This document shows positions 1 through 64,000 of a stretch of DNA of 64,000 nt, piece by piece. A model generated the notes under the pieces. The model worked only from the letters and a program-made list of their open reading frames with translations. It made no database searches and was not told the DNA's origin. This DNA is from Pseudomonas sp. B21-015 (GTDB taxonomy: Bacteria > Pseudomonadota > Gammaproteobacteria > Pseudomonadales > Pseudomonadaceae), in contig NZ_CP087196.1 of assembly GCF_024749285.1 (NCBI RefSeq), forward strand, positions 4,216,001-4,280,000, given 5' to 3'. The position numbers were made by a program, and so were the translations under genes. Positions within the stretch are counted from its first letter, which is position 1; each line of letters begins with the position of its first letter.

Positions 1-303
1 CCTTGGTCTTATACCTAAGATAGGCACGCCATTATTTACTGCCGTATTGATCTCCCACTCCATCCAATCGCTGTAAGCGGTATACATACCTGCCACGACA
101 ATAAAAACATCTGAATCCAGTATTTTTCTTTTTAGAACCGTTTTTATGTAATTCGCATTCTCAGAATTTATCGGCTGATCTACGGTAACTTCTTCGTACG
201 AAGCAATTAGCCCATCCTCTTTATTAAGAAGACTCTTCAATGACACCAATTGGTCATTATAATCCCAGCGATGACTAATAAACACACTATAGTTTTTGTT
301 CAT
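1..303 (-). CDS. TIR-like (MTH538/DUF1863, ThsB-type) protein, 3' part outside window
   Basis: The gene begins at an ATG at 303 and runs off the left edge, leaving about 101 codons. The translation opens MNKNYSVFISHRWDYND, then shows DVFIVVAGMYTAYSDW followed by MEWEINTAV and GVPILGI. This is the pattern of the MTH538 TIR-like family that includes ThsB of Thoeris: an FISH-type first strand, an LAG-like strand, and a YSxW..WE segment whose Glu matches the catalytic Glu of TIR NADase/cyclase folds. The start overlaps the stop of the upstream ASK1-like gene as ATGA, so the two are almost certainly translated together. The TIR-like protein is probably the effector or nucleotide-signal producer and the partner the sensor; that division of roles is inference. 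No ThsA-like gene is visible, but anything left of base 1 is unseen. Base composition is clearly more AT-rich than the genes after 1.9 kb. Confidence 0.85.
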   Translation of the reverse strand, partial: MNKNYSVFISHRWDYNDQLVSLKSLLNKEDGLIASYEEVTVDQPINSENANYIKTVLKRKILDSDVFIVVAGMYTAYSDWMEWEINTAVNNGVPILGIRPR

Positions 304-1559
304 TCTTGATTAGCTACCATGACAGAGACACTGTTATTGTTAAACGTATCTAGATCCCACGAGCCGTCGGATAACGACTTAAATTCTTCTGCATATAGCT
401 GATGACGAGGATCCCCTAAATACTCAGCTGCTCTTGCAGCACTTGCATAAACCCATTTCCGATCACTTCGCTCATCAAAATTATCAGAATCAATAATTTT
501 ATCAGTGATCTCTGCTATGGCTTCAAAAGTTTTCTTCGCTGAATATTCGTAAACATAAGAATCTCTATCTTGAGCACCTGCTGCCTTTAGAGCGCCGGAC
601 TTCTCAAGAAAACAAATAGCTAAATTCTCACCATTATAGTAGTCTTTTTTTATCGTAAATCCACGATTATAAAATGCTATCGCCTTATCTAAAAACTCAA
701 CCTTATTAGTGTCACGCCATATATTTTTATGAATTGCCCCAGCCAGACCTGTTGTTTCCGGATCATTACTTTCATCTGGATTTAGACTCGACAAAACAAC
801 CATAGCATTCATACATGCCATCGTAATACTTGGCAATTCGGACTTATACGTACAGAGTGTTAACCGTTGAATCAAGTAATCATCACCCGGCCTAATTTCT
901 AGCGCAGTTTGATATAGATCTTTTGCCTCACTAAATTTTTTATTCTTAAGCGCAATTTCTGCACTTCCAAAAATATAGCCCCACTCGCGTTCAGCCTCAA
1001 TAGATTCCTCAACCAACCTTTCAACTTCCTCACTTGTTAAATGAGGCACATTCAGGTTAGGCATATAGGTATAAACTGGACTATCTACCACATTTGTAGC
1101 CAATGTAGCTTTTAGCAGCTCCGTCAATCTAAATGTTATCTTTCTGGCTTCTGAACAGCCTATATCCTCACCTAAATGTTCATACTGTATTGTAGCTACA
1201 TGATTTAGATCGAAGTGTAAAACCCCAGATTTTTCGGACATTATTATGGTTGTATTTTTCTTAAGCGCATGCCTCACGCCCAATTCATAAATAGCATTCG
1301 CATTACTGGTTGAGATATCAGCGACAACAATATCAGCTGAAAGCAACAACCTGTACATTTCTTTATCGATAACGCCCGAATGGTTGACTTCATCAGCTCT
1401 TATGCATTTGATCCCCAAGCCTTCCACTGCCGGCTTTATTATTTCATTATACGTAGCATCTAAATTTAACAACTTCCCTGTTTTGGGGTCGGTTTTCTTA
1501 CCAAACCCCATAACCACAAAGCAAACTTTTTCCTTTGCATCATTATTTTCATTTTCCAT
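300..1559 (-). CDS. ASK1/MAP3K TRAF-binding-region-like protein (deoxyribosyltransferase-like domain + TPR)
   Basis: A 419-residue protein. Residues about 10-115 form a nucleoside-deoxyribosyltransferase-like Rossmann domain: CFVVMGFG, then ADIVVADIS, then YELGVRHAL followed by a hydrophobic TTIIM strand. The same order occurs in the N-terminal domain of the animal kinase ASK1 (ADIAVVEMS, YHLGVRESF). Residues about 185-400 look like TPR helices, with a segment (AGAIHKNIWRDTN, then AIAFYNRGF) that lines up with the ASK1 TRAF-binding region (GRIYKDMF, then WFKKAF). No kinase domain and no membrane segment are seen. Bacterial members of the 'MAP3K TRAFs-binding domain' family are known; their function is not established. 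The stop overlaps the start of the TIR-like gene (ATGA). A role as sensor or regulator of the TIR-like partner in phage defence is inferred. Confidence 0.8.
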   Translation of the reverse strand: MENENNDAKEKVCFVVMGFGKKTDPKTGKLLNLDATYNEIIKPAVEGLGIKCIRADEVNHSGVIDKEMYRLLLSADIVVADISTSNANAIYELGVRHALKKNTTIIMSEKSGVLHFDLNHVATIQYEHLGEDIGCSEARKITFRLTELLKATLATNVVDSPVYTYMPNLNVPHLTSEEVERLVEESIEAEREWGYIFGSAEIALKNKKFSEAKDLYQTALEIRPGDDYLIQRLTLCTYKSELPSITMACMNAMVVLSSLNPDESNDPETTGLAGAIHKNIWRDTNKVEFLDKAIAFYNRGFTIKKDYYNGENLAICFLEKSGALKAAGAQDRDSYVYEYSAKKTFEAIAEITDKIIDSDNFDERSDRKWVYASAARAAEYLGDPRHQLYAEEFKSLSDGSWDLDTFNNNSVSVMVANQE

Positions 1560-1648
1560 TAGAAAACTCTTTTTATACAGTGGTGGGATGCTAGATGCGA
1601 CGCAGGTAATTATTTTTTACATTACAAGCCACCTGAAGACACAGCCGT

Positions 1649-1654
1649 ATTATA
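1649..1654 (-). promoter_or_regulatory. Candidate -10 box of the ASK1-like/TIR-like operon
   Basis: A perfect TATAAT reads on the minus strand about 90 bases upstream of the ATG at 1559, in AT-rich DNA. No clear TTGACA lies 16-18 bases further upstream, so this is only a candidate. The rest of 1560-1776 shows no gene. Confidence 0.35.
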
Positions 1655-1776
1655 TTCAGGTAACTTATAAAACATTGTGTAACTTCCCTTTAGTACCAGC
1701 CATTCGCGGCACAGCATAGATGGGCGGATGTTAAAATGCCAGCACTACGAGTCGTGTCGCGTGGTTATAGATTCAT

Positions 1777-1855
1777 GCTCGCGAAAGCGGTGTGTCAGGC
1801 GACATCAATGCCGACTGACACTCCCTCTTCGCGAGCAAGCCCGCTCCCACAGGGG
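1777..1855. repeat. REP element
   Basis: Imperfect inverted repeat with arms GCTCGCGAAAGCGG and TTCGCGAGCAAGCCCGCTCCCAC around a central GTCAG/CTGAC pair. This is the common Pseudomonas REP type. It sits at the point where AT-rich DNA of the TIR-like module gives way to typical GC-rich sequence. Confidence 0.85.
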
Positions 1856-1928
1856 TTGCGCTTAACTGACTGGCATTAGCCTGAGTGGCGCCCGTTTTTT
1901 GTGTCCGCGAATCGTGATGCGTCGCCGC

Positions 1929-2858
1929 CTAAAGCATCCGCACATGCTTTCGATCAAGGCTTTCACCAACGCCACGGATCATCTCCAACAACGACTTCAC
2001 CCGCAGCGGCAGATTCCCGGCCGGGTACACCGCGTGCATCTGCGGGCTCTCACCGCTGCTGGAGGTGAGTTTGTACTCGGGACAGACACGGAGCAGGCGC
2101 CCCGCCTCCACTTCGGGCTCCGCCAGCCAGTCCGCCAGGCGGGCGATGCCGAGGCCCGCCAGGGCCGCCTGGAACACCGCCGAACCGGAGTTGAAGCGAA
2201 ACTTGGGATGAGCCCGAAAGCTGATGGCCTGCGCCTCACTGCGAAAATTCCACTCTTTGAGAATCCGCGGTGCCGTGTGCAGGATCAGTGAGTGCGCCTC
2301 CAGCGCCTCAATGGAGTCGGGCATTCCGCGCCGCTCCAGATACCCGGGGCTGGCATACAGGTAACGTGAATAACTCCAGAGCGGATAGCCGATCAGGTCA
2401 CTGGATTGCGCAAACGCGCCGCGAATCGAGAAGTCCAGCTTGTTCTTGGCCGGGTCGATGATCTCATCGGTGAAAATCACATCGACGTTCACGTCTGGAT
2501 AACGCTCGGCGTACTGCGCGATCAACCGGGGCAATACGCCGTGGCCAAGGAACTCGGGGGCGGAAAAGCGGACCCAGCCGTAGGCCTGGCCGCTGATGCC
2601 GGCCAGGTCTTCATCCGCCTCACGTTGCAGATCCAGCATTTTGTAGGCGTGGGGCAACAAGCGCTCGCCCGCCTCGGTCAAGCTCACTGCATTGGAGGAG
2701 CGATTGAGCAACTTGACCCCGACACTTTCCTCCAGGGCTTGAACGGCACGGGTCAGCGCGCTGGGGGAGCGCCCCAGAGTACGTGCCGCCGCGACGAAAC
2801 TGCGCTTGCGAGCCACCGTCGCGAAGGCTTCAAGTTCCCCCAACATATCCAATGCCAT
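1929..2858 (-). CDS. LysR-family transcriptional regulator
   Basis: About 309 residues, the usual LTTR length. The N-terminal winged helix-turn-helix is clear (LGELEAFATVARKRSFVAAA, then LGRSPSALTRAVQALEE), followed by a periplasmic-binding-protein-like effector domain. The ATG at 2858 is chosen over an upstream in-frame start because the protein then begins directly at the HTH and GAGGTGG lies just upstream. It is transcribed away from the TauE/SafE permease gene at 3014, the classical arrangement for a LysR regulator controlling its divergent neighbour. The inducer is unknown. Confidence 0.9.
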   Translation of the reverse strand: MALDMLGELEAFATVARKRSFVAAARTLGRSPSALTRAVQALEESVGVKLLNRSSNAVSLTEAGERLLPHAYKMLDLQREADEDLAGISGQAYGWVRFSAPEFLGHGVLPRLIAQYAERYPDVNVDVIFTDEIIDPAKNKLDFSIRGAFAQSSDLIGYPLWSYSRYLYASPGYLERRGMPDSIEALEAHSLILHTAPRILKEWNFRSEAQAISFRAHPKFRFNSGSAVFQAALAGLGIARLADWLAEPEVEAGRLLRVCPEYKLTSSSGESPQMHAVYPAGNLPLRVKSLLEMIRGVGESLDRKHVRML

Positions 2859-3013
2859 GCGCCACCTCGTTGCACTTTTCACAACGTGGCATTGCAACAC
2901 ATTAAAAGCCCTTCCGTTAACCTTCCTGCTCAAGGACGCAGGCAAGCCGATGCGATGAAACACGTAGAAGCCGCCGGACGCTCACCCACCCTTCATCGTC
3001 AGAGCCTGATTTC

Positions 3014-3772
3014 ATGGTCGATATTATTATCCTTTGCGTGTTCGCCTTCTCCGCCGGACTGATCGATGCGGCGGTGGGCGGCGGCGGACTGATCCAGATT
3101 CCCGCGCTGTTCAACGTGCTGCCCACGGCACAACCGGCGGCGCTGCTGGGGACCAACAAGGTTGCGGCAGCCTGCGGCACCGCATTCGCGGCCCGGTCCT
3201 TCGTGCGCAAAGTGGTGATCAACTGGAGCCTGGTGATCCCCGCCGCCTGTGCGGCGTTTGTCATGTCCTTCTTCGGTGCGGCCACGGTGTCGTTCGTCCC
3301 CCAGTCGGTGATCCGGCCGGCGGTGCTGGTGTTGATCGTGCTGATGGCGATCTACACCTTCTGGAAAAAGGACTTCGGCGCTCTGCACAAACCCATGCAC
3401 ATCGGTACCAGGGAAAAACTGCTGGCGATCGTCATCGGCGGTGCCATCGGCTTCTACGACGGACTGTTCGGGCCCGGCACTGGCAGCTTCCTGATCTTCC
3501 TGTTCATCCGCTGCTTCGCCTTCGACTTCCTGCATGCCTCGGCGTCGGCCAAGCTGGTGAACATCGCGACCAACGTAGCGGCGCTGATGTTCTTCATTCC
3601 AACGGGTAACGTGCTCTACCTGATCGCCATCCCCATGGCGGCATTCAACATCCTGGGTGCGCTGACCGGCACCTGGCTGGCGGTTCATAAAGGCGTGCCT
3701 TTTGTCCGGGCTCTGTTCCTGGTGTTGCTGCTGATCCTGATCGGCAAACTGTCCTATGACCTGTTCGTGTAA
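3014..3772 (+). CDS. TauE/SafE-family sulfite/anion exporter-like permease
   Basis: A 252-residue integral membrane protein with about eight hydrophobic segments. It shows the family's duplicated half motifs: GLIDAAVGGGGLIQIPAL near the N terminus and GFYDGLFGPGTGSF near residue 150. TauE/SafE permeases move sulfonates, sulfite, sulfoacetate or other small organic anions; the substrate cannot be read from sequence. Its divergent LysR neighbour is the likely regulator. A weak imperfect hairpin (AGCCCGCA to TGTGGGCT, about 3787-3820) follows the stop and may help end transcription. Confidence 0.9.
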   Translation: MVDIIILCVFAFSAGLIDAAVGGGGLIQIPALFNVLPTAQPAALLGTNKVAAACGTAFAARSFVRKVVINWSLVIPAACAAFVMSFFGAATVSFVPQSVIRPAVLVLIVLMAIYTFWKKDFGALHKPMHIGTREKLLAIVIGGAIGFYDGLFGPGTGSFLIFLFIRCFAFDFLHASASAKLVNIATNVAALMFFIPTGNVLYLIAIPMAAFNILGALTGTWLAVHKGVPFVRALFLVLLLILIGKLSYDLFV

Positions 3773-3964
3773 ACCTGAGGAAAACAGCCCGCATCCAATG
3801 TTCGATAGGTGTGGGCTCATGACGCGTGGACGCGGCATTTTCCCACCACGTTTCAACCATTGCTCGCGTCGATAGTCACCATCACTTCAATGAAGTTCTC
3901 ATAAAAAATCCTCGGCGTAACATCCGCTCCATACCCAACCCATAACACCCCGGAGCACACCATC

Positions 3965-4288
3965 ATGAAACGCCAAACCCTTCTCGGCATCGCTTTCTCG
4001 GTTTTTGCAGTTAACGCTTTCGCCGCGTCTTCTACTCACCCGGTCGTCGCTGAAGGCGGCTCGGATCGCCTGATTGAAAGCCGTGTGGCTGAAGGTGGTT
4101 CGGATCGTCTGATCGAGAATCGCGTCGCTGAAGGCGGTTCGGATCGTCTGATCGAGAATCGCGTCGCTGAAGGCGGTTCGGATCGTCTGATCGAGAATCG
4201 CGTCGCTGAAGGCGGTTCGGATCGTCTGATCGAGAATCGCGTCGCTGAAGGCGGTTCGGATCGTCTGATCGAAAACCGCGCAGCATGA
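3965..4288 (+). CDS. Secreted repeat peptide, six VAEGGSDRLIENR units
   Basis: A 107-residue protein with a clear Sec signal peptide (MKRQTLLGIAFSVFAVNAFA, cleavage after AFA), a short linker, then six tandem copies of a 13-residue unit VAEGGSDRLI(E)(N/S)R and a final AA. The mature part is hydrophilic, with no Cys. Similar short VAEGGSDR-repeat proteins are frequent in Pseudomonas; I recall some labelled 'phage infection protein', which says little about function. The gene is monocistronic, with an ATG preceded by GGAG (3953-3956) and a strong terminator 33 bases after the stop. Repeat number probably varies between strains. The antisense strand is also open, but only as a by-product of the repeat. 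Confidence 0.85.
   Translation: MKRQTLLGIAFSVFAVNAFAASSTHPVVAEGGSDRLIESRVAEGGSDRLIENRVAEGGSDRLIENRVAEGGSDRLIENRVAEGGSDRLIENRVAEGGSDRLIENRAA
4046..4279 (+). repeat. Six 39-bp coding tandem repeats
   Basis: Units start at 4046, 4085, 4124, 4163, 4202 and 4241. Units 3 to 5 are essentially identical at DNA level. Units 1, 2 and 6 differ by a few third-position changes. Each encodes one 13-residue protein repeat without spacers, so this is a coding minisatellite and not a CRISPR array. Confidence 0.95.
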
Positions 4289-4320
4289 ATGAGTGGCTTT
4301 ACCGCAACACTCGACCAAAG

Positions 4321-4347
4321 AACCCGGCCTCATCAGCCGGGTTTTTT
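4321..4347 (+). terminator. Rho-independent terminator of the repeat-peptide gene
   Basis: Perfect 8-bp stem AACCCGGC / GCCGGGTT with a 7-base loop, followed by a T run. It lies 33 bases after the stop at 4288. Confidence 0.9.
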
Positions 4348-4520
4348 CATGCGTTTTTTTGCCCGACTGAATCGTCAAATGTGCCGAAGCAGCGCTTCAG
4401 CCATCAGTGAGCGAACGTCATTTTTTGCGCAAACGAACAGAACCCGGAGTTTGTCAGCCATCACGTCCTCACATCTGTTTGATCCGAATAGCACAGCTTT
4501 TTTTATTGAAGCATCTTCAT

Positions 4521-5453
4521 TCAGTGCCTGGACATCAGGCCATGAAGAACGCCCAACCTTAAGCCCGACTCGGAAGGACTCATATGCGAGATGCCGAATA
4601 CCTTGAACGCCGCCAGCATGAGCACCAGACCACCGGGCAAGACACTCAGGCGATGGGGTGGTAAGCCCGCCAATTTGAGTTGTTTAACATGCCCCGCTTC
4701 CAGCAGACGCAACGACAAGCGCAACAGACCGCCGTAGGTGATACCGCTTTGACCATCGTCATTCAAGCCATTGGCCTTGAGCACTTTGGCCAGCATCCGT
4801 GCGGTGCCTGAAGAGCCGATAGTCTGCTGCCAACCCATTGCACGATAACGACGGGTAACTTTTTCAAACTGTAGAGTGGCCACTCGCTCAGCCTCCAGGA
4901 GCGCCTGAGCCGTGATACACCCCCCCTGAAAGTAACGAGTGCCAAGAGTGCCGCTGCCAATGGCAATGCTCTCGGTCAACAGGGGCTGCGTGCCTTGCCC
5001 CAGAATCAATTCTGTGGAGCCGCCGCCGATATCCACGACCAGTCGCATACTCTCTGTGCCGGGTATCGTATGAGCAACACCGGCATACACCAGTCGAGCC
5101 TCTTCATGCCCAGAGATGACGTCTATACGAAAACCCAGATGCCGCTCCGCGCTGGTCAAAAATAATTGAGCATTGTCAGCTTCGCGCACGGCACTGGTCG
5201 CCACTGCCCGCACACGCCCCGCCTCGAAGCCGCGCAGTTTTTTGCCAAACCGCGCGAGTGCCTGCCATCCCCGATCCAGCGCCAACTCGTCCAGCGCCCC
5301 GCCCTGAAACCCCTCCGCCAAACGGACAGGCTCACGCAGGGTTTTCACTTCCTGGATCACGAACCCCTGATTACGCCTGACCGACTGGCCAATCATCATG
5401 CGAAACGCATTGGACCCCAGGTCAATGGCCGCAAACAGGGAGGCGTCTTTCAT
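4521..5453 (-). CDS. Ppx/GppA-family phosphatase (short form)
   Basis: About 310 residues covering the two ASKHA-fold halves of exopolyphosphatase/pppGpp phosphohydrolase proteins. Seen are the phosphate-1 motif FAAIDLGSNAFRMMIG at the start, the conserved VATSAVREADN, a GHEEARLVYAGV segment and the phosphate-2 motif VVDIGGGSTELILG. The long C-terminal HD-like region of full Ppx/GppA (about 500 residues) is absent, as in the short family members. The ATG at 5453 is preferred because the family motif starts within a few residues; in-frame starts up to 5534 add no conserved sequence. It probably hydrolyses polyphosphate or pppGpp. It is monocistronic. Confidence 0.85.
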   Translation of the reverse strand: MKDASLFAAIDLGSNAFRMMIGQSVRRNQGFVIQEVKTLREPVRLAEGFQGGALDELALDRGWQALARFGKKLRGFEAGRVRAVATSAVREADNAQLFLTSAERHLGFRIDVISGHEEARLVYAGVAHTIPGTESMRLVVDIGGGSTELILGQGTQPLLTESIAIGSGTLGTRYFQGGCITAQALLEAERVATLQFEKVTRRYRAMGWQQTIGSSGTARMLAKVLKANGLNDDGQSGITYGGLLRLSLRLLEAGHVKQLKLAGLPPHRLSVLPGGLVLMLAAFKVFGISHMSPSESGLRLGVLHGLMSRH

Positions 5454-5834
5454 AGGGGGGATTCCTGGCAAATTCATCGGCCCGCAGACGGAGTTCCGCT
5501 GAGCGCTCAAGACGGTTTGCGAGGATCTTGCCATTAGGTCGATGACACGAAGATGACACCCTCTGAATACACTTCAGCCGCCGCATTGTTCAGCGCCAGT
5601 ATCTCTGCAACGAACTTGTCTGCGAATGACATGCCGTCATCTCACTGAAACAGGACGGACACGAGCTTAGTAAAAGCGTGGATCGCCAAAATCAGGACAC
5701 TGCTTGAAAACAGCTACGCGCCATCAGCGCCCACTCGAAAGAAAGATGCTGTGAGCGCTTTAAAACGGACAACAAATTTACAGAACAATCTGCTAGATTC
5801 GCCACTCATTTGACGCGACAAGGAATGCCCGCTC
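5454..5834. other. Intergenic stretch with no recognised element
   Basis: Divergent promoter space between the Ppx/GppA gene (-) and a VOC gene (+). No REP, terminator or small gene is evident. Confidence 0.5.
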
Positions 5835-6227
5835 ATGAAATTTGGCTACATGATCATCTACGTCCCGGACGTTGTTGCCTCACTCCAGTTCTTTTCGTCA
5901 GCCTTCGGGCTTGGCGTTCGCTTCCTCCATGAATCCAACACCTACGGCGAACTCGAAACGGGAGAAACCGCGCTGGCATTCGCCGCCGATGAACTGGCTG
6001 CGATGAACTTCAGCACCGGCCATGTCTCGGCGCACTCTTCCCCCAAACCACTCGGAATCGAAGTCGGTCTGGTGACCGAGGACGTTCCGGCGGCGCATGC
6101 CAGAGCGTTGAAGGCGGGCGCCGTCGAAATCTCTGCGCCAGGCGCCAAACCCTGGGGACAAATCGTCTCCTACGTTCGATGCCCTGACGGAACACTTGTG
6201 GAACTCTGCACGCCGGTAAAGCAGTAA
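5835..6227 (+). CDS. VOC-family (glyoxalase/bleomycin-resistance-like) protein
   Basis: A 130-residue single VOC module made of two beta-alpha-beta-beta-beta units. It starts MKFGYMIIYVPDVVASLQFF, the first metal-site strand, and ends with the typical GQIVSYVRCPDGTLVELCTP strand. Such proteins include lactoylglutathione-lyase-like enzymes, dioxygenases and antibiotic-binding proteins; the substrate is not predictable. The ATG at 5835 is preceded by an AAGGA box. Confidence 0.85.
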   Translation: MKFGYMIIYVPDVVASLQFFSSAFGLGVRFLHESNTYGELETGETALAFAADELAAMNFSTGHVSAHSSPKPLGIEVGLVTEDVPAAHARALKAGAVEISAPGAKPWGQIVSYVRCPDGTLVELCTPVKQ

Positions 6228-6401
6228 GTGGGGATCGGTGAGTCGGCATCGTCTCTACAGTAACGACCGTCCGTAACCCTGCACCGACGACCTCTCACCC
6301 TTCGCTATTCTTAACCACACACCGCGGGCACGGCTTGCGGCATCAACACCAGGAGTAAGGATCCGGGTAAGGAGCGCGCCACATCAACAGAGTATCGAAT
6401 A

Positions 6402-6707
6402 ATGAAAATGCTACTGATGGTCGAATTCCCCCATGAGCCTTTCAACGCGTTTGTCAGGTCCGGGAAGGTCGGCGAAATCATGAACCGCATCCTGGACACC
6501 ATTAAGCCCGAGGCGGCTTATTTCACTGAGCAAGATGGCATGCGAAGTGGAATTTTCCTGATCGATATCGTGGATCCCTCCGAAATACCCGGATATGCGG
6601 AACCCTTCTTCCTCAACTTCCAGGCCAACTGCAAGTTCCGTGTGGTCATGAACCCGCAGGACCTGCAAAACGCCGGTCTGGAGGAACTCGGAAAAGCGTG
6701 GGCGTGA
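6402..6707 (+). CDS. Small conserved hypothetical protein
   Basis: A 101-residue cytosolic protein beginning MKMLLMVEFPHEPFNAFVR, with GIFLIDIVDPSEIPGYAEPFF in the middle. The alternation of short strands and helices suggests a small ferredoxin-like alpha/beta fold, as in the DUF3303/YCII-like group, but I do not recognise a named family with certainty. No catalytic motif is visible. It lies alone, with a REP pair following its stop. Confidence 0.65.
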   Translation: MKMLLMVEFPHEPFNAFVRSGKVGEIMNRILDTIKPEAAYFTEQDGMRSGIFLIDIVDPSEIPGYAEPFFLNFQANCKFRVVMNPQDLQNAGLEELGKAWA

Positions 6708-6730
6708 ACCACAATCAATGACTGAGAAAC

Positions 6731-6864
6731 CTGTGGAGAGGGAGCTTGCTCCCGCTTGACCGGGCTGGCGCACCAGTGCGTAGCAACTCACAAAAATCGG
6801 CAATGATTGTCAGATTTTGGGGCCGCTGCGCAGCCCAGCGCGAGCAAGCTCGCTCGCCACAAAG
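6731..6864. repeat. REP pair (inverted)
   Basis: Two REP units in opposite orientation: GGAGAGGGAGCTTGCTCCCGC near 6734, and GCGAGCAAGCTCGCTCGCCAC near 6840. They are separated by about 85 bases. Confidence 0.8.
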
Positions 6865-6879
6865 GTAGGCATGCACCGA

Positions 6880-7269
6880 TTATTGCGGCTGAAATGTCTG
6901 AAGGTAGGCCAACAGGTTTTCGATCTTTTCCGGATCGCTGAGGCCCCAGAAAATCATGCGGGTGCCGGGGACCACGTCCTTTGGAGCTTCGATGTAGGCG
7001 GTGAGTGTTTCGCGGGCCCAGACGACGCCTGATGATTTCATGGCGGATGAGTACTGGTAGTCCGTCGTGCTTCCCGCAGGGCGCCCGAAAATGCCATTGA
7101 GCTGCGGGCCGAAAGAACCCCTCGCCGAACTCCCGACTTGATGGCAGCCGCCGCAGATTCGCTTAAACAGCTTCTCACCCGCCTCAACATCTCCCGCCGC
7201 GTCTGCTTGCAGGCTGAATAACCCTGTATTGAGCATCAAGGCGAAGGTGAGTACGGCGGCGTGTTTCAT
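6880..7269 (-). CDS. c-type cytochrome (class I, monohaem, periplasmic)
   Basis: About 129 residues with a signal peptide (MKHAAVLTFALMLNTGLFS, then ADAAG), one haem-binding CGGCH motif near residue 45, and a distal GTRMIFWG segment supplying the Met ligand. It matches the cytochrome c2/c552 type of small soluble electron carrier. The start at 7269 is chosen because it begins the signal peptide. The gene stands alone, so its redox partner is unknown. Confidence 0.88.
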   Translation of the reverse strand: MKHAAVLTFALMLNTGLFSLQADAAGDVEAGEKLFKRICGGCHQVGSSARGSFGPQLNGIFGRPAGSTTDYQYSSAMKSSGVVWARETLTAYIEAPKDVVPGTRMIFWGLSDPEKIENLLAYLQTFQPQ

Positions 7270-7456
7270 GTTCGGCTCCAAATCGAGTGTTGCGGACAAC
7301 AAAAGCGGGCGGCTATTTCATCATGACTGGCGTCTACACCGAAGCCTTGAAGCCAATCTATAACTCTCTTTGCTCCTTTTCAGCGACGAAGCACTCTTCG
7401 CCGAGCCGGTGCACGCTCTATGCTGGCTCCCCGTGATGATAATTAGAGCGCAGACG

Positions 7457-7924
7457 ATGTCCGTCATACCTGATCAAAATTCTCCAGTCACGTTGGTCGC
7501 GGCTCAACCCGCCGACCTGGACAATCTTGTGGCCATTCGAATTGAGGCCATGCGCGAAAGTCTGGAGCGTGTTGGGCGATTTGATCCGGTACGTGCCCGT
7601 GAACGCTTTCTCAACGGTTTTGATCCCCGCAACACGCGTCACATCGAGCTGGCCGGTGTGCGGATTGGTTTTATTGTGGTCAAGCCTCACCTGAACGAAC
7701 TGCTGCTTGACCACTTGTATGTGCGACCGAGTGCTCAGGGATCAGGTGTAGGCTCTGCTGTCCTCAAACAGATTTTCAAAGAAGCGGACGCCGCCGCGCT
7801 CCCTATCAGAGTGGGCGCGCTCAAAGAGAGCGCTTCGAATCGGTTTTACATCCGTCATGGCTTCCAGTTCGTCGAAAGCGGCGAGTTCGACAATTACTAT
7901 GTTCGTCCGGGCGCTGCGCCTTGA
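7457..7924 (+). CDS. GNAT-family N-acetyltransferase
   Basis: About 155 residues. The fold's core is visible: LVAAQPADLDNLVAIRIEAM (beta1-alpha1), LLLDHLYVRPSAQGSGVGSAVL (motif A, the acetyl-CoA pyrophosphate loop QGSGVG), then ASNRFYIRHGFQFVE (motif B). The ATG at 7457 is preferred over upstream in-frame starts because the fold begins a few residues later. The substrate is unknown. Its end meets the convergent GlxA-type regulator gene. Confidence 0.88.
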   Translation: MSVIPDQNSPVTLVAAQPADLDNLVAIRIEAMRESLERVGRFDPVRARERFLNGFDPRNTRHIELAGVRIGFIVVKPHLNELLLDHLYVRPSAQGSGVGSAVLKQIFKEADAAALPIRVGALKESASNRFYIRHGFQFVESGEFDNYYVRPGAAP

Positions 7925-7965
7925 CGCCGGTTTTTTACACAGCCTCGACCAGCAGTGGATGTCGC

Positions 7966-8931
7966 TCAACCCACGCTCGCTTGAAACTTCTTTCGGTAAG
8001 CCGCCGGAAGCAGGCCCACTCGCTGCCGAAAAAGCCTGCGAAACGAGTTGCCATCTTCGTAGCCCACTTTGTACGTGATGCTGTCCAGGGTCATTCGTGT
8101 GGATTCGAGCAGCTGCTTTGCCCGCTCCAGACGTAGCGTTTGCAGATAGGTCAGCGGCGTGTAACCGGTGGCTTCCTTGAAACGCCTTTTGAAGTTCCTG
8201 ACGCCAAACCCGAATCGCTCGGCCAAGTCATCAATCAGCAGCGGCTGATGGAAATGATCCTCCAGCCACGTTTGAACCCGCAGGATGTCACTGTCCCCAT
8301 GGTGCTTGGGCAGTGACCACATGACATAGACCGATTGCTCGCTGCGCACGTTGTCGACCAGCAGGTATTTGCCACACTTCTGCGCCAGTTCCAGTGACGC
8401 GAACCGGCGGATCAGATGCAGCAACAGATCCATGGCGGCCGTCGCGCCGCCGCAGGTGATCAGGCGATTGTCCTCGCAGAGGATCTGCGCCTCCTCCAGG
8501 CAGGCCTGTGAATACCGGCGCCGAAAAAAATCGGCAAAGGCCCAGTGCGTGGTGACACGAATGCCGTCCAGCATGCCCGCTTCGGCCAGCATGAACGTTG
8601 CCGTACACATGGAAGCCACAACGGCACCTTGCGCGTGCTGTTGACGCAGCCACGGCCCATAACCGGGAAATGCCGGCAAGGCGTCCTTCAGTGTGAAGAG
8701 GAACCCCGGGATCACCACCAGATCGGTTCGGGAAATGTCGGCGATGGATTGGTCCACGTGCAGCGTCTGCCCTCCCCATCCGGCGACGTCACCGCCATCC
8801 AGTGAGGCGGCAACCACATTAAACGGCGCGCTGGCGGTGTCGGCGAACAGGTTGGCGGCACTGAGCACTTCCAGCGCCAGGGTGGCGCTGGCGGCGGAAC
8901 ATTGATCAGCCAGTAGCAGGGTGACGTGCAT
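7966..8931 (-). CDS. GlxA-family regulator (DJ-1/PfpI domain + AraC HTH)
   Basis: About 321 residues. The N-terminal two thirds is a DJ-1/PfpI (class I amidotransferase-like) domain with LVVIPGF and the nucleophile-elbow-like VASMCTATFMLAEAGMLDG. The C-terminal 100 residues are an AraC-type double HTH (RRFKEATGYTPLTYLQTLRL, then FRRLFRQRVGLLPAAYRKKF). Characterised relatives include ArgR, GbdR and CdhR of pseudomonads, which sense nitrogen compounds; the ligand here is unknown. The start at 8931 is chosen because MHVTLLLADQ begins the first strand. It is divergent from the thioesterase-like gene at 9038, a plausible target. Confidence 0.9.
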   Translation of the reverse strand: MHVTLLLADQCSAASATLALEVLSAANLFADTASAPFNVVAASLDGGDVAGWGGQTLHVDQSIADISRTDLVVIPGFLFTLKDALPAFPGYGPWLRQQHAQGAVVASMCTATFMLAEAGMLDGIRVTTHWAFADFFRRRYSQACLEEAQILCEDNRLITCGGATAAMDLLLHLIRRFASLELAQKCGKYLLVDNVRSEQSVYVMWSLPKHHGDSDILRVQTWLEDHFHQPLLIDDLAERFGFGVRNFKRRFKEATGYTPLTYLQTLRLERAKQLLESTRMTLDSITYKVGYEDGNSFRRLFRQRVGLLPAAYRKKFQASVG

Positions 8932-9037
8932 GAATGATCCCGATTGCGCTTTTCGCATGAAAAAAGTCATTTGTGCACCTACCTTATCCGATTTCTCCCC
9001 CCTAAAGTGCACCGGTCATTCAACCCTCGGCATCCTT

Positions 9038-9598
9038 ATGAATCTCTGGTTTCGACTTATCCTCATGCTGTTTCGTCGCCCCTGGCGCAAGCCGGTAGAC
9101 GCCCTGGCCACCACCGTCATCCGCCTGCGCGTCTGGCCGCTCGACCTCGACCTCAACCGGCACGTCACCAATGGCCGCTATTTCACCCTGGCCGATATAG
9201 GCCGCATGGATTTCGTCCTGCGCAGCGGCGCTTACCGCGTGGCTTTGCGCAACAAGGCAGTACCGATCGTTGGGGATACCTGGGGCAAGTTTCGTCGTGA
9301 GCTGAAGGTGTTCGAATCGTTCGAGATTCACACCAAAATGCTCGGCTGGGACGATAAATGGAGCTTTATGGAACACCGCTTCGTGAGCAAAGGGCGAGTG
9401 ATTGGCGTCGTCATCATGCGGGGGCTGTTCCGCTCGGCCAAAGGCACGGTTGCATCTACAGAGATCGTCAGGGATCTGGGATTGGCCGAACAGTCACCCG
9501 AGATGTCGATGTGGCTGACGGCCTGGTCGCAAAGCTGCGACGACATGAGCCGTCAGCTGCGTGGGGAAGAAGGCCTGGTTGCCCAACCGCCCCTCTGA
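9038..9598 (+). CDS. Acyl-CoA thioesterase-like hotdog protein (THEM6-type)
   Basis: About 186 residues with an N-terminal hydrophobic segment (MNLWFRLILMLFRRPW) and a hotdog-fold core: LDLNRHVTNGRYFTLADIGRMDF, where the Asn/Asp-containing helix matches 4HBT-family active sites, followed by beta strands FRRELKVFESFEIHTKMLGWD. Such proteins hydrolyse acyl thioesters or act in fatty-acyl metabolism at the membrane. The start is set at the ATG at 9038, which begins the conserved region. It is divergent from the GlxA-type regulator. Confidence 0.8.
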   Translation: MNLWFRLILMLFRRPWRKPVDALATTVIRLRVWPLDLDLNRHVTNGRYFTLADIGRMDFVLRSGAYRVALRNKAVPIVGDTWGKFRRELKVFESFEIHTKMLGWDDKWSFMEHRFVSKGRVIGVVIMRGLFRSAKGTVASTEIVRDLGLAEQSPEMSMWLTAWSQSCDDMSRQLRGEEGLVAQPPL

Positions 9599-9620
9599 TC
9601 AAGCGCAATCCCTTGTAAGA

Positions 9621-9759
9621 GCGGGCTTGTGTGGCGAGGGAGCTTGCTCCCGCTCGGCTGCGAAGCAGTCGTATGCCCTTTGCATGCGGTTTAACTTTGA
9701 AATGCCGGGGTCGCTGCGCGACCCAACGGGAGCAAGCTCCCTCGCCACACAAGCCCGCA
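9621..9759. repeat. REP pair (inverted)
   Basis: Long near-symmetric inverted pair: GCGGGCTTGTGTGGCGAGGG opens it and CCCTCGCCACACAAGCCCGC closes it, with GAGCTTGCTCCCG / CGGGAGCAAGCTC inside. It lies immediately after the thioesterase-like gene and could form a transcript-end stem-loop. Confidence 0.88.
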
Positions 9760-9889
9760 CACACTTTTGAACTGCATTGCCCCAGTTATTTGAGCCCGAC
9801 ATAGACCCCTTGCGTGAGCGAGTCTGCTCGCGATGAGGCCATCGCCCTGGCTGGCGTCGATGCAGCAACAGCAACACCGTCTGCCTGGG

Positions 9890-10033
9890 CCATCTCGGGT
9901 TTTCCTCTACGCCCTCCCCGTTCAGCGCCTTGTTCATCTTTACCGTGTCCAGCGCCTTGACCCTCGCGTCTATCCGCTCAGAGGCAGAGCCGCCCCCCTC
10001 TGTTTCCTTTGAGCCAGCCGCCTCTTTCTTCAT
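9890..10033 (-). pseudogene. Possible remnant of a DUF1801-type gene
   Basis: From an ATG at 10033 the minus strand reads MKKEAAGSKETEGGGSASERIDARVKAL. This resembles the typical N terminus of DUF1801 proteins as I remember it (KEAEGGGSPSxLIDARIKELGDW). It then diverges within about 15 residues and runs on into REP sequence. The body of the domain (about 110 residues) is missing. I read it as a truncated leftover, but the similarity is short. Confidence 0.35.
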
Positions 10034-10083
10034 GATGGTTATCTCCCTCTTCCAGATGATTGCCGCTCGCCCACTACTTGAGA

Positions 10084-10716
10084 TTACATCGCAGGACGTT
10101 GCAGGTTGACCCACTCCTGTACCGTCGGTCGCTGCCATTGGCGCTGCGCGTATTCCACCAGTGCGGGTGGTACGGAGTCGCCATTGAGTATCAGCCGGTT
10201 GAGCATCAAGGCCAGGTCCACATCGGCGATCGACCATTGGCCGAACAGGTACTCGGGGCTGTCAGCCAGCAGCGTTTGTGCGGCATCGAACAGCTTGCGC
10301 GTTGCCGACTCGGCCGCTGGCGACAAGGGCCCTGATTTGAGGCCATAAAACACCACCAGCGTGGATCGCTCCTGCCGAATGGGCAGCAAATCGCTGCGCA
10401 GCCATGCTTGAACTTGTCGTGCCCTCGCACGCTGTTTCAGATCTCGTGGATAAACCGGCGTCTGGGGTAAAACGTCTTCCAGGTATTCAGTGATCGCCGA
10501 CGATTCAGACAAGGCGAAGTCGCCCTGCACGAGTGTCGGAACACGCTGGGTCAGAGAGAGGCTGGCATAGTCTGGTGTCTGGTTTTCGGATGTTTCGAGG
10601 TTGAGCGGGCTCAGTTCAAATTCGATGCCCTTTTCGCGAAGTGCGACGAAGGCCGACATGGCATAGGGGCTGGTGAATTGAGCGTCAACGTACAGGCGCA
10701 GGCGGGAATTGTTCAC
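10084..10716 (-). CDS. yfcF: Glutathione S-transferase, YfcF type
   Basis: A 210-residue cytosolic GST. It has a thioredoxin-like N domain (LRLYVDAQFTSPYAMSAFVAL, then TQRVPTLVQGDFALSESSAITEYLED, with the cis-Pro VP and the glutathione-contacting ES). The all-helical C domain contains WSIADVDLALMLNRL (the conserved N-capping box). The length and N-terminal pattern resemble E. coli YfcF, a GST with glutathione-dependent peroxidase activity. It is probably involved in oxidative stress or electrophile detoxification. Monocistronic. Confidence 0.88.
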   Translation of the reverse strand: MNNSRLRLYVDAQFTSPYAMSAFVALREKGIEFELSPLNLETSENQTPDYASLSLTQRVPTLVQGDFALSESSAITEYLEDVLPQTPVYPRDLKQRARARQVQAWLRSDLLPIRQERSTLVVFYGLKSGPLSPAAESATRKLFDAAQTLLADSPEYLFGQWSIADVDLALMLNRLILNGDSVPPALVEYAQRQWQRPTVQEWVNLQRPAM

Positions 10717-10832
10717 GGGGTCATCTCCATATGCAGAAGCAAAACACGCTACGAGATCCAGAGTTATAAAGAAAATTCATGTTTTTCATGGGCGTATTCC
10801 TGAGCGGAATACGTGAGGTGCGAAACCTGTAT

Positions 10833-10914
10833 GCGGGCTTGCTCGCGAAGAGGGAGTGTCAGTCGACATTAATGTTGCCTGGCACACCGCTTTCGCGAGC
10901 TCGCTCCCACAGGG
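10833..10914. repeat. REP element
   Basis: Full-length element, GCGGGCTTGCTCGCGAAG to CTTTCGCGAGCTCGCTCCCAC, with a central GTCAGTCGACATTAATG. It lies in the 375-base gap before the SLATT gene; nothing else is recognised there. Confidence 0.88.
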
Positions 10915-11091
10915 ATAGCGCTTGTCGTTTGTTCTGGTTATCGCTTTGGGTCGATTACGTTGGCTCGTATCGTGTGGCGGCGGACGATGGTGGGTGCTAC
11001 GGCGTAAACGTCGCGTCGAATTCCGGCGCCCTGACTGGGGGCCAAATAGGAGCTAATATTCACCTGAACCCTCCTGCAAAGGACTGCAACC

Positions 11092-11595
11092 ATGAGCCGG
11101 CTTGAGCTACTCACCAAATGGAATCGCATGATCGTGCGGTTGCAGATCGAACACGAAATCAGTGCCCGGGATTTCGAGAAATTCAGCTGGAAACTGGGCA
11201 TCCCCTGCGTGGTGCTGTCAGCGATTGTCAGCGCCAGCGTCTTTGGTTCAATCAGTGACTCATCGCCCCCCTGGCTCCAGTATGCAGCGGGTATCCTTTC
11301 GCTTCTGACCCTGGTGTTGAGCTCGGTTCAGACCTTCCTGAACTTTGACACCCGGGCTGCCGGGCACAAAGACACCGCCGAGAAACTCGGTGCGATATCT
11401 CGTGAGATTCAGGACGAGATCGCCAGCGGCAAGGACGAGGCGATCCTGGGCCCAATCGTTTTGGACATCCGCAAGCGCATTGATTCGATCCTTCTTGATG
11501 CCCCGACCTTGCCCAAGTCAACGATAAGGAAGCTGGGGGATACTCGCGTCCACCCAGAAGCTCCATCAGAGGAGCATGACACCGTCCCGGCTTGA
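11092..11595 (+). CDS. SLATT-domain two-helix membrane protein (putative defence effector)
   Basis: A 167-residue protein with a cytosolic N-terminal helix (LLTKWNRMIVRLQIEHEISARDF), two transmembrane segments (LGIPCVVLSAIVSASVFGSI, then WLQYAAGILSLLTLVLSSV) and a cytosolic region opening FLNFDTRAAGHKDTAEKLG. This is the organisation of the SLATT family (SMODS- and SLOG-associating 2TM effector), predicted to form membrane pores as the killing arm of nucleotide-activated conflict systems. No nucleotidyltransferase, SLOG or TIR partner lies beside it. A good AAAGGA box precedes the ATG. The next gene, an adenosine-specific kinase, follows after 48 bases and may be co-transcribed. Confidence 0.75.
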   Translation: MSRLELLTKWNRMIVRLQIEHEISARDFEKFSWKLGIPCVVLSAIVSASVFGSISDSSPPWLQYAAGILSLLTLVLSSVQTFLNFDTRAAGHKDTAEKLGAISREIQDEIASGKDEAILGPIVLDIRKRIDSILLDAPTLPKSTIRKLGDTRVHPEAPSEEHDTVPA

Positions 11596-11643
11596 ATAGA
11601 GGCCAGACGCTGGTCCGCAACATCGTGAAAGGAGGCGTTTGAA

Positions 11644-12588
11644 ATGCAACTCATCACGTTGAAAATCGATAAGCCGGAAGCGACGAACTTCATTTTTGGT
11701 CAGACGCACTTCATCAAGTCCGTCGAGGACATTCACGAAGCATTGGTCAATGCCGTGCCCGGCATTCAGTTTGGCGTGGCCTTTTGTGAAGCCTCCGGTA
11801 AATGCCTGGTGCGATGGTCTGGCACCCATACCGCCATGATCGAGCTTGCCCGAAAAAATGCGCTAGCCATTGCAGCAGGCCATAGCTTCATCATTTTCCT
11901 CGGCGACGGCTTCTATCCGCTGAACGTGTTGAACACCGTCAAAATGGTGCCAGAGGTGTGCCGTATTTTTTGTGCAACCGCCAATCCAACCGAAGTGATA
12001 CTCGCGCAGACGGAACAGGGACGAGCGGTCCTGGGCGTTGTGGATGGCTTCTGTGCCAATGGCGTCGAAGGCGACGAAGACATCCTGTGGCGCAAGAACT
12101 TGTTACGGCAGATCGGCTACAAGCTGTGCCCCCCCCTCCTTCTCCCTATTCGACCACGGAATAGAGAGAACATGAAAACCCCGGAGACCCGCTCCGGGGT
12201 TTTGCGTTTCATCCCGACAGGCTCACCGGCCGGAATTGTGCACGAGTTGCTCAACGAAGAACTCCACATGCCCTCTGGGGTGGGTCGGCAATGGCCAGGT
12301 GTCGACGTTGTGAGCAAGGGCCTGGAAGGCTTGAGCGCATTTGGAGCGGGGAAAGGCTTCAATCACTGCACGCCCCTTCTGCGCCGCTTTGTGCGCGCAT
12401 TCGTCGTTTGGCACCGCGCCGACGTATTGCAGGGAGACATCCAGGAACATATCGGTAATCTTTTCCAGCTTGGCAAACAGATTGCGGCCTTCCGCCGGAC
12501 TGGCCGTCATGTTGACCAGCACCCGAAAACGGCGCAGGCCGTAGTTCAGGTTGAGCAATTTGATCAGTCCGTAGGCGCCGCTGATTGA
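11644..12588 (+). CDS. Adenosine-specific kinase family protein with apparent stop-loss extension
   Basis: Codons 1-161 encode a complete adenosine-specific kinase family (PF04008-type) protein: ITLKIDKPEATNFIFGQTHF at the start, PGIQFGVAFCEASGKCLVRW, VPEVCRIFCATANPTEVILA, and the usual C terminus LLRQIGYKL at 12126. Where the family normally stops, the frame continues through TGC and a C run (12129-12137). It then passes through a bidirectional terminator and 366 bases antisense to the ParA-type gene, closing only at 12588. Residues after 161 have no independent support. A -1 slip in the C run would give a stop at 12164. The start has an excellent AAAGGAGG box. The family was reported as an adenosine-specific kinase in archaea; the role in Pseudomonas is unknown. 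The functional gene is probably 11644 to about 12130. Confidence 0.75.
   Translation: MQLITLKIDKPEATNFIFGQTHFIKSVEDIHEALVNAVPGIQFGVAFCEASGKCLVRWSGTHTAMIELARKNALAIAAGHSFIIFLGDGFYPLNVLNTVKMVPEVCRIFCATANPTEVILAQTEQGRAVLGVVDGFCANGVEGDEDILWRKNLLRQIGYKLCPPLLLPIRPRNRENMKTPETRSGVLRFIPTGSPAGIVHELLNEELHMPSGVGRQWPGVDVVSKGLEGLSAFGAGKGFNHCTPLLRRFVRAFVVWHRADVLQGDIQEHIGNLFQLGKQIAAFRRTGRHVDQHPKTAQAVVQVEQFDQSVGAAD
12175..12203. terminator. Bidirectional Rho-independent terminator
   Basis: Perfect 12-bp inverted repeat AAAACCCCGGAG / CTCCGGGGTTTT, giving a GC-rich stem with a T run on either strand. It lies between the convergent adenosine-kinase-like and FleN-like genes. Confidence 0.9.
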
Positions 12589-13044
12589 GGTGGGTTCATC
12601 GCACACCACCACCATCACTTCCTGCGCCGCGCGGATGAAATTGACCACTGAGCCACCGATACCGGCGGCCGTGTCGATAATCAGCACATCCAGTTTGTCG
12701 CCAATATCGCTAAAGGACTGGATGAGCGCACGGTATTGCGCAGGCTCCAGATGAGTCATGTTCTGCAAGCCAGAAGAGGCCGGGGCCACACGAATCCCCC
12801 CTGGCCCTGGCACCAGTACCTCGGAAAGCTCGCAACGCCCTTCGATGACATCGGCCAGTGTGTAGCGCGGGGTCAGCCCCAGCAAAATATCGATATTCGC
12901 CAGGCCAAGATCGGCGTCCAGCAGTACGACGCGCCGCCCCATTTTCGCCAGCGCCAGTGAAAGGTTAACCGCCACCGTCGTCTTGCCCACGCCACCCTTG
13001 CCGCCGGTCACAGCGATAACTTGCACGCAATGCACCTGATCCAT
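12223..13044 (-). CDS. FleN/FlhG-like MinD/ParA-family ATPase (paralogue)
   Basis: About 273 residues. The deviant Walker A GGKGGVGKTTVAVNLSLAL follows QVIAVT, then LLDADLGLANIDILLGL, VLIIDTAAGIGGSVVNFIRA and CDEPTSISGAYGLIKLLN. The whole length resembles FleN, including the C-terminal PRSKCAQAFQALAHNVDTWP. FleN sets flagellar number by restraining FleQ, which also controls exopolysaccharide genes in Pseudomonas. This copy lies outside any flagellar cluster, so it is a paralogue. An Asp-to-Gly change (IGGSV where FleN has IGDSV) is notable. The ATG at 13044 is chosen because homology begins there; upstream in-frame sequence looks non-coding. Confidence 0.88.
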   Translation of the reverse strand: MDQVHCVQVIAVTGGKGGVGKTTVAVNLSLALAKMGRRVVLLDADLGLANIDILLGLTPRYTLADVIEGRCELSEVLVPGPGGIRVAPASSGLQNMTHLEPAQYRALIQSFSDIGDKLDVLIIDTAAGIGGSVVNFIRAAQEVMVVVCDEPTSISGAYGLIKLLNLNYGLRRFRVLVNMTASPAEGRNLFAKLEKITDMFLDVSLQYVGAVPNDECAHKAAQKGRAVIEAFPRSKCAQAFQALAHNVDTWPLPTHPRGHVEFFVEQLVHNSGR

Positions 13045-13396
13045 TTTTGCTTTCCCTTCCCTGCGCATTGTGTGCCAGTACGTAATGGCACCCTCCAGAT
13101 GCCGGAAGCATAGCTGAAAAGCGCAAAATTGCTGCTTTGTCCCCCGACGAGAGGCATTTCGCCATATTCCATCGAACCGTTTCCACGAAAAGGCCGACAA
13201 ATCAAGGTCACACGCCCCATGAATGCCCCCTGAGCCAGCCCCTCGCCGCCAAATTTGTCTCCTCCCCCCGTGAACCAGTCTTCAGACCCGCAGTCTTAGC
13301 CGTGCCGTAAAGGAAGCTCACCCAACGAAGCACTCCTACGGTCATTGCTCGTCCCCGTCCCCCCTATCGTCGTCAACTCATCAGAGCTGTCCGTTC
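13045..13396. other. Divergent intergenic region, nothing recognised
   Basis: Promoter space between the FleN-like gene (-) and the CAP-domain gene (+). No repeat or terminator is evident. Confidence 0.5.
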
Positions 13397-14257
13397 ATGC
13401 GCCCAACCGTCCGCTGCTGCCGCTTTATCTCGCTGTGCCTGATGCCTTTGCTCCCGCTGCTCGCCAGCCCCGCCCATGCCAGCGGGGAGCGGCAATTGGC
13501 GGAGGTCATCAACGACTATCGCGCCGATCCCGATCGTTGCGCGGGGCGTGCGGTCAAGCCGTTGCGGCCACTGTCGCTGAAATCGGACCTGGCCTTGCCG
13601 GTTGGTTATGGCGGCGGTTTGCGCAACGCCTTGAAAGCTAACGGCTATCAAGCGGTTGCGGTGCGGACCATTCGCGTGGTCGGCGCGCAAGATGCCGATG
13701 AGGCGTTTGACATGCTCCAAAGCGACTACTGCGGGGCGCTGCTCGATACCCAGTACGCCGACATCGGCGTCACTCGCGCCCGTAGCGAATGGCAGGTGGT
13801 GCTGGCACAACCGGTGCTCGATGGGCGTATCGGCGATTCGCGTGAAGCGGGCAAGGCGTTGCTGGCGCAGGTCAATGCGGCACGGGCCAGGCCACGTATG
13901 TGTGGGCGTCAACGCTTCGCCGCCGCGCGGCCGTTGACCTGGAATGCCGCCCTGGGTGCCGCCGCCCAAGGCCACAGCAAGGCAATGGCCTACGGCAACT
14001 ACTTCGCCCACCAGGATCCCGACGGTGATATGCCGGCGGATCGCGCCAGAGCTGCCGGTTACCGTGGCCGGCAGATCGGCGAAAACATCGCCGCCGGGCA
14101 AGGCTCGCCCAGCAAGGCGATGACCGGCTGGCTGGCCAGCCCCGGGCATTGCGCCAATCTGATGAACCCGATGTTTACCCAGGTCGGCGCGGCGTATGCC
14201 GCCGACTCGCGCAGCAACGAGGGGGTTTATTGGACGATGCTGTTTGGGGCGCCTTGA
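13397..14257 (+). CDS. CAP/SCP-domain secreted protein
   Basis: A 286-residue exported protein with a signal peptide ending PAHAS near residue 30. A CAP domain lies in the C-terminal half, about 150-286: LLAQVNAARARPRMCG, AAAQGHSKAMAYGNYFAHQDPDG, IGENIAAGQGSPSKAMTGWL and PGHCANLMNPMFTQVGAAYA. The His and Glu residues of the CAP cavity are present (GHSKAM, FAHQD, GENIA, PGHC). The N-terminal half has its own weak CAP-like ending (TQYADIGVTRARSEWQVVLAQP), suggesting a decayed duplicate. Bacterial CAP proteins act on envelope components or lipids; no specific function is assigned. It is not part of an operon. Confidence 0.85.
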   Translation: MRPTVRCCRFISLCLMPLLPLLASPAHASGERQLAEVINDYRADPDRCAGRAVKPLRPLSLKSDLALPVGYGGGLRNALKANGYQAVAVRTIRVVGAQDADEAFDMLQSDYCGALLDTQYADIGVTRARSEWQVVLAQPVLDGRIGDSREAGKALLAQVNAARARPRMCGRQRFAAARPLTWNAALGAAAQGHSKAMAYGNYFAHQDPDGDMPADRARAAGYRGRQIGENIAAGQGSPSKAMTGWLASPGHCANLMNPMFTQVGAAYAADSRSNEGVYWTMLFGAP

Positions 14258-14331
14258 GCGAGGGTTTCGAACCTTGCATAGAAAATGGCTGGCGCTTGGG
14301 TCAGTCAGTTAGGGGCTTGAACACCGTAGAT

Positions 14332-14425
14332 CTGTGGGGGCGAGCCTGCTCGCGAAGGCGGCGGGTCAGCCAATATTGCTGCTGAATGTACCGCCGTCAT
14401 CGCGAGCAGGCTCGCTCCCACAGGT
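14332..14425. repeat. REP element overlapping a coding end
   Basis: Inverted repeat TGTGGGGGCGAGCCTGCTCGCG to CGCGAGCAGGCTCGCTCCCACA. The stop codon and last 15 to 20 codons of the GNAT gene on - lie inside it. Confidence 0.9.
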
Positions 14426-14884
14426 TTGCACCTGCTTCAAGTCGAGGCAGTAGGTGTAGTAACCCGTATCGCGCACATAGCCCAATGACTCGTACAACCG
14501 TTGCGCGACGTGATTGTCCGTGGCGGTTTCCAGCACCATGCCCTTGGCGCCGGTCAATAGCGCAAAGGCTCGGGCGGTGTTCATCAATAACGTCCCTACC
14601 CCTTTTTCCCTGGCGGCAGGTGTGGTGAACAGGTCGCTGAGCAACCAGGTGCGGTGGGCGTCGATGGAGGAAAACGTTGGGTACAACTGGACGAAGCCGA
14701 GCGCTTCGCCCGTGGAGTCCTCGGCGAAGAAAATCGCCGATTCGTCCCTGGCGATGCGCTCGGCGATGAAATCGCGCGACTGCATCAGGTTCGAGGGCTG
14801 GCCGTAAAAGCCTCGGTAGGCGTCGAAGAGACTGGCGACTGTGTCGATGTGGGATGCATCAACGCGCAGGACCTGGACGGCCAT
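14366..14884 (-). CDS. GNAT-family N-acetyltransferase with REP-encoded C terminus
   Basis: A 172-residue acetyltransferase. Motif A is seen as DLFTTPAAREKGVGTLLMNTA (REKGVG loop), then MVLETATDNHVAQRLYESLGYV. The fold normally ends at the last beta strand, here TGYYTYCLDL. The remaining residues (KQVQTCGSEPARDDGGTFSS...) are read from the REP element, so the natural stop has been lost or displaced. The enzyme core is intact. The gene is 24 bases downstream of the peroxiredoxin gene and may be read with it. Confidence 0.88.
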   Translation of the reverse strand: MAVQVLRVDASHIDTVASLFDAYRGFYGQPSNLMQSRDFIAERIARDESAIFFAEDSTGEALGFVQLYPTFSSIDAHRTWLLSDLFTTPAAREKGVGTLLMNTARAFALLTGAKGMVLETATDNHVAQRLYESLGYVRDTGYYTYCLDLKQVQTCGSEPARDDGGTFSSNIG

Positions 14885-14908
14885 GTTGGAGATCTCCGAA
14901 CAGATGGG

Positions 14909-15562
14909 TTACTTCGGTTGCGCCACCGTGCGCAAATAAGGTTTCAGCGTCTTGAAGCCATCCGGGTATTTCTTCCTGGCGTCCTCATCGGAGACCGACG
15001 TGGGAATGATGACGTCCTCGCCAGGACGCCAGTTCACCGGCGTGGCGACGGTGTGCTTGGCGTTCAGTTGCAGAGAATCGAGCAGACGCAGCACCTCATC
15101 GAAGTTACGCCCGGCACTCATCGGGTAGATCAGCATCGCCTTGACCTTTTTGTCCGGGCCGACAATGAACACTGAACGCACCGTGGCGTTGTCCACCGCA
15201 GTCCGTGCGCCGCCACTGGCATTCGGATGAATCATGTCGTAGAGCTTCGCCACCACCAGGTTCTCGTCACCGATCATGGGGTAGTTGACCGCATGGCCCT
15301 GGGTCTCTTCGATGTCTTTGGCCCAGGTCTGATGGTTGCTGACAGGGTCGACACTGAGCCCGACGATTTTGGTGTTGCGCTTGTCGAACTCCGGCTTGAG
15401 CCCTGCCATGTAGCCAAGCTCCGTGGTGCACACCGGGGTGAAGTCCTTTGGATGTGAGAACAGAATCGCCCACTTGTCGCCGATCCACTCATGGAAATGC
15501 AGCGTGCCTTCGGTGCTTTCAGCGGTAAAGTCCGGTGCTTCGTCGCCAATACGGATTGCCAT
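14909..15562 (-). CDS. 1-Cys peroxiredoxin (Prx6/AhpC-TSA family)
   Basis: About 217 residues, the length of Prx6-type enzymes. It opens MAIRIGDEAPDFTAESTEG and carries the peroxidatic site FSHPKDFTPVCTTELG near residue 47, and the family C-terminal dimer region with NWRPGEDVIIPTSVSDEDA. It reduces hydrogen peroxide and alkyl hydroperoxides in the cytosol. The start at 15562 is preceded by AAGGAG. There is no thioredoxin or LsfA-regulator neighbour; sulfur-regulated LsfA of Pseudomonas belongs to this group, but identity with it is not claimed. Confidence 0.9.
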   Translation of the reverse strand: MAIRIGDEAPDFTAESTEGTLHFHEWIGDKWAILFSHPKDFTPVCTTELGYMAGLKPEFDKRNTKIVGLSVDPVSNHQTWAKDIEETQGHAVNYPMIGDENLVVAKLYDMIHPNASGGARTAVDNATVRSVFIVGPDKKVKAMLIYPMSAGRNFDEVLRLLDSLQLNAKHTVATPVNWRPGEDVIIPTSVSDEDARKKYPDGFKTLKPYLRTVAQPK

Positions 15563-15732
15563 TTCGTTCTCCTTACTGTTGAGTCGCAGGGAAGCCGCCG
15601 GAACCCTGCTTGCTGTTCCAACGGCATTCGGTATCGGTGTTGAACCTGTCAACGCGGATCAGTATAGGAGACGCCTGAAGACAAGGAGGCTAGCGCTGCG
15701 CCAACTGCGCAAGCCCTTGAATGACTGTGCAT

Positions 15733-16589
15733 TCAAGCCTGCGAACTGCGCTCGACCGCCACCGCAAGTGCTGATGTCCTGGCCAGCCAGTAATAGAGCA
15801 CGCCCGGCACCACCAGCCCGACGATCCAGGAAATATCGACACCGCCGAGCTGCGCGACCATCGGTCCGGAGTAGAAGTGAGTGTCGACAAAAGGCAGCTG
15901 GACCAACACACCGAGCACATACACGCTGATCCCCAACACATTCCAGCGGCCATAACGCCCCGCCGGGTCGGACAACGCGGGAATGTCATAACGCTCCTTG
16001 TTGATGAAGTAGTAATCCACCAGATTGATCGCGCTCCACGGCGTGAAGAAGGTCAGCAGAAAGAGAATGAAGTACTTGAACGTGCTCGGAAACGAGTACT
16101 GACCCAGCAACGCGAGCGTGGTGGACGCGCCGACAATCGCCAGCACAAACAGCATGCGTTTGCCGGCGGATATCTCGAAGCCACGACGAAAGCCACTGAT
16201 AATGGTGGCCACGCACATGAAGCTGCCATAAGCGTTGAGGGTCGACACCGTGACCTTGCCGAACACCACACTCAAGTACAGCAGGGAGGCCATCACGCCG
16301 GTACTGCCCAGCCCCCGATGGTGGCGACTTCATGCCCACGAAAATTCGCGCCCGCCACCGCACCGCCGAGCAACTGGCCGATCAGCAAACCAATGAGTGA
16401 CCAGAACACATCGCCACCCAGCACCACGGCCAGCGCGCCGGTCACAATCGCCGTGATCTGCAGATTGGCGCCGAGCCACAGGGTGAACTGGCTGTAGAGG
16501 CTGCCATGGCGCTCGGCTTGCGGGATGTAATCGATCGAACGTGTCTCGATCAGGGGACTTCGCTGCTGGGTATCGCTGACCTTGGTCAT
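15733..16589 (-). pseudogene. NCS1-family (cytosine/purine) permease, internally deleted and frameshifted
   Basis: Two pieces of one NCS1 transporter lie in different frames. The 5' part (from ATG 16589) has the family N terminus SIDYIPQAERHGSLYSQFTLW followed by TM1-2 and GHEVATIGG. The 3' part (about 16300 to 15733) has SLLYLSVVFGKVTVSTLNAYG, TPWSAINLVDYY and the last membrane helices. About 285 codons remain of a usual 450-490. The middle, including TM3-7 with substrate-contact residues, is missing, and the frame changes near 16300. The gene is not functional. Confidence 0.85.
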
Positions 16590-16647
16590 TTTTGTGCTCT
16601 CTTCTCATGGAGTAGACGCTAATACCAGTCAGTTCAGCGCCATCCAT

Positions 16648-16720
16648 GTGGGAGCGGGCTTGCTCGCGAAGGCGGTGTTCCAGGCAACGTTAATGTCGAC
16701 TGACACTCCCTCTTCGAGAG
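16648..16720. repeat. REP element
   Basis: GTGGGAGCGGGCTTGCTCGCGAAGGCGG arm with central GTCGACTGACACTCCC. The right arm breaks off at TTCGAGAGC, where a coding frame on + begins. Confidence 0.8.
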
Positions 16721-16726
16721 CTGGAC

Positions 16727-17149
16727 TTGAGGATTATCCGTGCGGATATGCTGGTGGAGAGAGCTACCCGCTCATTTGCCGAGAGCCGTGCGGGGAACTC
16801 TAAGGCAATAGATGAACTCAGGTACGGCGCTATACGACAATTTGCAAAGGCAATGACCGAGCCTGACGAGGATGCAAATGTGTGGGTGGCCGCCAGACAT
16901 TTGAATGAAGCGCGCAACAAGGTTGCTCACTTATTGGAGAACGCAGCACCTGAGATTGAGCGGAACCTGGTGAATTTCTTCAAGGCCATTGGCGTCAAAC
17001 CGGCGCAAACCCCTGAAGACTTTGAACAGGCGGTGATGCAGTTGTGCCAGTCAATTTTCACCCTGAAAGAGAACTGGGTCACTCGTAAAAAAATGTACGA
17101 GTCGATTGTTCGTGATTTTGAGTCAGGGCAGTTGGTCTGGCGTAAATAG
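16727..17149 (+). CDS. Possibly 5'-truncated HEPN-like hypothetical protein
   Basis: The reading frame is open from 16694 inside the REP element, with a TTG at 16727 as first plausible start. The first residues (ELDLRIIRADMLVERA) look like the interior of a protein and directly abut the REP arm, so the original N terminus may be lost. The body is helical and contains RNKVAH within AARHLNEARNKVAHLLEN, matching the R-x4-6-H motif of HEPN ribonuclease folds. The rest (140 residues) shows no other motif. A shortened protein could still be made, but no ribosome-binding site is evident. HEPN assignment is tentative. Confidence 0.5.
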   Translation: MRIIRADMLVERATRSFAESRAGNSKAIDELRYGAIRQFAKAMTEPDEDANVWVAARHLNEARNKVAHLLENAAPEIERNLVNFFKAIGVKPAQTPEDFEQAVMQLCQSIFTLKENWVTRKKMYESIVRDFESGQLVWRK

Positions 17150-17241
17150 ATACGCCAGATTGACTTTATAAAGGCTTTACGGCGACAGCCAACTGGCGGG
17201 GGCGTAGATAAGGCGCCTCTGAAGACGCCATAACCGCCCGT

Positions 17242-17898
17242 TCACCAACTCCCGTAAGGAATGCTGTATTTCTCAATGTAGCGCTTGGCCTTTTCACTGA
17301 CAGGATAAGCGTAACGTCCTTCGTTCTTACCTTGGCTCGGCCCCAACGGCTCAATCTCTGCTTGGGCTCTGGCCACTTTGACAGGGCGGTGGCATAAGTC
17401 TCTGACCCATACCTGTACGACGCCGCCAGGAGCCAGGCCTAGATAGATAGATGCCGTATAACGAGCCTCTTGCTCTGGAGTTTCCGAGCACCGCTGGTTG
17501 GTCGAAGACACCATCAGTTGTCTGGCCTGTTCGGGTACATCCACCCAAACGTGATAGGTCTGGGGTTCAACTATGGATTGCCAGCGCACGTAAATGCGCT
17601 TGGGGAGGTCGGCACCGACCACTGCTTTTGCAGCGCTGCCGACGGCATGCCAGCCTCGTGCGGACTCTTTGCCGCTTTCTGGTTCCCCGCCTGCGGCCGT
17701 GCCGCCACCGGTATGTTGGAACACCTTGCCGTTGATGTCTTCTACGGCGCTGTCCTCAACCCAAACTTTCATATAGTAAGGTTCGGTGAACGCGAGCTCC
17801 CACCACTGGGATTTGGGGTCGTGTTTGGCTGACAGCGGATCGGCAGACTGGCAGCCGGCCATGAACAGCATGCACAACAGGGTCACAAGTACTTTCAT
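17242..17898 (-). CDS. DUF2931-type lipoprotein, putative immunity protein of the phospholipase effector
   Basis: About 218 residues. The signal peptide ends in a lipobox (LCMLFMAGC), so it is a periplasm-facing lipoprotein. The body has PYYMKVWVEDSAVED and YVRWQSIVEPQTYHVWVDVPEQ, the strands typical of DUF2931 proteins, which often accompany T6SS lipase effectors. The ATG at 17898 overlaps the effector's stop as TAATG, so the pair is translationally coupled and the in-frame TTG at 17904 is less likely. The inferred job is to block the sibling-delivered phospholipase in the periplasm. Confidence 0.75.
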   Translation of the reverse strand: MKVLVTLLCMLFMAGCQSADPLSAKHDPKSQWWELAFTEPYYMKVWVEDSAVEDINGKVFQHTGGGTAAGGEPESGKESARGWHAVGSAAKAVVGADLPKRIYVRWQSIVEPQTYHVWVDVPEQARQLMVSSTNQRCSETPEQEARYTASIYLGLAPGGVVQVWVRDLCHRPVKVARAQAEIEPLGPSQGKNEGRYAYPVSEKAKRYIEKYSIPYGSW

Positions 17899-19454
17899 TA
17901 CCAAAGCGTCCAGTCAGGTACGTGAGGATGCTGTATGCGGATTGCATCCGTCGTAGGGGCATTGATGTACACCGCGTTAATGCCGCTGCCATCTCTTCGG
18001 CCAAGGGGGTGGTTCCAGTTGGCGGACGTGTGAATGTACTTCAGTTTCAGCAATTGTTCTTCTTGCGGCGTGGTGCTGTAGTCACCCGCCACAAATCGGT
18101 CGCACAGAGCCTGAAGCTCTGAGGGAACAGCCAGATCTGGCGTGTCGGGAATGTCGTTGAATCGAACGCCTTTTTCTTTTGCCAGGTGGTGCATCACTCG
18201 CAGGTACACCCTGGACAGCAGGCCGCTCACAGGACGTTTGAGTTGTACGGCGGCATACACGCGTTTGACGCTTGGGCTGAGCCGATCTTGCGGACTGTTT
18301 GGCATAAGGAGTGCGTCTGGGGTGACGACCTCCAGCATCTCTGCGGGCCAGCCTTTGGCCAACCACTGGTTTTTGACCTTCACCGCATCAAGGTAGATCG
18401 AGGTGGACATGACATCGGTATTCAGGGGCACCGAGAGTGTTTGCATGGGACTGACGAGCACGCACTCCTGGGCTTCTTCGAGGTAGCCACCGCCGATGTC
18501 GGAATGCACGCCCGGCAAGGATATTTCCAGCTGATCGGGCTTGACGCGACTGAGGGCGAAGTTGGCTCGGCATTCATCGCGGGCAGACAGTTGAACGACG
18601 TCAGTGAAAAAGCGGCGATCTAGGTAGAGCTTGATACCCGTGGCGATGGGGCTTTTGATGTTGCCCAGATTGGACCAGCCGGCAATCGATGGCACGGTAT
18701 CGAACAGGCCGATAAAACCCATGTCGATGCCGTTTTTGTATTGGTCATTGAAGGTCGAGCTGAATGCGTTGGGGTTGCTGCGCAGGACATCGCCCAGAGG
18801 TCCCTGCTTGGTCCGTACGATTTCGTTGGCGAAATGCCGAGCGGCGGCGGCACCGCGGCTAAAGCCGAATGTATCGAAGGTCAGCGAGGTGATTTCACTG
18901 CCAGGGTTATCGACTAAGACTTCATTGATACGCTGCTTGATCAACGCAAACGAGGACTGGACTCGCCCCGCAACGCCTGTCTCACCTCGTCCGGCGCCCG
19001 CTCCCAACGAGCTGTCTTTTTCACCGGAACGGGTACCGATGCCCTCGACATAGACAACGCGGGAGGCCCGTTTTTGAGGGCCTTCCCCTTGAGCCTCTGG
19101 AACGGCGTCATACAGATCGCTCAGTTTTTTTACATTGCTGACGTCATTGCCATAGCTGCTGTCTGGATCCCCCATGAATGGCTTGCAACTGGCATCGATG
19201 TCTTTTGGCTCAATGGGGTGATGGGCGCCGCAGAGCAGACCGGCAGCCGAATTGTTGGCGTTGTTTCCGGTGCCATCGAAGAAGACGCCGATGCGTAACG
19301 CTATGCCGATTTTTTGCGGCTCGGGTGCGGGCTCTTTACCGTATTTTTCGTATTCCGCCCAGCGCTGAGCGTGAACATTGACCGGCGCCCCCCCTGGATT
19401 ACTAAAGTCCTGCGGTGTGTTAGGTCTAGCTGGTTTAGGGACGTATCCACTCAA
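17898..19454 (-). CDS. T6SS phospholipase effector-like protein (DUF2235, Tle1-type)
   Basis: A 518-residue protein. The DUF2235 alpha/beta-hydrolase signature is complete: RIGVFFDGTGNN near residue 53, the nucleophile elbow TFGFSRGAAAARHFANEI (Ser in GFSRG), LFDTVPS with the Asp, and LPGVHSDIGGGY with the His. These match the Ser-Asp-His triad of Tle1-family T6SS phospholipases. The N-terminal 50 residues are proline-rich and unstructured. There is no ATG: the frame's first candidate is TTG at 19454, with AAGGA directly abutting it, so the true start is uncertain. The DUF2931 lipoprotein follows immediately. No VgrG, PAAR or T6SS structural gene is nearby, so this is an orphan effector-immunity pair. 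Confidence 0.82.
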   Translation of the reverse strand: MSGYVPKPARPNTPQDFSNPGGAPVNVHAQRWAEYEKYGKEPAPEPQKIGIALRIGVFFDGTGNNANNSAAGLLCGAHHPIEPKDIDASCKPFMGDPDSSYGNDVSNVKKLSDLYDAVPEAQGEGPQKRASRVVYVEGIGTRSGEKDSSLGAGAGRGETGVAGRVQSSFALIKQRINEVLVDNPGSEITSLTFDTFGFSRGAAAARHFANEIVRTKQGPLGDVLRSNPNAFSSTFNDQYKNGIDMGFIGLFDTVPSIAGWSNLGNIKSPIATGIKLYLDRRFFTDVVQLSARDECRANFALSRVKPDQLEISLPGVHSDIGGGYLEEAQECVLVSPMQTLSVPLNTDVMSTSIYLDAVKVKNQWLAKGWPAEMLEVVTPDALLMPNSPQDRLSPSVKRVYAAVQLKRPVSGLLSRVYLRVMHHLAKEKGVRFNDIPDTPDLAVPSELQALCDRFVAGDYSTTPQEEQLLKLKYIHTSANWNHPLGRRDGSGINAVYINAPTTDAIRIQHPHVPDWTLW

Positions 19455-19899
19455 TCCTTGATTCCTTGTTCCGATCCTTGATGAACGGCCGCAGGGTGAC
19501 AGTCGATGATCGAGGAAGCAATGGATAGCACTTTGATTCTATGTGGTATGCGGCTTGTTAAACATCGCTGGAGAGTGCTTGTTTAAGCACGCTCAAAGTT
19601 ACTTCCTGAAAGCTACAAAACCTTGCGCCGTTGCCTACGGCTGCACCAGAATCCGCCGGCTTGTGCGCCTTGGGGTCACTCGGTAACTTGATTCGTGTCA
19701 CTGCCCATCAGTGATCGGGTTTAGCAGCCCGTCGTGACGAAGCGCATCTGCATCCAGACAGTCAACTTTATGGTAGCTGTGCGCAGGGCGCCCTCGGGCG
19801 CGCCGGATTCGTCTCCGCCGGTCTGCTAACCTGCACACAGCTGCCACCATTCGTTTAGCAGCGATTCGGTGATGGCTCCATATTGTTGGAGACTTAAAT
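19455..19899. other. 445-base non-coding region containing a structured leader
   Basis: The left half holds a fragment of a Pseudomonas intergenic repeat (CGTTGCCTACGGCTGCACC near 19629). The right half holds a folded element described separately. No gene was found. Confidence 0.5.
19721..19862 (+). promoter_or_regulatory. Structured leader upstream of the DUF6124 gene
   Basis: Nested complementarity: GGTAGCTGTGCGCAGG (19772-19787) pairs imperfectly with CCTGCACACAGCTGCCACC (19830-19848), and enclosed GCGCCC/GGGCGC (19788-19801) forms an inner hairpin. TTAGCAG also recurs at 19721 and 19855 with CTGCTAA between. The element ends 38 bases before the DUF6124 ATG. I recall similar sequence upstream of related small genes in Pseudomonas, but could not check this. 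Confidence 0.45.
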
Positions 19900-20256
19900 A
19901 TGTTCAAGGTCACACCCAATCCGCCGGACACCGATCCGGTCTCCCCATACGAACCCGATTCAAAGAAGCTCAACGAGGCCGCCGAGCGGGCTCTGAACTT
20001 CCACTTCCCGTCGAATGCCGACATCAAAGCCACCCCTCGAAAACGCAGCACCCTGTTTTCCGTGGACCCAGAAGCCACGGCCGAAACCCTGGCGGTTTTT
20101 TTGGTCGAGACGCTGGCCTCGGTCGATGTGATGGTCCACCAGTTGGTGGACCATCTGGAGGGTGAGTCGCGCTACGCCCTGCTCGGCATCTCAAACAGCA
20201 TCATGGTGGCGGAGATCACGGCGAACCGGGTGCTGGATAAAATTGCTACGCCTTAG
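19900..20256 (+). CDS. DUF6124-type small protein
   Basis: 118 residues. The N-terminal half is polar (TPNPPDTDPVSPYEPDS); the C-terminal half is a helical bundle (AERALNFHF, ETLAVFLVETLASVDVMVHQLVDHLEG, RYALLGISNSIMVAEITANRVLD). This pattern fits the DUF6124 family, abundant and multi-copy in Pseudomonas and of unknown function. GGAG lies 8 bases before the ATG. The 3' end runs into the convergent LuxR pseudogene. Confidence 0.8.
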   Translation: MFKVTPNPPDTDPVSPYEPDSKKLNEAAERALNFHFPSNADIKATPRKRSTLFSVDPEATAETLAVFLVETLASVDVMVHQLVDHLEGESRYALLGISNSIMVAEITANRVLDKIATP

Positions 20257-21068
20257 AAAGGTGAGCTCCATTCTCCTTGTAGTATCCGAGGTCGAGGTCG
20301 GTGAACGCAGCACAGTACCCAGCTCCACCTTGCTCTTCACGCCCAGCTGCAAGTAGCAGTTGCGCAGATAGGTGCGCACTGTCGCCGGACTCAAAGCAAG
20401 GATTTTGGCAATCCCCTTGTAGGAATGGCCGGCAGCGGACAGCATCGCTGCCGTCCGCTCGCGAGGTGCAAGCACCGCCCCCCGCGACTGCGCTTCGAGC
20501 GACAGGATGACATGCTCGGCGTTGGGGCTCAGCGTCAGGGCACGGCGGCCCAGGCCCATGACGCAAGGTGCCTTTTGCAGTTGCGCGATCACCTGCGCGG
20601 GCAGCATTGAACCGCCCCACCCTGGCAACTCACGCTCAATGACTGCGCACAGCGTGGCCCCCACGTACAGCAAACTGCCGTCCATGCGCGCGACGCCAAA
20701 GTCAGATGCCCCGTTGCCCGTGTCGAAGCGGATCATGTCCTGCACCTGAAATCGCCACAGCTGCAACAGGTGGTCGCAGAAGGCCGAAAACAGATCGGCT
20801 TCGCTGTCGTTGAAAGACGGTGCTTCAAGGCCTCGGTAGATGCGGACATCTCGCCCCACCAGGCCGAAGCGAAGGGGACCAGCTCGCGGAATACTTGCAG
20901 GCCGTCTGTGATGAACCGGGATGCGCCGCGATCTCGAGCAAGACGCCCCAGGTGCAACACGCAAAGATTGAACGCCTTCAGCAGTGCCGTCGACGTCTTG
21001 GCGCCGACCTCATCACCCTCCTCCATCGTTCTGATCCCGTTCGCTGCATGGTGTATTTTTTTGACCAT
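20246..21068 (-). pseudogene. LuxR-family transcriptional regulator with frameshifts
   Basis: The 5' part (from 21068) reads MVKKIHHAANGIRTMEEG up to FRELVPFASAWWGE. The rest continues in another frame as GRDVRIYRGLEAPSFNDSEADLFSAF, placing a frameshift at about 20845-20865. The C-terminal GerE-type HTH is intact: LAPRERTAAMLSAAGHSYKGIAKILALSPATVRTYLRN, then LGVKSKVELGTVL. After that, a second shift near 20310 seems likely, because a different frame gives a natural-looking end (AAFTDLDLGYYKENGAHLSKA) with a stop at 20246. Two breaks make it a probable pseudogene; sequencing error is possible. Confidence 0.75.
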
Positions 21069-21157
21069 GCCATAGGCGCAGCGAATGCTTCCAGCCCTGG
21101 GTAGTTGTCTTGGGACCGATAGTCTTCAACCTGAATGAGCCCGTACTGCATAGCGGC

Positions 21158-22189
21158 TTAGGGCATCAGGTCCAACGGCATAATCTGCCCTTTCGCTCGC
21201 TCGTCATACCAACGTTGCAGTGCATCGGGTAAGCGCCCTTTCCAACTCGACATGTTGGTGTAGTAACGGGCTCGAGAATTGTTCTGCTCATCGAACACCA
21301 GCAGCACCAGCCAAAACCGGGCGTCTGCTGCACGCATGAGAATGGCGGCATTGGTATTGCCCAGCCCGCGCACCCACATTTCAGTCACTTCAGCACCCGG
21401 CAGGTCATTCGACTCGTCACCGATCAGCCTGGAACTGCTGCTGTCCATCAACGTCTGGTAATCGTCCTTGAGCAATTGCCGCAGCTCGTCATCTTCCTGC
21501 TGCGTACGCACAAGACCCAGACTGAGCAAATTGTAGTCCAGAGCCAAAGCCTGTTCCGACGCTACATAACGCCCAGCGTAAAACACACCCATGCCGGCTC
21601 CACAGTCGGCATCGGCACCTTCTTGTGTGACATCGAGAACGCCATTGATGGCTTTGAAGGTCAAGGCGCAGGCGCCTTCGATGTAATGCGCCTGGGTGTC
21701 GTCGAGTTTGGCGATGCCGTTCAGGTTGCCAGAATTGGCGCCACTCGCAGCCGATATTTCGAAACCCAGATGAGTCGAGTCCCGACGTGTTGTCTTCAAC
21801 TCGGCTCCCGTCGAAACGCCCCAGAGAATGCGCTGCCAAGTGGTGTCCCAGTTAAACGGAATGGCCGCGTATTCGAGTTCGGTGATTCGCATCAGGTATT
21901 GCTGGCGCAGACAATCGATTTGCTCTGAACAGTGATTGCGTTGTTTCAGCCACTGACGTTGGTCTTCTTTTAAAGCTTTAGGGTCGGCGACTTTTGCCAG
22001 CGTCGAACGCCAGATTTTTGCCAGTTTTTGGTCCAGCTTCGAAGTATAGGGGTCGGCGCAAATGGCTTTTTCACTGGGGCTGGCGGCACTGGTGCAATCG
22101 AAGCTACTGCCGTGGGTTGCGGCAGAGAATGCGAGAAACATCAGCAGTAAAGCGCAGCGAGCGTTAGAGCAGAACAAGGTCGGGGGCAT
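21158..22189 (-). CDS. Periplasmic LprI-like (DUF1311) protein
   Basis: About 343 residues with a signal peptide (CALLLMFLAFSAATHGSS). An N-terminal LprI/DUF1311 module follows: FDCTSAASPSEKAICADPY, LDQKLAKIWRSTL, LKEDQRQWLKQRNHC, LRQQYLMRITEL. Its four Cys residues suggest two disulfides. The remaining ~240 residues form a beta-rich domain of no recognised family (YIEGACALTFKAINGVLDVTQEG). LprI-like modules include a lysozyme inhibitor, but most members are uncharacterised. The ATG at 22189 begins the signal peptide. Confidence 0.75.
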   Translation of the reverse strand: MPPTLFCSNARCALLLMFLAFSAATHGSSFDCTSAASPSEKAICADPYTSKLDQKLAKIWRSTLAKVADPKALKEDQRQWLKQRNHCSEQIDCLRQQYLMRITELEYAAIPFNWDTTWQRILWGVSTGAELKTTRRDSTHLGFEISAASGANSGNLNGIAKLDDTQAHYIEGACALTFKAINGVLDVTQEGADADCGAGMGVFYAGRYVASEQALALDYNLLSLGLVRTQQEDDELRQLLKDDYQTLMDSSSSRLIGDESNDLPGAEVTEMWVRGLGNTNAAILMRAADARFWLVLLVFDEQNNSRARYYTNMSSWKGRLPDALQRWYDERAKGQIMPLDLMP

Positions 22190-22372
22190 GGGCAGATTCC
22201 ATTCTTTGAGCGCGCCAGTATGCCGAGACAAGCGCGAAAAGGCGCTTGTTCTGGTATGGCCTCTTCACGGGCAGCCTCGCTCCTACAGGATTTTTGTCGC
22301 TCAAATTTCGGGCAAACCCGCTTCCACATAGATTGCACTTAACTGACTGAAATCAGAACAAGCCCCTTGGTT

Positions 22373-22906
22373 CTAGATTTTGACTTCGCTGGCCGGCACG
22401 ACATCGATCCGCGCCACGGAACCGGTCAGATGCGCCAGATCCTTGTTGTGTTCGGCGATGATGTCTTCGGCGCTCATCGTGCCATTGTCGATAGTGGAAT
22501 GGGCATCGGCCGCCAGCACTACGTCGTAGCCCAATTGATGCGCCTGGCGCACGGTGGCGTTAATGCAGTAGTCGGTTTGCAGGCCGCAGATGATCAGGCG
22601 CTCGACGTCCAGCTCTTGCAGCTGTTCATGCAAGTGGGTCTGGTAGAACGAATCCGGGGCGGTTTTACGCATGCGCAGGTCTTGGGGTGAAGTCTTCAGG
22701 CCGTCGGCCAGTTGCCAACCTTCGCCACCGTATTGCAGCAGGTCGCCCTCTTCTTCGTGCTGGATCAGGATCACCGGCAGTCCGGCGGCTCGGGCTTTGG
22801 TACTGAGGCCATTAATGGTTTCGATGATGCGCTGGATGTCGAAGCATTCATATTCGCCGGTGCACAGCGCGCGTTGGACGTCGATGATCAGGAGTGCGGT
22901 GCTCAT
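22373..22906 (-). CDS. Isochorismatase-like cysteine hydrolase
   Basis: About 177 residues. The catalytic triad is visible: Asp in ALLIIDVQRALC, Lys in MRKTAPDSFYQT and Cys in IICGLQTDYCINATVRQAHQLGY (with the preceding cis-peptide). Family members hydrolyse amides such as nicotinamide or isochorismate. The substrate here is not predictable. The ATG at 22906 is preceded by an AAGGAAG box. Monocistronic. Confidence 0.88.
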   Translation of the reverse strand: MSTALLIIDVQRALCTGEYECFDIQRIIETINGLSTKARAAGLPVILIQHEEEGDLLQYGGEGWQLADGLKTSPQDLRMRKTAPDSFYQTHLHEQLQELDVERLIICGLQTDYCINATVRQAHQLGYDVVLAADAHSTIDNGTMSAEDIIAEHNKDLAHLTGSVARIDVVPASEVKI

Positions 22907-22963
22907 GGCTTCCTTCCTTAGAGAGGTCGCTGGAACGATGGATTTCAACTCCCTTTTAGCCTG

Positions 22964-23104
22964 TGTAGCAGCTGTCGAGCTTGCGAGGCTGCGTTCGAGC
23001 CCCTGTAGGAGCGGGCGCAGCCTGCGATCTTTTGCCTTTGATGTCAGCGAAAGCAAGATCAAAAGATCGTCCGATCGCGGCCCGAGCCTTCGGCAGTTCC
23101 TACG
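22964..23104. repeat. Pseudomonas intergenic repeat cluster
   Basis: Contains GTAGCAGCTGTCGAGCTTGCGAGGCTGCG, which recurs at about 34660. It is followed by CCTGTAGGAGCGGGCGCAGCCTGCGATC, with a degenerate inverted partner ending CTTCGGCAGTTCCTAC. It separates the hydrolase and ggt genes. Confidence 0.7.
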
Positions 23105-23151
23105 GGGATCAGGGCCACCCGGGGAGTTCAGGTGGCCGATGATCGCCTGTT

Positions 23152-24879
23152 TCAGTAACCGAGTGACAACCCGGTATTACGCCGTGGGTCGTTCGCCCCA
23201 TAGAAGCGGTTCTTGCCCACTGGCTTGCCTTCCAGCGAAGGCGCACCTACCAGAATAGCCGCGATATGGTTGGGGTCCTGCGGCTTGGCAAATTTGTGTC
23301 CCCAACTTTCGAGCATCTTCTTGGTGTCCGGGCTGGTGGCGAAGTTCTCCAGGTTGGTTTCTTCCGGCAGCCACTGCTGGTGGAAACGCGGCGCATCCAC
23401 CGCTTCCTGGATGTTCATGCCGTAGTCGATCACGTTGAGGATGGTCAGCAAGGTTGCGGTGATGATGCGGCTGCCACCGGGAGTGCCGACGACCATGACG
23501 ACTTTGCCGTCCTTGGTGACGATGGTCGGGCTCATGGACGACAGCGGGGCTTTGCCGGGGGCGATGGCGTTGGCCTCCCCTTGTACCAGGCCGTACATGT
23601 TCGGCACGCCGACTTTCGAGGTGAAGTCGTCCATTTCATCGTTGAGGATGACCCCGGTTTTGCTCGCCATCACGCCGGCGCCGAACCAGTCGTTGAGGGT
23701 GTAGGTTACCGACACTGCGTTGCCCCATTTGTCGACGATCGAGTAATGGGTGGTGTTGCTGCCTTCGTGGGGCGCTACGCCGGGTTTGAGCTCACGGGAC
23801 ACGCCGGCCTTTTGCGGGTCGATGGCGGTGCGAATTTTGGTCGCGTAGTTTTTATCCAGCAAATGGGCGATCGGGTTTTTCACGAAGTCCGGGTCGCCGA
23901 GGTAGCTGTTGCGGTCCACATACGCGTGGCGCATCGCTTCGATCTGGTAGTGCATGGCCTGAGCCGAGCGGTAGCCCAGGTCTTTCATCGGGTAGCCGTC
24001 GAGAATGTTCATGATCTCGCAGATCACCACGCCACCGGAGCTTGGCGGCGGCGCCGAGACCACGTGGTAGCCACGGTAGTCGCACTCGATCGGTGCCAGT
24101 TCGCGGGTCTGGTATTTGTCGAGGTCAGCCTGGGTGATGATGCCCTTATTGGCCTGACTGGAGGTGACGATGGCGTCGGCCACCCAGCCTTTATAGAAAC
24201 CATCGGGGCCCTTCTCGGAAATTTCCCGCAGGGTTTTACTCAGGTCTTTCTGCACCAGTTTCTGGCCGACCTGCATCGGCTCGCCGTTGCTCAGGAAGAT
24301 CGAGCCCGAGTCGCGCATGTCTTTCTTGAAGACGTCGGTGGCGTACTCCAGCAAATCGACATCGCCCTGCTCCAGCACAAAGCCGTCTTCGGCAAGCTTG
24401 ATTGCCGGGGCGATCACTTCCTTGCGGGGTTTGGTGCCGTATTTCTTCAGCGCCAACTCCATGCCGGACACGGTGCCCGGCACGCCGACGGCCAAGTGAC
24501 CACGGGTGCTGAGATCCGGGATGACATTGCCCTGCTTGTCGAGGTACATGTCGGCGGTGGCGGCCAGCGGGGCTTTCTCACGGAAGTCGAGGAAGGTCTT
24601 GCGCCCGTCCGCCAATTGAATCGTCATGAAACCGCCACCGCCCAGGTTGCCTGCCGCGGGGTACACCACCGCCAGCGCATAACCCACCGCCACGGCGGCA
24701 TCGACAGCATTGCCGCCGTTCTTGAGGACATCGACGCCGACGTGGCTGGCCAGATGCTGGGCGGTAACGACCATGCCGTTTTCGGCCGCGACCGGGGCAA
24801 CGGAGGCCGCGTGAGCCGTCAGGCAGCTCAGCGCCAATGTGGTCGCCATGAGCGATTTGGCAAAAGGTTCGAACTTCAT
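23152..24879 (-). CDS. ggt: Gamma-glutamyltransferase
   Basis: A 575-residue periplasmic precursor. It has a signal peptide (SLMATTLALSCLTAHA), then the large-subunit region with AAVAVGYALAVVYPAAGNLGGGGFM. The autoprocessing site is at GSNTTHYSIVDKWGNAVSVTYTLN, where the second Thr becomes the N-terminal nucleophile of the small subunit. The oxyanion and glutamate-binding residues lie in PLSSMSPTIV and VVGTPGGSRII. It cleaves and transfers the gamma-glutamyl group of glutathione. The gene is divergent from ogt. A 545-codon antisense frame exists but is a composition artefact. Confidence 0.95.
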   Translation of the reverse strand: MKFEPFAKSLMATTLALSCLTAHAASVAPVAAENGMVVTAQHLASHVGVDVLKNGGNAVDAAVAVGYALAVVYPAAGNLGGGGFMTIQLADGRKTFLDFREKAPLAATADMYLDKQGNVIPDLSTRGHLAVGVPGTVSGMELALKKYGTKPRKEVIAPAIKLAEDGFVLEQGDVDLLEYATDVFKKDMRDSGSIFLSNGEPMQVGQKLVQKDLSKTLREISEKGPDGFYKGWVADAIVTSSQANKGIITQADLDKYQTRELAPIECDYRGYHVVSAPPPSSGGVVICEIMNILDGYPMKDLGYRSAQAMHYQIEAMRHAYVDRNSYLGDPDFVKNPIAHLLDKNYATKIRTAIDPQKAGVSRELKPGVAPHEGSNTTHYSIVDKWGNAVSVTYTLNDWFGAGVMASKTGVILNDEMDDFTSKVGVPNMYGLVQGEANAIAPGKAPLSSMSPTIVTKDGKVVMVVGTPGGSRIITATLLTILNVIDYGMNIQEAVDAPRFHQQWLPEETNLENFATSPDTKKMLESWGHKFAKPQDPNHIAAILVGAPSLEGKPVGKNRFYGANDPRRNTGLSLGY

Positions 24880-25031
24880 GAGTCGGTCTCTTTTTGTTTT
24901 TAGGCTCTGTACAAGAACAGAGGGATCGGTTCAAGAGCAGTAGGCAAGTATGGCCGGGATTGCGTATTGCGCCTCCCCGACGAGGCAGTATGCTTGGCCG
25001 CCTGTTCAGCACTTTTGCGGAGTCCGTCGGC

Positions 25032-25547
25032 ATGACCTACACCTTCACCACCCTGGCGTCGCCGGTCGGCGAGTTAAAGTTGGTCGCCAAAGACGCGCGA
25101 CTGGCAGCCATCCTCTGGGAAAACGACAAACCCGGCCGGGTAAGGCTGGGGCCGATGAGAGAAGCGGCGGACAAACCGATCCTGGTGCGCACCGCACAGC
25201 AGTTGCAGGAATACTTTGCCGGCACGCGTCATCGTTTCGAGCTGGAGCTGGACTTTGTCGGGACGGACTTTCAGAAGCAGGTGTGGCAGGCGTTGCTGAC
25301 CATTCCGTTTGGCCAGACGCGCAGCTACAGCGAGATTGCCCGGCAGATCGGCAATCCCGGCGCGGTGCGGGCGGTGGGCGCGGCCAATGGTAAAAACCCG
25401 ATTTCGATTGTCGCGCCGTGTCATCGGGTGATTGGCGCGTCGGGAAAATTGACCGGGTTTGCCGGTGGACTTGAGGCGAAAGAGCGGTTGCTGACGCTGG
25501 AAGGCTGCGAATGGTCGGGGGCCGGCAGGACGGGTGATTTGTTTTAA
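25032..25547 (+). CDS. ogt: Methylated-DNA--protein-cysteine methyltransferase
   Basis: About 171 residues. The alkyl-acceptor site ISIVAPCHRVIGASGKLTGFAGG contains the active Cys in PCHRV. The helix-turn-helix before it (FGQTRSYSEIARQIGNPGAVRAVGAANGKNP) contains the Arg finger. It repairs O6-alkylguanine and O4-alkylthymine stoichiometrically. The start at 25032 begins the Ada-like N domain (YTFTTLASPVGELKLVA); an in-frame ATG 42 bases upstream is possible. No Ada regulatory domain is fused. Confidence 0.92.
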   Translation: MTYTFTTLASPVGELKLVAKDARLAAILWENDKPGRVRLGPMREAADKPILVRTAQQLQEYFAGTRHRFELELDFVGTDFQKQVWQALLTIPFGQTRSYSEIARQIGNPGAVRAVGAANGKNPISIVAPCHRVIGASGKLTGFAGGLEAKERLLTLEGCEWSGAGRTGDLF

Positions 25548-25618
25548 CTGAAGAACCTTGACGGCCCATCAGACCCGCGACGCCGGCACGCGATCTGCTG
25601 ATTCCGCTACGCCCTTCT

Positions 25619-27103
25619 TTAAAGACCCAAGACGGTATAAGTACGTACTGGAAAGGCCACGGCTGTCGCCAGATTCGCCACCTTGTCCATATTCAACTTG
25701 AACCTGATGGACAGTGTGCTTCCATCGCCCAGTTCCCGCAGGTAACTGTACGCAACATAGGTGCTGAAACTGCCGGATGAGGCCCACCCTCGAGTGACCG
25801 AGTTGCGCCCTCCCACCCACATCGTAAGATTGTGAGTGTCACCATTGGCGTTCCGACCTTCCAGATCCAGCCAAACCCGCTGCCCGGCGGCAATAAGTGG
25901 CCAGCTGCCAAACAGAAGAGTCGCGCCCTCCAACACGTCTTTCAAATCCAACACCGCCGTACCGTTCGCCTGGGTAATCACCGGGGCAATCAACTTATCT
26001 GCCGGGACAGTCTGCACGTTCAACGTCAGCGGTAGCGAGGTCACAGGCTCCGAGTTCTCTCGGATAACGGTGTAGGTCACTGTCACCGTTTTGCCCAGGC
26101 TAAAGGCTACCACTGCATTGCGCAGCGGTATTTCTCTGGGATGTGTACTACCGGCCTCGACGAAACCCGTGGTGTATGTACCCTCGGCCGGGGTGCCCGC
26201 CGCGCCTGTCCAGGTCACACTGATCCTGTCGGTGGGTTGCAGGGCGTATTGCACGACGGCAGTCAGGGAATCTTTGACCGCCACCGGGTTCAGGTTGGTG
26301 TTGTCAGGGTTTTCCTTGATGGACGGTGGCGGAAATTGCACCGCTGCAAGCGTTCTGACGGTGTAGGTTCGTAACGCAAACCTCACCGCCTCATCCTCAT
26401 TCAGGCTCCTGCCCAGTGCCGCTTTGAACTCCAGGGTTAGCGTGCTGCCGTCCTTGAGCCCTTTCAGTGGGCTGGCCGAAAAGTTTTGCTGATGAAAGCC
26501 GTAGCGGATCCAGGGCTGACTGACGTTGTCGGTGGGAGCCTTCCAGTACGTAACGTTGAAAAGGCTACCGTCGGCGTTGGTTCCTTTCAGGTGCAGCCAC
26601 ACGTACTGACCATAAGCGATCAGTGGCCAGCCGTTCATGCGCAGGGTGAATTCAGTCAGGTCTCTCACGTCCAGCACCGAACCTGCGCCATAGTCGGGTG
26701 CTTGTGTAATGAACGGTCTGGGCAGCGCGTCTTGCGCAAGCGGCAACACAGTCAACGTCAGCGGTAGCGAGGTCACAGGCTCCGAGCTCTCTCGGATAAC
26801 GGTGTAGGTCACCGTCACCGTTTTGCCCAGATTAAAGGCCACCATTGCTGTGTACAGCGGTATTTCTCTGGGATATGTACTACCGGCCTCGACGAAACCC
26901 GTGGTGTATGAACCCTCGGCCGGGGTGCCCGTCGCGCCTGTCCAGGTCACACTGATCCTGTCGGTGGGTTGCAGGGCGTACTGCACGACGGCAGTCAGGG
27001 TATCTTTGACCACCACCGGGTTCAGGTTGGTGTTGTCGGGGTTTTCCTTGATGGACGGTGGCGGCAGGTCGATGAGCGCTTCTGCGGCAGACGGAACATT
27101 CAT
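25619..27103 (-). CDS. Repeat protein with two near-identical Ig-like/beta modules
   Basis: About 494 residues built from two copies of a ~240-residue unit. Each unit has an Ig-like part (PPPSIKENPDNTNLNP, then DRISVTWTGA, TVTVTYTVIRE, EPVTSLPLTL). A second beta domain follows (ITQA, then LDVRDL, GWPLIA-GQ-VWL-L-G-NA-G). The first parts of the two units are almost identical even in DNA; the second parts have diverged. There is no signal peptide, lipobox or membrane helix, so any export would be by a non-Sec route. I do not recognise a named family. The start at 27103 has GGAAAGA upstream. Confidence 0.75.
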   Translation of the reverse strand: MNVPSAAEALIDLPPPSIKENPDNTNLNPVVVKDTLTAVVQYALQPTDRISVTWTGATGTPAEGSYTTGFVEAGSTYPREIPLYTAMVAFNLGKTVTVTYTVIRESSEPVTSLPLTLTVLPLAQDALPRPFITQAPDYGAGSVLDVRDLTEFTLRMNGWPLIAYGQYVWLHLKGTNADGSLFNVTYWKAPTDNVSQPWIRYGFHQQNFSASPLKGLKDGSTLTLEFKAALGRSLNEDEAVRFALRTYTVRTLAAVQFPPPSIKENPDNTNLNPVAVKDSLTAVVQYALQPTDRISVTWTGAAGTPAEGTYTTGFVEAGSTHPREIPLRNAVVAFSLGKTVTVTYTVIRENSEPVTSLPLTLNVQTVPADKLIAPVITQANGTAVLDLKDVLEGATLLFGSWPLIAAGQRVWLDLEGRNANGDTHNLTMWVGGRNSVTRGWASSGSFSTYVAYSYLRELGDGSTLSIRFKLNMDKVANLATAVAFPVRTYTVLGL

Positions 27104-27249
27104 TATTCTTTCCATGAGAGTGATTAACCTTGCCCCCCTTGGGACGCTGGTTCATCACACACCGGTTCGGGAACATGCGCTACTGTCAGAACTTATAGGT
27201 AAATGAATATTGCGGACGAATGGTAGGGTCCGTTGCACAAAATCCCCTG

Positions 27250-27340
27250 CGAGAGCGGGCTTGCTCGCGAAAGCGGTGTGCCATTCAACATTGATGTTGG
27301 CTGACCCGACGCCTTCGCGAGCAAGACCGCTCCCACAAGG
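27250..27340. repeat. REP element
   Basis: Full element, GAGCGGGCTTGCTCGCGAAAGCGG to GCCTTCGCGAGCAAGACCGCTCCCAC. It lies upstream of the repeat-protein gene and downstream of the ABC transporter gene. Confidence 0.9.
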
Positions 27341-27359
27341 AAATAGAGGTGCCTTCAGG

Positions 27360-29171
27360 CTATCGGTAACCGCGAGCCTGCACGCTGAACAACTGCGCAT
27401 AGCGCCCACCCGCTTCGACCAGGCTGTCGTGATCGCCTCGCTCGAGGATCGATCCCTGGTCCAGCACGATGATGTGGTCGGCATTGCGCACGCTGGAGAA
27501 GCGGTGAGAAATCAGCAACGTCATGCGGCCTTCGGTGTGTTGGCTGAAATGCTCGAACACCGCCGCTTCCGCCGCCGGGTCCAGGGCCGAGGTTGGCTCA
27601 TCCAGAATCAGGATATCGGCATCGCGGCGCATGTAAGCGCGAGACAAGGCGATCTTTTGCCATTGCCCACCGGACAGTTCCTGCCCACCGGCGAACCACC
27701 GCCCCAATTGCGTGGCGTAACCGCGATCCAGACGCTCGATGAAAGGCGCGGCCATGCCCTCGGCGGCCGCCTGCCGCCAACGCGCTTCATCGTTGAACGC
27801 CTGGGTATCGCCCACGCCGATGTTCTCGCCCACGGAGAATTGGTAGCGAATGTAGTCCTGGAAGATCACGCCGATGCGCCGTCTCAGCGCCTCTTCTGCC
27901 CAGGACTGCAAATCGCTGCCGTCCAGTAAAATACGGCCCTGGTCGGGGCGATACAGCCGAGTCAGCAACTTGATCAGCGTGGTTTTACCCGAACCGTTTT
28001 CCCCCACCAGTGCAACGCTGTGTCCGGGCAACAAGTGCAGATCGATGCCCTGCAAAGCGGCTCGGCTCGCCCCCGGATAACGGAAACCGACGTTCTCGAA
28101 ACGCAAACCATCGCCGGGCACCGCGCCCACGATAAGGCTTCCGGTGTCGGCCACCACCGGCTCGGCCAAATACTCGTAGAGGCTGGACAGGTAAAGACCA
28201 TCCTCGTAGAGACCGCTGATCGCGCTCAAGCTGCTGCTCACGGCGGCCTGCCCCTGCTTGAACAGCACCAGGTACATGGTCATTTGCCCGAGGCTGATGC
28301 TGCCGTGAACGGTATCGACCACGACCCAGGCATAGGCCAGATAAAACGCAGCGGTGCCCAGCAGCCCCAGCACAAAACCCCAGCCATCGCGACGCAGTGT
28401 CAGGCGTCGGTCTTCGGCGTAAAGACGAGCAAACGTGTCCCGATAACGCTTCAACAGCAGCGGCGCGAAACCGAACAGCTTCACCTCTTTGATGTAGCCC
28501 TCATGGGAGAGCAGTGTCTCGATGTAGTTCTGCTGCCGACTCTCCGGCGCCCGGCGCGTGAACAGCCGAAAGGCATCCCCGGAAAAATGCGCTTCGGCAA
28601 AAAACACCGGCAACGCCCCGACCACCAGCAACACCAGCGCCCACGGCGAAAAATGCACCAGCAACACACCGAAGCTGATCAACACGATCAGGTTCTGGAT
28701 CAGCCCCAGCGACTTCATCACCAGCGCCAACGGCCGGGTCGACGCTTCGCGCCGCACCCGAACCAGCTTGTCGTAGAACTCGGAATTTTCGAACTGGACC
28801 AACGATAACGTCTGGGCCTTCTCCAGAATCATCGTGTTGACCTTCTGCCCCAACTGCACCCGCAACAACGACTGCTGCACCGACAGTGCGCGCTGCGTCC
28901 CGGACAGCAACGCAAGCACGCCCGCCTCAAACAACACATAGCGCACAACCGGCCACAACGGTGCGCTGCCCTGCTGGGCGTGCAACTGCATGGCGGTGAC
29001 GACCGCATCGACAATCCGCTGCCCCAACCAGGCCGCCAGTGCCGGCAGCACACCGGCGATCAGCGTCGCCAGCACCAACCCCAGAAACAGCCCGCGAGAC
29101 GTTCCCCAGACCAGCAGCAAGGCACGTCTGGCCTGGTCGAGCAACGAGGCGAAACGGATAAGGACAGGCAT
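27360..29171 (-). CDS. ABC transporter, fused permease/ATP-binding protein
   Basis: A 603-residue half-transporter. The N-terminal ~330 residues contain about six hydrophobic segments of an exporter-type membrane domain. The ATPase domain has Walker A LVGENGSGKTTLIKLL, signature ELSGGQWQKIALSRAY, Walker B DILILDEPTSALDPAAE and an H-loop TLLISHR. It would work as a homodimer exporting a lipid, peptide or drug; the substrate is unknown. It stands alone. Its last codons lie 20 bases from a REP element. Confidence 0.92.
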   Translation of the reverse strand: MPVLIRFASLLDQARRALLLVWGTSRGLFLGLVLATLIAGVLPALAAWLGQRIVDAVVTAMQLHAQQGSAPLWPVVRYVLFEAGVLALLSGTQRALSVQQSLLRVQLGQKVNTMILEKAQTLSLVQFENSEFYDKLVRVRREASTRPLALVMKSLGLIQNLIVLISFGVLLVHFSPWALVLLVVGALPVFFAEAHFSGDAFRLFTRRAPESRQQNYIETLLSHEGYIKEVKLFGFAPLLLKRYRDTFARLYAEDRRLTLRRDGWGFVLGLLGTAAFYLAYAWVVVDTVHGSISLGQMTMYLVLFKQGQAAVSSSLSAISGLYEDGLYLSSLYEYLAEPVVADTGSLIVGAVPGDGLRFENVGFRYPGASRAALQGIDLHLLPGHSVALVGENGSGKTTLIKLLTRLYRPDQGRILLDGSDLQSWAEEALRRRIGVIFQDYIRYQFSVGENIGVGDTQAFNDEARWRQAAAEGMAAPFIERLDRGYATQLGRWFAGGQELSGGQWQKIALSRAYMRRDADILILDEPTSALDPAAEAAVFEHFSQHTEGRMTLLISHRFSSVRNADHIIVLDQGSILERGDHDSLVEAGGRYAQLFSVQARGYR

Positions 29172-29407
29172 AGGGCGATGGACTCGGTAGCGGATATCAG
29201 AGAAGCGCGGCAGGCTCTACAGTACGTGGAATGAGCCAGCCACTCTACGTGGATATGACGCGATAAGCCTCGCCTCGCCCATAGTAAGGACATCTAAAAA
29301 AACACCATCACTCGCTACGTTTTAGCGCCTTGCTATGGAGAGTCAATGCCCATCGGGACTCGAGGATGAGCCCCCGATGGCCCCCACTCCATGACCGGGA
29401 GCCGATC

Positions 29408-29821
29408 ATGAAAATCAACCCCTACCTGATCTTCAACGGCGACTGCCAGGCCGCTTTCACGTTCTACGCCAAAAGCTTGCCTGGCAAGATCGAAGTCATG
29501 ATGACCTTCGGTGAAACCCCGGCTCGTGACCACGTTCCGGCGGACTGCCACAACCTGATCATTCATACGCGTCTGTTGGTGGGCGATCAGGCGATCATGG
29601 GGTCGGACACCACACCTGATCGCCCTACCACGGGCATGAGCGGTTGTTCGGTTTCGTTGAATGTCGACAGTGTGGCGGAGGCAGAGCAGGTATTTGCTGC
29701 GTTGGCGGAGGGTGGAAGTATTCAGATGCCATTGAACGCGACGTTCTGGGCGGCACGTTTCGGGATGCTGGTCGATCGGTTTGGCGTGTCATGGATGGTT
29801 AATTGCGAAAAGGATCAGTAA
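29408..29821 (+). CDS. PhnB-like VOC-family protein
   Basis: About 137 residues. It opens MKINPYLIFNGDCQAAFTFYAKSLPGKI, the PhnB-type VOC start, and ends FWAARFGMLVDRFGVSWMVN, the characteristic C-terminal strand of this group. Function of PhnB-like proteins is undefined. The ATG at 29408 is selected because the family homology begins there. Confidence 0.88.
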   Translation: MKINPYLIFNGDCQAAFTFYAKSLPGKIEVMMTFGETPARDHVPADCHNLIIHTRLLVGDQAIMGSDTTPDRPTTGMSGCSVSLNVDSVAEAEQVFAALAEGGSIQMPLNATFWAARFGMLVDRFGVSWMVNCEKDQ

Positions 29822-30424
29822 CCGCTCTACTCCCCGGTTAGTACATAAAATTAATGGCGCTTTAATATCAACTTTAGCTTTTTTTATTAAATAGCCAGAC
29901 GAAATAACTACAGGTTCACAAATTCAGCCTTTGACACAAAATATTACGAATATAATGCAAAAGGAGTCAATTAATATAGGCCCCTGCCTCGTTCGCCCTA
30001 AAAAGAGGCAACATTTGAACTGACGCCTTCCGAGAGCGCGCCTACACTGCCATAGAACACCGTGGAATATCCTTATAAATCAACTCCAGTTTTCAAAAAT
30101 GCGGACCTTCGCACAATTCATACGCAAGACTACTCAGTTATGCCTCGTTCTGTAGCCTGATCGGGAGATCGGCCACGCGTCTGTATTGTTCATGGAAAAG
30201 CCAACCGAGAGCGTCTAGTCCGACGGAAAGGGCACTCCAACTAAAGTCGGATATCAAAAAAACAAATTGGCTAAAGCCTCCACAGTTGGCTATGCCATTG
30301 AAATCTGCTGAAACTACTGACGATGGAATGCGCCTTTTGACGAGGCCGAAATGTTATAAAAAGTCAGATAACTTCAGTATTTTGTGTATTAAGATTGCAA
30401 CGCCAGCACATATGAGTAATTTAC
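29822..30424. other. 603-base AT-rich intergenic region
   Basis: No gene, REP or clear terminator is seen. Composition changes sharply to AT-rich here and stays so through the next regulatory genes, marking the left border of the exopolysaccharide-associated region. Confidence 0.5.
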
Positions 30425-31156
30425 ATGATGAGTACTGAGAGCAAGATCGAAAATAGCCAGAGGGGTATTCTCGCTATTGGGCGCACTTGGCGCTCGACAG
30501 AGAAACTACGCCAACTATTTGTACCCAATCTCACGCATGTTTATACATTAGATTACCCAAACCCGCTAAGCCTTGATATCGAAACTCAGACGCTCGATAC
30601 CGTACTGATCGATATTGAAACTCCCTCCCTTCTTAATGACTGCCTGGCGCTGATTAAGAAACTACGTACAACTCCGACAGAACTGACCATTATCGCTGCA
30701 ATCAATTATCGCTCTCCGCACACTAAAATTGAATGCTACCTGGCCGGTGCCGACCACTGCATCAATGTACCTAACGACCAGGATGAAAAGGCCAGGTTAA
30801 TTTCAGAGCTGCTCGAAACGCCTGAATGGAAACCCTCCATCAAATTGATCCTGGACCAAACATGCCTGCACTTATACAACGATGAGTACAAACTGGATCT
30901 GGCCTATCAGGAAATGAAAGCCCTGGATGCGCTTATCAACGCAGAAGGCAATATCCTGCACCACGATTGCATGGCCGAATCCATGGGATTGAATATAAAA
31001 CTCTATGACTCACGCGTTTTGGAGAAATCCATAAGCCGGCTGCGAAATAAAATCAAAAAACACTTTGGCATTAACATCATTCACAGCGTTCGCGGTTATG
31101 GTTATCGGTTGCTTCGAGGGGTCGTATCAGTCAACCCAGCAGACTTTCACTCTTAA
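30425..31156 (+). CDS. Atypical receiver/winged-helix transcriptional regulator
   Basis: 243 residues. Residues about 15-135 resemble a response-regulator receiver: a D remains in VLIDIETPS at the phosphoacceptor position, but the acidic pair after the first strand is absent (LAIGRTWRSTEK), and the conserved KP Lys is replaced (CINVPND). Residues about 150-235 are an OmpR-type winged helix (MKALDALINAEGNILHH, SRLRNKIKKHF, IIHSVRGYGYRLL). Phosphorylation by the normal chemistry is unlikely. It is followed after 9 bases by a degenerate EAL gene and then a second regulator of similar design. Confidence 0.8.
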   Translation: MMSTESKIENSQRGILAIGRTWRSTEKLRQLFVPNLTHVYTLDYPNPLSLDIETQTLDTVLIDIETPSLLNDCLALIKKLRTTPTELTIIAAINYRSPHTKIECYLAGADHCINVPNDQDEKARLISELLETPEWKPSIKLILDQTCLHLYNDEYKLDLAYQEMKALDALINAEGNILHHDCMAESMGLNIKLYDSRVLEKSISRLRNKIKKHFGINIIHSVRGYGYRLLRGVVSVNPADFHS

Positions 31157-31165
31157 AGGGACTAA

Positions 31166-31924
31166 ATGATGGAGTCCAGCAGGCAATATACAGTGCAAGA
31201 AAATTTCGCATTGGTCTTCTTCAGGCAATCGATTCTCAAACGAAACGATGAACTGTTCGGCAGTGAAATCTATGCCAAGGCGACCAAACAGCAGACACCT
31301 CTGAACAAGAGCTATCAGCAACTGCACCCCGATCACCCGCTGGCGATCTATCGCGAAGTACTGATGCGGATCCAATTAAATGCCCTTTCACAGATCGAGG
31401 CCATACCTTCCCCGTCCGTACAGGCACCCAACAAACTGTTCATGAGCATGAACCCATCCGCTTTGTTGGATAAAGCACTCATCAAGGAACTGAGTGACGC
31501 TCAGACGACACTCAAGAAGCATGAGCAACAGCTGATCCCCAGCATTAACAGCAGTTCGTTCCTTGCGTTCAACCTCAAAGAAAAAAGAACCATTATCAAT
31601 CACATTCACTTATTGAAGGACAACGGGATCGAGATCGCTTTCGATGGCTATGACTTAAGCGATGACAGCGCTGAAAAACTGATCAGCCCGAAGCTGTTCG
31701 ATTACATAAAAGTGGACTTGACCCGATCCAACTTCGACATCATGGTCGACAACAGCCAGGACTTTTTCAACCGCTCTTACGACTGCCTGAGCAGCATGAT
31801 CCATGACAGCAAAATCAAGTTCATCGCGGACCGGGTGGAGCACAAAGCACTGCACACACTGGCCCGCAGCATGCCTTTCGATTTTTTCCAGGGGCGGTAC
31901 TACTCCCCAACCGAGGTCATTTAA
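31166..31924 (+). CDS. Degenerate EAL-domain protein
   Basis: 252 residues. The TIM-barrel order of EAL phosphodiesterases is recognisable: FALVFFRQSI in the first strand, MSMNPSALLD, IEIAFDGYDL, LFDYIKVDLT, and FIADRVEHKALHTLARSMPFDFFQGRYYSP at the end. The catalytic EAL Glu, the DD(F/Y)G metal ligands and the AEG(V)E Glu are not conserved (FRQS, FDGY, ADRVE). Enzymatic hydrolysis of c-di-GMP is therefore unlikely; it may be a protein-protein or nucleotide-sensing adaptor. AAAGGG sits ahead of two adjacent ATGs (31166, 31169). It lies between two regulators on the same strand. Confidence 0.75.
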   Translation: MMESSRQYTVQENFALVFFRQSILKRNDELFGSEIYAKATKQQTPLNKSYQQLHPDHPLAIYREVLMRIQLNALSQIEAIPSPSVQAPNKLFMSMNPSALLDKALIKELSDAQTTLKKHEQQLIPSINSSSFLAFNLKEKRTIINHIHLLKDNGIEIAFDGYDLSDDSAEKLISPKLFDYIKVDLTRSNFDIMVDNSQDFFNRSYDCLSSMIHDSKIKFIADRVEHKALHTLARSMPFDFFQGRYYSPTEVI

Positions 31925-31962
31925 GCTTTAAAAATTTCACCGAACTAGGAAGGAGCCTTATT

Positions 31963-32631
31963 GTGAATACGCCAAATAACAGTTTTCTAATTTTCACCCG
32001 CGACCAACTGGCACGACAAGCAATCGAATCGCTTCTCGCACAGCGCCTGTATTTATCTTTCGAAATCGAGTCTGGCAAACTCAGCAGCGAACGCATCAGA
32101 AAGAGTCGATTCACGCACATCCTGCTCGACCAGGCAGACATATCGCTGAGCGATGTCAGTTTTATCCGCAAAAATCAAAAAGATGCAGAAATCATACTCA
32201 TAACGCCCAACTCGGAACATTCAGAACTCCATCACTTCTCGCACTTCGGGATTGATGGCTTTCTCAAGAAGCCGGTGGCCGACGAAGAGTTCATCTCCGC
32301 AGTGAGCCGGGTTAAAGAGTCGCAGGGTAAACCCGAGATCTGGTGGTTTAACGCTGACGATAGAACACTGGTCAAGGAAGATATAACCATCCCATTGACC
32401 GGCACCGAATCGTTAATGCTCACCCAATTGGTCATCAGCGACCGACGGGTACTCAGCAAGAACGATCTTATTCTACGCATCGACAAAGACCCGGAGCATT
32501 ACAGCGGTCTTGAAATGTGCTTGAGCCGGTTGCAGAAGAAGTTCAAAACTGCCGCCAACGGAGAACGACTGGTTCGCTCGGTCAGAAACCGTGGTTATTG
32601 CCTGGCACAAAGGATAAGAGTCGCTTACTGA
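31963..32631 (+). CDS. Atypical receiver/winged-helix transcriptional regulator (second copy of the type)
   Basis: 222 residues starting at GTG 31963, supported by AAGGAG 7 bases upstream. A receiver-like domain occupies about 1-120: the Asp in THILLDQADIS and the Lys in GFLKKPVADEEF are kept, but the N-terminal acidic pair is missing (FLIFTRDQLARQ). Residues about 130-218 form a winged-helix DNA-binding domain (LTGTESLMLTQLVISDRRVLSKNDLI, CLSRLQKKFK, LVRSVRNRGYCL). It resembles the regulator at 30425 in layout but is divergent in sequence. Confidence 0.8.
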   Translation: MNTPNNSFLIFTRDQLARQAIESLLAQRLYLSFEIESGKLSSERIRKSRFTHILLDQADISLSDVSFIRKNQKDAEIILITPNSEHSELHHFSHFGIDGFLKKPVADEEFISAVSRVKESQGKPEIWWFNADDRTLVKEDITIPLTGTESLMLTQLVISDRRVLSKNDLILRIDKDPEHYSGLEMCLSRLQKKFKTAANGERLVRSVRNRGYCLAQRIRVAY

Positions 32632-33113
32632 GCGAGATCGCAAAAACAATAATAATAAATGCGACCTCCCGTCCTACCCGATATCGCTTGACTGCCTGAC
32701 CGCCTTGCACTGCACTTCCCGCCTCCTGTCATCCTCGCCATAGTTCCTGCCCGGCTTCCTCCCTCCTGTACTGGCAAGCGCTTATCGGAATACTGCAATT
32801 ATATAGACGATTCAGTGATGTTCACCTAACAAAAGAGCACGACCTTTTATAACAAAGCCTCTGGCAGAGTGACCGTTATAATTCGTCAGACACCCACGAA
32901 GATTAAGGTACTAGTATAAAAACCAGACACTGAGACAACCGTATCAGCTGACTTGAAAACAAAAGCAGGATGGCCAGCCATAAGCCCGCGTTATTCCCTT
33001 CTAATAATAAAAAAATTCCTGACTTAAGCGCGCTCACCCAGCCTTTGCGCGTGGCTGCCATTTATTAACCGTCGACTGATACACAACGTGGCGCATGCCC
33101 GAGGGACACCGCG
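32632..33113. other. 482-base intergenic region before the EPS initiating transferase gene
   Basis: AT-rich, with no repeat or terminator clearly recognised. It should contain the promoter of the gene at 33114 and possible binding sites for the preceding regulators, but no operator could be identified by eye. Confidence 0.4.
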
Positions 33114-34508
33114 ATGGTACATAATCGTATTAATCGAAACAGCATAACCAAAGGACTGACTTTCTGGGGGCAATGGATAATTGCCATCACTTCGGTCAAT
33201 GCGTTGTTATTTGCTCTGGCGCTGTACCAGACAGGAGAAATCGACGCCCATTATCGTGTGCTTGCAGTGCTTACTTTCCTGGGTTCGGTCCCTTCCTACT
33301 CCCTGCTGCTGGTCTATCACAAGCAGCATGGCTACCTCACCGGCCTGGGACGCCTGCTGCTGGGTTGGCTACTGACGCTGGCCGGGCTGACCAGCATCGG
33401 CTTTCTCAGCAAGACCAGCGAATTGTTCTCCCGGGAGATCATCCTGGTCTGGGCCACGGCCGGTTATTGCGTGCAGGCCTTGCTGTACCTGCCCTTGCAC
33501 AGTTTTTCCAGGCACTACCACCGGCAATTGCACAGCCAATACAACACCCTGATCATCGGCACTGACCAATTGGCGGTGAATCTGGCGGACAAACTGGCCA
33601 AAACCGACTATCCGCCGCTGGTCGGCCTGATCAGCTCAAAACCCAACGAACTGTCGACCAACGTCAATGCCCACAGGATCGTGGGTCAGTTGCAGGAACT
33701 GCGCGAGCTGATCCGGGTGCACGATGTCCGGCGGTTGTACATTGCGCTGCCCTTGAGCGAAGCCAAACAGGTAGAAGCGCTGTACATCGATCTTCTCGAC
33801 TCGAATGTCGATGTGGTCTGGGTTCCCGACCTGGGCAGCATGACGTTGCTCAATCACTCCGTCAGCGAACTGGATGGCTTGCCCGCCATCCACCTCAATG
33901 AAAGCCCGCTGACCAGTTACCCGACGGCGGCGCTGAGCAAGACCCTGCTGGACAGAGGCCTCGCCGCGCTGGCGCTGATCGGCTTCAGTCCGCTGCTGCT
34001 GGTGATCGCCGTCGCGGTGAAGATCTCCTCCCCGGGGCCGATCATCTTCAAGCAGGAGCGCCATGGCTGGAACGGCAAGATCATCAAGGTCTGGAAGTTC
34101 CGCTCCATGCGCCTGCACGACGACCATCAGGTGCGTCAGGCCGGCCGTGAAGACCCGCGCATTACCGCGGTCGGCCGTTTCATACGACGCACGTCCATCG
34201 ATGAACTGCCGCAGTTCTTCAACGTGCTGCAAGGCCATATGGCGCTGGTCGGGCCTCGGCCACATGCCATTGCCCACAATGACTACTACACCGGCAAGAT
34301 CCGCGCCTACATGGCCCGTCATCGAATCAAACCGGGCATCACCGGGCTGGCCCAGATCAGTGGCTGCCGTGGCGAAACCGAAACCCTCGACAAGATGCAA
34401 AAGCGTGTGGAAATCGACCTCAACTACATCAACAACTGGTCGTTGTGGCTCGACATCAAGATCCTGATCAAGACCCCTTTCACACTCTTTTCCAAGGACA
34501 TCTATTAA
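33114..34508 (+). CDS. Undecaprenyl-phosphate sugar-1-phosphate transferase (WcaJ/PslA type)
   Basis: 464 residues. The N-terminal half has four hydrophobic segments and a CoA-binding-like Rossmann region (YNTLIIGTDQLAVNLADKL). The C-terminal half is the bacterial sugar transferase domain: a membrane segment (ALALIGFSPLLLVIAVAV), then SPGPIIFKQERHGWNGK, VWKFRSM, SIDELPQFFNVLQGHMALVGPRPHA and GITGLAQISGCRGET. It starts repeat-unit synthesis by placing a hexose-1-phosphate (probably glucose, as in WcaJ) on the lipid carrier. It lies alone on +, opposite in orientation to the other EPS genes, with GAGGGA upstream. Confidence 0.9.
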   Translation: MVHNRINRNSITKGLTFWGQWIIAITSVNALLFALALYQTGEIDAHYRVLAVLTFLGSVPSYSLLLVYHKQHGYLTGLGRLLLGWLLTLAGLTSIGFLSKTSELFSREIILVWATAGYCVQALLYLPLHSFSRHYHRQLHSQYNTLIIGTDQLAVNLADKLAKTDYPPLVGLISSKPNELSTNVNAHRIVGQLQELRELIRVHDVRRLYIALPLSEAKQVEALYIDLLDSNVDVVWVPDLGSMTLLNHSVSELDGLPAIHLNESPLTSYPTAALSKTLLDRGLAALALIGFSPLLLVIAVAVKISSPGPIIFKQERHGWNGKIIKVWKFRSMRLHDDHQVRQAGREDPRITAVGRFIRRTSIDELPQFFNVLQGHMALVGPRPHAIAHNDYYTGKIRAYMARHRIKPGITGLAQISGCRGETETLDKMQKRVEIDLNYINNWSLWLDIKILIKTPFTLFSKDIY

Positions 34509-34564
34509 CCCCCGCGATTCGCCCCCCGCCTGTTCTTCACCTTGTGGCTGACAAGGCCGCAGTC

Positions 34565-34597
34565 CGGGCAGTCAGATCTCTGACTGCCCGAACCCCC
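34565..34597 (+). terminator. Probable terminator after the initiating transferase gene
   Basis: Perfect 12-bp inverted repeat CGGGCAGTCAGA / TCTGACTGCCCG separated by TC, followed by AACCCCCTTT. The stem is strong but the T run is short. Confidence 0.6.
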
Positions 34598-34630
34598 TTT
34601 CCCCGCCTCACCTCATTCGCCCTCTGTTTT

Positions 34631-34807
34631 GTAGCAGCTGCCGACGGCTGCACTCGCCTGTAGCAGCTGTCGAGCTTGCGAGGCTGCGTTCGGCTGCGTA
34701 GCAGTCGTGAATCCGGCTGACGCGGTTTGCCTGATGCACCGCAAGCTCTGGTTTGACGACTGCTGCGCAGCCGAACGCAGCCTCGCAGGCTCGGCAGCTG
34801 CTACGGG
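34631..34807. repeat. Pseudomonas intergenic repeat pair
   Basis: GTAGCAGCTGTCGAGCTTGCGAGGCTGCG and its inverted counterpart CGCAGCCTCGCAGGCTCGGCAGCTGCTAC, with a partial third copy at 34631. The same unit occurs at 22964. It separates the convergent sugar transferase and VanZ genes. Confidence 0.8.
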
Positions 34808-34900
34808 CGGATGGAGGGCAAGAGAGGTGTTGCTGGAGGGGGATACAGCGAGGATCAACGGTTACAACATGCCGACAAACTGCCAGGTGCCTAACGCCTT

Positions 34901-35260
34901 TCAGCGCACCCAGCACCTGGAGACCAACAACCCCATCAACACGCCGATACAGTTTGCCAGCATGTCATAGGGCGAAGCCGTGCGCAGCGGCATCAAACCT
35001 TGCGCGAGCTCAATGAGTACGCCGGTGAGCAAACACCCCAAGGCTACCCAAAGAAACCTCACATTGGGGAAGGCCAGGCGGCAACTGCACGTAAAAACCA
35101 GAAAGCCGATCCAGTGATGGAGCTTGTCCTCTTCGACGAACAGCTCCGGGATCGATTGAGGGCGCAAACCTGCGTACAGCAAAATCACAGTCACCGCAGC
35201 AAAGGCCAGGCCCCGGAGCCAGAATGGCAACTCGACCAAGCCTTTGAGCCACGTGATCAT
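34901..35260 (-). CDS. VanZ-like membrane protein
   Basis: 119 residues with about four transmembrane segments (LAFAAVTVILLYAGL, LHHWIGFLVFTCSCRLAF, FLWVALGCLLTGVLIELAQGL, MLANCIGVLMGLLVS). The conserved VanZ features KLHHWIGF, IELAQ and SPYDMLANCIG are present. VanZ proteins occur in glycopeptide resistance and in envelope polysaccharide loci; the biochemical role is unknown. Its ATG overlaps the stop of the YjbH/GfcD gene (ATGA), so it is the last gene of the export operon. Confidence 0.82.
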   Translation of the reverse strand: MITWLKGLVELPFWLRGLAFAAVTVILLYAGLRPQSIPELFVEEDKLHHWIGFLVFTCSCRLAFPNVRFLWVALGCLLTGVLIELAQGLMPLRTASPYDMLANCIGVLMGLLVSRCWVR

Positions 35261-37359
35261 TCAGTGATTTTCTCGAAGTTGTTGTAGAACAGGCTGCTGT
35301 CGCGCCCGTCGGTCATGGTCTGCAGCGAGTAGGCACGGTTCAGGCGCGCACCACCGTCGCGGGTCAGTGGCGCCCAGACGATATTGGCCCGGCGCATGGT
35401 CGAGGTACTCATCATCTCGTCGAACGGGATGGAAATATAGATCCCTTTGTCGAAGCTACCCTCACCATATTCCGCCTTCGACGCGGTAGTCAGAGTGACC
35501 CAGCCGCCAAACTTCACGCCGTTCTTGAACTCCCGCGACAAGTCGACAGTGGTACCCCAGTCCCGCGCCAGATAACGCCCGACACTGACCGCTGCAAGCA
35601 TGTCATTGGGCAGCTCAGTATAGCTGGTGACATGGCCCGTCACGGTCTGGTAATCGCGCAGACCGAAGCCCTGATCAAAATCCCGTTGACGCACGAAGTT
35701 CAGATCGGCGCCCACCGACCAGCGTTTCCCCGCGGGTCGATACAGCACTTCGCTGCCGACACCGGCATACATGGATTCCAGATAGCCGCCGTAGACCATG
35801 CCATACAGGTCCCTATCCAGCTGCGTCGCGTGGTTGAACTGGAACGTCGGCATCGTCACATCGGAGGTGGTCAGGTATTTACGCAAATCGGTGCGCACTC
35901 GCGGCAGCCCGCTCGGCGCGTCGTAGGTGAACTTGTCGTAGTTGTTCAGCAGGTTGGCACTGAGCAGGCCGCTCCACCAGGTGTTGCGGGTGAAACGGTA
36001 CTCCGCGTCAGCATCGGCGGTGAACTGATAGAGCAGCCCGTCGGGGCCACCGATGTTCTGTTTGTAGCCCAGGCCCAAGCCATAGCTGAACGGTTCCAGC
36101 GCCTGGGTGTAGAGCGTGGTTTCCCGGTGCGCAGTCGCCGGATTGACCTCGGTCGTACGGTGCAGATCCTTCAGCGGCTGGTCGTTGTTCACCACCGCGC
36201 GGAAGGTTTCCCGTGGCACGCTGGTTTCCTCGACGGACATGTCATAGCGCTGGTTCACCAGGGTGAACCAGTCGATGTCCTGATTGACGCTGTTATCGAG
36301 AATCCGGCTGGCTCGCCCAACGGCCTTGGCCGGATAAAAATAACGGGACTGCTCGCCATACACCATCAGCTCCGAACCGCGCCGGGCGATGCGTTTCACC
36401 TTGTATCCGGCATTTTGTTGCAGCCGGTTGGAGACATCGGCCCAGTTGACTTGGTCGGGCGGAGTCGACGGCGCCTGCGCCGGCAGCGGCTCGGCGGGAG
36501 GGTCGTAAGTTTTGACCGGCGCCTTGCGGCTGACAAAGTTGGTGTGCAGGGTGATGCCGAACATCGCGGTATTGCCGCGCTCCCAGCCGGCGCTCAGATC
36601 GACGCTGTCGGCCAGCTTGTAGACCACACCGAAGTTGATCGGCAGGTCTTGTTTGAGCGGGTTGTCCAGCGGCTCATTCTTGTAATCGTTGCCCTCGTAC
36701 TCGATCTTCAGGCTCAGTGGCTCCCACGGCGTTTGATAAGCGACCCCGCCAAACAACGAAGGGTGCCCTCTGAAATACGCGTTGGCATTCACGTCCCCTG
36801 CCCTGGCGACAGCCGCCGTGCTCTGCGGCCGGTCGTTGAACTGGCTGCCGAAGACCGACAGCGGGTTACTGAAATCCCCCCGATTACCCAGATAACCCCA
36901 GGCAATGCCGAGGCTGAAATCGAGGTTGCCATAACGCTTGTTGGCGGCGAAATATTCGCTGGAAAACAGCCCGGTACCGCCGATGTCCCGGGCGCCGATG
37001 GCGACTTGCGGCGCCCAGCGACTTTCTTCCCAAAGCCGTGCCTTGAAATCGATGGCCTTGTCTTTGAAACTCTGGTCGCCACTCAATTCTTCGGTGCCGT
37101 ACTTGCGGTTGGTGATGGCGGTGTAACGAAACGAGCCCTCCAGCCAATCGAACGGCTGCAAGGAAAAACTGTAGCGTGAGTAAGGATCGGTACGACTGGC
37201 CGTGGCACTCAACTCCCCCGCGGGGGCCATGCGAGCGGTGGGGGTCTGTAGCAGACCGACGCCACCAAAATCACTCTGGGTGTAGCGCGGTTCACCGTGA
37301 GCCAGTCCGTAAGGCAGAAGCAATGCAGCAGCAAAACGTAACTTCAACGGGCACTTCAA
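35257..37359 (-). CDS. gfcD: YjbH/GfcD-family outer-membrane protein
   Basis: 700 residues with a signal peptide ending AHGEP. Early it has SDFGGVGLLQTPTARMAPAGELS and TDPYSRYSFSLQPFDWLEGSFRYT, characteristic of YjbH/GfcD. Long stretches of alternating hydrophobic/aromatic strands suggest one or two outer-membrane beta barrels, with a linker near residues 290-330 rich in Pro. In E. coli group-4 capsule and in the yjbEFGH locus it is needed for polysaccharide secretion. The start is TTG at 37359, supported by GAGGTGG upstream and by the TTGA overlap with the preceding gene's stop. Confidence 0.88.
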   Translation of the reverse strand: MKCPLKLRFAAALLLPYGLAHGEPRYTQSDFGGVGLLQTPTARMAPAGELSATASRTDPYSRYSFSLQPFDWLEGSFRYTAITNRKYGTEELSGDQSFKDKAIDFKARLWEESRWAPQVAIGARDIGGTGLFSSEYFAANKRYGNLDFSLGIAWGYLGNRGDFSNPLSVFGSQFNDRPQSTAAVARAGDVNANAYFRGHPSLFGGVAYQTPWEPLSLKIEYEGNDYKNEPLDNPLKQDLPINFGVVYKLADSVDLSAGWERGNTAMFGITLHTNFVSRKAPVKTYDPPAEPLPAQAPSTPPDQVNWADVSNRLQQNAGYKVKRIARRGSELMVYGEQSRYFYPAKAVGRASRILDNSVNQDIDWFTLVNQRYDMSVEETSVPRETFRAVVNNDQPLKDLHRTTEVNPATAHRETTLYTQALEPFSYGLGLGYKQNIGGPDGLLYQFTADADAEYRFTRNTWWSGLLSANLLNNYDKFTYDAPSGLPRVRTDLRKYLTTSDVTMPTFQFNHATQLDRDLYGMVYGGYLESMYAGVGSEVLYRPAGKRWSVGADLNFVRQRDFDQGFGLRDYQTVTGHVTSYTELPNDMLAAVSVGRYLARDWGTTVDLSREFKNGVKFGGWVTLTTASKAEYGEGSFDKGIYISIPFDEMMSTSTMRRANIVWAPLTRDGGARLNRAYSLQTMTDGRDSSLFYNNFEKITE

Positions 37360-38123
37360 GGGGCCACCTCAGCCTGGGGTTGAGTGGCGAGGAACTCGGC
37401 CAGTTGTTGATTGAGCTCAGGGGTCGGCGTCTCGAGATCGTCGCTCCTGATCGGCACCAGGATCCTGCTGCCAGGAGCCGCCACGACGCCGTCCTCACGA
37501 TTCCATGCCGCCACGCCCACGCGCCGTACCTGGCCGTCGGGCTGGATCAGCCACAGATAATCGCGCTCGGCATCGTCGAGGATGGTGCAGTCCCGGGCAT
37601 AAACACGCGCTTCCAGCAGGGCGCGGTAAGGCACCCGACAGGGCTGCGCGACCGCCCCCAGAATCTCTACGGTGGATGGCCGCTCGGGGTAAATCAGACG
37701 GTCGCCATCATCCAGTAGAGCGTTGCGGGCGAACCCCACCTCCACGGCGATCGGGTCGAGCACCGCGACCTGCCGTCCGGTGACTGACAGTTGCGCAACC
37801 TGCTCATACAGACGCGTACTCAACTCTGCTCGCGTGTTTTTGCCGTCGAGCAAGGCGCCCCGTTGCAGCAGCTTCAGATCGAACAGGACACCCGCCTTCA
37901 AACGCGCCTGTTTGTCCACCAATGAACGGTGCAGCCAAGCCGCGCCCAGCCAGTAACTTTCGGCGTTGGGTTGGGCGACGCGAATAACGTCCAGCAAGCG
38001 TGCACCGGGTTTGACCTCGATGGGGCCGGGGCTGCGCACGTCACCGCTGACCGTGACGGCCGCCTGGCCCACGGCCGGGCCGATCAACAGCAGGCCAAGC
38101 AAGAAAAGGTTTGAACACTTCAC
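37356..38123 (-). CDS. gfcC: GfcC/YjbG-family capsule biosynthesis protein
   Basis: 255 residues, periplasmic, with a signal peptide (LFLLGLLLIGPAVGQA). It has two beta-grasp/SLBB-like parts: VTVSGDVRSPGPIEVKPGARLLDVI and STVEILGAVAQPCRVPY, the second followed by the conserved arrangement YARDCTILDDAERDYLWLIQPDGQVRRVG. GfcC is a periplasmic protein of group-4 capsule export. The start is GTG at 38123, overlapping the previous stop (GTGA). Confidence 0.85.
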   Translation of the reverse strand: MKCSNLFLLGLLLIGPAVGQAAVTVSGDVRSPGPIEVKPGARLLDVIRVAQPNAESYWLGAAWLHRSLVDKQARLKAGVLFDLKLLQRGALLDGKNTRAELSTRLYEQVAQLSVTGRQVAVLDPIAVEVGFARNALLDDGDRLIYPERPSTVEILGAVAQPCRVPYRALLEARVYARDCTILDDAERDYLWLIQPDGQVRRVGVAAWNREDGVVAAPGSRILVPIRSDDLETPTPELNQQLAEFLATQPQAEVAP

Positions 38124-38779
38124 TGGGCCGCTCCCCTGTCAGGGCGCACCTGCACGATGTTCAGAAACAGCTGCGGCGTCAGATGCTGCTCGCTGCGCAG
38201 GATGAAACCGTCCTGGGGGTCGACCCAGTAGCGGTTGGTGGCGTGGAAATTCAGGGTGGGTGCATCCACCTGCTCGTCGATGCGCAGCAAGACGTATTCC
38301 TTGTCCAGAATGCTGATGGTCTCGATGCCGTGGGGGTTGAAACGGCTGTTGACCGCGATACCGATTCGGTTGCCGTCGTAGATGTCGATCCAGCGCGTGC
38401 TGGTATAACCGTCGGGCAAATGCTGAAGGCCGTGCTTGAACGGCGACTCATCATTGAAACGAGTGCCATCCAGTGAAACACCCAGCCCGACGGTACGTAC
38501 CACCAGACCGTCGCGCATCATCAGCACTTGCTTGCCGGAAGCGACCCAGAACTGCAGGTCGCCCCGCCGACGAGCCATGGCCATCACCCCCTCGCTGGAG
38601 GGGGTGGTGACCAGTATCTGCGGATACGGCACGGCATCGACCTGAGCACGGGTCAAGTTGATGGAGGCAGGCCCCGCGACGGATGTTTCGAGGGTGTCCC
38701 AGGAGGCCTTCATCAACGGGTTACACCCGCACAGCAAGAGCGCCATCGTCAGACTGGCGAAGGTAGGCAAATTTTTCAC
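38120..38779 (-). CDS. gfcB: GfcB/YjbF-family lipoprotein
   Basis: 219 residues with a lipoprotein signal (LTMALLLCGC). The family core includes WDTLETSVAGPASINLTRAQVDAVPYPQI, GDLQFWVASGKQVLMMRDG and RTVGLGVSL. It is a putative outer-membrane-attached partner of GfcC/GfcD in polysaccharide secretion. The start is GTG. The gene begins 14 bases after the wza stop and overlaps gfcC. Confidence 0.87.
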   Translation of the reverse strand: MKNLPTFASLTMALLLCGCNPLMKASWDTLETSVAGPASINLTRAQVDAVPYPQILVTTPSSEGVMAMARRRGDLQFWVASGKQVLMMRDGLVVRTVGLGVSLDGTRFNDESPFKHGLQHLPDGYTSTRWIDIYDGNRIGIAVNSRFNPHGIETISILDKEYVLLRIDEQVDAPTLNFHATNRYWVDPQDGFILRSEQHLTPQLFLNIVQVRPDRGAAQ

Positions 38780-38793
38780 GGCGGGATTGAGCC

Positions 38794-39906
38794 TTATCTG
38801 CTGTTGGCTTCGCTGAGGTCATTAAGAGAGCTGGCACCGGTCCCGAGAACGGTGGCCGTAGGCAGAAGCTGGCTGATCAGACGGTTCCAGCGTGTCACGC
38901 CGGCCGGGCCGACATAGACGATGTCTTGCGGTTGCAAGTCAAAGCGGGTGGCCAGCACTAGGGCCGAAGGCGATTCGGCATCGAGCTGGAACACCTTGGC
39001 CGGTTCGGTTTCCAGGTGGTCCGCGCCGCGAATCACGTACACCGCATTGCCGTTGGAGGTGGTCTGGTTCAAGCCCCCCACCGTGCCCAGCGCATCGGTC
39101 AGGTTGATCGATTTGCTCTTGAAGCTCAGGGCGCGAGGCTGGTTGACCTCACCCATGACATAGATACGTTTTTGGTCGTTATAAGGCAGGTACAGCCGGT
39201 CGCCGCCCTTGAGGTAGACGCCCTGCAGCTGTGAGTCCTGCCGATTGAGGGTGTCCAGATCAAGCTTGTATTCACGCCCGTCCCGGGTCAGCGTCAGGCC
39301 CGACAGGTCGGCATTCGAGGGGTCCACACCGGCCGCGCCAACGGCCTCCACCACGCTCAGCGGGGTGGTGGTGATCGGCTGCTGGCCGGCTTTGAGCACC
39401 GCACCGGAAATCACCACGGTCTGGCTGGCGAAGCGCAATACGCTGACGTCGACCTGGGGGCTTTCGACAAATTGCGACAAGCGCTCGGCAATAAAAGCTC
39501 GCAACTCTTCGATGGTTTTACCGGCGGCCGGCACATTACCGATGTAGGGATAAAACAGCGTGCCGTCCGGACGAACCAGACGACCGTTGGCATCGATTTG
39601 CTGTTGCGGCCCCGAAGGCGCCGTCAACTCGGGGTGATCCCAGACCGTGATAAACAACAGGTCATTGGCACCCACGCGATAACCACCGGGCACATAGGAC
39701 AACAACGCCGATGGCACCGATTCGCGAACCTGCGTGGCGGCATCCATGGCAATCAATTTAGGCGTGATGGGAATAAGCTCCACCCGGCTACTTTCCACAG
39801 AGCCGTCACTGACCATTTGACTGGTGTCCATGTGTTGACCAGGCGAAAACATACAGCCGTGCAAGCTGATACTTGCCAGCATAACAACAGATAATCTACG
39901 GATCAT
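38794..39906 (-). CDS. wza: Wza/GfcE-type polysaccharide export lipoprotein
   Basis: 370 residues. The lipobox is MLASISLHGC. The poly-export domain follows (GGYRVGANDLLFITVWDHPELT, DANGRLVRPDGTLFYPYIGNV). Two SLBB domains come after (VVISGAVLKAGQQPITTTPLSVVEAV and IYVMGEVNQPRALSFKSKSINLTDAL), and a C-terminal amphipathic helix (RWNRLISQLLPTATVL) would form the outer-membrane pore. It is the octameric outer-membrane channel that works with Wzc. It lies downstream of gfcA, from which it is separated by a terminator-like hairpin. Confidence 0.93.
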   Translation of the reverse strand: MIRRLSVVMLASISLHGCMFSPGQHMDTSQMVSDGSVESSRVELIPITPKLIAMDAATQVRESVPSALLSYVPGGYRVGANDLLFITVWDHPELTAPSGPQQQIDANGRLVRPDGTLFYPYIGNVPAAGKTIEELRAFIAERLSQFVESPQVDVSVLRFASQTVVISGAVLKAGQQPITTTPLSVVEAVGAAGVDPSNADLSGLTLTRDGREYKLDLDTLNRQDSQLQGVYLKGGDRLYLPYNDQKRIYVMGEVNQPRALSFKSKSINLTDALGTVGGLNQTTSNGNAVYVIRGADHLETEPAKVFQLDAESPSALVLATRFDLQPQDIVYVGPAGVTRWNRLISQLLPTATVLGTGASSLNDLSEANSR

Positions 39907-39936
39907 AATGGCACTACGCTAGTCGAGGGCAAATCT

Positions 39937-39972
39937 AAAACAAGATCACCCAGAAAGTTCTGAGTGATCTTG
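39937..39972 (-). terminator. Intrinsic terminator/attenuator between gfcA and wza
   Basis: On the minus strand AAGATCACTCAGA pairs with TCTGGGTGATCTT (one G-U pair) around a short loop and is followed by TGTTTTAGATTT. It lies between the gfcA stop and the wza start inside a same-strand gene series, so partial read-through would set the ratio of GfcA to the export proteins. Confidence 0.75.
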
Positions 39973-39992
39973 AACAACATACTTCGCGGGGT

Positions 39993-40271
39993 TTAGTTGG
40001 TACCTGTCGTACCACCAGTACCGGTTGTGCCACCCGTTCCAGAGGTACCGCCATTGGAACTGCCGCCGGAGCTGGAGGCGGCCGCAGCAGCGCCGATAAT
40101 GGCCGCGCCGACCACCACGGTTTCGGCGACCGTCACGCCCCCGACCAGCGGGGTATTCAAGGACAGTGGCTCGTCCAGTGCTTCGCTTGCCGTTTCACTC
40201 GGTGGTGCATCCGCCGCCAACGCCGCGGTGCTCATGACAGCCAGCAAGCTGGCAGTAAGTAGTTTCTTCAT
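39993..40271 (-). CDS. gfcA: GfcA/YjbE-like small exported Gly/Thr-rich protein
   Basis: 92 residues: a signal peptide (MKKLLTASLLAVMSTAALAA), a short acidic region, a hydrophobic segment (VVVGAAIIGAAAAASSS) and a low-complexity tail of GGTSGTGGTTGT units. GfcA and YjbE have the same layout and also begin their operons. The tail may be modified or surface exposed. AAGGAG precedes the ATG. It is the first gene of the gfcA-wza-gfcBCD-vanZ series. Confidence 0.8.
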   Translation of the reverse strand: MKKLLTASLLAVMSTAALAADAPPSETASEALDEPLSLNTPLVGGVTVAETVVVGAAIIGAAAAASSSGGSSNGGTSGTGGTTGTGGTTGTN

Positions 40272-40701
40272 ATCAGACTCCTTCTCGACATCAACTCTGC
40301 ATTAGATTTGATACTAAGGGACCGGGAATGGAACAACAGATGAATGAACTGACACCCGTAAGTTGAACGAGCCCGTTCATGCACATTGCCTCCTTTGGAG
40401 GATGTCATTTATAGGGAGTGCATGCCATACGCCGAATCCCGTCACATCCTCGGCAAAAGCGCTTGCGCGGGGCAAGGATTATTGACAAATAAAGGCGATT
40501 TTCAAAGATATTCGCCACACAACAAGGCATTTTAAGTACAAACTTACGAGTGTGAGTCACTCGCCTCAGGCGTCTATTGTTATTATTAGTCAGGATTCTC
40601 CCGACTTCTTATCCCGCAAGGTTCTACTGCGATTGGAAATTCAGGCTAAATAACATCAGGTCATCAATAGTTAATATTAACTATAGACCATTATTAATCC
40701 G
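40272..40701. promoter_or_regulatory. 430-base leader/promoter region of the gfcA operon
   Basis: No gene is present. Small inverted repeats include TGAACG/CGTTCA (about 40363-40378), CCTCC-TTT-GGAGG (about 40390) and CGAGTG/CACTCG (40547-40563). None is followed by a T run on the minus strand, so they are candidate operators or leader structures and not clear terminators. The region is AT-rich and must serve both the end of rfbC and the start of gfcA. Confidence 0.4.
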
Positions 40702-41241
40702 TCATTCCCCGCTCAACAGCGCGCGCAATCGCGGGTTGCGCAAGTCTTTTTCCGAGAGTTGAGGTGACTCCAAAGGCCAGGCAATGTCCAGGTCCGGATC
40801 ACTCCAGAGCAGACCACCTTCGTCCTCGGGAAAATACAGATCGGTGCATTTGTATTGAAAATCGGCGGTTTCACTGAGCACACAAAAGCCGTGGGCATAA
40901 CCTGGCGGCACCCATAGCTGAAGATGGTTGTCGGCGGTCAACTTGACCCCTACATGCTCGCCGCAAGTGGCCGATTCGGGATTGATGTCCACCACCACGT
41001 CGTATACCGCCCCTTGGGAAACCCGCACCAACTTGCCCTGGGGCCGGGTCCGCTGGAAGTGCAAACCACGCAACACGCCATACTGCGAGCGCGAGTGATT
41101 GTCCTGGACGAAAGGCAACTCGACGCCAGCGTCGCGATAACGCTGCTGGTGATAACTCTCGAAAAAGAACCCGCGGCCATCGCCAAACACCTTGGGCTCG
41201 ATAATCAGTACGCCAGGCAACCGGGTGTTGATGACATTCAT
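40702..41241 (-). CDS. rfbC: dTDP-4-dehydrorhamnose 3,5-epimerase
   Basis: About 179 residues, cupin fold. The family signatures are present: [39 protein letters not shown] (catalytic His in GLHFQ), [12 protein letters not shown] and [27 protein letters not shown]. It converts dTDP-4-keto-6-deoxyglucose to the L-lyxo epimer. The ATG at 41241 overlaps the rfbA stop (ATGA). It is the last gene of the rfbBAC set. Confidence 0.94.
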
Positions 41242-42116
41242 ATCGCAGGCTCCGTGCTCAGCACCCGTGCCAGGTATTGGCCGTAACCGGTTTTGCATAA
41301 CGCCGTGGCTTGCTGATCCAGTTGTGCAGCCGACAACCAACCCTGGTGGTAGGCCACTTCCTCCAGACAGGCCACTTTCAAGCCCTGCCGCGCTTCGATG
41401 GTCTGGACGAAATGCCCGGCCTCCATCAATGAATCATGGGTCCCGGTGTCCAGCCAGGCAAAACCACGCCCCAGCACGCTGACGTGCAAATCCCCGCGCT
41501 GTAGATACGCGTTGTTCACATCAGTGATTTCAAGCTCGCCGCGGATCGAAGGCTTGACTTGCTTTGCAATGCTCACCACGTCTTTGTCGTAGAAATACAA
41601 GCCGGTGACGGCATAGTCGGACTTCGGGTGTTTAGGCTTCTCTTCGATCGAGATCGCCTTGCCGTTACTGTCGAACTCGACAACGCCAAAGCGCTCCGGG
41701 TCGCTGACTCGATAACCAAAGACAGTGGCACCGTTCTGTCGTTGTGACGCTTCGCGCAACAAGGCGCTGAAGCCATAACCATAGAAAATGTTGTCGCCCA
41801 GAATCAACGCCACATTGCTGTCGCCGATAAAGTGCTCGCCGATCAGAAAGGCCTGGGCCAGACCATCGGGAGAAGGTTGTTCGGCATAGCTGAGTTCAAT
41901 ACCGAAAGAAGAACCGTCACCCAACAGGTTCTGGAAGTTGGGCAAGTCCTGCGGCGTGGAAATAATCAAGATCTCGCGAATGCCCGCCAGCATTAATACC
42001 GACAGCGGATAGTAAATCATCGGCTTGTCGTAGACCGGAAGCAGCTGTTTGGATACACCACGGGTAATGGGATGCAAGCGGGTGCCGGAGCCTCCCGCCA
42101 GAATGATGCCTTTCAT
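41238..42116 (-). CDS. rfbA: Glucose-1-phosphate thymidylyltransferase
   Basis: 292 residues, the standard RmlA length. Nucleotide-binding [36 protein letters not shown] opens the protein, followed by [36 protein letters not shown] and [16 protein letters not shown]. It makes dTDP-glucose from dTTP and glucose-1-phosphate. It is coupled to rfbC and follows rfbB by 45 bases. Confidence 0.96.
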
Positions 42117-42161
42117 ATGAGGATTCCCTTCGAAACTTAATAGAGGCAGGGTTTGAATGTT

Positions 42162-43232
42162 TCAGCCGACGTGGCCAAGACGCTCCGACCGGTACTGGCC
42201 GTTGAGTATCCGTTCCCACCACCCTTGATGGTTCAGATACCACTGAACCGTTTTGCGTATGCCGCTCTCAAAGGTTTCCTGTGGTCGCCAACCGAGCTCA
42301 CGCTCGATCTTGCCCGCATCGATGGCGTAACGAAGATCATGCCCCGGCCGATCCTTGACGAAGGTAATCAGCTCGCGATAACGCGCGACGCCCGCAGGTT
42401 TATCGGGAGCCAACTCCTCGAGCAGATCGCACAGGGCTTGCACCACCTCAAGATTGGTTTTCTCGTTGTGGCCGCCGATGTTATAGGTTTCGCCAACCTC
42501 GCCACGGCGCACGACCTCGCATAAAGCACGCGCATGATCTTCTACAAACAGCCAGTCGCGAATCTGCAAGCCGTCGCCATAAACCGGCAGAGGCCGGCCG
42601 TGGATGGCATTCAGAATCACATGGGGAATCAACTTCTCGGGGAAGTGATAAGGGCCATAGTTGTTCGAGCAATTGGTCACCAGCACGGGCAGGCCATACG
42701 TACGCTGCCAGGCCCGAACCAGATGATCTGAACTGGCCTTGGAGGCCGAATAGGGTGAACTGGGCGCATAAGGCGTGGTTTCACTGAACAGACTATCGGT
42801 GCCTTCCAGGTCGCCATACACCTCATCGGTGGAGATATGGTGGAAGCGAAAAGCCTGTTTGAGCTCTTCCGACAACCCGTTCCAATAACGCCGGGTCGCT
42901 TCGAGCAAGGTATAGGTACCAACAATATTGGTCTGGATAAAGTCCGCAGGACCGTCGATGGAACGATCGACATGGGACTCTGCGGCCAGGTGCATGACTG
43001 CATCCGGTCGAAATACCGTGAATACCTGATCCAGTGCCCGAGCGTCGCAGATATCGACCTTGAAGAAGTGGTAGCGCGGCGACTCGTCGATGCTCGACAG
43101 GGAGTCGCAATTGCCTGCGTAGGTCAACTTGTCAACGTTCGCGACCCTGCAGGTGGTTTCACTTATCAGGTGGCGTACCACTGCTGATCCAATGAAACCG
43201 GACCCACCGGTAACGAGGATTTTTTTAAACAT
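42162..43232 (-). CDS. rfbB: dTDP-glucose 4,6-dehydratase
   Basis: 356 residues, short-chain dehydrogenase fold. NAD-binding [19 protein letters not shown], then [35 protein letters not shown] and the active-site [15 protein letters not shown]. It produces dTDP-4-keto-6-deoxy-D-glucose. It is followed by rfbA and rfbC, but no rfbD (dTDP-4-dehydrorhamnose reductase) is present in the locus. Confidence 0.96.
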
Positions 43233-43313
43233 GAGTGGAGATCCTGACGGCGAAATGAAAGATTAAATCGGTGACCCGCACCGCTGTCGGCTAACCCAAT
43301 GGATGACGGAGGT

Positions 43314-44717
43314 TCATGCCCTGCCGTATTTATCTTCAAACCGCACGATATCGTTCTCGCCCAGGTAGGAGCCGGACTGAACTTCGATCAGCTCAAGAGG
43401 AATGACACCCGGGTTCTCGAGCGCATGCACTTGACCGATCGGGATGTAAGTCGACTGATTCTCGGAGACCAGATAGGTCTGCTCACCGTTGGTCACTTTG
43501 GCCGTACCGCTAACGACGATCCAGTGCTCGGCGCGGTGGTGATGCATCTGCACAGACAGCTTCGCTCCCGGCTGCACCGTGATACGTTTCACTTGATACC
43601 GAGCGCCTTTATCTATCGAGTCATACATACCCCACGGGCGATAAACTTCTCTGTGGTTCGAGTACTCATGGCGATCGGATTGCTTGAGCCGTTCCACTAC
43701 TTTTTTAACGTCTTGCACCTGATCCTTGCGGGCCACAAGAATGGCGTCGTTGGTTTCAACGATGACCAGTCCTTCAACGCCAATGGTCGCGATCAAGCGG
43801 CTGTTCGCATGAACATAGGTATTGAATGTGTTCTCGGCGAAGACATCCCCCTTGAGCACGTTACCGTCAGCATCTTTTGCAAAGGCATCGGCGAGCGCAG
43901 ACCAGGAGCCAATGTCACTCCATCCGGCATTCATCGCGACCATCACCGCGTCGTCGGTCTTTTCCATTACCGCGTAGTCAATAGAGTCCTCGGGGCACGC
44001 AGAAAACAAAGCCCGGTCAACCCGAGTGAAATTCAAATCCTGCGAACCGTTGCCCAAGGCCTCGATACAGGCAGACAAAATATCGGGCCGGAATTTTTGC
44101 AACTCTTCCAGATAACGGCTCGCGCGGAACAGGAACATGCCGCTGTTCCAGAAGAAATTGTTCGTGAGCACGTACGCTTGAGCCGTCGCCAGATCGGGTT
44201 TCTCGACAAAACGGTTCACTCTGAAACCGCCACCGATATCGTCGCCCTTCTCAATATAGCCATACCCCGTTTCAGGATAGGTGGGCACTATTGCGAAGGT
44301 CACTAACTTCCCTTCCATCGCCAACGGAAGCGCGACCCTGATGCTCTCTTGAAAAGCGTCGACATCTTTAATGGTGTGATCCGCCGGCAAAATCAGCAGC
44401 ATCGGGTCTTGACCTTCGACCGTTGCCTGCAGCGCGGCCAACGCCACCGCTGGCGCCGTATTACGACCGACGGGCTCAAGCAGGATATTGGCATCTCCCA
44501 TGCCCAGTTTTCGCAACTGTTCAGCGGCCAGAAACCGATGTTCTTCGTTGCAGATGAGCCTGGGGGGCTGTATCTCCAGCCCATCAAGTCTCTGAATGGT
44601 GGCCTGCAACAAAGAGAGATTGGTATCTATTAAAGACAAAAACTGCTTGGGGTTCAGTTGTCGCGAAAGCGGCCACAGGCGCGAGCCAGAACCTCCAGAT
44701 AAAATAACCGGAATCAT
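43314..44717 (-). CDS. manC: Mannose-1-phosphate guanylyltransferase / mannose-6-phosphate isomerase
   Basis: 467 residues, bifunctional type II. The nucleotidyltransferase domain begins [26 protein letters not shown], with [14 protein letters not shown] and the pyrophosphorylase core [11 protein letters not shown]. The C-terminal cupin isomerase has [22 protein letters not shown] and [17 protein letters not shown]. It makes GDP-mannose from mannose-1-phosphate and fructose-6-phosphate-derived mannose. It implies mannose or a GDP-mannose-derived sugar in the polymer. Confidence 0.95.
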
Positions 44718-44770
44718 TTAGCACCTCATCGAAAAGTAACAGCCTGGATTAGATCGAAGTAATGGATGAC

Positions 44771-45877
44771 TTATGAAGGTCGCCATTCAATGAAAAGCTG
44801 TTCATACGCACTCAACACTTTTTCCCACTTGAAACACTCTACAAATCTCGCGGCACCGACTTCTTTCATATCCGCAATTCTGTCTTCATCCGCCAGCCAT
44901 TCATCCAACAGGCACGAAAGAGATTGTTTGTCCGAAAAGTAGGCTGCACCCTCACCCACGACCCAACGGTTAAATGGGTTATCGTGAGCAATAATTGCGC
45001 AGCCAGCGCCAAGCGCCTCGACCAAAGACGGGTTGGTTCCGCCAACACGATGACCGTGGAGATAGAAACGACTGAAATACCTGAGTGCCTGAACGATGTT
45101 CGAATCGTAGATGGCACCTGGAAATATCACCTCATCACTTGCGGCGTCCATCACCTTCTTGTGATATTCGTTCGTGCTCGGCGTAAAGTTTCCAAGCACC
45201 ACAAGTTTATGATTCCTGACCGAGGAACTAAACGCATCGACCATCTCGAAAAAAGAGTTTTCCGGTTCAGGCCTGGCAATAATAATAGAGAAGTTTTTCG
45301 GTTCCAGGCCGAAACCTGCCAACACTTCGACAGACGCCGTTTTCACTTCATCGCCACCATAGGGAATCATGGTGATCTTATCGGCACTGACTCGAGTGGC
45401 AAGGTGGTCTTTTATCTTTGGATGATCGGCGACCAGATGATTACCTATCCAGCAACCCAATCGCTCATTTATCCAGAACCAGGTCTTGGCAATCGCCCCC
45501 CACTTTTCTCTACGCCATTCAATGCCGTCCATATTGATTATATTGGTCTGGCCTTTCGCACGTTGCAGCAGATTAAAAATGGCGGTGTTATACCCCAACG
45601 TCAAAAACAAACCTTTTTCACTCAACGCATGACGCACAGCCTTGAAATCAAAAATAACAGTACCCAGCGCACCCTCTCTGGAGACCGGTATATGAACACG
45701 ACGAATACCTTGCCATTCGGTTTCCGTTATGGCGCCACTGCCGCTTTCCTGGCAATAAACGGTAATTCTCCAACCCCTTTCCTTCAGGTAGACCGCCAGC
45801 TTTTCGGCAAATGTCTCGAAGCCGCCATGCTGTGCCGGAATGCCTCTTATCCCTAGAATCAACAAGTGCCTATTCAT
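44771..45877 (-). CDS. Glycosyltransferase (DUF1972 + GT4)
   Basis: About 368 residues. The N-terminal DUF1972 region reads LLILGIRGIPAQHGGFETFAEKLA, typical of rhamnosyltransferases in O-antigen and EPS loci. The GT4 C-terminal domain has IIIARPEPENSFFEMVDAF and LHGHRVGGTNPSLVEALGAGCAIIAHDNPFN, with the donor-binding Glu in SLVEALG. Donor dTDP-L-rhamnose is plausible but not certain. The ATG at 45877 lies inside the end of the upstream gene, with an in-frame TTG at 45886 as alternative. Confidence 0.88.
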   Translation of the reverse strand: MNRHLLILGIRGIPAQHGGFETFAEKLAVYLKERGWRITVYCQESGSGAITETEWQGIRRVHIPVSREGALGTVIFDFKAVRHALSEKGLFLTLGYNTAIFNLLQRAKGQTNIINMDGIEWRREKWGAIAKTWFWINERLGCWIGNHLVADHPKIKDHLATRVSADKITMIPYGGDEVKTASVEVLAGFGLEPKNFSIIIARPEPENSFFEMVDAFSSSVRNHKLVVLGNFTPSTNEYHKKVMDAASDEVIFPGAIYDSNIVQALRYFSRFYLHGHRVGGTNPSLVEALGAGCAIIAHDNPFNRWVVGEGAAYFSDKQSLSCLLDEWLADEDRIADMKEVGAARFVECFKWEKVLSAYEQLFIEWRPS

Positions 45878-47015
45878 AAGTTTCAAATACCTTAATGTGC
45901 TGACGCGCTACGCGCGTCCAATCATGCTTTTCGATCATCGCGGCTCGAGCGTTCTGCGAAATGTCCTCTGCAGCATCTGAGCCCAGGGCTGCAAGTATTT
46001 GCCGAGCCAGATCCTGTGGGTCATCCGCTTCAAACAAAAAGCCATTTCGACTGTCGTCCACAACTTCAACCATGGCGGGCAGACGTGAAGACACGGTAAT
46101 ACAGCCGTACGACATCGCCATTAGCAGCACGCCGCTTTGGTAGATCTTCTTATAGGGCAGGACCACGATATCGGCAGAGGAATAATAAAAGTCGACATCC
46201 TCGTCATTGATATAGCGAATATGTGGAATCACCACACTCGATATGTTTTTTGATTTTATTATGTCTTCATAGTGCTGAAACGAATCCTTCCATACTTTAC
46301 CGGCGATGAGCAATACGGCATCAGGCTCAAGTTTCGACACGATCTCCATTGCACTCAAAAGAACATCCAGGCCCTTGACCTTTTTTATCTGACCAAAGAA
46401 GAGTATGAGCTTTTTATCGACGGGCAATGATAAGTGCTGGCGAGACAAAACGGTCTCTCGCCTTTTCACGAACGGAAGGTAGTTACCGTGAGGAATAATA
46501 GCTATCTTTTTATTGATACCCTGCGCGGAAATCACCGACCGCAATTCTTGCCGAGAGAACTCGTTATGAACAATAAACTCCTCCGGCGCTCGCAATATGG
46601 AAGTATGGGTTCTTGTCAGAGAACTCCCTGAAAACGATTCAACATCATGAACCGTGGCGACTATTTTTATCCCACTAAACTTCAACAGGTTGCACGTTAT
46701 CAACTCGAGCAGCGAGTACTGAAAAAAATGCAAATGGCAAATTTTTCCGCCTTTCCTCTTTATATCAATGATGGATCTCGTCAACGCCGTGATGAACCTG
46801 GCGAGCCTGATAACTTTATTAGACTTACCGTAGACCCCTTTAAAGAACTTATTTATCGTGAAATTACTTGAGCTTTGCTCCTGCGATTCAGGGCAAGTGT
46901 AGAGATGTACAGTGGCGTTATTCAGAACCAATCCTTGCCCAAGGCCGGTGTTGTAATAATTCATTCCACCATGCCCTCCTACCGGTTCAATGATGAAATA
47001 ATTCAAGTGACCCAT
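45870..47015 (-). CDS. Glycosyltransferase family 4 protein
   Basis: 381 residues, GT-B fold. N domain: FIIEPVGGHGGMNYYNTGLGQGL and LHFFQYSLLELITCNLLKFSGIKIVATVHDVESF. C domain: KLILFFGQIKKVKGLDVLLSAMEI, DIVVLPYKKIYQSGVLLMAMSYGCITVSS and the end of the donor site (NGFLFEADDPQDLARQIL). The EX7E motif is altered (KKIYQSGVLLMA), with Gln in the usual first Glu position. The gene is visibly more AT-rich than core genes. It overlaps the following glycosyltransferase gene. Confidence 0.87.
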   Translation of the reverse strand: MGHLNYFIIEPVGGHGGMNYYNTGLGQGLVLNNATVHLYTCPESQEQSSSNFTINKFFKGVYGKSNKVIRLARFITALTRSIIDIKRKGGKICHLHFFQYSLLELITCNLLKFSGIKIVATVHDVESFSGSSLTRTHTSILRAPEEFIVHNEFSRQELRSVISAQGINKKIAIIPHGNYLPFVKRRETVLSRQHLSLPVDKKLILFFGQIKKVKGLDVLLSAMEIVSKLEPDAVLLIAGKVWKDSFQHYEDIIKSKNISSVVIPHIRYINDEDVDFYYSSADIVVLPYKKIYQSGVLLMAMSYGCITVSSRLPAMVEVVDDSRNGFLFEADDPQDLARQILAALGSDAAEDISQNARAAMIEKHDWTRVARQHIKVFETYE

Positions 47016-47035
47016 GAGGAAAATCCTTATTCAGA

Positions 47036-48100
47036 TCAATTTAACAACTGGTATATTTCGTGAACAGTCGATTGCGCCAGCTGTCTATGCGTGCTTTTTT
47101 CGCCTGCGGAACCGATTTTGTATTGAGGTACAAATCTGTTTATCGCCCCCCTGTGAATCAAACACTCATCGGTGTGCGTCTCAGCGGTAAACTTTTTATT
47201 CTTGTCTGAGTAGTTATACAAAGAGAAGGGAGTCCCTACCGAATAAGCGACCACCGCAGGGTGCAACCGGGCACTGATCACATGCCTGGCATTTTTAATA
47301 CAGTCGATGGACCGATCAATATCACTGCCTGGAATTTTAAATACCGAGAACCCACAATCTTCGAGCTCACGCTCGGCGTACAGCGATACACCCGCATCAA
47401 CTTCGGCGTCCGCATTCAGTACGCCGATCCTATTAACACCCAACGCTATACACGCCTTTATTGAAACACCTAATAACTGCCTATAGATATCGCCACTGGA
47501 TTGTTCGCCATATCCTTCAAGATCACGCAAGCACAAGATAATGTAATTATCCGCGCCCTCCAGATCACCCGCGCCCTCGACATCGCCTATATCAAGCGCA
47601 TACGCCAAGTCCACAGATTGCTTTATTTTTCCGGAGCGCATCCACGGGTTTATTTTTTTAACGGCTTGCAGCGAAGCCGAATCTCTTATGTAAAGCGCTT
47701 TAGCTATTAACGTTGCCAAAAACAAAATCAGCCGGGTTTTCATTTTTTTGTGGTTATCTACCCCAATGCCTGCATAGATAACATTCGCGCCGAACAAGCG
47801 GGCCAGCGCCATGTACTTGATCCCACCGGTACCCCCCTCATCCATGAAGCAAGTACCACCGCCCCAGATGATCGCAGAACTGTTTATTACCTTTCTGTAA
47901 GCGGCCAATGTGTTGGCCTTATTAAGTTCCACCACTCCCACATCATTATCGCTAATGAAGTTTTGCTTCCTGAGTGACTGACCATCCCCGTAAGTTAATA
48001 CGGTAAACACCGCACCTGGCTTCTTCAAAGACAGGAGTGACTTCAGCATCAGCAGATCACCAAAGTTATCCCCGTAATAGCCGATAATAGAAACATTCAT
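47036..48100 (-). CDS. Polysaccharide pyruvyl transferase family protein
   Basis: 354 residues. The family's start is SIIGYYGDNFGDLLMLKSLL, followed by AIIWGGGTCFMDEGGTGGIKYMALARLFGANVIYAGIGVD and ARHVISARLHPAVVAYSVGTPFSLYNYSDK, with the SARLH motif conserved. It transfers pyruvate from phosphoenolpyruvate to a sugar, forming ketals that make the polymer acidic. AT-rich. Its start overlaps the wzx stop (ATGA). Confidence 0.88.
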   Translation of the reverse strand: MNVSIIGYYGDNFGDLLMLKSLLSLKKPGAVFTVLTYGDGQSLRKQNFISDNDVGVVELNKANTLAAYRKVINSSAIIWGGGTCFMDEGGTGGIKYMALARLFGANVIYAGIGVDNHKKMKTRLILFLATLIAKALYIRDSASLQAVKKINPWMRSGKIKQSVDLAYALDIGDVEGAGDLEGADNYIILCLRDLEGYGEQSSGDIYRQLLGVSIKACIALGVNRIGVLNADAEVDAGVSLYAERELEDCGFSVFKIPGSDIDRSIDCIKNARHVISARLHPAVVAYSVGTPFSLYNYSDKNKKFTAETHTDECLIHRGAINRFVPQYKIGSAGEKSTHRQLAQSTVHEIYQLLN

Positions 48101-49272
48101 ACTCGCATGCTCTTTCTATAAAGAATATAGTACGAAACCGCTATGAAGAACTCACTAGCCAAGATACTTGCACCAATGCCTTTTGCTTCAAATTGCATTA
48201 ACAAAACAAACAAGCCGACCTGTAACGCCATCCCGATACTGGCGACCATTATCTTTTTACTCACCCACTCCTCGCTCAATAATGCAGCGCCAAAAGGTGT
48301 TGCAAAAAACCTGAACGGAATAGACAACGCCGCTATTTGCAACACCTGGGCCGCATAACCATATTCACCGCCAAACAGCAAATGAATAAGCTCTCGGGAG
48401 TAGAAGCTCAAGCCACCCGCAAAAACAGCCCCCACGGCAAAGGAATACAATGAATGTTTTACAGGCAACGATTTTTCCGCACTTGAAAGCGCATGGTATT
48501 TTTTTATTAGATAGGTATTAAATACCGTGTTAGGGGCTATATACAGCGCCGTGAGCAACGTATTACAAATCGCCAGATAGCCAGAATAGGTAGAGCCGTA
48601 GATCACCCCTAACAAGGAGATGGGAATTTGCAACTGAGCTATATTCAGGGCGCCATTCAACGAGTATTTAATGGAGTCTTTCAAAAAGTCTCGAATTTTC
48701 ACACCTGCTTTTTTTCCATGCCGTGTTATCAAGGCGACACACAACATCAGGCAAAGAGTGTTAGCCGCCCCCAAGGCTGCTGCGGCGGTGGTAAAACTCG
48801 GGACCATCGAATAGAAAATTGCCGCAACCAACAATATCCTTGAAAGCGGCACCACTACCTGGCCAAACGAGATCCGCAGGGGACTGCTCTTGAGCTGACC
48901 TTGAGTGATCACGATCGCCTGAGAAGACAGTGCTACAACACCTGTCGCCAGCAAGACCGACTCCAGAAGATCTATGCCTGCTCCATACAACAGCGCCATG
49001 CTGATGACATAAGCGCCCAGCGTATTGAGCAACAGGCAAACATAGGCAATTTGCATATACCCGGTATATTCGGACGGAGCCCGGCTGACACGTCTCAACA
49101 ACAAACTATTTATGCCGCTGAACGCCAGCGCTCCCAGCGTGATGGTAATCGCATTGGAAAATGATATAAGGCCAAAGCTGGCGGCGTCCAAAGTCCTGCT
49201 GAGCAGAACTTGAAGTAAAAAAGTCGCACCCGCGGCGCCAAACGATGAGATCAACAGTTGAATTGCTTTCAA
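48097..49272 (-). CDS. wzx: Wzx-type oligosaccharide flippase
   Basis: 391 residues, about 12 transmembrane segments throughout. It opens QLLISSFGAAGATFLLQVLLSRTLDAASFGLISFSNAI, typical of polysaccharide-synthesis flippases of the MOP superfamily. It moves undecaprenyl-linked repeat units across the inner membrane. Sequence is AT-rich, as is usual for serotype-specific flippases. Coupled to the pyruvyl transferase gene. Confidence 0.88.
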   Translation of the reverse strand: MKAIQLLISSFGAAGATFLLQVLLSRTLDAASFGLISFSNAITITLGALAFSGINSLLLRRVSRAPSEYTGYMQIAYVCLLLNTLGAYVISMALLYGAGIDLLESVLLATGVVALSSQAIVITQGQLKSSPLRISFGQVVVPLSRILLVAAIFYSMVPSFTTAAAALGAANTLCLMLCVALITRHGKKAGVKIRDFLKDSIKYSLNGALNIAQLQIPISLLGVIYGSTYSGYLAICNTLLTALYIAPNTVFNTYLIKKYHALSSAEKSLPVKHSLYSFAVGAVFAGGLSFYSRELIHLLFGGEYGYAAQVLQIAALSIPFRFFATPFGAALLSEEWVSKKIMVASIGMALQVGLFVLLMQFEAKGIGASILASEFFIAVSYYILYRKSMRV

Positions 49273-49292
49273 GTAAAGTGTCCTGCTCGCGG

Positions 49293-50351
49293 TTAGTCAG
49301 CGGCCTGAAATCGATCGTTCAATCTAAAGTGCGCCTTCAACAGCAAGTACTTCTTGGATGCGCCGTCCGGGGCCAAACCTCTTTTTGTCAGCGACAGTTC
49401 GGGGTTCCAGATGTCTGCCTCTTTATAAGAGTGATAAAACCAGCTCCAGCCGTTGCGCTCAAACAGATCCAGCAATGTATTCATGTACAGTTCAGAGTCA
49501 TCCACCGGACTATAATTCGACACACTGAACTCACCCACTATCACCGGCCCCGGGTGATTTAAAACCCGAGACAGTGTTTTTCTGAAATACAACCTCAAGC
49601 TCTTTTCACTTCTAAGCAAAAATGGCAGGCGTTGATTGACAGGAAACTGATGAACACCCTGATGAGTGAAATCCCCTGGATCGTAATAGTGCAGGCTGCC
49701 AACGACTGCTTTGTCATCAATCAGGTGAGTGATCTCACTCCAGTTGGAGCGCTGCCCGTTAGGAATTCCATTCGGTTGAATGGTGATGCGGGGCTGGATC
49801 AATACCAGTTTATCTGGCGAAATCTTCAAGATTGTTTCTGATACCTGTTTTAGAAAACCCAGGTAGTTCGAAAGGTCAGCCTGCGCCGGTTCGTTCACAA
49901 TGTCATAACCAATGACCATGCTTTCGTCTTTTAACTTCTCGGCCAGTTGCGCATAGCTCTTGATCAGCTCACTCATCAAGTCGGTATTACGCCAATATTC
50001 GTCGCCTATCGAACCCGAGTATTTTTTGACATTGCCAGGAAAAGTATGAACATCGATCAGAATCAGAATATTGTATTTCTTTGCATACCGAATATAGTTA
50101 TCAAGTACAGCGACTGCCGCACTGTCCAACCCACCCTTCTCATCAAACAATGGATGTGATGCAAACGCCACACGCACCGCATTGACATTCAGTTCATCTA
50201 AGCTTTTAAAGTCCCGCTCACTTAAATTCAAATCGACGTTGAATCCTCGTAACGGCATGCCCGCCTTATAATCCAAAGCACTTCGAGTCGATGCCGAGAC
50301 GTTAAAAGCAACCGCCAAAAGCATGACACACAGGAAAACTCGTCTAAGCAT
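49293..50351 (-). CDS. Exported GH5-like (cellulase-type) glycoside hydrolase
   Basis: About 352 residues with a signal peptide (VFLCVMLLAVAFNVSA). TIM-barrel clues: LNVNAVRVAFASHPLF, NILILIDVHTFPG, the acid/base Glu in VIGYDIVNEPAQ, and the nucleophile Glu in GPVIVGEFSVSNYSP, followed by WSWFYHSYKEADIW. This is the clan-A GH5 pattern. Acting in the periplasm, it could trim or release the polymer and set chain length, as polysaccharide hydrolases do in the alginate and Psl systems. The start at 50351 overlaps the end of the wzy gene. Confidence 0.86.
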   Translation of the reverse strand: MLRRVFLCVMLLAVAFNVSASTRSALDYKAGMPLRGFNVDLNLSERDFKSLDELNVNAVRVAFASHPLFDEKGGLDSAAVAVLDNYIRYAKKYNILILIDVHTFPGNVKKYSGSIGDEYWRNTDLMSELIKSYAQLAEKLKDESMVIGYDIVNEPAQADLSNYLGFLKQVSETILKISPDKLVLIQPRITIQPNGIPNGQRSNWSEITHLIDDKAVVGSLHYYDPGDFTHQGVHQFPVNQRLPFLLRSEKSLRLYFRKTLSRVLNHPGPVIVGEFSVSNYSPVDDSELYMNTLLDLFERNGWSWFYHSYKEADIWNPELSLTKRGLAPDGASKKYLLLKAHFRLNDRFQAAD

Positions 50352-51621
50352 GTCGTTTCGCTCTGTCATTAAGGGCGCAAATGATTCCAAAATTGATCCA
50401 GATGATTGCCTGTATGCTATCCGCCCGGAATGACCACCCCTGGATACCGGTTATTAATATCGCGATAATAGAGACCAGCGCGGCCGCCGAGGCATTATTT
50501 ACAGAAACATCACCTGCCCCTTTGATCGTATTCTTATGAATCTTGTAGATTCCACATATAAGAGCCAAATAACTAATAATCCCTATCAGCCCTGTCTCGG
50601 CCATGACTAGCAAATACATATTGTGAGCCGGGTACCTGAAGCTTTTAGATGCACCAAACTCATCGTACTGTTCCATGACATCTACAAAATTATTCCACCC
50701 CACACCGATGAGTGGATGCTCTACAAACATATTGAGCGCAATTTTTGCCAAAATCAGCCTTGAGGTCGTACTCGACTCAGGTGCATCAAAAAATCGTGCG
50801 TAGAGGTTTTCCAGGTTGTAAATGGCACCCGCCATAATCACCAAAGAAAAAATCACAGAGGTATAAATGATTTTTTTGTTTCTTAGAATCGAGCTGCCAT
50901 TCGGACGCTTAAAATAGAAAAGGCAAAGTCCTACAACAAAAAAGTACAATACAATTTGAGTTCTTGAGTAGGTCAAGCAAATAACCACAAAGCCTGCTGC
51001 AATTGCACCGATATACAGCAGCCGGCCCTTTCCATTTACCGCGCCATAGACACAAAACGGTAATAACAGCACCGTAAACAGAGACAGCAACGCCGGGTGT
51101 CTTAATGTACCCGTGACCCGGGTGATTCCATTTTCTACGAAAAGCTCTTTAACTTGCTGGGCATCTTCCGTGACATCGCCGGTTGCCAGTTGATACGCCG
51201 CATACAATGTTTCGAAGAGTATCAATAACGCGGCAACCCTGGTGAACTTCTCCATGGACTTGCCATCCTGGAAAACCGATCTCACCACAAGAAACAGTAC
51301 GATGATCTTCCAGTGCCTGAAAATTTCATACACGGTAAAGCTTACCGCTTCCGAATTAATGATCGACACGGAGGACAACACGACAAAAAATATGGCCATC
51401 GCCGTTATGCGGTCAATTTTGATTTTTTCCAGATTGATTTGTTTACTGAAAAAAATGATGGAAACCAGTATCAGAAATAGAAAAATATCGTAGGGTGCTA
51501 TGGAAAGCTCCGCGCCCCCCAGGTGTATATCAGCCCCCGTCAATCGATATCTCAGGTTGAAGGCCGTCGCTACGAGAAGCAACGGAAACAGCATGTAGTT
51601 GACAAGGACCCTTACTGGCAT
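50344..51621 (-). CDS. wzy: Wzy/O-antigen ligase-family polymerase
   Basis: 425 residues, around 11 transmembrane segments. The Wzy_C/O-antigen ligase loop is recognisable: MFVEHPLIGVGWNNFVDVMEQ, then SFRYPAHNMYLLVMAETGLIGIISYLALI. This is the conserved H-N-x-Y/F region of Wzy and WaaL. In this locus it is the best candidate polymerase. Strongly AT-rich (runs of Ile, Phe and Lys codons ending in A/T), indicating transfer. Confidence 0.86.
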   Translation of the reverse strand: MPVRVLVNYMLFPLLLVATAFNLRYRLTGADIHLGGAELSIAPYDIFLFLILVSIIFFSKQINLEKIKIDRITAMAIFFVVLSSVSIINSEAVSFTVYEIFRHWKIIVLFLVVRSVFQDGKSMEKFTRVAALLILFETLYAAYQLATGDVTEDAQQVKELFVENGITRVTGTLRHPALLSLFTVLLLPFCVYGAVNGKGRLLYIGAIAAGFVVICLTYSRTQIVLYFFVVGLCLFYFKRPNGSSILRNKKIIYTSVIFSLVIMAGAIYNLENLYARFFDAPESSTTSRLILAKIALNMFVEHPLIGVGWNNFVDVMEQYDEFGASKSFRYPAHNMYLLVMAETGLIGIISYLALICGIYKIHKNTIKGAGDVSVNNASAAALVSIIAILITGIQGWSFRADSIQAIIWINFGIICALNDRAKRHA

Positions 51622-52775
51622 TTTAGTTCTCGAGAATAGACTGACGTGGCTATTCTTTTACCGATATCAATAAAGGGCGTCTCGATATACCGATGAATCA
51701 CCGATGAAGCCGCATAAGTGAAGACTATTGAGAGCGCGATGAAGAGCGCAACCAAGTCACTGCTCAGATAACCGAACGCTCTCGCGACAATCATCACGGC
51801 GTCGATAATCAGGATATGAATCAAATACGTGGAGTACGACAGCACACCCAGTTTGACCAGCATCTTGTTCCTGAGTGGGGCTTTAGACAACTCCAGCATT
51901 CTGGTGATCAACGGCTGCCTGAATCGGCCGTTCAATTTGAACGCGATCGCCAATACTGACCATAAAGTGATAGACGCAAAATTGGCAAAGGATCGGCTAA
52001 TAAGACCTATCCCCAAGACGATGACAATGATCAAAAGTCCATTCTTCAGTTCGTCCTCGCCACGGCGAATCAAATCGTGGGTTAACATACCAATAATGAA
52101 AACAGGTAGTTTTATAAGGATGAAGCTGCCGTAAGAGAATGTCAGGCCAGAGTGAGTCAGAAGCAGCAGCGCAATCAAACTTGACGCCACAAGCAGTTCT
52201 TTCCCGCGTTTCAGCAAAAAGCCCCACACTAACAACGGCGCAATCAGATAAAACTGCCACTCCAGTGTCAGGCTCCACGCTGGCGCTAAAAAGGCATCTC
52301 CTGCATGGGGCAGGACCTGGTCCGGAATCAGCCCCTGAAGCAACATTAAACAAGGCATCAAGTAAGCGGCCACATTGTCACTGATGGTCGACCAATAGTT
52401 TTCAACCGCTGCTAATTGCCCAGGGGTGTTCCATGGCATCTCCATGCGAACACTCATCCTCTCATTAAACAACAAGGCAGCCAGGAACATGGCAAGCAGA
52501 TAAATCGGAATGATTCTGAAAGCGCGCCGAACAATATAGGGTTTATAGTCGCTACTTTTCCCGTTCAGGGCTTTGGCGATAAAAAAGCCGCTTAGACAAA
52601 TAAAAATATCCACTGGAATAGCCGTGGCCAACAACACTTCATTGATGATAGGAGGTACGTTGCCTATCGCCTGACGAAAGCAGGAATACAGGTGTCCAAA
52701 AACGACCCACCACGCCATCAGCCCTCGAATCGATTCCAGCTCTACGTAGAATCCCTGTTTATTTGCCATGGCCAT
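51612..52775 (-). CDS. Acyltransferase family 3 (OafA-like) membrane protein
   Basis: 387 residues, about ten transmembrane segments. The family start is QGFYVELESIRGLMAWWVVFGHLYSCF, with the His of the active site in VFGHLY and an R-x(n)-R-like segment (VRRAFRIIPIYLLAMFLAALLF). FLAPAWSLTLEWQFYLIAPLLVW is also typical. It would add acetyl or another acyl group to the polymer. It is the first gene after the JUMPstart/ops leader. The start is ATG 52775 or 52769. Confidence 0.9.
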   Translation of the reverse strand: MAMANKQGFYVELESIRGLMAWWVVFGHLYSCFRQAIGNVPPIINEVLLATAIPVDIFICLSGFFIAKALNGKSSDYKPYIVRRAFRIIPIYLLAMFLAALLFNERMSVRMEMPWNTPGQLAAVENYWSTISDNVAAYLMPCLMLLQGLIPDQVLPHAGDAFLAPAWSLTLEWQFYLIAPLLVWGFLLKRGKELLVASSLIALLLLTHSGLTFSYGSFILIKLPVFIIGMLTHDLIRRGEDELKNGLLIIVIVLGIGLISRSFANFASITLWSVLAIAFKLNGRFRQPLITRMLELSKAPLRNKMLVKLGVLSYSTYLIHILIIDAVMIVARAFGYLSSDLVALFIALSIVFTYAASSVIHRYIETPFIDIGKRIATSVYSRELKCQ

Positions 52776-52885
52776 CTTTTTCTCAACTATCCATCAAGAG
52801 GAGTCACTTGGAACTGCACACCCATTACTTGCCAATCAGCTCAATCCGAGAAACAGGCTTCTCTTCAGACTTTTTTCGAAAAAAC

Positions 52886-52925
52886 CACGCTACCGCCCCA
52901 GGATTTATAGTCAATTTCCTGAGAA
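52886..52925 (-). promoter_or_regulatory. JUMPstart/ops element (RfaH recruitment site)
   Basis: The minus strand reads GGGGCGGTAGCGTGG over 52885-52899, containing the enterobacterial ops core GGCGGTAGCGTG exactly (52886-52897). Upstream bases (TATAAATCCT before GGGG) resemble the rest of the 39-base JUMPstart (TTAAGCCAGGGG). It lies about 110 bases before the acyltransferase ATG in the wzc-acyltransferase gap. In E. coli ops pauses RNA polymerase and loads RfaH. An rfaH gene lies at 57770. Confidence 0.85.
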
Positions 52926-52953
52926 CACGATGTATTTTTTGTCGGGCAACATG

Positions 52954-53005
52954 GGTATCAGCTCGTTACCCCTGCCACCCGGGTGGGGTGTCAGGTGCTG
53001 ATACC
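52954..53005 (-). promoter_or_regulatory. Long leader stem-loop upstream of ops
   Basis: Outer 8-bp arms GGTATCAG / CTGATACC enclose ACCCC/GGGGT pairing and a central palindrome CCACCCGGGTGG (52975-52986). No T run follows on the minus strand, so a plain terminator is unlikely. It sits between the wzc stop and the ops element. Confidence 0.6.
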
Positions 53006-53068
53006 TCACACAATCAAAACAACTCAAAAAGAAACTGGAAAGATTTACGGACCTGGGCCGCACCCGGT

Positions 53069-55297
53069 TTAACTATTATCCGATTGATACTCGTAGTTGT
53101 AATAACCGTAAGCACCGTACCCGTATTTTGCCGAAGCGCGTTTTTCTACCCCATTGAAAATGGCACCTCTCAACTCGATGCCGTTTTGCGCGAACCGGCG
53201 AATGGTCAGTTCTATTTCTCTGGAGGGATTAAAACCGAAGCGCGCAACAATCAAGTTTGTACCTGACTGTCTGCCGACAATCGCCGCATCGGTCACTGCC
53301 AATAACGGAGGGGTATCCAGGATGACCAAGTCATACATTTCACTGACCTGCGACAGCAGCTCAGTGAAGTTTTGATGCATTAACAGTTCCGAAGGGTTGG
53401 GTGGTATCTGACCGCGGCTGATGAAGTCGAAATTGTCGATGTCTGTTTTGTGGATCGCGGTTTTCAGATCGCAGCGTTTGGCCAAGACATCGGAAAGCCC
53501 GTTGGTGCTGTGGGAATTCATGACTTTGTGGATATAGCCTTTACGCATATCGACGTCGATCAGCAAGACTCGCTGCCCTGTTTGGGCGATCACGGCTGCC
53601 AGATTGACCGATACGAAGGTTTTACCGACTTGCGGGCTAGGGCCGGAAATCATCAGACGATTGTTTTCAGCTTCATGCATCGCGAAATGCAGGCTGGTGC
53701 GCAAACTGCGAAGCGCTTCAATAGCCAGGTCGGTAGGGTGGTTAACGGCCAGCACCGAGAGGCTGCTGCCGGAACGCTTCCCTCCACGCGTACTTTTTTC
53801 ATCTGCATTTTTTTGCAGCATGCTGTAGGGAATGGAGGCGTATACCGGGAGCCCAAGCTGCTCAATGGCTTCCGGGCTTTCCAGCCCGCGATTCAATGCC
53901 TTGCGCAGCAGAACCAGCAACACGGCCAGGAACCCACCAAGAAAGGTGGCAATCAGAACAATGAGGATTTTTTTGGGTTTGATCGGCTTGATCAGGTTCA
54001 CATCCGCCGTATCGATCAAACGCACGTTGCCCACCGTCCCGGCGCGCATGACATCGAGCTCCTGGGATTTATTCAGCAGCTGGGTATAGATCGCCGTCCC
54101 CACTTCGACGTCACGAGTCAGGCTGAGCAGTTCTTGCTGGGTCGAGGGAAGGTCCTGGACCTTCTCGGCCAGACGCTGTTGTTTACTGCTCAATTCAGCA
54201 ATCTGAGCGAGCAGCGCACGGTAGGCCGGGTGTTGACGGGTGAACTTTCTATCCATCTCGGCTTGCTGGAGTTTTAGCTGAGAGATAGCCGTGTCCAACG
54301 ATACAATCTGGTCCAGGATCGCTTTGGTTTCCAGGCTGATGTCCACGGACTTGGTGCGCGTCTGGTACGAATTGAGCGCGTTGCCGGCCTTCTCCAGATC
54401 ATTCTTGACCTGGGGCAGCTGTTCTTTCAAAAACTCCAGACTTTGCGCGGCCTCGGCAGAAGTCCGTTGTACGTTCTGCTCGACGTAGAGTTCGGAAATC
54501 TTATTGAGGATTTTTACCGCCAATTCCGGCTCGGTACTTTCCAGCGCCAACCCGATGATGCCCGACTCTTTCCCACGCTCGATGACATCCAGTGCTTCCT
54601 GATAATCCAGAATACTGGTCAACCGTGGTTTGCGGACGATACGAAACCGGGTTCCGGGGTTGGCCCGCAACTCTTCGACAAGCAATTTAACGCCGCGTTG
54701 ATCGACAACCTCTCCCACCTGCCCTTCAACCAAAAGTTCGTCACTTTCATCGAACAGCTGGAAAGTCCCGTTTTCACCGGCAATGAAGGTCAGTTTTTTG
54801 GCTAACTTATCTTGTGGCAGCTCAAGGCGAGCTATTTTTAACGACTCGCCACCCCAGGCGTAACTCGTCATACCCAGCCAAGGACTGGCGACTTCATCCG
54901 GGTTGGCACTTTTAAAACGACGTGCAATGAACTCGCCGACAATGGGGAAGTAACTGGGCTCTACGATAATGGCCAGTTTCAACTCATCGACTGTCTTGCC
55001 AATCACCGCACGAGACTTGATCAGCTCGATCTCAGTCGCGGAAGGCGACTCTTTCCCCAACATGCTGCTGACATCGGAGAAGCCCAGCAAGTCGTTCTTT
55101 TTCGCTTCAACCTGCAGCAGCGCGTTCGCCTGATATACCGGGGTCGCCAGCACCGCGTACGCGGCACCGGTCACCATGAAGGCACCGGTAATCGCGGCAA
55201 TCAGCCATTTATGGTCGATGAGTGTTCCAAACAAGCCGAGAAGATCAATCTCGTCATTGTCGTCGTCCCGCACGTTGACTACCGGTGCTTGCTGCAT
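53069..55297 (-). CDS. wzc: Wzc-type polysaccharide co-polymerase / tyrosine autokinase
   Basis: 742 residues. The N-terminal Wzz domain is flanked by two membrane segments (WLIAAITGAFMVTGAAYAVL near 35; ILIVLIATFLGGFLAVLLVLL near 440), with a long periplasmic coiled coil between them. The BY-kinase domain has Walker A ISGPSPQVGKTFVSVNLAAVIA, Walker A' LLIDVDMRKGYIH and Walker B DLVILDTPPLL. The C-terminal tail is Tyr-rich (YGYGAYGYYNYEYQ), the autophosphorylation cluster. It controls chain length and export with Wza and is dephosphorylated by Wzb. Confidence 0.95.
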   Translation of the reverse strand: MQQAPVVNVRDDDNDEIDLLGLFGTLIDHKWLIAAITGAFMVTGAAYAVLATPVYQANALLQVEAKKNDLLGFSDVSSMLGKESPSATEIELIKSRAVIGKTVDELKLAIIVEPSYFPIVGEFIARRFKSANPDEVASPWLGMTSYAWGGESLKIARLELPQDKLAKKLTFIAGENGTFQLFDESDELLVEGQVGEVVDQRGVKLLVEELRANPGTRFRIVRKPRLTSILDYQEALDVIERGKESGIIGLALESTEPELAVKILNKISELYVEQNVQRTSAEAAQSLEFLKEQLPQVKNDLEKAGNALNSYQTRTKSVDISLETKAILDQIVSLDTAISQLKLQQAEMDRKFTRQHPAYRALLAQIAELSSKQQRLAEKVQDLPSTQQELLSLTRDVEVGTAIYTQLLNKSQELDVMRAGTVGNVRLIDTADVNLIKPIKPKKILIVLIATFLGGFLAVLLVLLRKALNRGLESPEAIEQLGLPVYASIPYSMLQKNADEKSTRGGKRSGSSLSVLAVNHPTDLAIEALRSLRTSLHFAMHEAENNRLMISGPSPQVGKTFVSVNLAAVIAQTGQRVLLIDVDMRKGYIHKVMNSHSTNGLSDVLAKRCDLKTAIHKTDIDNFDFISRGQIPPNPSELLMHQNFTELLSQVSEMYDLVILDTPPLLAVTDAAIVGRQSGTNLIVARFGFNPSREIELTIRRFAQNGIELRGAIFNGVEKRASAKYGYGAYGYYNYEYQSDNS

Positions 55298-55342
55298 AAG
55301 TCGGATTCTTTGCCTTGATTACGATTCAAAAAGGAGTGGCCA

Positions 55343-55783
55343 TCAGCGTGCTAGACGCTGTGCCCATGCGTGTACGGCTTCTTCGATCAACGCATAAGCA
55401 TGCACAAAAGCAGGTTTGCCTTGACGGTAGGGGTCGCTGATTTCGCGATCGTCCTGCCATTTGCCCAGCAGTAACACCTTGCCTCGCGCCTCAGGGGCAA
55501 TGTTGAGCACCCCGCTGACATGCCGTCGCTCCATCACCAGAATCAAGTCCGCCTCGCTGACGGCTTGAGACGTGAGTTGGACGGCCTGGTGCTCATGGGG
55601 CAGATGACCATGCTCCTCGAGTACAGCGTGTGCCGTCGGCTCGATGGGTTTGCCTGCCAAGGCGGCCAGACCAGCCGAGCTGACCTGAATATCGGAATGG
55701 ACAAGTGCCCCGCGCAGCAAATGCTCCGCGGTGGGACTGCGGCAAATATTGCCGACACAAACAATCAAAACCCTTTTAAGCAA
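55343..55783 (-). CDS. wzb: Low-molecular-weight protein-tyrosine phosphatase
   Basis: 146 residues. The phosphate loop VLIVCVGNICRSPTAEHLL carries C(X)5R-S, and the general-acid loop is DPYRQGKP. It is the cognate phosphatase of the Wzc autokinase encoded 45 bases downstream. The start is TTG at 55783, with GGGGAAGG 6 bases before it. It begins the minus-strand EPS series. Confidence 0.93.
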   Translation of the reverse strand: MLKRVLIVCVGNICRSPTAEHLLRGALVHSDIQVSSAGLAALAGKPIEPTAHAVLEEHGHLPHEHQAVQLTSQAVSEADLILVMERRHVSGVLNIAPEARGKVLLLGKWQDDREISDPYRQGKPAFVHAYALIEEAVHAWAQRLAR

Positions 55784-56431
55784 GATAACCTTCCCCGTCT
55801 TGTCAACATTGGCGGTGACCTAGCACTTGCCGAACATAAGAGCTTTAAACTACGAATGAATTCAGGTATTTACAAACCCGGTAACTGCAGAAGAAACATT
55901 AAAACAATCGATGCGTATTTATTACCATGGCACCTAAACCACCCCCAACTTTTTCTCCAGACAAAAAATAACATTTCGCTTTCAGGCACTGAAAATAACA
56001 GTTCAGGATTTTATCCAGACAATTTCTAACAGTTGCCGTTTTCCCGCGTTCGTTCAATCTAAATTACACCGAAATAGCGAATGGCTAATGTATAGCTGTT
56101 CCGCTAGTGCATTGCCAGGGTGTCGGACATTCGGTTAGTAGTTGGGTAAAGGGCGCCTTGGGCAATAACTTTGTTTACAGCGGATTGCGTCAGGAACATG
56201 CCATGGAACAACCGGGCATGCTCGCCGGCCACCCGATATTCCCCCTGCCCGCGCCTGACGAGAAACATGGCGCACGGGCCTTTCGTTGCCCCTGTAGCGT
56301 TGCGAACATTTTTCTCGAGTGATCGGGCCATTTCGAGCCCGCACTCCTCAGCGTGACCGGTTCCGACATCCGGATCGAATCTTTCCTACTGCCATCAGCC
56401 ACTCCATCAGTCTACTTTCAAGGACGCTTCC
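55784..56431. promoter_or_regulatory. 648-base divergent region between wzb (-) and galU (+)
   Basis: The wzb side is AT-rich and contains paired motifs: TCCAGACAA at about 55955 and 56014, and AAAATAAC at about 55964 and 55992, the second within CTGAA-(8)-TTCAG. These may be regulator or promoter sites for the EPS operon. The galU side (56100-56431) is GC-rich. A 75-codon minus-strand frame at 56104-56331 is open, but its only GGAG is too far from the ATG, and I do not call it. Confidence 0.45.
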
Positions 56432-57265
56432 ATGATTCGTAAATGCCTGTTCCCCGCTGCCGGTTATGGGACCCGCTTTTTACCCGCCACCAAGGCCATG
56501 CCGAAGGAGATGCTGCCGATCGTCAGCAAGCCGCTGATCCAGTACGCCGTCGAGGAAGCACGCGACGCCGGCCTGCAACATATGGCCATCGTCACCGGCC
56601 GCGGCAAGCGCGCGCTGGAGGATCATTTCGATACCAGTTACGAGCTGGAACATCAGATTCGTGGCACCGATAAGGAAAAGTTCCTGCACGGCACTCGTGA
56701 GCTGATCGATACCTGCAGTTTTTCCTATACCCGTCAGGTGGAGATGAAGGGCCTGGGGCACGCGATTCTCAGCGGCCGCTCGTTGATCGGTGATGAGCCA
56801 TTCGCCGTGGTGCTGGCCGACGATCTGTGCCTGAACCTGGAGGGCGATGGGGTGCTGGCGCAAATGATCAAGCTCTACGAACAGTTCCGCTGTTCGATCG
56901 TGGCGATCCAGGAAGTGCCCCATGAGCAGACCCAGAAATACGGCGTGATTGCCGGCGAGTTGATTCGCGAGGGTATTTACCGGGTCAACAGCATGGTCGA
57001 GAAGCCCCGTCCGGAAGACGCCCCGTCCAACCTGGCCATCATCGGTCGATACATTCTGACCCCCGATATCTTCGACCTGATTGCTGACACTGAACCTGGC
57101 AAGGGCGGTGAAATCCAGATCACCGATGCGCTGATGAAACAGGCCCAGAACGGCTGCGTCCTGGCTTACAAATTCAAGGGCCGACGTTTCGATTGCGGCG
57201 GCGCCGAAGGTTACATCGAAGCCACCAACTACTGCTTCGAACACCTGCATCAGAACACCCTGTGA
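56432..57265 (+). CDS. galU: UTP--glucose-1-phosphate uridylyltransferase
   Basis: 277 residues. The nucleotide loop is FPAAGYGTRFLPATKAMPKEMLPIV, followed by QYAVEEARDAGLQHMAIVTGRGKRALEDHFD, AVVLADDLC and VEKPRPEDAPSNLAIIGRYILTPDIF. It makes UDP-glucose, a precursor for EPS, LPS and trehalose. It lies 61 bases upstream of the phosphomannomutase-fragment/rfaH pair on the same strand and may be co-transcribed. Confidence 0.97.
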   Translation: MIRKCLFPAAGYGTRFLPATKAMPKEMLPIVSKPLIQYAVEEARDAGLQHMAIVTGRGKRALEDHFDTSYELEHQIRGTDKEKFLHGTRELIDTCSFSYTRQVEMKGLGHAILSGRSLIGDEPFAVVLADDLCLNLEGDGVLAQMIKLYEQFRCSIVAIQEVPHEQTQKYGVIAGELIREGIYRVNSMVEKPRPEDAPSNLAIIGRYILTPDIFDLIADTEPGKGGEIQITDALMKQAQNGCVLAYKFKGRRFDCGGAEGYIEATNYCFEHLHQNTL

Positions 57266-57326
57266 CGGCGCTACCCCCTGACAAGCGTGTGCTTAACCGA
57301 ATCGATTTTATGGTCTTTATTACCCT

Positions 57327-57773
57327 ATGGACGAAGCCTCTATGAATACGTTGAGCGGTTTCAAGGCAGATGACAGTCGCCCCCCGTATGGCGCTGACCT
57401 TAAACACAACCTCGCCTACCTGATCGTGCGCGCCTATGCGTCGGAACTGATTTTCCCCCGCGTGCAGAAGCCGCCAGTGCTGCTGGTGGAGCGCATCGGC
57501 GCTTTCCCTTCTTCCGGGGACATCCATCGTCACGTCAAGGATGGCCCCGCACTGCTGGCATGCATCAAGCAGCGTTACGCCGCCGATGCCCTCGACATCA
57601 ACGAGTGTGACGGACTGAATCTGGTCTTTGCCGACTGGCGCTTCAGCTTGCGCCTCTCGGACCAGGGTTGCGTGGTGTGCCTGGCCGTGAAAAGTCGTGG
57701 CGACAGCTCGTTAATGCAGCGCAAGACCGCCGAATTGCTGGAGCAGATCAACGCAGAGGAGGCCTCTAAATGA
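57327..57773 (+). CDS. Stand-alone phosphomannomutase C-terminal domain
   Basis: 148 residues. From about residue 55 on, the sequence follows domain 4 of ManB/CpsG-type phosphomannomutases: IGAFPSSGDIHRHVKDGPALLACIKQRY, then DGLNLVFADWRFSLRLSDQGCVVCLAVKSRGDSSLMQRKTAEL (ManB: FPASGEIN, DGxSxEFADWRFNLRxSNTEP, LNVESRGD). The phosphate-binding SNTEP is changed to SDQGC. Domains 1-3, with the catalytic Ser and metal site, are absent, so it cannot be a mutase. It is a short complete gene and not a visible remnant: its stop overlaps the rfaH start (ATGA). A sugar-phosphate-sensing or partner role is speculative. Confidence 0.75.
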   Translation: MDEASMNTLSGFKADDSRPPYGADLKHNLAYLIVRAYASELIFPRVQKPPVLLVERIGAFPSSGDIHRHVKDGPALLACIKQRYAADALDINECDGLNLVFADWRFSLRLSDQGCVVCLAVKSRGDSSLMQRKTAELLEQINAEEASK

Positions 57774-58276
57774 ACGCGATTGCAGAACACGCCACCAAAG
57801 CCTGGTATCTGCTCCAGTGCAAACCCAAACAAGATGAGCGCGCCGAAGAACATTTGCAGCGCCAGGGCTATGCCTGTTTCCGCTCGACCTACAGACGTGA
57901 GCGCATTTTGCGGGGCCAGCGTAAGGTGATCAGCGAGTCGCTGTTTCCGGGCTATCTGTTTATTCAACTGAGCCTTCAGGACAGTTGGGGTCCGCTGCGC
58001 TCGACCCGCGGTGTTTCGCGAGTCGTCGGGTTCGGCGGTCAGCCGCTGCCAATCCGCGATGCGCTGATCGATGAACTCCAGGAACGGGACAGTCAGGCGA
58101 TCGTGACAACGTTGTTGAGACACGGAGATACCGTGCGCATCAATGAAGGCCCGTTCTGCGATCTCGAAGCGGTGTTCCTGGCCATGGACGGCGAGGAACG
58201 GGTGCTGCTGATGATGAATTTCCTGCAGCGTGAACAGAAAATCAGCCTGCCACTGGCGCGGGTCAACAAGCTTTAG
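57770..58276 (+). CDS. rfaH: RfaH-type transcription antiterminator
   Basis: 168 residues. The NGN domain (about 10-105) opens AWYLLQCKPKQDERAEEHLQRQGYACFRSTY and includes RRERILRGQRKVISESLFPGYLFIQL and RGVSRVVGFGGQPLPI, the NusG-paralogue pattern of RfaH. The C-terminal KOW-type domain (about 115-165) has GDTVRINEGPFCDLEAVF. In E. coli RfaH loads at ops and suppresses Rho-dependent termination in long sugar operons. The ops element at 52886 gives it a likely local target. Coupled to the preceding phosphomannomutase-domain gene. Confidence 0.92.
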   Translation: MNAIAEHATKAWYLLQCKPKQDERAEEHLQRQGYACFRSTYRRERILRGQRKVISESLFPGYLFIQLSLQDSWGPLRSTRGVSRVVGFGGQPLPIRDALIDELQERDSQAIVTTLLRHGDTVRINEGPFCDLEAVFLAMDGEERVLLMMNFLQREQKISLPLARVNKL

Positions 58277-58296
58277 ATACTTTCAGCAGCCCACAC

Positions 58297-58324
58297 GTGG
58301 CGAGGGAGCTTGCTCGCTCGCCAC
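58297..58324. repeat. Short REP-like palindrome
   Basis: GTGGCGAGGGAGCTTGCTCGCTCGCCAC, a compact version of the GAGCTTGCTC REP core. It lies between the convergent rfaH and uppP genes and could serve as a transcript end. Confidence 0.7.
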
Positions 58325-58343
58325 AAAGGCAGGCATGGAAAAC

Positions 58344-59180
58344 CTACACCCCTTCCGAGAGGTGGTTCCAGTCGACCCAACCCAAAAACCACGTCGCCAG
58401 GATCAGCAAACCGAACGCGATCCGGTACCAGGCGAACACCGCATAACTATGGTTGGCGATGAACTTGAGCAAACCGCGCACGGCAATCATCGCGAAGAAG
58501 AACGCTGCCAAAAAACCCAGAGCAAACACTGGCAAGTCGGCGGCCTGGAACAGATCGCGATACTTATAGCCCGAGTACACCGCGGCCCCCACCATTGTCG
58601 GCATCGCCAGGAAGAACGAAAACTCGGTAGCCGTCTTGCGTGACAGGCCAAACAGCAACCCACCGATAATCGTCGATCCCGAGCGCGAAGTGCCGGGGAT
58701 CATCGCCAGGCACTGTGCACAACCGACTTTCAAGGCATCGGTCCAGCGCATCTCGTCCACATGATCGATCACCACCACATGCTCGCGTTGTTCCGCCCAC
58801 AACATGATGATTCCGCCAATCACCAGCGCCACGGCCACAGTGATAGGGTTGAACAGATACTCATGGATCTTGTCGGCGAACATCACCCCCAGGACAACCG
58901 CCGGCAGGAAGCCGATCAACAAATTAAGACTGAAGCGTTGCGCATTACGCTGGGTCGGCAAGCCGGTGGTGATGTTCAGAATCTTGTGACGGAACTCCCA
59001 GACGACCGCCAGAATAGCCCCCAACTGAATAATGATATTGAACGCCATGGCTCGCTCACCGCCAAAGTCGAGCAAGTCCGCGGCAATGATCTGGTGTCCG
59101 GTACTGGAGATGGGCAAAAACTCTGTGAGCCCTTCAACCAATCCTAAAATCGATACTTGCGTGGTGGTCCAGAAGTCCAT
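58344..59180 (-). CDS. uppP: Undecaprenyl-diphosphatase
   Basis: About 278 residues, roughly eight transmembrane segments. The BacA signatures are present: [27 protein letters not shown] near the start ([14 protein letters not shown]) and [23 protein letters not shown] (PGTSRSG). It recycles undecaprenyl diphosphate to the monophosphate carrier and confers bacitracin tolerance. The ATG at 59180 starts directly ahead of the first motif. It supports both peptidoglycan and the neighbouring EPS pathway. Confidence 0.95.
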
Positions 59181-59396
59181 TAATCCCCCGTTAGTCCCTC
59201 TCAGCCGAAAGGTCTGTTGATGATGCCAAGCCTCTAAATCCTGATCGCGATTAAACCTGTCGGACCAACGCAGGATTAAAGCGCACTCTCCGCCCGCTTT
59301 TGCCAAACGTTATAAAACGTCCATGACAGGGCTATCGCCGCGTATACGGCTCCCGCTCACCTGCTACGCTTTCCTTTCTTGACTGGAGGAATAACC

Positions 59397-59519
59397 ATGC
59401 CAGACGATCCTGTCCCCGCCCTGCTCGACCGTATCAACCAGAACATCACGGCCCTCGGCTGCGCCATGGATGAGATTGGTCGCTGTGTTTCGGGACCTGC
59501 GGCTGCCACTCATCGTTAG
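59397..59519 (+). CDS. Small 40-residue ORF
   Basis: An ATG with a strong GGAGGA box 6 bases upstream opens MPDDPVPALLDRINQNITAL, and the frame closes after 40 codons. It resembles the N terminus of small Pseudomonas proteins of unknown function that are usually longer, so it may be truncated by a frameshift near codon 30. Evidence is the ribosome-binding site and the plausible N terminus only. Confidence 0.35.
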   Translation: MPDDPVPALLDRINQNITALGCAMDEIGRCVSGPAAATHR

Positions 59520-59589
59520 ATCGTTGACGTTTTGAGTTTCGACGCGCGCAATGTCCACCCCAAAAATGATCGCCCAGAGAACACTCCAT

Positions 59590-60006
59590 ATGGCAAAGAT
59601 CACAGTGCTCGCCGGTGATTTCCCGCAGTGCGACGGGGAGTATCACTCGGGTACCATTACGCTCAAGACAGCCCTTAAACCACGACTGGGGAAAAGTTTC
59701 CCGGTCTCGGAATTCAAAGATCTGACGGTCCAGAACACGGAGTCCAACAAGAATATAAAGAGCGCCATAGGCTTGGGCATTGCAGGCGCGATGTTGCTGG
59801 GCCCAGTTGGCGCCATCGCCGGCTATCTGCTCGCCGGCAACAGCACTGAAGTGACCTTCATGGCCACCTTGAAGGACGGTGGAAAGCTCCTTGCGGCAAC
59901 CGATTGCGATACCTACCGGGATATCTCGGCACATGCCCTCAAAAAATCCCGCTCCAGCCGCCGAGGCGCTCTTAGCGAGTCATTGAACAACGGATCCATT
60001 CACTGA
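59590..60006 (+). CDS. Hypothetical protein with a glycine-zipper membrane segment
   Basis: About 138 residues. A beta-rich N terminus (ITVLAGDFPQCDGEYHSGTITLK) is followed by IGLGIAGAMLLGPVGAIAGYLLAG, a glycine-zipper hydrophobic stretch at about 58-81. A second beta part (EVTFMATLKDGGKLLAATD) and a basic tail follow. No named family is recognised. The start at 59590 is chosen because homology-like order begins there; an in-frame ATG at 59551 is possible. The 3' end overlaps the convergent stress-protein gene by 7 bases. Confidence 0.7.
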   Translation: MAKITVLAGDFPQCDGEYHSGTITLKTALKPRLGKSFPVSEFKDLTVQNTESNKNIKSAIGLGIAGAMLLGPVGAIAGYLLAGNSTEVTFMATLKDGGKLLAATDCDTYRDISAHALKKSRSSRRGALSESLNNGSIH

Positions 60007-60902
60007 TCCACTTGCCCCGTGACCGCGAAGATGTTGCAGGGCACTCGATACAGCACATGCTCCGTCGTACTGCCCACCCAGTTGCCCAGTCCCTTGCGAT
60101 GCGCATTGCCCATGACGATCACATCGGCCCGATGATGCGCTGCAAAGTCAGCCAGCGCTTTGCCAGGCGGCCCTGCAACGAAGTGTTGTCGCTCGGTGGG
60201 CACGCCAAAGTGGTCGGCCAAGGCGATGAATGACTTATGCAGAGACTTGCGCACATCGCTGCTGAAGCCTGGCATTGTCACGGCTCCGGCGCCTGCATCG
60301 GACATATGAGTCAGCGATAGATCGTAGGCATGCAGCAGATGCAACTCCGCATTGCATTGCATCGCCAATCCGTTCGCCGCCTGGATAATGCGGTCGTTGA
60401 TGCCGGTGATCTGCGTCTCGGGGCGCGACGGATCGACGGCCGCCACTATCACCCTCGGCAGCGGACACCTGACTTCACTGACCAGATGGACAGCCACCGG
60501 ACATTCGCGCAACAAGTGCCAATCCAGAGGCGTGATGAACACGCGCTTGAGCGCCGACTCGTGCTGCACGTCCTTGATCACCAGGTCCGCCGGCATTTCT
60601 GTTACATGCCGAAGAATCTCTTGCAGTGCGTTGTGCGTTATCAGCACTTCGGTGCTCACCGCGATGCCGCGCCCACGGATCAGATCGGCCTCATCTTTCA
60701 GCCATTTTTCGTTCTCTTGCTGACAGACCTCACGAAACCGCGCACCTGTGCTCATCAAACCCAGGAGGTGGGAGTCTTCGATAAACACTGTGATGTGCAG
60801 CGCGGCACCGGTGGCTTCGGCAATGGCGACAGCTCGCTCCAGCGCCGGGGTGTGACGCATGGCTGGACCGGCTATCAGAAAGAGTCGTTGATATTGGCTC
60901 AT
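60000..60902 (-). CDS. Universal stress protein (two UspA domains)
   Basis: 300 residues with two tandem Usp folds. The first (YQRLFLIAGPAMRHTPALERAVAIAEATGAALHITVFIED) lacks the ATP-loop glycines. The second ends with the typical VIVMGNAHRKGLGNWVGSTTEHVLYRVPCNIFAV, containing a G-2x-G-9x-G(S/T)-type loop, so it may bind ATP. The layout resembles the tandem UspE type. It is likely induced by oxygen limitation or stress, but no regulatory site was identified. Monocistronic. Confidence 0.9.
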   Translation of the reverse strand: MSQYQRLFLIAGPAMRHTPALERAVAIAEATGAALHITVFIEDSHLLGLMSTGARFREVCQQENEKWLKDEADLIRGRGIAVSTEVLITHNALQEILRHVTEMPADLVIKDVQHESALKRVFITPLDWHLLRECPVAVHLVSEVRCPLPRVIVAAVDPSRPETQITGINDRIIQAANGLAMQCNAELHLLHAYDLSLTHMSDAGAGAVTMPGFSSDVRKSLHKSFIALADHFGVPTERQHFVAGPPGKALADFAAHHRADVIVMGNAHRKGLGNWVGSTTEHVLYRVPCNIFAVTGQVDQ

Positions 60903-61050
60903 GTAACACCTCCAGACACTCCGGAAAATCTAACTCCCCCAGCGCTCTCACCTGCCACACCACGACGAATTGCTATCGCCTCAACGACCTGGATCGACAC
61001 TATCAATATACGCCAGGATTGAATAAGCGAGTGATTGACGTGCCACCTCG

Positions 61051-61078
61051 CACCGAATCCGATGATCCGGATTCGGTG
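61051..61078 (-). terminator. Strong stem-loop after the protease-like gene
   Basis: 11-bp perfect inverted repeat CACCGAATCCG / CGGATTCGGTG with a 6-base loop, 11 bases after the stop at 61090. There is no T run on the minus strand, so it may be a processed 3' end and not a classical terminator. Confidence 0.5.
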
Positions 61079-61089
61079 ATGACCCGACG

Positions 61090-61746
61090 CTACTTCTGCG
61101 CATATTTCGCGCCGTGCGGATCATTAAGCTGTACCTGCATCAGCCGCCACTCACGCTGAATGATCGAGTACGGGATAAAGATGCTGATCCGCTCCGCGCC
61201 CTTTAACCCAGGGTGAAAACTCACATCGTGAAGTGTGGTGGAGAAAAAACCGACATTAACACCGACAATGTTGCCGTCACTGGCGATGACGGGCCCACCC
61301 GACATCCCCTTGATCATCGGGGCATCATGGATGGCATAGCGTTCTCCGCTGCCTTCATCACTGTTGATGAAAGGCGCCGGATACACCTTGCCTTGCCCGC
61401 TGACCGTTGTCATATACGGACTCGTTCCCACGGCAGTGATGTGCTCACCCACGCGCGGTGCGCGCCATGACGGATAATGGCCGTCGGCCTTGTGCTTGAT
61501 GAAGACCAGGTCGCAGCCGGTGCTGCAGCTGTATTTCACGTTGCGGATGAGCGGGGTGTGGCGGGTGGTGACGGCGTAGTCCTCGTTCCATTGCACGGCC
61601 GAGGCCGTGTACAGATAGGGCAAGGGAAAGCCTGAGAAGACTGAGAAATATGAATCATTGGCAGGTCCCGACAAGTCGGGTTTTACCATACCGTTGCATC
61701 CTGCAAGAACAGCTCCTATTAAAAAGTAGGCCATGACTTTAATCAT
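61090..61746 (-). CDS. Trypsin-like serine protease lipoprotein
   Basis: About 218 residues with a lipobox (YFLIGAVLAGC). A chymotrypsin-like fold is suggested by the His region NEDYAVTTRHTPL, an Asp in CSTGCDLVFIKHK, and the nucleophile motif MIKGMSGGPVIASDGNIVGVNVG (GxSGGP), the full catalytic triad order. Two Cys flank the Asp and may form a disulfide. It is membrane-anchored in the envelope. No substrate is suggested by neighbours. The ATG at 61746 is preferred; upstream in-frame sequence is AT-rich and non-coding in character. Confidence 0.78.
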   Translation of the reverse strand: MIKVMAYFLIGAVLAGCNGMVKPDLSGPANDSYFSVFSGFPLPYLYTASAVQWNEDYAVTTRHTPLIRNVKYSCSTGCDLVFIKHKADGHYPSWRAPRVGEHITAVGTSPYMTTVSGQGKVYPAPFINSDEGSGERYAIHDAPMIKGMSGGPVIASDGNIVGVNVGFFSTTLHDVSFHPGLKGAERISIFIPYSIIQREWRLMQVQLNDPHGAKYAQK

Positions 61747-62025
61747 GATGTTCACCGACTTATAAGGAGATTTTAGTTTTTGTCGTGTCAGTTTTTTAGT
61801 GATGAGATTGTTGTAGTTTTCCTTGATGCCTGAACGGGTTGGTAATGTATGGCTTAGATTGCAATAGTGCGTATGAATTAATTGTACTAAGCGCAATCGC
61901 TTTTCGATCCATATAAAAAACTGCAAATATTTGGCGCCTGAAAAATGTCAGGAGCGCCAAAATAAATAGAAATGAAAGTTGCACTATGACGAGTAAAACG
62001 CGTGAAACAGCGCCTCCAGAGCGAT
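61747..62025. other. AT-rich intergenic region, nothing recognised
   Basis: Upstream region of the protease-like gene and downstream of arsJ. Markedly AT-rich, without repeats or a terminator that I can identify. Confidence 0.45.
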
Positions 62026-63246
62026 TTAGATCACTTTGGAATGCCTCGGCAACCTAATGGAAATCAGTGCCGCGAATATAACAAATGCGCTGGATATCCA
62101 TAAACACGCTCCCAGCCCGAAGACCTGAAAAACCCAGCCAGAGAGCACGGTGCCGATCAGTCGTCCCATGGCGTTGGACATGTAGTAAAAGCCCACGTCC
62201 AGCGACACGCCGTCTTCCTTGGCGTAGGACACGATCAGGTAGCTGTGCAGAGAGGAGTTCACCGCGAACAGCGCACCAAAAATCATCAATCCGCCCAACA
62301 GCACCCATTGTTGCGATAACCCGGTGTTCAGCCCCAGAGCGATTGCCGCGGGAAAGCCTGCCAAAGCAAGCGCCCAAACAAACGCAGCGCGGCCATCTGG
62401 GACATGTCCTCGTTGCTTGCCGGTAATCCGTGGCGCGAACGATTGCACGATGCCGTAGCCAATCACCCAGGCCGCCAGGAATCCACCGACCTTCCAGAAA
62501 TCCCAGCCAAAGACACTGCTCAAGTACACCGGTAAAGCCACCACAAACCAGACATCGCGGGCACCGAACAGGAACATTCGTGCTGCCGACAAGATGTTGA
62601 TGGCACGGCTCTTGGAGAGGATGTCGCGAAACCTTGGTTTGGCTTTCGCCTTGCCCAGATCCCTTTTTAACAGGATCACGCTACTGAACCAGATCAGCGA
62701 AAGAACAGCGGCCATGGCCAGCAACGCCCCTCTGAAGCCGATCAGGGCGAGCAATGCCCCACCGAGAAAGAAACCGACACCCTTGAGGGCATTCTTCGAG
62801 CCGGTGAGGACGGCTATCCATTGATAAAGCTTGCCCTGTTGCCCGTCGGGCACCAGCAGTTTGATCGAGCTTTTGGCGCTCATCTTGTTCAGGTCTTTGG
62901 CGATCCCCGACAGCGCCTGAGCCCCCATCACCCAAGGGATCGTCAGCCAGGCCACTGGCACTGTCAGCATCAACAGCGCCACAACCTGCATCCCCAGCCC
63001 GATGTTCATGGTTCGGTTCAGCCCCAGACGCGCACCAAGATAACCGCCCACCAGATTGGTGATCACGCCAAAGAGTTCGTAGAACAGGAACAACGCCGCG
63101 ATGTGCAGCGGGCTGTAGCCCAACGCGTGAAAGTGCAGCACCACCAACATGCGCAAGGCACCGTCGGTGAGGGTGAAGGCCCAGTAATTGCCCGTCACGA
63201 GCAGGTACTGCCGCACTGGCGGCGCGAGGGCTGACAAGGCTTTCAT
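62026..63246 (-). CDS. arsJ: ArsJ organoarsenical efflux MFS transporter
   Basis: About 406 residues, roughly 11-12 transmembrane segments. It opens KALSALAPPVRQYLLVTGNYWAFTLTDGALRMLVVLHFH, characteristic of ArsJ, with LNKMSAKSSIKLLVP and GSKNALKGVGFFLGGALL later on. ArsJ exports 1-arseno-3-phosphoglycerate, made by the companion GAPDH encoded just upstream, giving arsenate resistance. An ATG at 63246 follows an in-frame TTG at 63249. The GAPDH stop is 9 bases away, indicating one operon. Confidence 0.92.
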   Translation of the reverse strand: MKALSALAPPVRQYLLVTGNYWAFTLTDGALRMLVVLHFHALGYSPLHIAALFLFYELFGVITNLVGGYLGARLGLNRTMNIGLGMQVVALLMLTVPVAWLTIPWVMGAQALSGIAKDLNKMSAKSSIKLLVPDGQQGKLYQWIAVLTGSKNALKGVGFFLGGALLALIGFRGALLAMAAVLSLIWFSSVILLKRDLGKAKAKPRFRDILSKSRAINILSAARMFLFGARDVWFVVALPVYLSSVFGWDFWKVGGFLAAWVIGYGIVQSFAPRITGKQRGHVPDGRAAFVWALALAGFPAAIALGLNTGLSQQWVLLGGLMIFGALFAVNSSLHSYLIVSYAKEDGVSLDVGFYYMSNAMGRLIGTVLSGWVFQVFGLGACLWISSAFVIFAALISIRLPRHSKVI

Positions 63247-63255
63247 CAACGCTCC

Positions 63256-64000
63256 TTAAACAGCCAGGCCAACCATTCTGGCCAATTCGACGGTGCGGTT
63301 TGCGTAAGCCCATTCATTGTCGTACCAGGCATAGAGTTTGATCTGGGTGCCGTTGATGACCAGGGTCGACAGCGCATCGATGATCGAGGAGCGCGGGTCG
63401 GTGCGGTAGTCGATGGACACCAGTGGACGCTCCTCGAAACCGAGGATGTCTTTGAGTTCGTTCTCGGACGCATCCTTGAGGAACTGATTCACTTCGCCAA
63501 CCGTGGTGACGCGCTCGACCTCGAACACGCAATCAGTCAGCGAAGCATTGGCCAACGGCACGCGTACGGCGTGACCGTTCAGACGCCCGCGCAGCTCCGG
63601 GAAAATTTCGGCGATGGCGGTGGCCGAGCCGGTGCTGGTCGGGATCAGGCTCATGCCCGAAGCCCGCGCACGGCGCAGATCCTTGTGCGGCTGATCGAGG
63701 ATGCTTTGTGTGTTGGTCAGGTCGTGGATGGTGGTGATCGAACCGTGGCGAATGCCCAGTTTTTCATGGATCACCTTAACCACCGGCGCCAGACAGTTGG
63801 TGGTGCACGAAGCCGCGGTGACGATGCGATGTACGGCCGGTTTGAACAGCTGATGGTTGACGCCCATGACGATGTTCAGCGCGCCCTCTTCTTTCACCGG
63901 AGCGCTGACCACCACGCGCTTGACGCCCTGGTCCAGATAAGCCTGAAGCACCGCGACGGTCTTCATCTTGCCGCTGGCTTCGATCACCAGATCGCAGCCC
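63256..64000 (-). CDS. ArsJ-associated glyceraldehyde-3-phosphate dehydrogenase (5' part outside window)
   Basis: The C-terminal 247 codons are present and continue past the right edge. The active site [21 protein letters not shown] contains the catalytic Cys, followed by [21 protein letters not shown] and [19 protein letters not shown]. The linkage to arsJ and the [12 protein letters not shown] region fit the arsenate-resistance GAPDH, which forms 1-arseno-3-phosphoglycerate. No arsR, arsC or acr3 gene is visible, but they would lie beyond the window. Confidence 0.92.

Follow-up and report, generated by a model that had tools for sequence, protein, structure and literature searches.

A ThsB-type TIR gene overlapping a DRHyd-TPR-S gene related to the ASK1 regulatory core in Pseudomonas sp. 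B21-015

In Pseudomonas sp. B21-015, a gene for a ThsB-type TIR protein overlaps a gene for a 419-aa protein in which a deoxyribosyltransferase-like (DRHyd) domain precedes a TPR-S domain, the order also seen within the regulatory core of ASK1, a stress kinase of animals. The order of the two genes, their domains and their conserved glutamates are evident from the sequence, the couple recurs in many genomes, and its two members have diverged together. The pair probably serves in signalling against viruses, as a system of an already predicted kind. Tentatively, and with somewhat less than even confidence, we favor a mobile two-gene Thoeris-like immune module in which the TIR makes a signal, TPR-S receives it and DRHyd acts as the effector. 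Among the publications listed by a literature search that covered few subscription journals, we recognised none as testing a TPR-S/TIR pair.

The gene pair and its low-GC island

The window analysed here is a stretch of 64,000 nucleotides (G000:C1:4216001-4280000) that forms part of one 6.59-Mb contig. Its left edge cuts through the TIR gene, of which the window carries the 5' part (101 of 134 codons); the remaining 33 codons and the stop lie to the left of the edge. Extension of the contig by 16 kb in that direction (L002, G000:C1:4200001-4218000) completed the gene at 134 aa. The original prediction described two genes overlapping by ATGA, and both open reading frames indeed lie on the minus strand with this overlap at their junction (Table 1). 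Such an overlap suggests that translation of the TPR-S and TIR genes may be coupled.

Table 1. Coordinates of the gene pair, its key codons and domains, and the surrounding island
Feature	Position	Strand	Basis
ThsB-type TIR gene, 134 aa	Whole gene L002:15899-16303; window 1..303	-	PF08937 E 3.7e-16; PADLOC ThsB E 7.2e-18
TIR Glu84 codon	Window 52..54	-	Aligned with the Glu of ThsB
ATGA overlap, TPR-S gene stop / TIR gene start	Window 300..303	-	ORF calls
DRHyd-TPR-S (ASK1-like) gene, 419 aa	Window 300..1559 = L002:16300-17559	-	ORF and Pfam
N-terminal deoxyribosyltransferase/DNPH1-like (DRHyd) domain, residues ~10-165	Window 1065..1532	-	hhalign, PDB profile, PADLOC
Glu92 codon (YELG motif)	Window 1284..1286	-	Aligned with the Glu of the Rcl/DNPH1 YELG
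TPR-S core (PF20308), with homology to a segment of the central regulatory region of ASK1	Window 612..935	-	Pfam, profile comparisons
Low-GC island, window part	Window 1..1700	.	Island L002 12970-17700, GC 0.40; ends set by GC alone
P-loop ATPase gene, 806 aa, convergent to the pair, outside the window	L002:13037-15457	+	Sll1717 family

The pair lies in a low-GC island of 4.7 kb with 40% GC, which holds three genes: TIR, DRHyd-TPR-S and the ATPase. The window as a whole averages 55% GC, and 500-base steps across L002 11000-13000 range from 57% to 64%. No tRNA gene was found in L002, and Rfam gave no match around the pair at its gathering threshold. Promoter and terminator scans returned counts near the shuffle level (4 vs a mean of 6.7 and 2 vs a mean of 1.7, respectively), and flanking repeats around the pair were limited to short, chance-like pairs. 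In an empty-site comparison, the right flank of the island was common to four relatives; the left flank was not found beside this shared right flank in 12-13.5 kb of the relatives' DNA, and no clean junction emerged. A remnant of a SLATT gene or of a second TIR gene between the ATPase and TIR genes was considered and rejected, as nearly all hits were known gene ends and the rest were marginal.

Domains of the TIR protein and its partner

The 134-aa protein matches PF08937 (ThsB_TIR) above the curated cut-off, and Pfam sees no other domain in it; the NCBIfam match to type III Thoeris is a below-cut-off one alone (14.9 vs 220 bits). Its YSDWMEWE motif includes Glu84, which is invariant in 33/33 aligned TIRs of one alignment (A2) and in 43/43 of another (A4); PF08937 recognises 32 of the 33 TIRs aligned. 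In a profile match, Glu84 falls on a Glu of the solved ThsB1 chain 9b7d that, by residue count along the chain, appears to be the catalytic E85 of ThsB. The catalytic role of E85 is given in PMC10022894. The alignments thus bear out the earlier claim of a ThsB-type TIR with its glutamate in place.

The N-terminal domain of the 419-aa partner, which carries the motifs ADIVVADIS and YELGVRHAL, had been predicted to be deoxyribosyltransferase-like, and profile comparisons agree. A DRHyd profile of 28 diverse members reached an hhalign probability of 95.2 against 13 PF05014-type templates, four of which match the family either weakly or at the borderline (8 column shuffles ≤2.4), and of 68.7 against 9 stricter templates (20 shuffles ≤1.2). 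The narrow comparison with two deoxyribosyltransferase-type sequences gave a probability of 2.5, and PF05014 by itself is weak on the protein (E 0.11). The best PDB match of the profile was Rcl/DNPH1 (E 2.2e-4), with a deoxyribosyltransferase at E 0.66; judged by sequence, the domain belongs to the expected superfamily and not to an unrelated fold. ASK1 was absent from the 14 distinct PDB matches of this profile at E ≤10 and from the best 60 of the 67 PDB matches of the full-length 419-aa profile. Comparison of DRHyd with the TIR profile by hhalign gave no signal (probability 0.3-0.4). A search of the whole genome with the PF20309 DRHyd-ASK model yielded nothing at E ≤10; with 36 positions the model is short, and sub-cut-off matches to it occurred in 9/14 control genomes.

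Glu92 of the YELG motif is invariant in three alignments (31/31, 58/58 and 28/28 members), and its counterpart in Rcl/DNPH1 is likewise the Glu of a YELG motif. An invariant Met (M68) stands where the second catalytic Asp of Rcl/DNPH1, D69, aligns. The domain and Rcl/DNPH1 share the YELG glutamate and differ in this Met, as well as in the additional TPR-S half. Because the Asp position is occupied by an invariant Met, DRHyd may bind rather than cut; catalysis is plausible, not certain. The PADLOC model PDLC00733 (named 'Effector', 'TIR'), presumably a CBASS effector model, matches the 419-aa protein at residues 30-130 (E 2.3e-8) and is also matched by 58/58 relatives, with the matched region located for the 419-aa protein alone.

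In the C-terminal half of the partner, Pfam gave matches to PF20308 TPR-S (E 3e-19, 69.9 bits vs a cut-off of 27.6) and, over 64 residues, to PF13281 MAP3K_TRAF_bd (E 3.5e-7, 30.0 bits vs 24.1). A search with the 419-aa protein yielded 4489 relatives at E ≤1e-3 among 7996 candidates scored, and the closest named relative among the matches listed was a Pseudomonas sp. CCI3.2 protein with 78% identity. When relatives were scanned at E ≤1, PF20308 was matched by 58/58 and PF13281 by 57/58. Four TPR-S residues, E268, Y308, G310 and N312, are invariant across the bacterial set. Genes adjoining distant DRHyd-TPR-S genes carry a TPR-S of their own, joined either to a patatin phospholipase domain (L067, L068 and L069) or to an alpha/beta-hydrolase (L065, over the cut-off, and L066, slightly under it); these fusions, three and two respectively, make up 5/5 such neighbors scanned. 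Movement of TPR-S between unrelated enzymes is expected of a signal receiver.

The original prediction assigned sensing to the ASK1-like protein and had it license the TIR. DRHyd-TPR-S would then be an infection sensor or scaffold and the TIR would kill by NAD+ hydrolysis, an arrangement that we regard as unlikely, though it deserves serious consideration. The same couple and overlap would suit it, as would a 134-aa protein in which Pfam sees TIR alone; ASK1, moreover, is regulated through a TPR-containing central region, according to PMC10972558. Against this, other loci join TPR-S to effector-type enzymes, as would suit a receiver, and the invariant Glu92, replaced by His in ASK1, would be needless in a pure scaffold. 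Gating by TPR-S of its fused enzyme on a signal would fit these fusions better than sensing and licensing.

Recurrence of the couple and its companion genes

Forty TPR-S loci were collected from this genome, ten other genus genomes over the cut-off, all 8 matching genomes of a 398-genome phylum sample, all 5 genome-contig loci, all 3 viral loci and 15 of 76 plasmid records; 34 remained after reduction below 95% identity. Two genus regions (L071 and L072) were dropped because they held no ORF matching the profile, and the second copies of G231 and G240 were left aside. Loci with at least 36.6% identity to the 419-aa protein were designated close (n = 27) and the other 7 distant, among them L069, which was counted as distant by profile score despite 37.3% identity over a shorter match. 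TIR genes were identified with our own HMM, Pfam scans and, for some genes, NCBI annotation (for L076, NCBI annotation alone).

In 24/27 close non-redundant loci, a TIR gene lay no more than 400 bp from TPR-S. It overlapped TPR-S or lay within 60 bp of it in 21 of these 24, and the nearest TIR was on the same strand in 23. The genes thus recur as a couple, and do so on plasmids and at a known defence hotspot as well; the possibility that the pair is unique to Pseudomonas sp. B21-015 is ruled out by its recurrence in many genomes. The couple spans Pseudomonadota to Lactobacillales, with hosts including Erwinia, Huaxiibacter, Klebsiella, Aeromonas, Acinetobacter, Psychrobacter, Vibrio, Neorhizobium, Lactiplantibacillus and Pediococcus. 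Among the distant loci, a TIR lies within 400 bp in 3/7 by the broader profile (L062, L066 and L069; L062 also by Pfam) and in 1/7 by the narrow profile. In the close loci without such a TIR (L014, L063 and L078), TIR-type ORFs are found 1.3-2.1 kb away. The 3/27 close and 4/7 distant loci without a TIR within 400 bp count against our best explanation. Among 20 viral-contig loci found by the TIR profile, 0/20 had a TPR-S gene within the DNA available; TIRs of this family are therefore not confined to loci with a DRHyd-TPR-S partner, which likewise counts against the best explanation.

Divergence of the TIR was correlated with that of TPR-S, r reaching 0.76 when 17 of these 24 couples were compared (one TIR per locus; 0/5000 permutations) and 0.59 with 12 thinned pairs (1/5000 permutations). 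This co-divergence denotes joint inheritance, which alone would suffice to produce it, and not contact between the proteins.

The genomic setting speaks for a mobile immune module. TPR-S exceeded the cut-off in 11/398 genus genomes, a sporadic presence. It is also found in 76 plasmid records, and genes for Tn3-family transposases and recombinases lie near some loci. In one relative (G071), the whole set of ATPase and pair sits beside pheT, ihfA, merR and tRNA-Pro, and the ATPase of another (G143) occupies the same setting. PMC10250203 describes this setting as the left boundary of the core defence hotspot cDHS1. A function outside immunity, whether as a nucleotide-salvage or stress-regulation pair or as passenger cargo on mobile DNA, is highly improbable in our estimation. 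Although the nearest solved relatives of the N-terminal domain are nucleotide N-hydrolases and no phage test of the pair was found in the literature searched, the sporadic presence, the low-GC island, the hotspot and plasmid setting and the ThsB-type TIR all speak for defence.

The ATPase of the island belongs to the NCBIfam Sll1717 family (E 2.2e-95) and has an N-terminal deoxyribosyltransferase-like stretch that Pfam scores below its cut-off (E 0.0076). It was found in 5/199 genus genomes. Convergent to the pair here, it lies directly upstream of TPR-S in G071; in G143 it is located at a contig end, and the TPR-S gene of that genome starts another contig. No TPR-S or TIR match was found around the ATPase in G049, in G061 or in the 3 plasmids opened of 196 matching records, and DNA homology to G049 and G061 ends at the end of the ATPase gene. 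Since the ATPase recurs without TPR-S, it was treated as a separate cassette, and its status as an obligatory third gene was ruled out. A scan of viral contigs with the ATPase found none, although a relative of 783 aa is encoded in L083, a viral locus with TPR-S.

A further companion is a SLATT membrane protein, represented in L057 by a combination of SLATT_3 and SLATT_1. In 10/27 close loci, relatives of this protein are located no further than 4.7 kb from the pair; the annotated DUF4231 gene of L014 escaped this count. The search found none in L002 next to the present pair, and a SLATT-like gene at window 11092-11595 matches SLATT_4/5, unlike the L057 protein. These companions bear on a different division of labor, in which DRHyd would be the signal-making enzyme and the TIR, the convergent ATPase or a SLATT protein (here possibly the product of the window gene) would be the outputs. 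We consider this improbable. The proximity of SLATT relatives in other loci argues for it, as does the absence of a TIR within 400 bp from 2/3 distant loci in which a patatin-TPR-S gene lies beside DRHyd-TPR-S. However, the present pair has no SLATT relative beside it, the SLATT-like gene of the window belongs to other families, and the ATPase looks like a separate cassette.

Proposed signalling and the relation to ASK1

The pair shares with the TPR-S or 'ASK-like' conflict systems the same TPR-S, an upstream DRHyd-type domain and an adjoining TIR gene; the 419-aa protein itself scores above the TPR-S cut-off and carries a DRHyd-type domain. It resembles Thoeris in its ThsB-family TIR with a catalytic-type Glu and in a partner that combines two putative functions, nucleotide cleavage in one domain and sensing in the other. 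It differs from Thoeris in that this partner is a DRHyd-TPR-S protein rather than a ThsA-type one, and SIR2, SLOG and macro domains gave no match in either protein neighboring the TIR at E ≤1. A further parallel is the Thoeris locus of E. coli CFT073, which comprises two TIRs and a membrane effector (PMC11204291).

In the Thoeris-like module that we favor, the portability of TPR-S and the 'Effector' match to PDLC00733 lead us to let the TIR make the signal, TPR-S receive it and DRHyd act on it. The inferred scheme, including its chemistry, its ligand and the sequence of its steps, is as follows. Upon infection, the TIR would convert NAD+ into an ADP-ribose-type signal by means of Glu84, and the TPR-S half of the 419-aa partner would bind this signal. 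Binding would switch on DRHyd, which could use Glu92 to cleave NAD+ or another nucleotide at its glycosidic bond; this activity would stop the infected cell. An ASK1-like protein would thus take the place of ThsA, the effector and sensor of Thoeris. The second TIR or SLATT membrane protein found in many relatives may perhaps provide a further output.

The relation to ASK1 was examined with a TPR-S core profile (A6) built from 27 loci and searched against 177,635 distinct PDB sequences. Human ASK1 ranked at the top (5ulm, E 0.0033; 8qgy, E 0.011) of 17 matches at E ≤10. For hhalign, an ASK1 fragment was checked against the PDB and the PDB letters were used. TPR-S aligned with ASK1 over 88 columns with a probability of 91.7 and a score of 55.9 (50 residue shuffles ≤21.0), and the ADIVVADIS..YELGVRHAL segment did so over 33 columns with a probability of 53.4 and a score of 31.0, which 0/100 shuffles reached (maximum 20.3). 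No kinase domain was matched in the 419-aa protein at E ≤1. The order and motifs of the ASK1 core without its kinase, as described in the original prediction, were therefore recovered from PF20308, PF13281, the top PDB match and the shuffles. On these alignments, the relation of DRHyd-TPR-S to the ASK1 regulatory core is real, with the same order and motifs.

ASK1 (MAP3K5) resembles the 419-aa protein in having a DRHyd-like motif followed by a TPR-S-like region, and it is unlike that protein in its kinase, PH and other domains, as listed in PMC10972558. At the DRHyd motif, it has His for Glu92, Gln for Asn86 and Ser for Asn88. It keeps 2/4 of the bacterial TPR-S invariants, G310 and N312, whereas E268 is replaced by Asp and Y308 by Gln. 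On this alignment, ASK1 seems to have lost the enzyme site.

Burroughs and Aravind (2020, J Bacteriol) reportedly derived components of the ASK signalosome from bacterial conflict systems. The link between ASK1 and bacteria is already known, given that Pfam has both models and that NCBI uses the name 'TRAFs-binding domain-containing'. PMC8195603 likewise traces components of the ASK signalosome back to conflict systems of bacteria, with Burroughs and Aravind 2020 among the works it cites. Of the proposal that the pair is a bacterial counterpart and possible ancestor of an animal scaffold, the relation to ASK1 therefore stands, whereas the idea of a bacterial source, embodied in PF20308 and PF13281 and in PMC8195603, is not new.

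A more far-reaching scenario would have animals inherit the bacterial receptor and enzyme as a unit, lose the enzyme (Glu92 to His) and keep the fold as the ASK1 regulatory core, perhaps still tuned by nucleotides. The present pair would then be a Thoeris-like system in its own right, with TPR-S as the receptor for an ADP-ribose-type messenger and DRHyd as a new signal-gated glycosidase effector. We hold this scenario, taken as a whole, to be distinctly improbable. If the module works as proposed, it would offer a compact two-gene system for finding what TPR-S binds, and it would raise the question of whether a stress kinase of animals owes its regulatory core to a receptor that once responded to an NAD+ signal induced by phage. 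A tangible lead is offered by the contrast at the active site, with Glu92 in every aligned bacterial protein and His in the solved ASK1 chain.

A further TIR gene set and other neighbors of TPR-S loci

An additional gene set recurrently adjoins many of the TPR-S loci (L055-L059, L063, L010, and L076, and by visual inspection also L066 and L070). It comprises a TIR protein of 460-490 aa and a DNA-glycosylase/lyase-like protein, joined in several loci by QueC-like and ribokinase-like proteins. The TIR protein of this type in L057 matched TIR_2, and tRNA-guanine transglycosylase models matched it weakly. This set looks like a separate TIR/7-deazaguanine-type module.

The product of the gene following TPR-S on a Rhizobium plasmid has an N-terminus that, judged by eye, we take to be DUF4062-like. 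The DUF4062 family is described as TIR-like NADases in PMC13174449. On another plasmid (L074), an IS26 transposase gene lies directly 3' of a slightly shortened TPR-S gene, and the annotation contains no TIR; a third plasmid (L008) carries two TIR genes with IS elements between and around them.

Features in and left of the window and in the compared loci
Feature	Location	Strand	Description
SLATT_4 protein gene, 167 aa	window 11092-11595	+	SLATT_4, 31.8 bits (cut-off 27)
Repeat ORF, 107 aa	window 3965-4288	+	near-identical repeats of AEGGSDRLIENRV type
ATPase gene, 806 aa	L002:13037-15457	+	left of the window; deoxyribosyltransferase-like N-terminus and Sll1717-family P-loop ATPase
Gene following TPR-S, Rhizobium plasmid	L014:5309-6346		Pfam: no TIR match, weak HEAT match only
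Phage gene, 219 aa	L151:2995-3654		N-terminal-domain match; inspected
Phage gene, 219 aa	L152:2989-3648		N-terminal-domain match; inspected

Genes around the pair

The convergent ATPase gene is a candidate single-gene defense system. Relatives with no TPR-S in the surrounding DNA analyzed recur both on plasmids and in further members of the genus; the one in G061 contains a single internal stop within its frame. The SLATT_4-matching gene lies approximately 9.5 kb away from the TIR/DRHyd-TPR-S pair, outside the low-GC island. A repeat protein resembling the 107-aa ORF is encoded at L061:10906-11385.

Phage matches to the DRHyd-TPR-S protein

The DRHyd-TPR-S protein was matched by 42 phage records, 35 of them streptococcal or staphylococcal, and none of the 42 contained a match covering >80% of the protein. 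The ten places listed in phage genomes all fall within its N-terminal domain. Phage genes resembling this domain could serve in prophage defense or counter-defense. Both inspected genes are transcribed in the opposite direction to their upstream neighbors.
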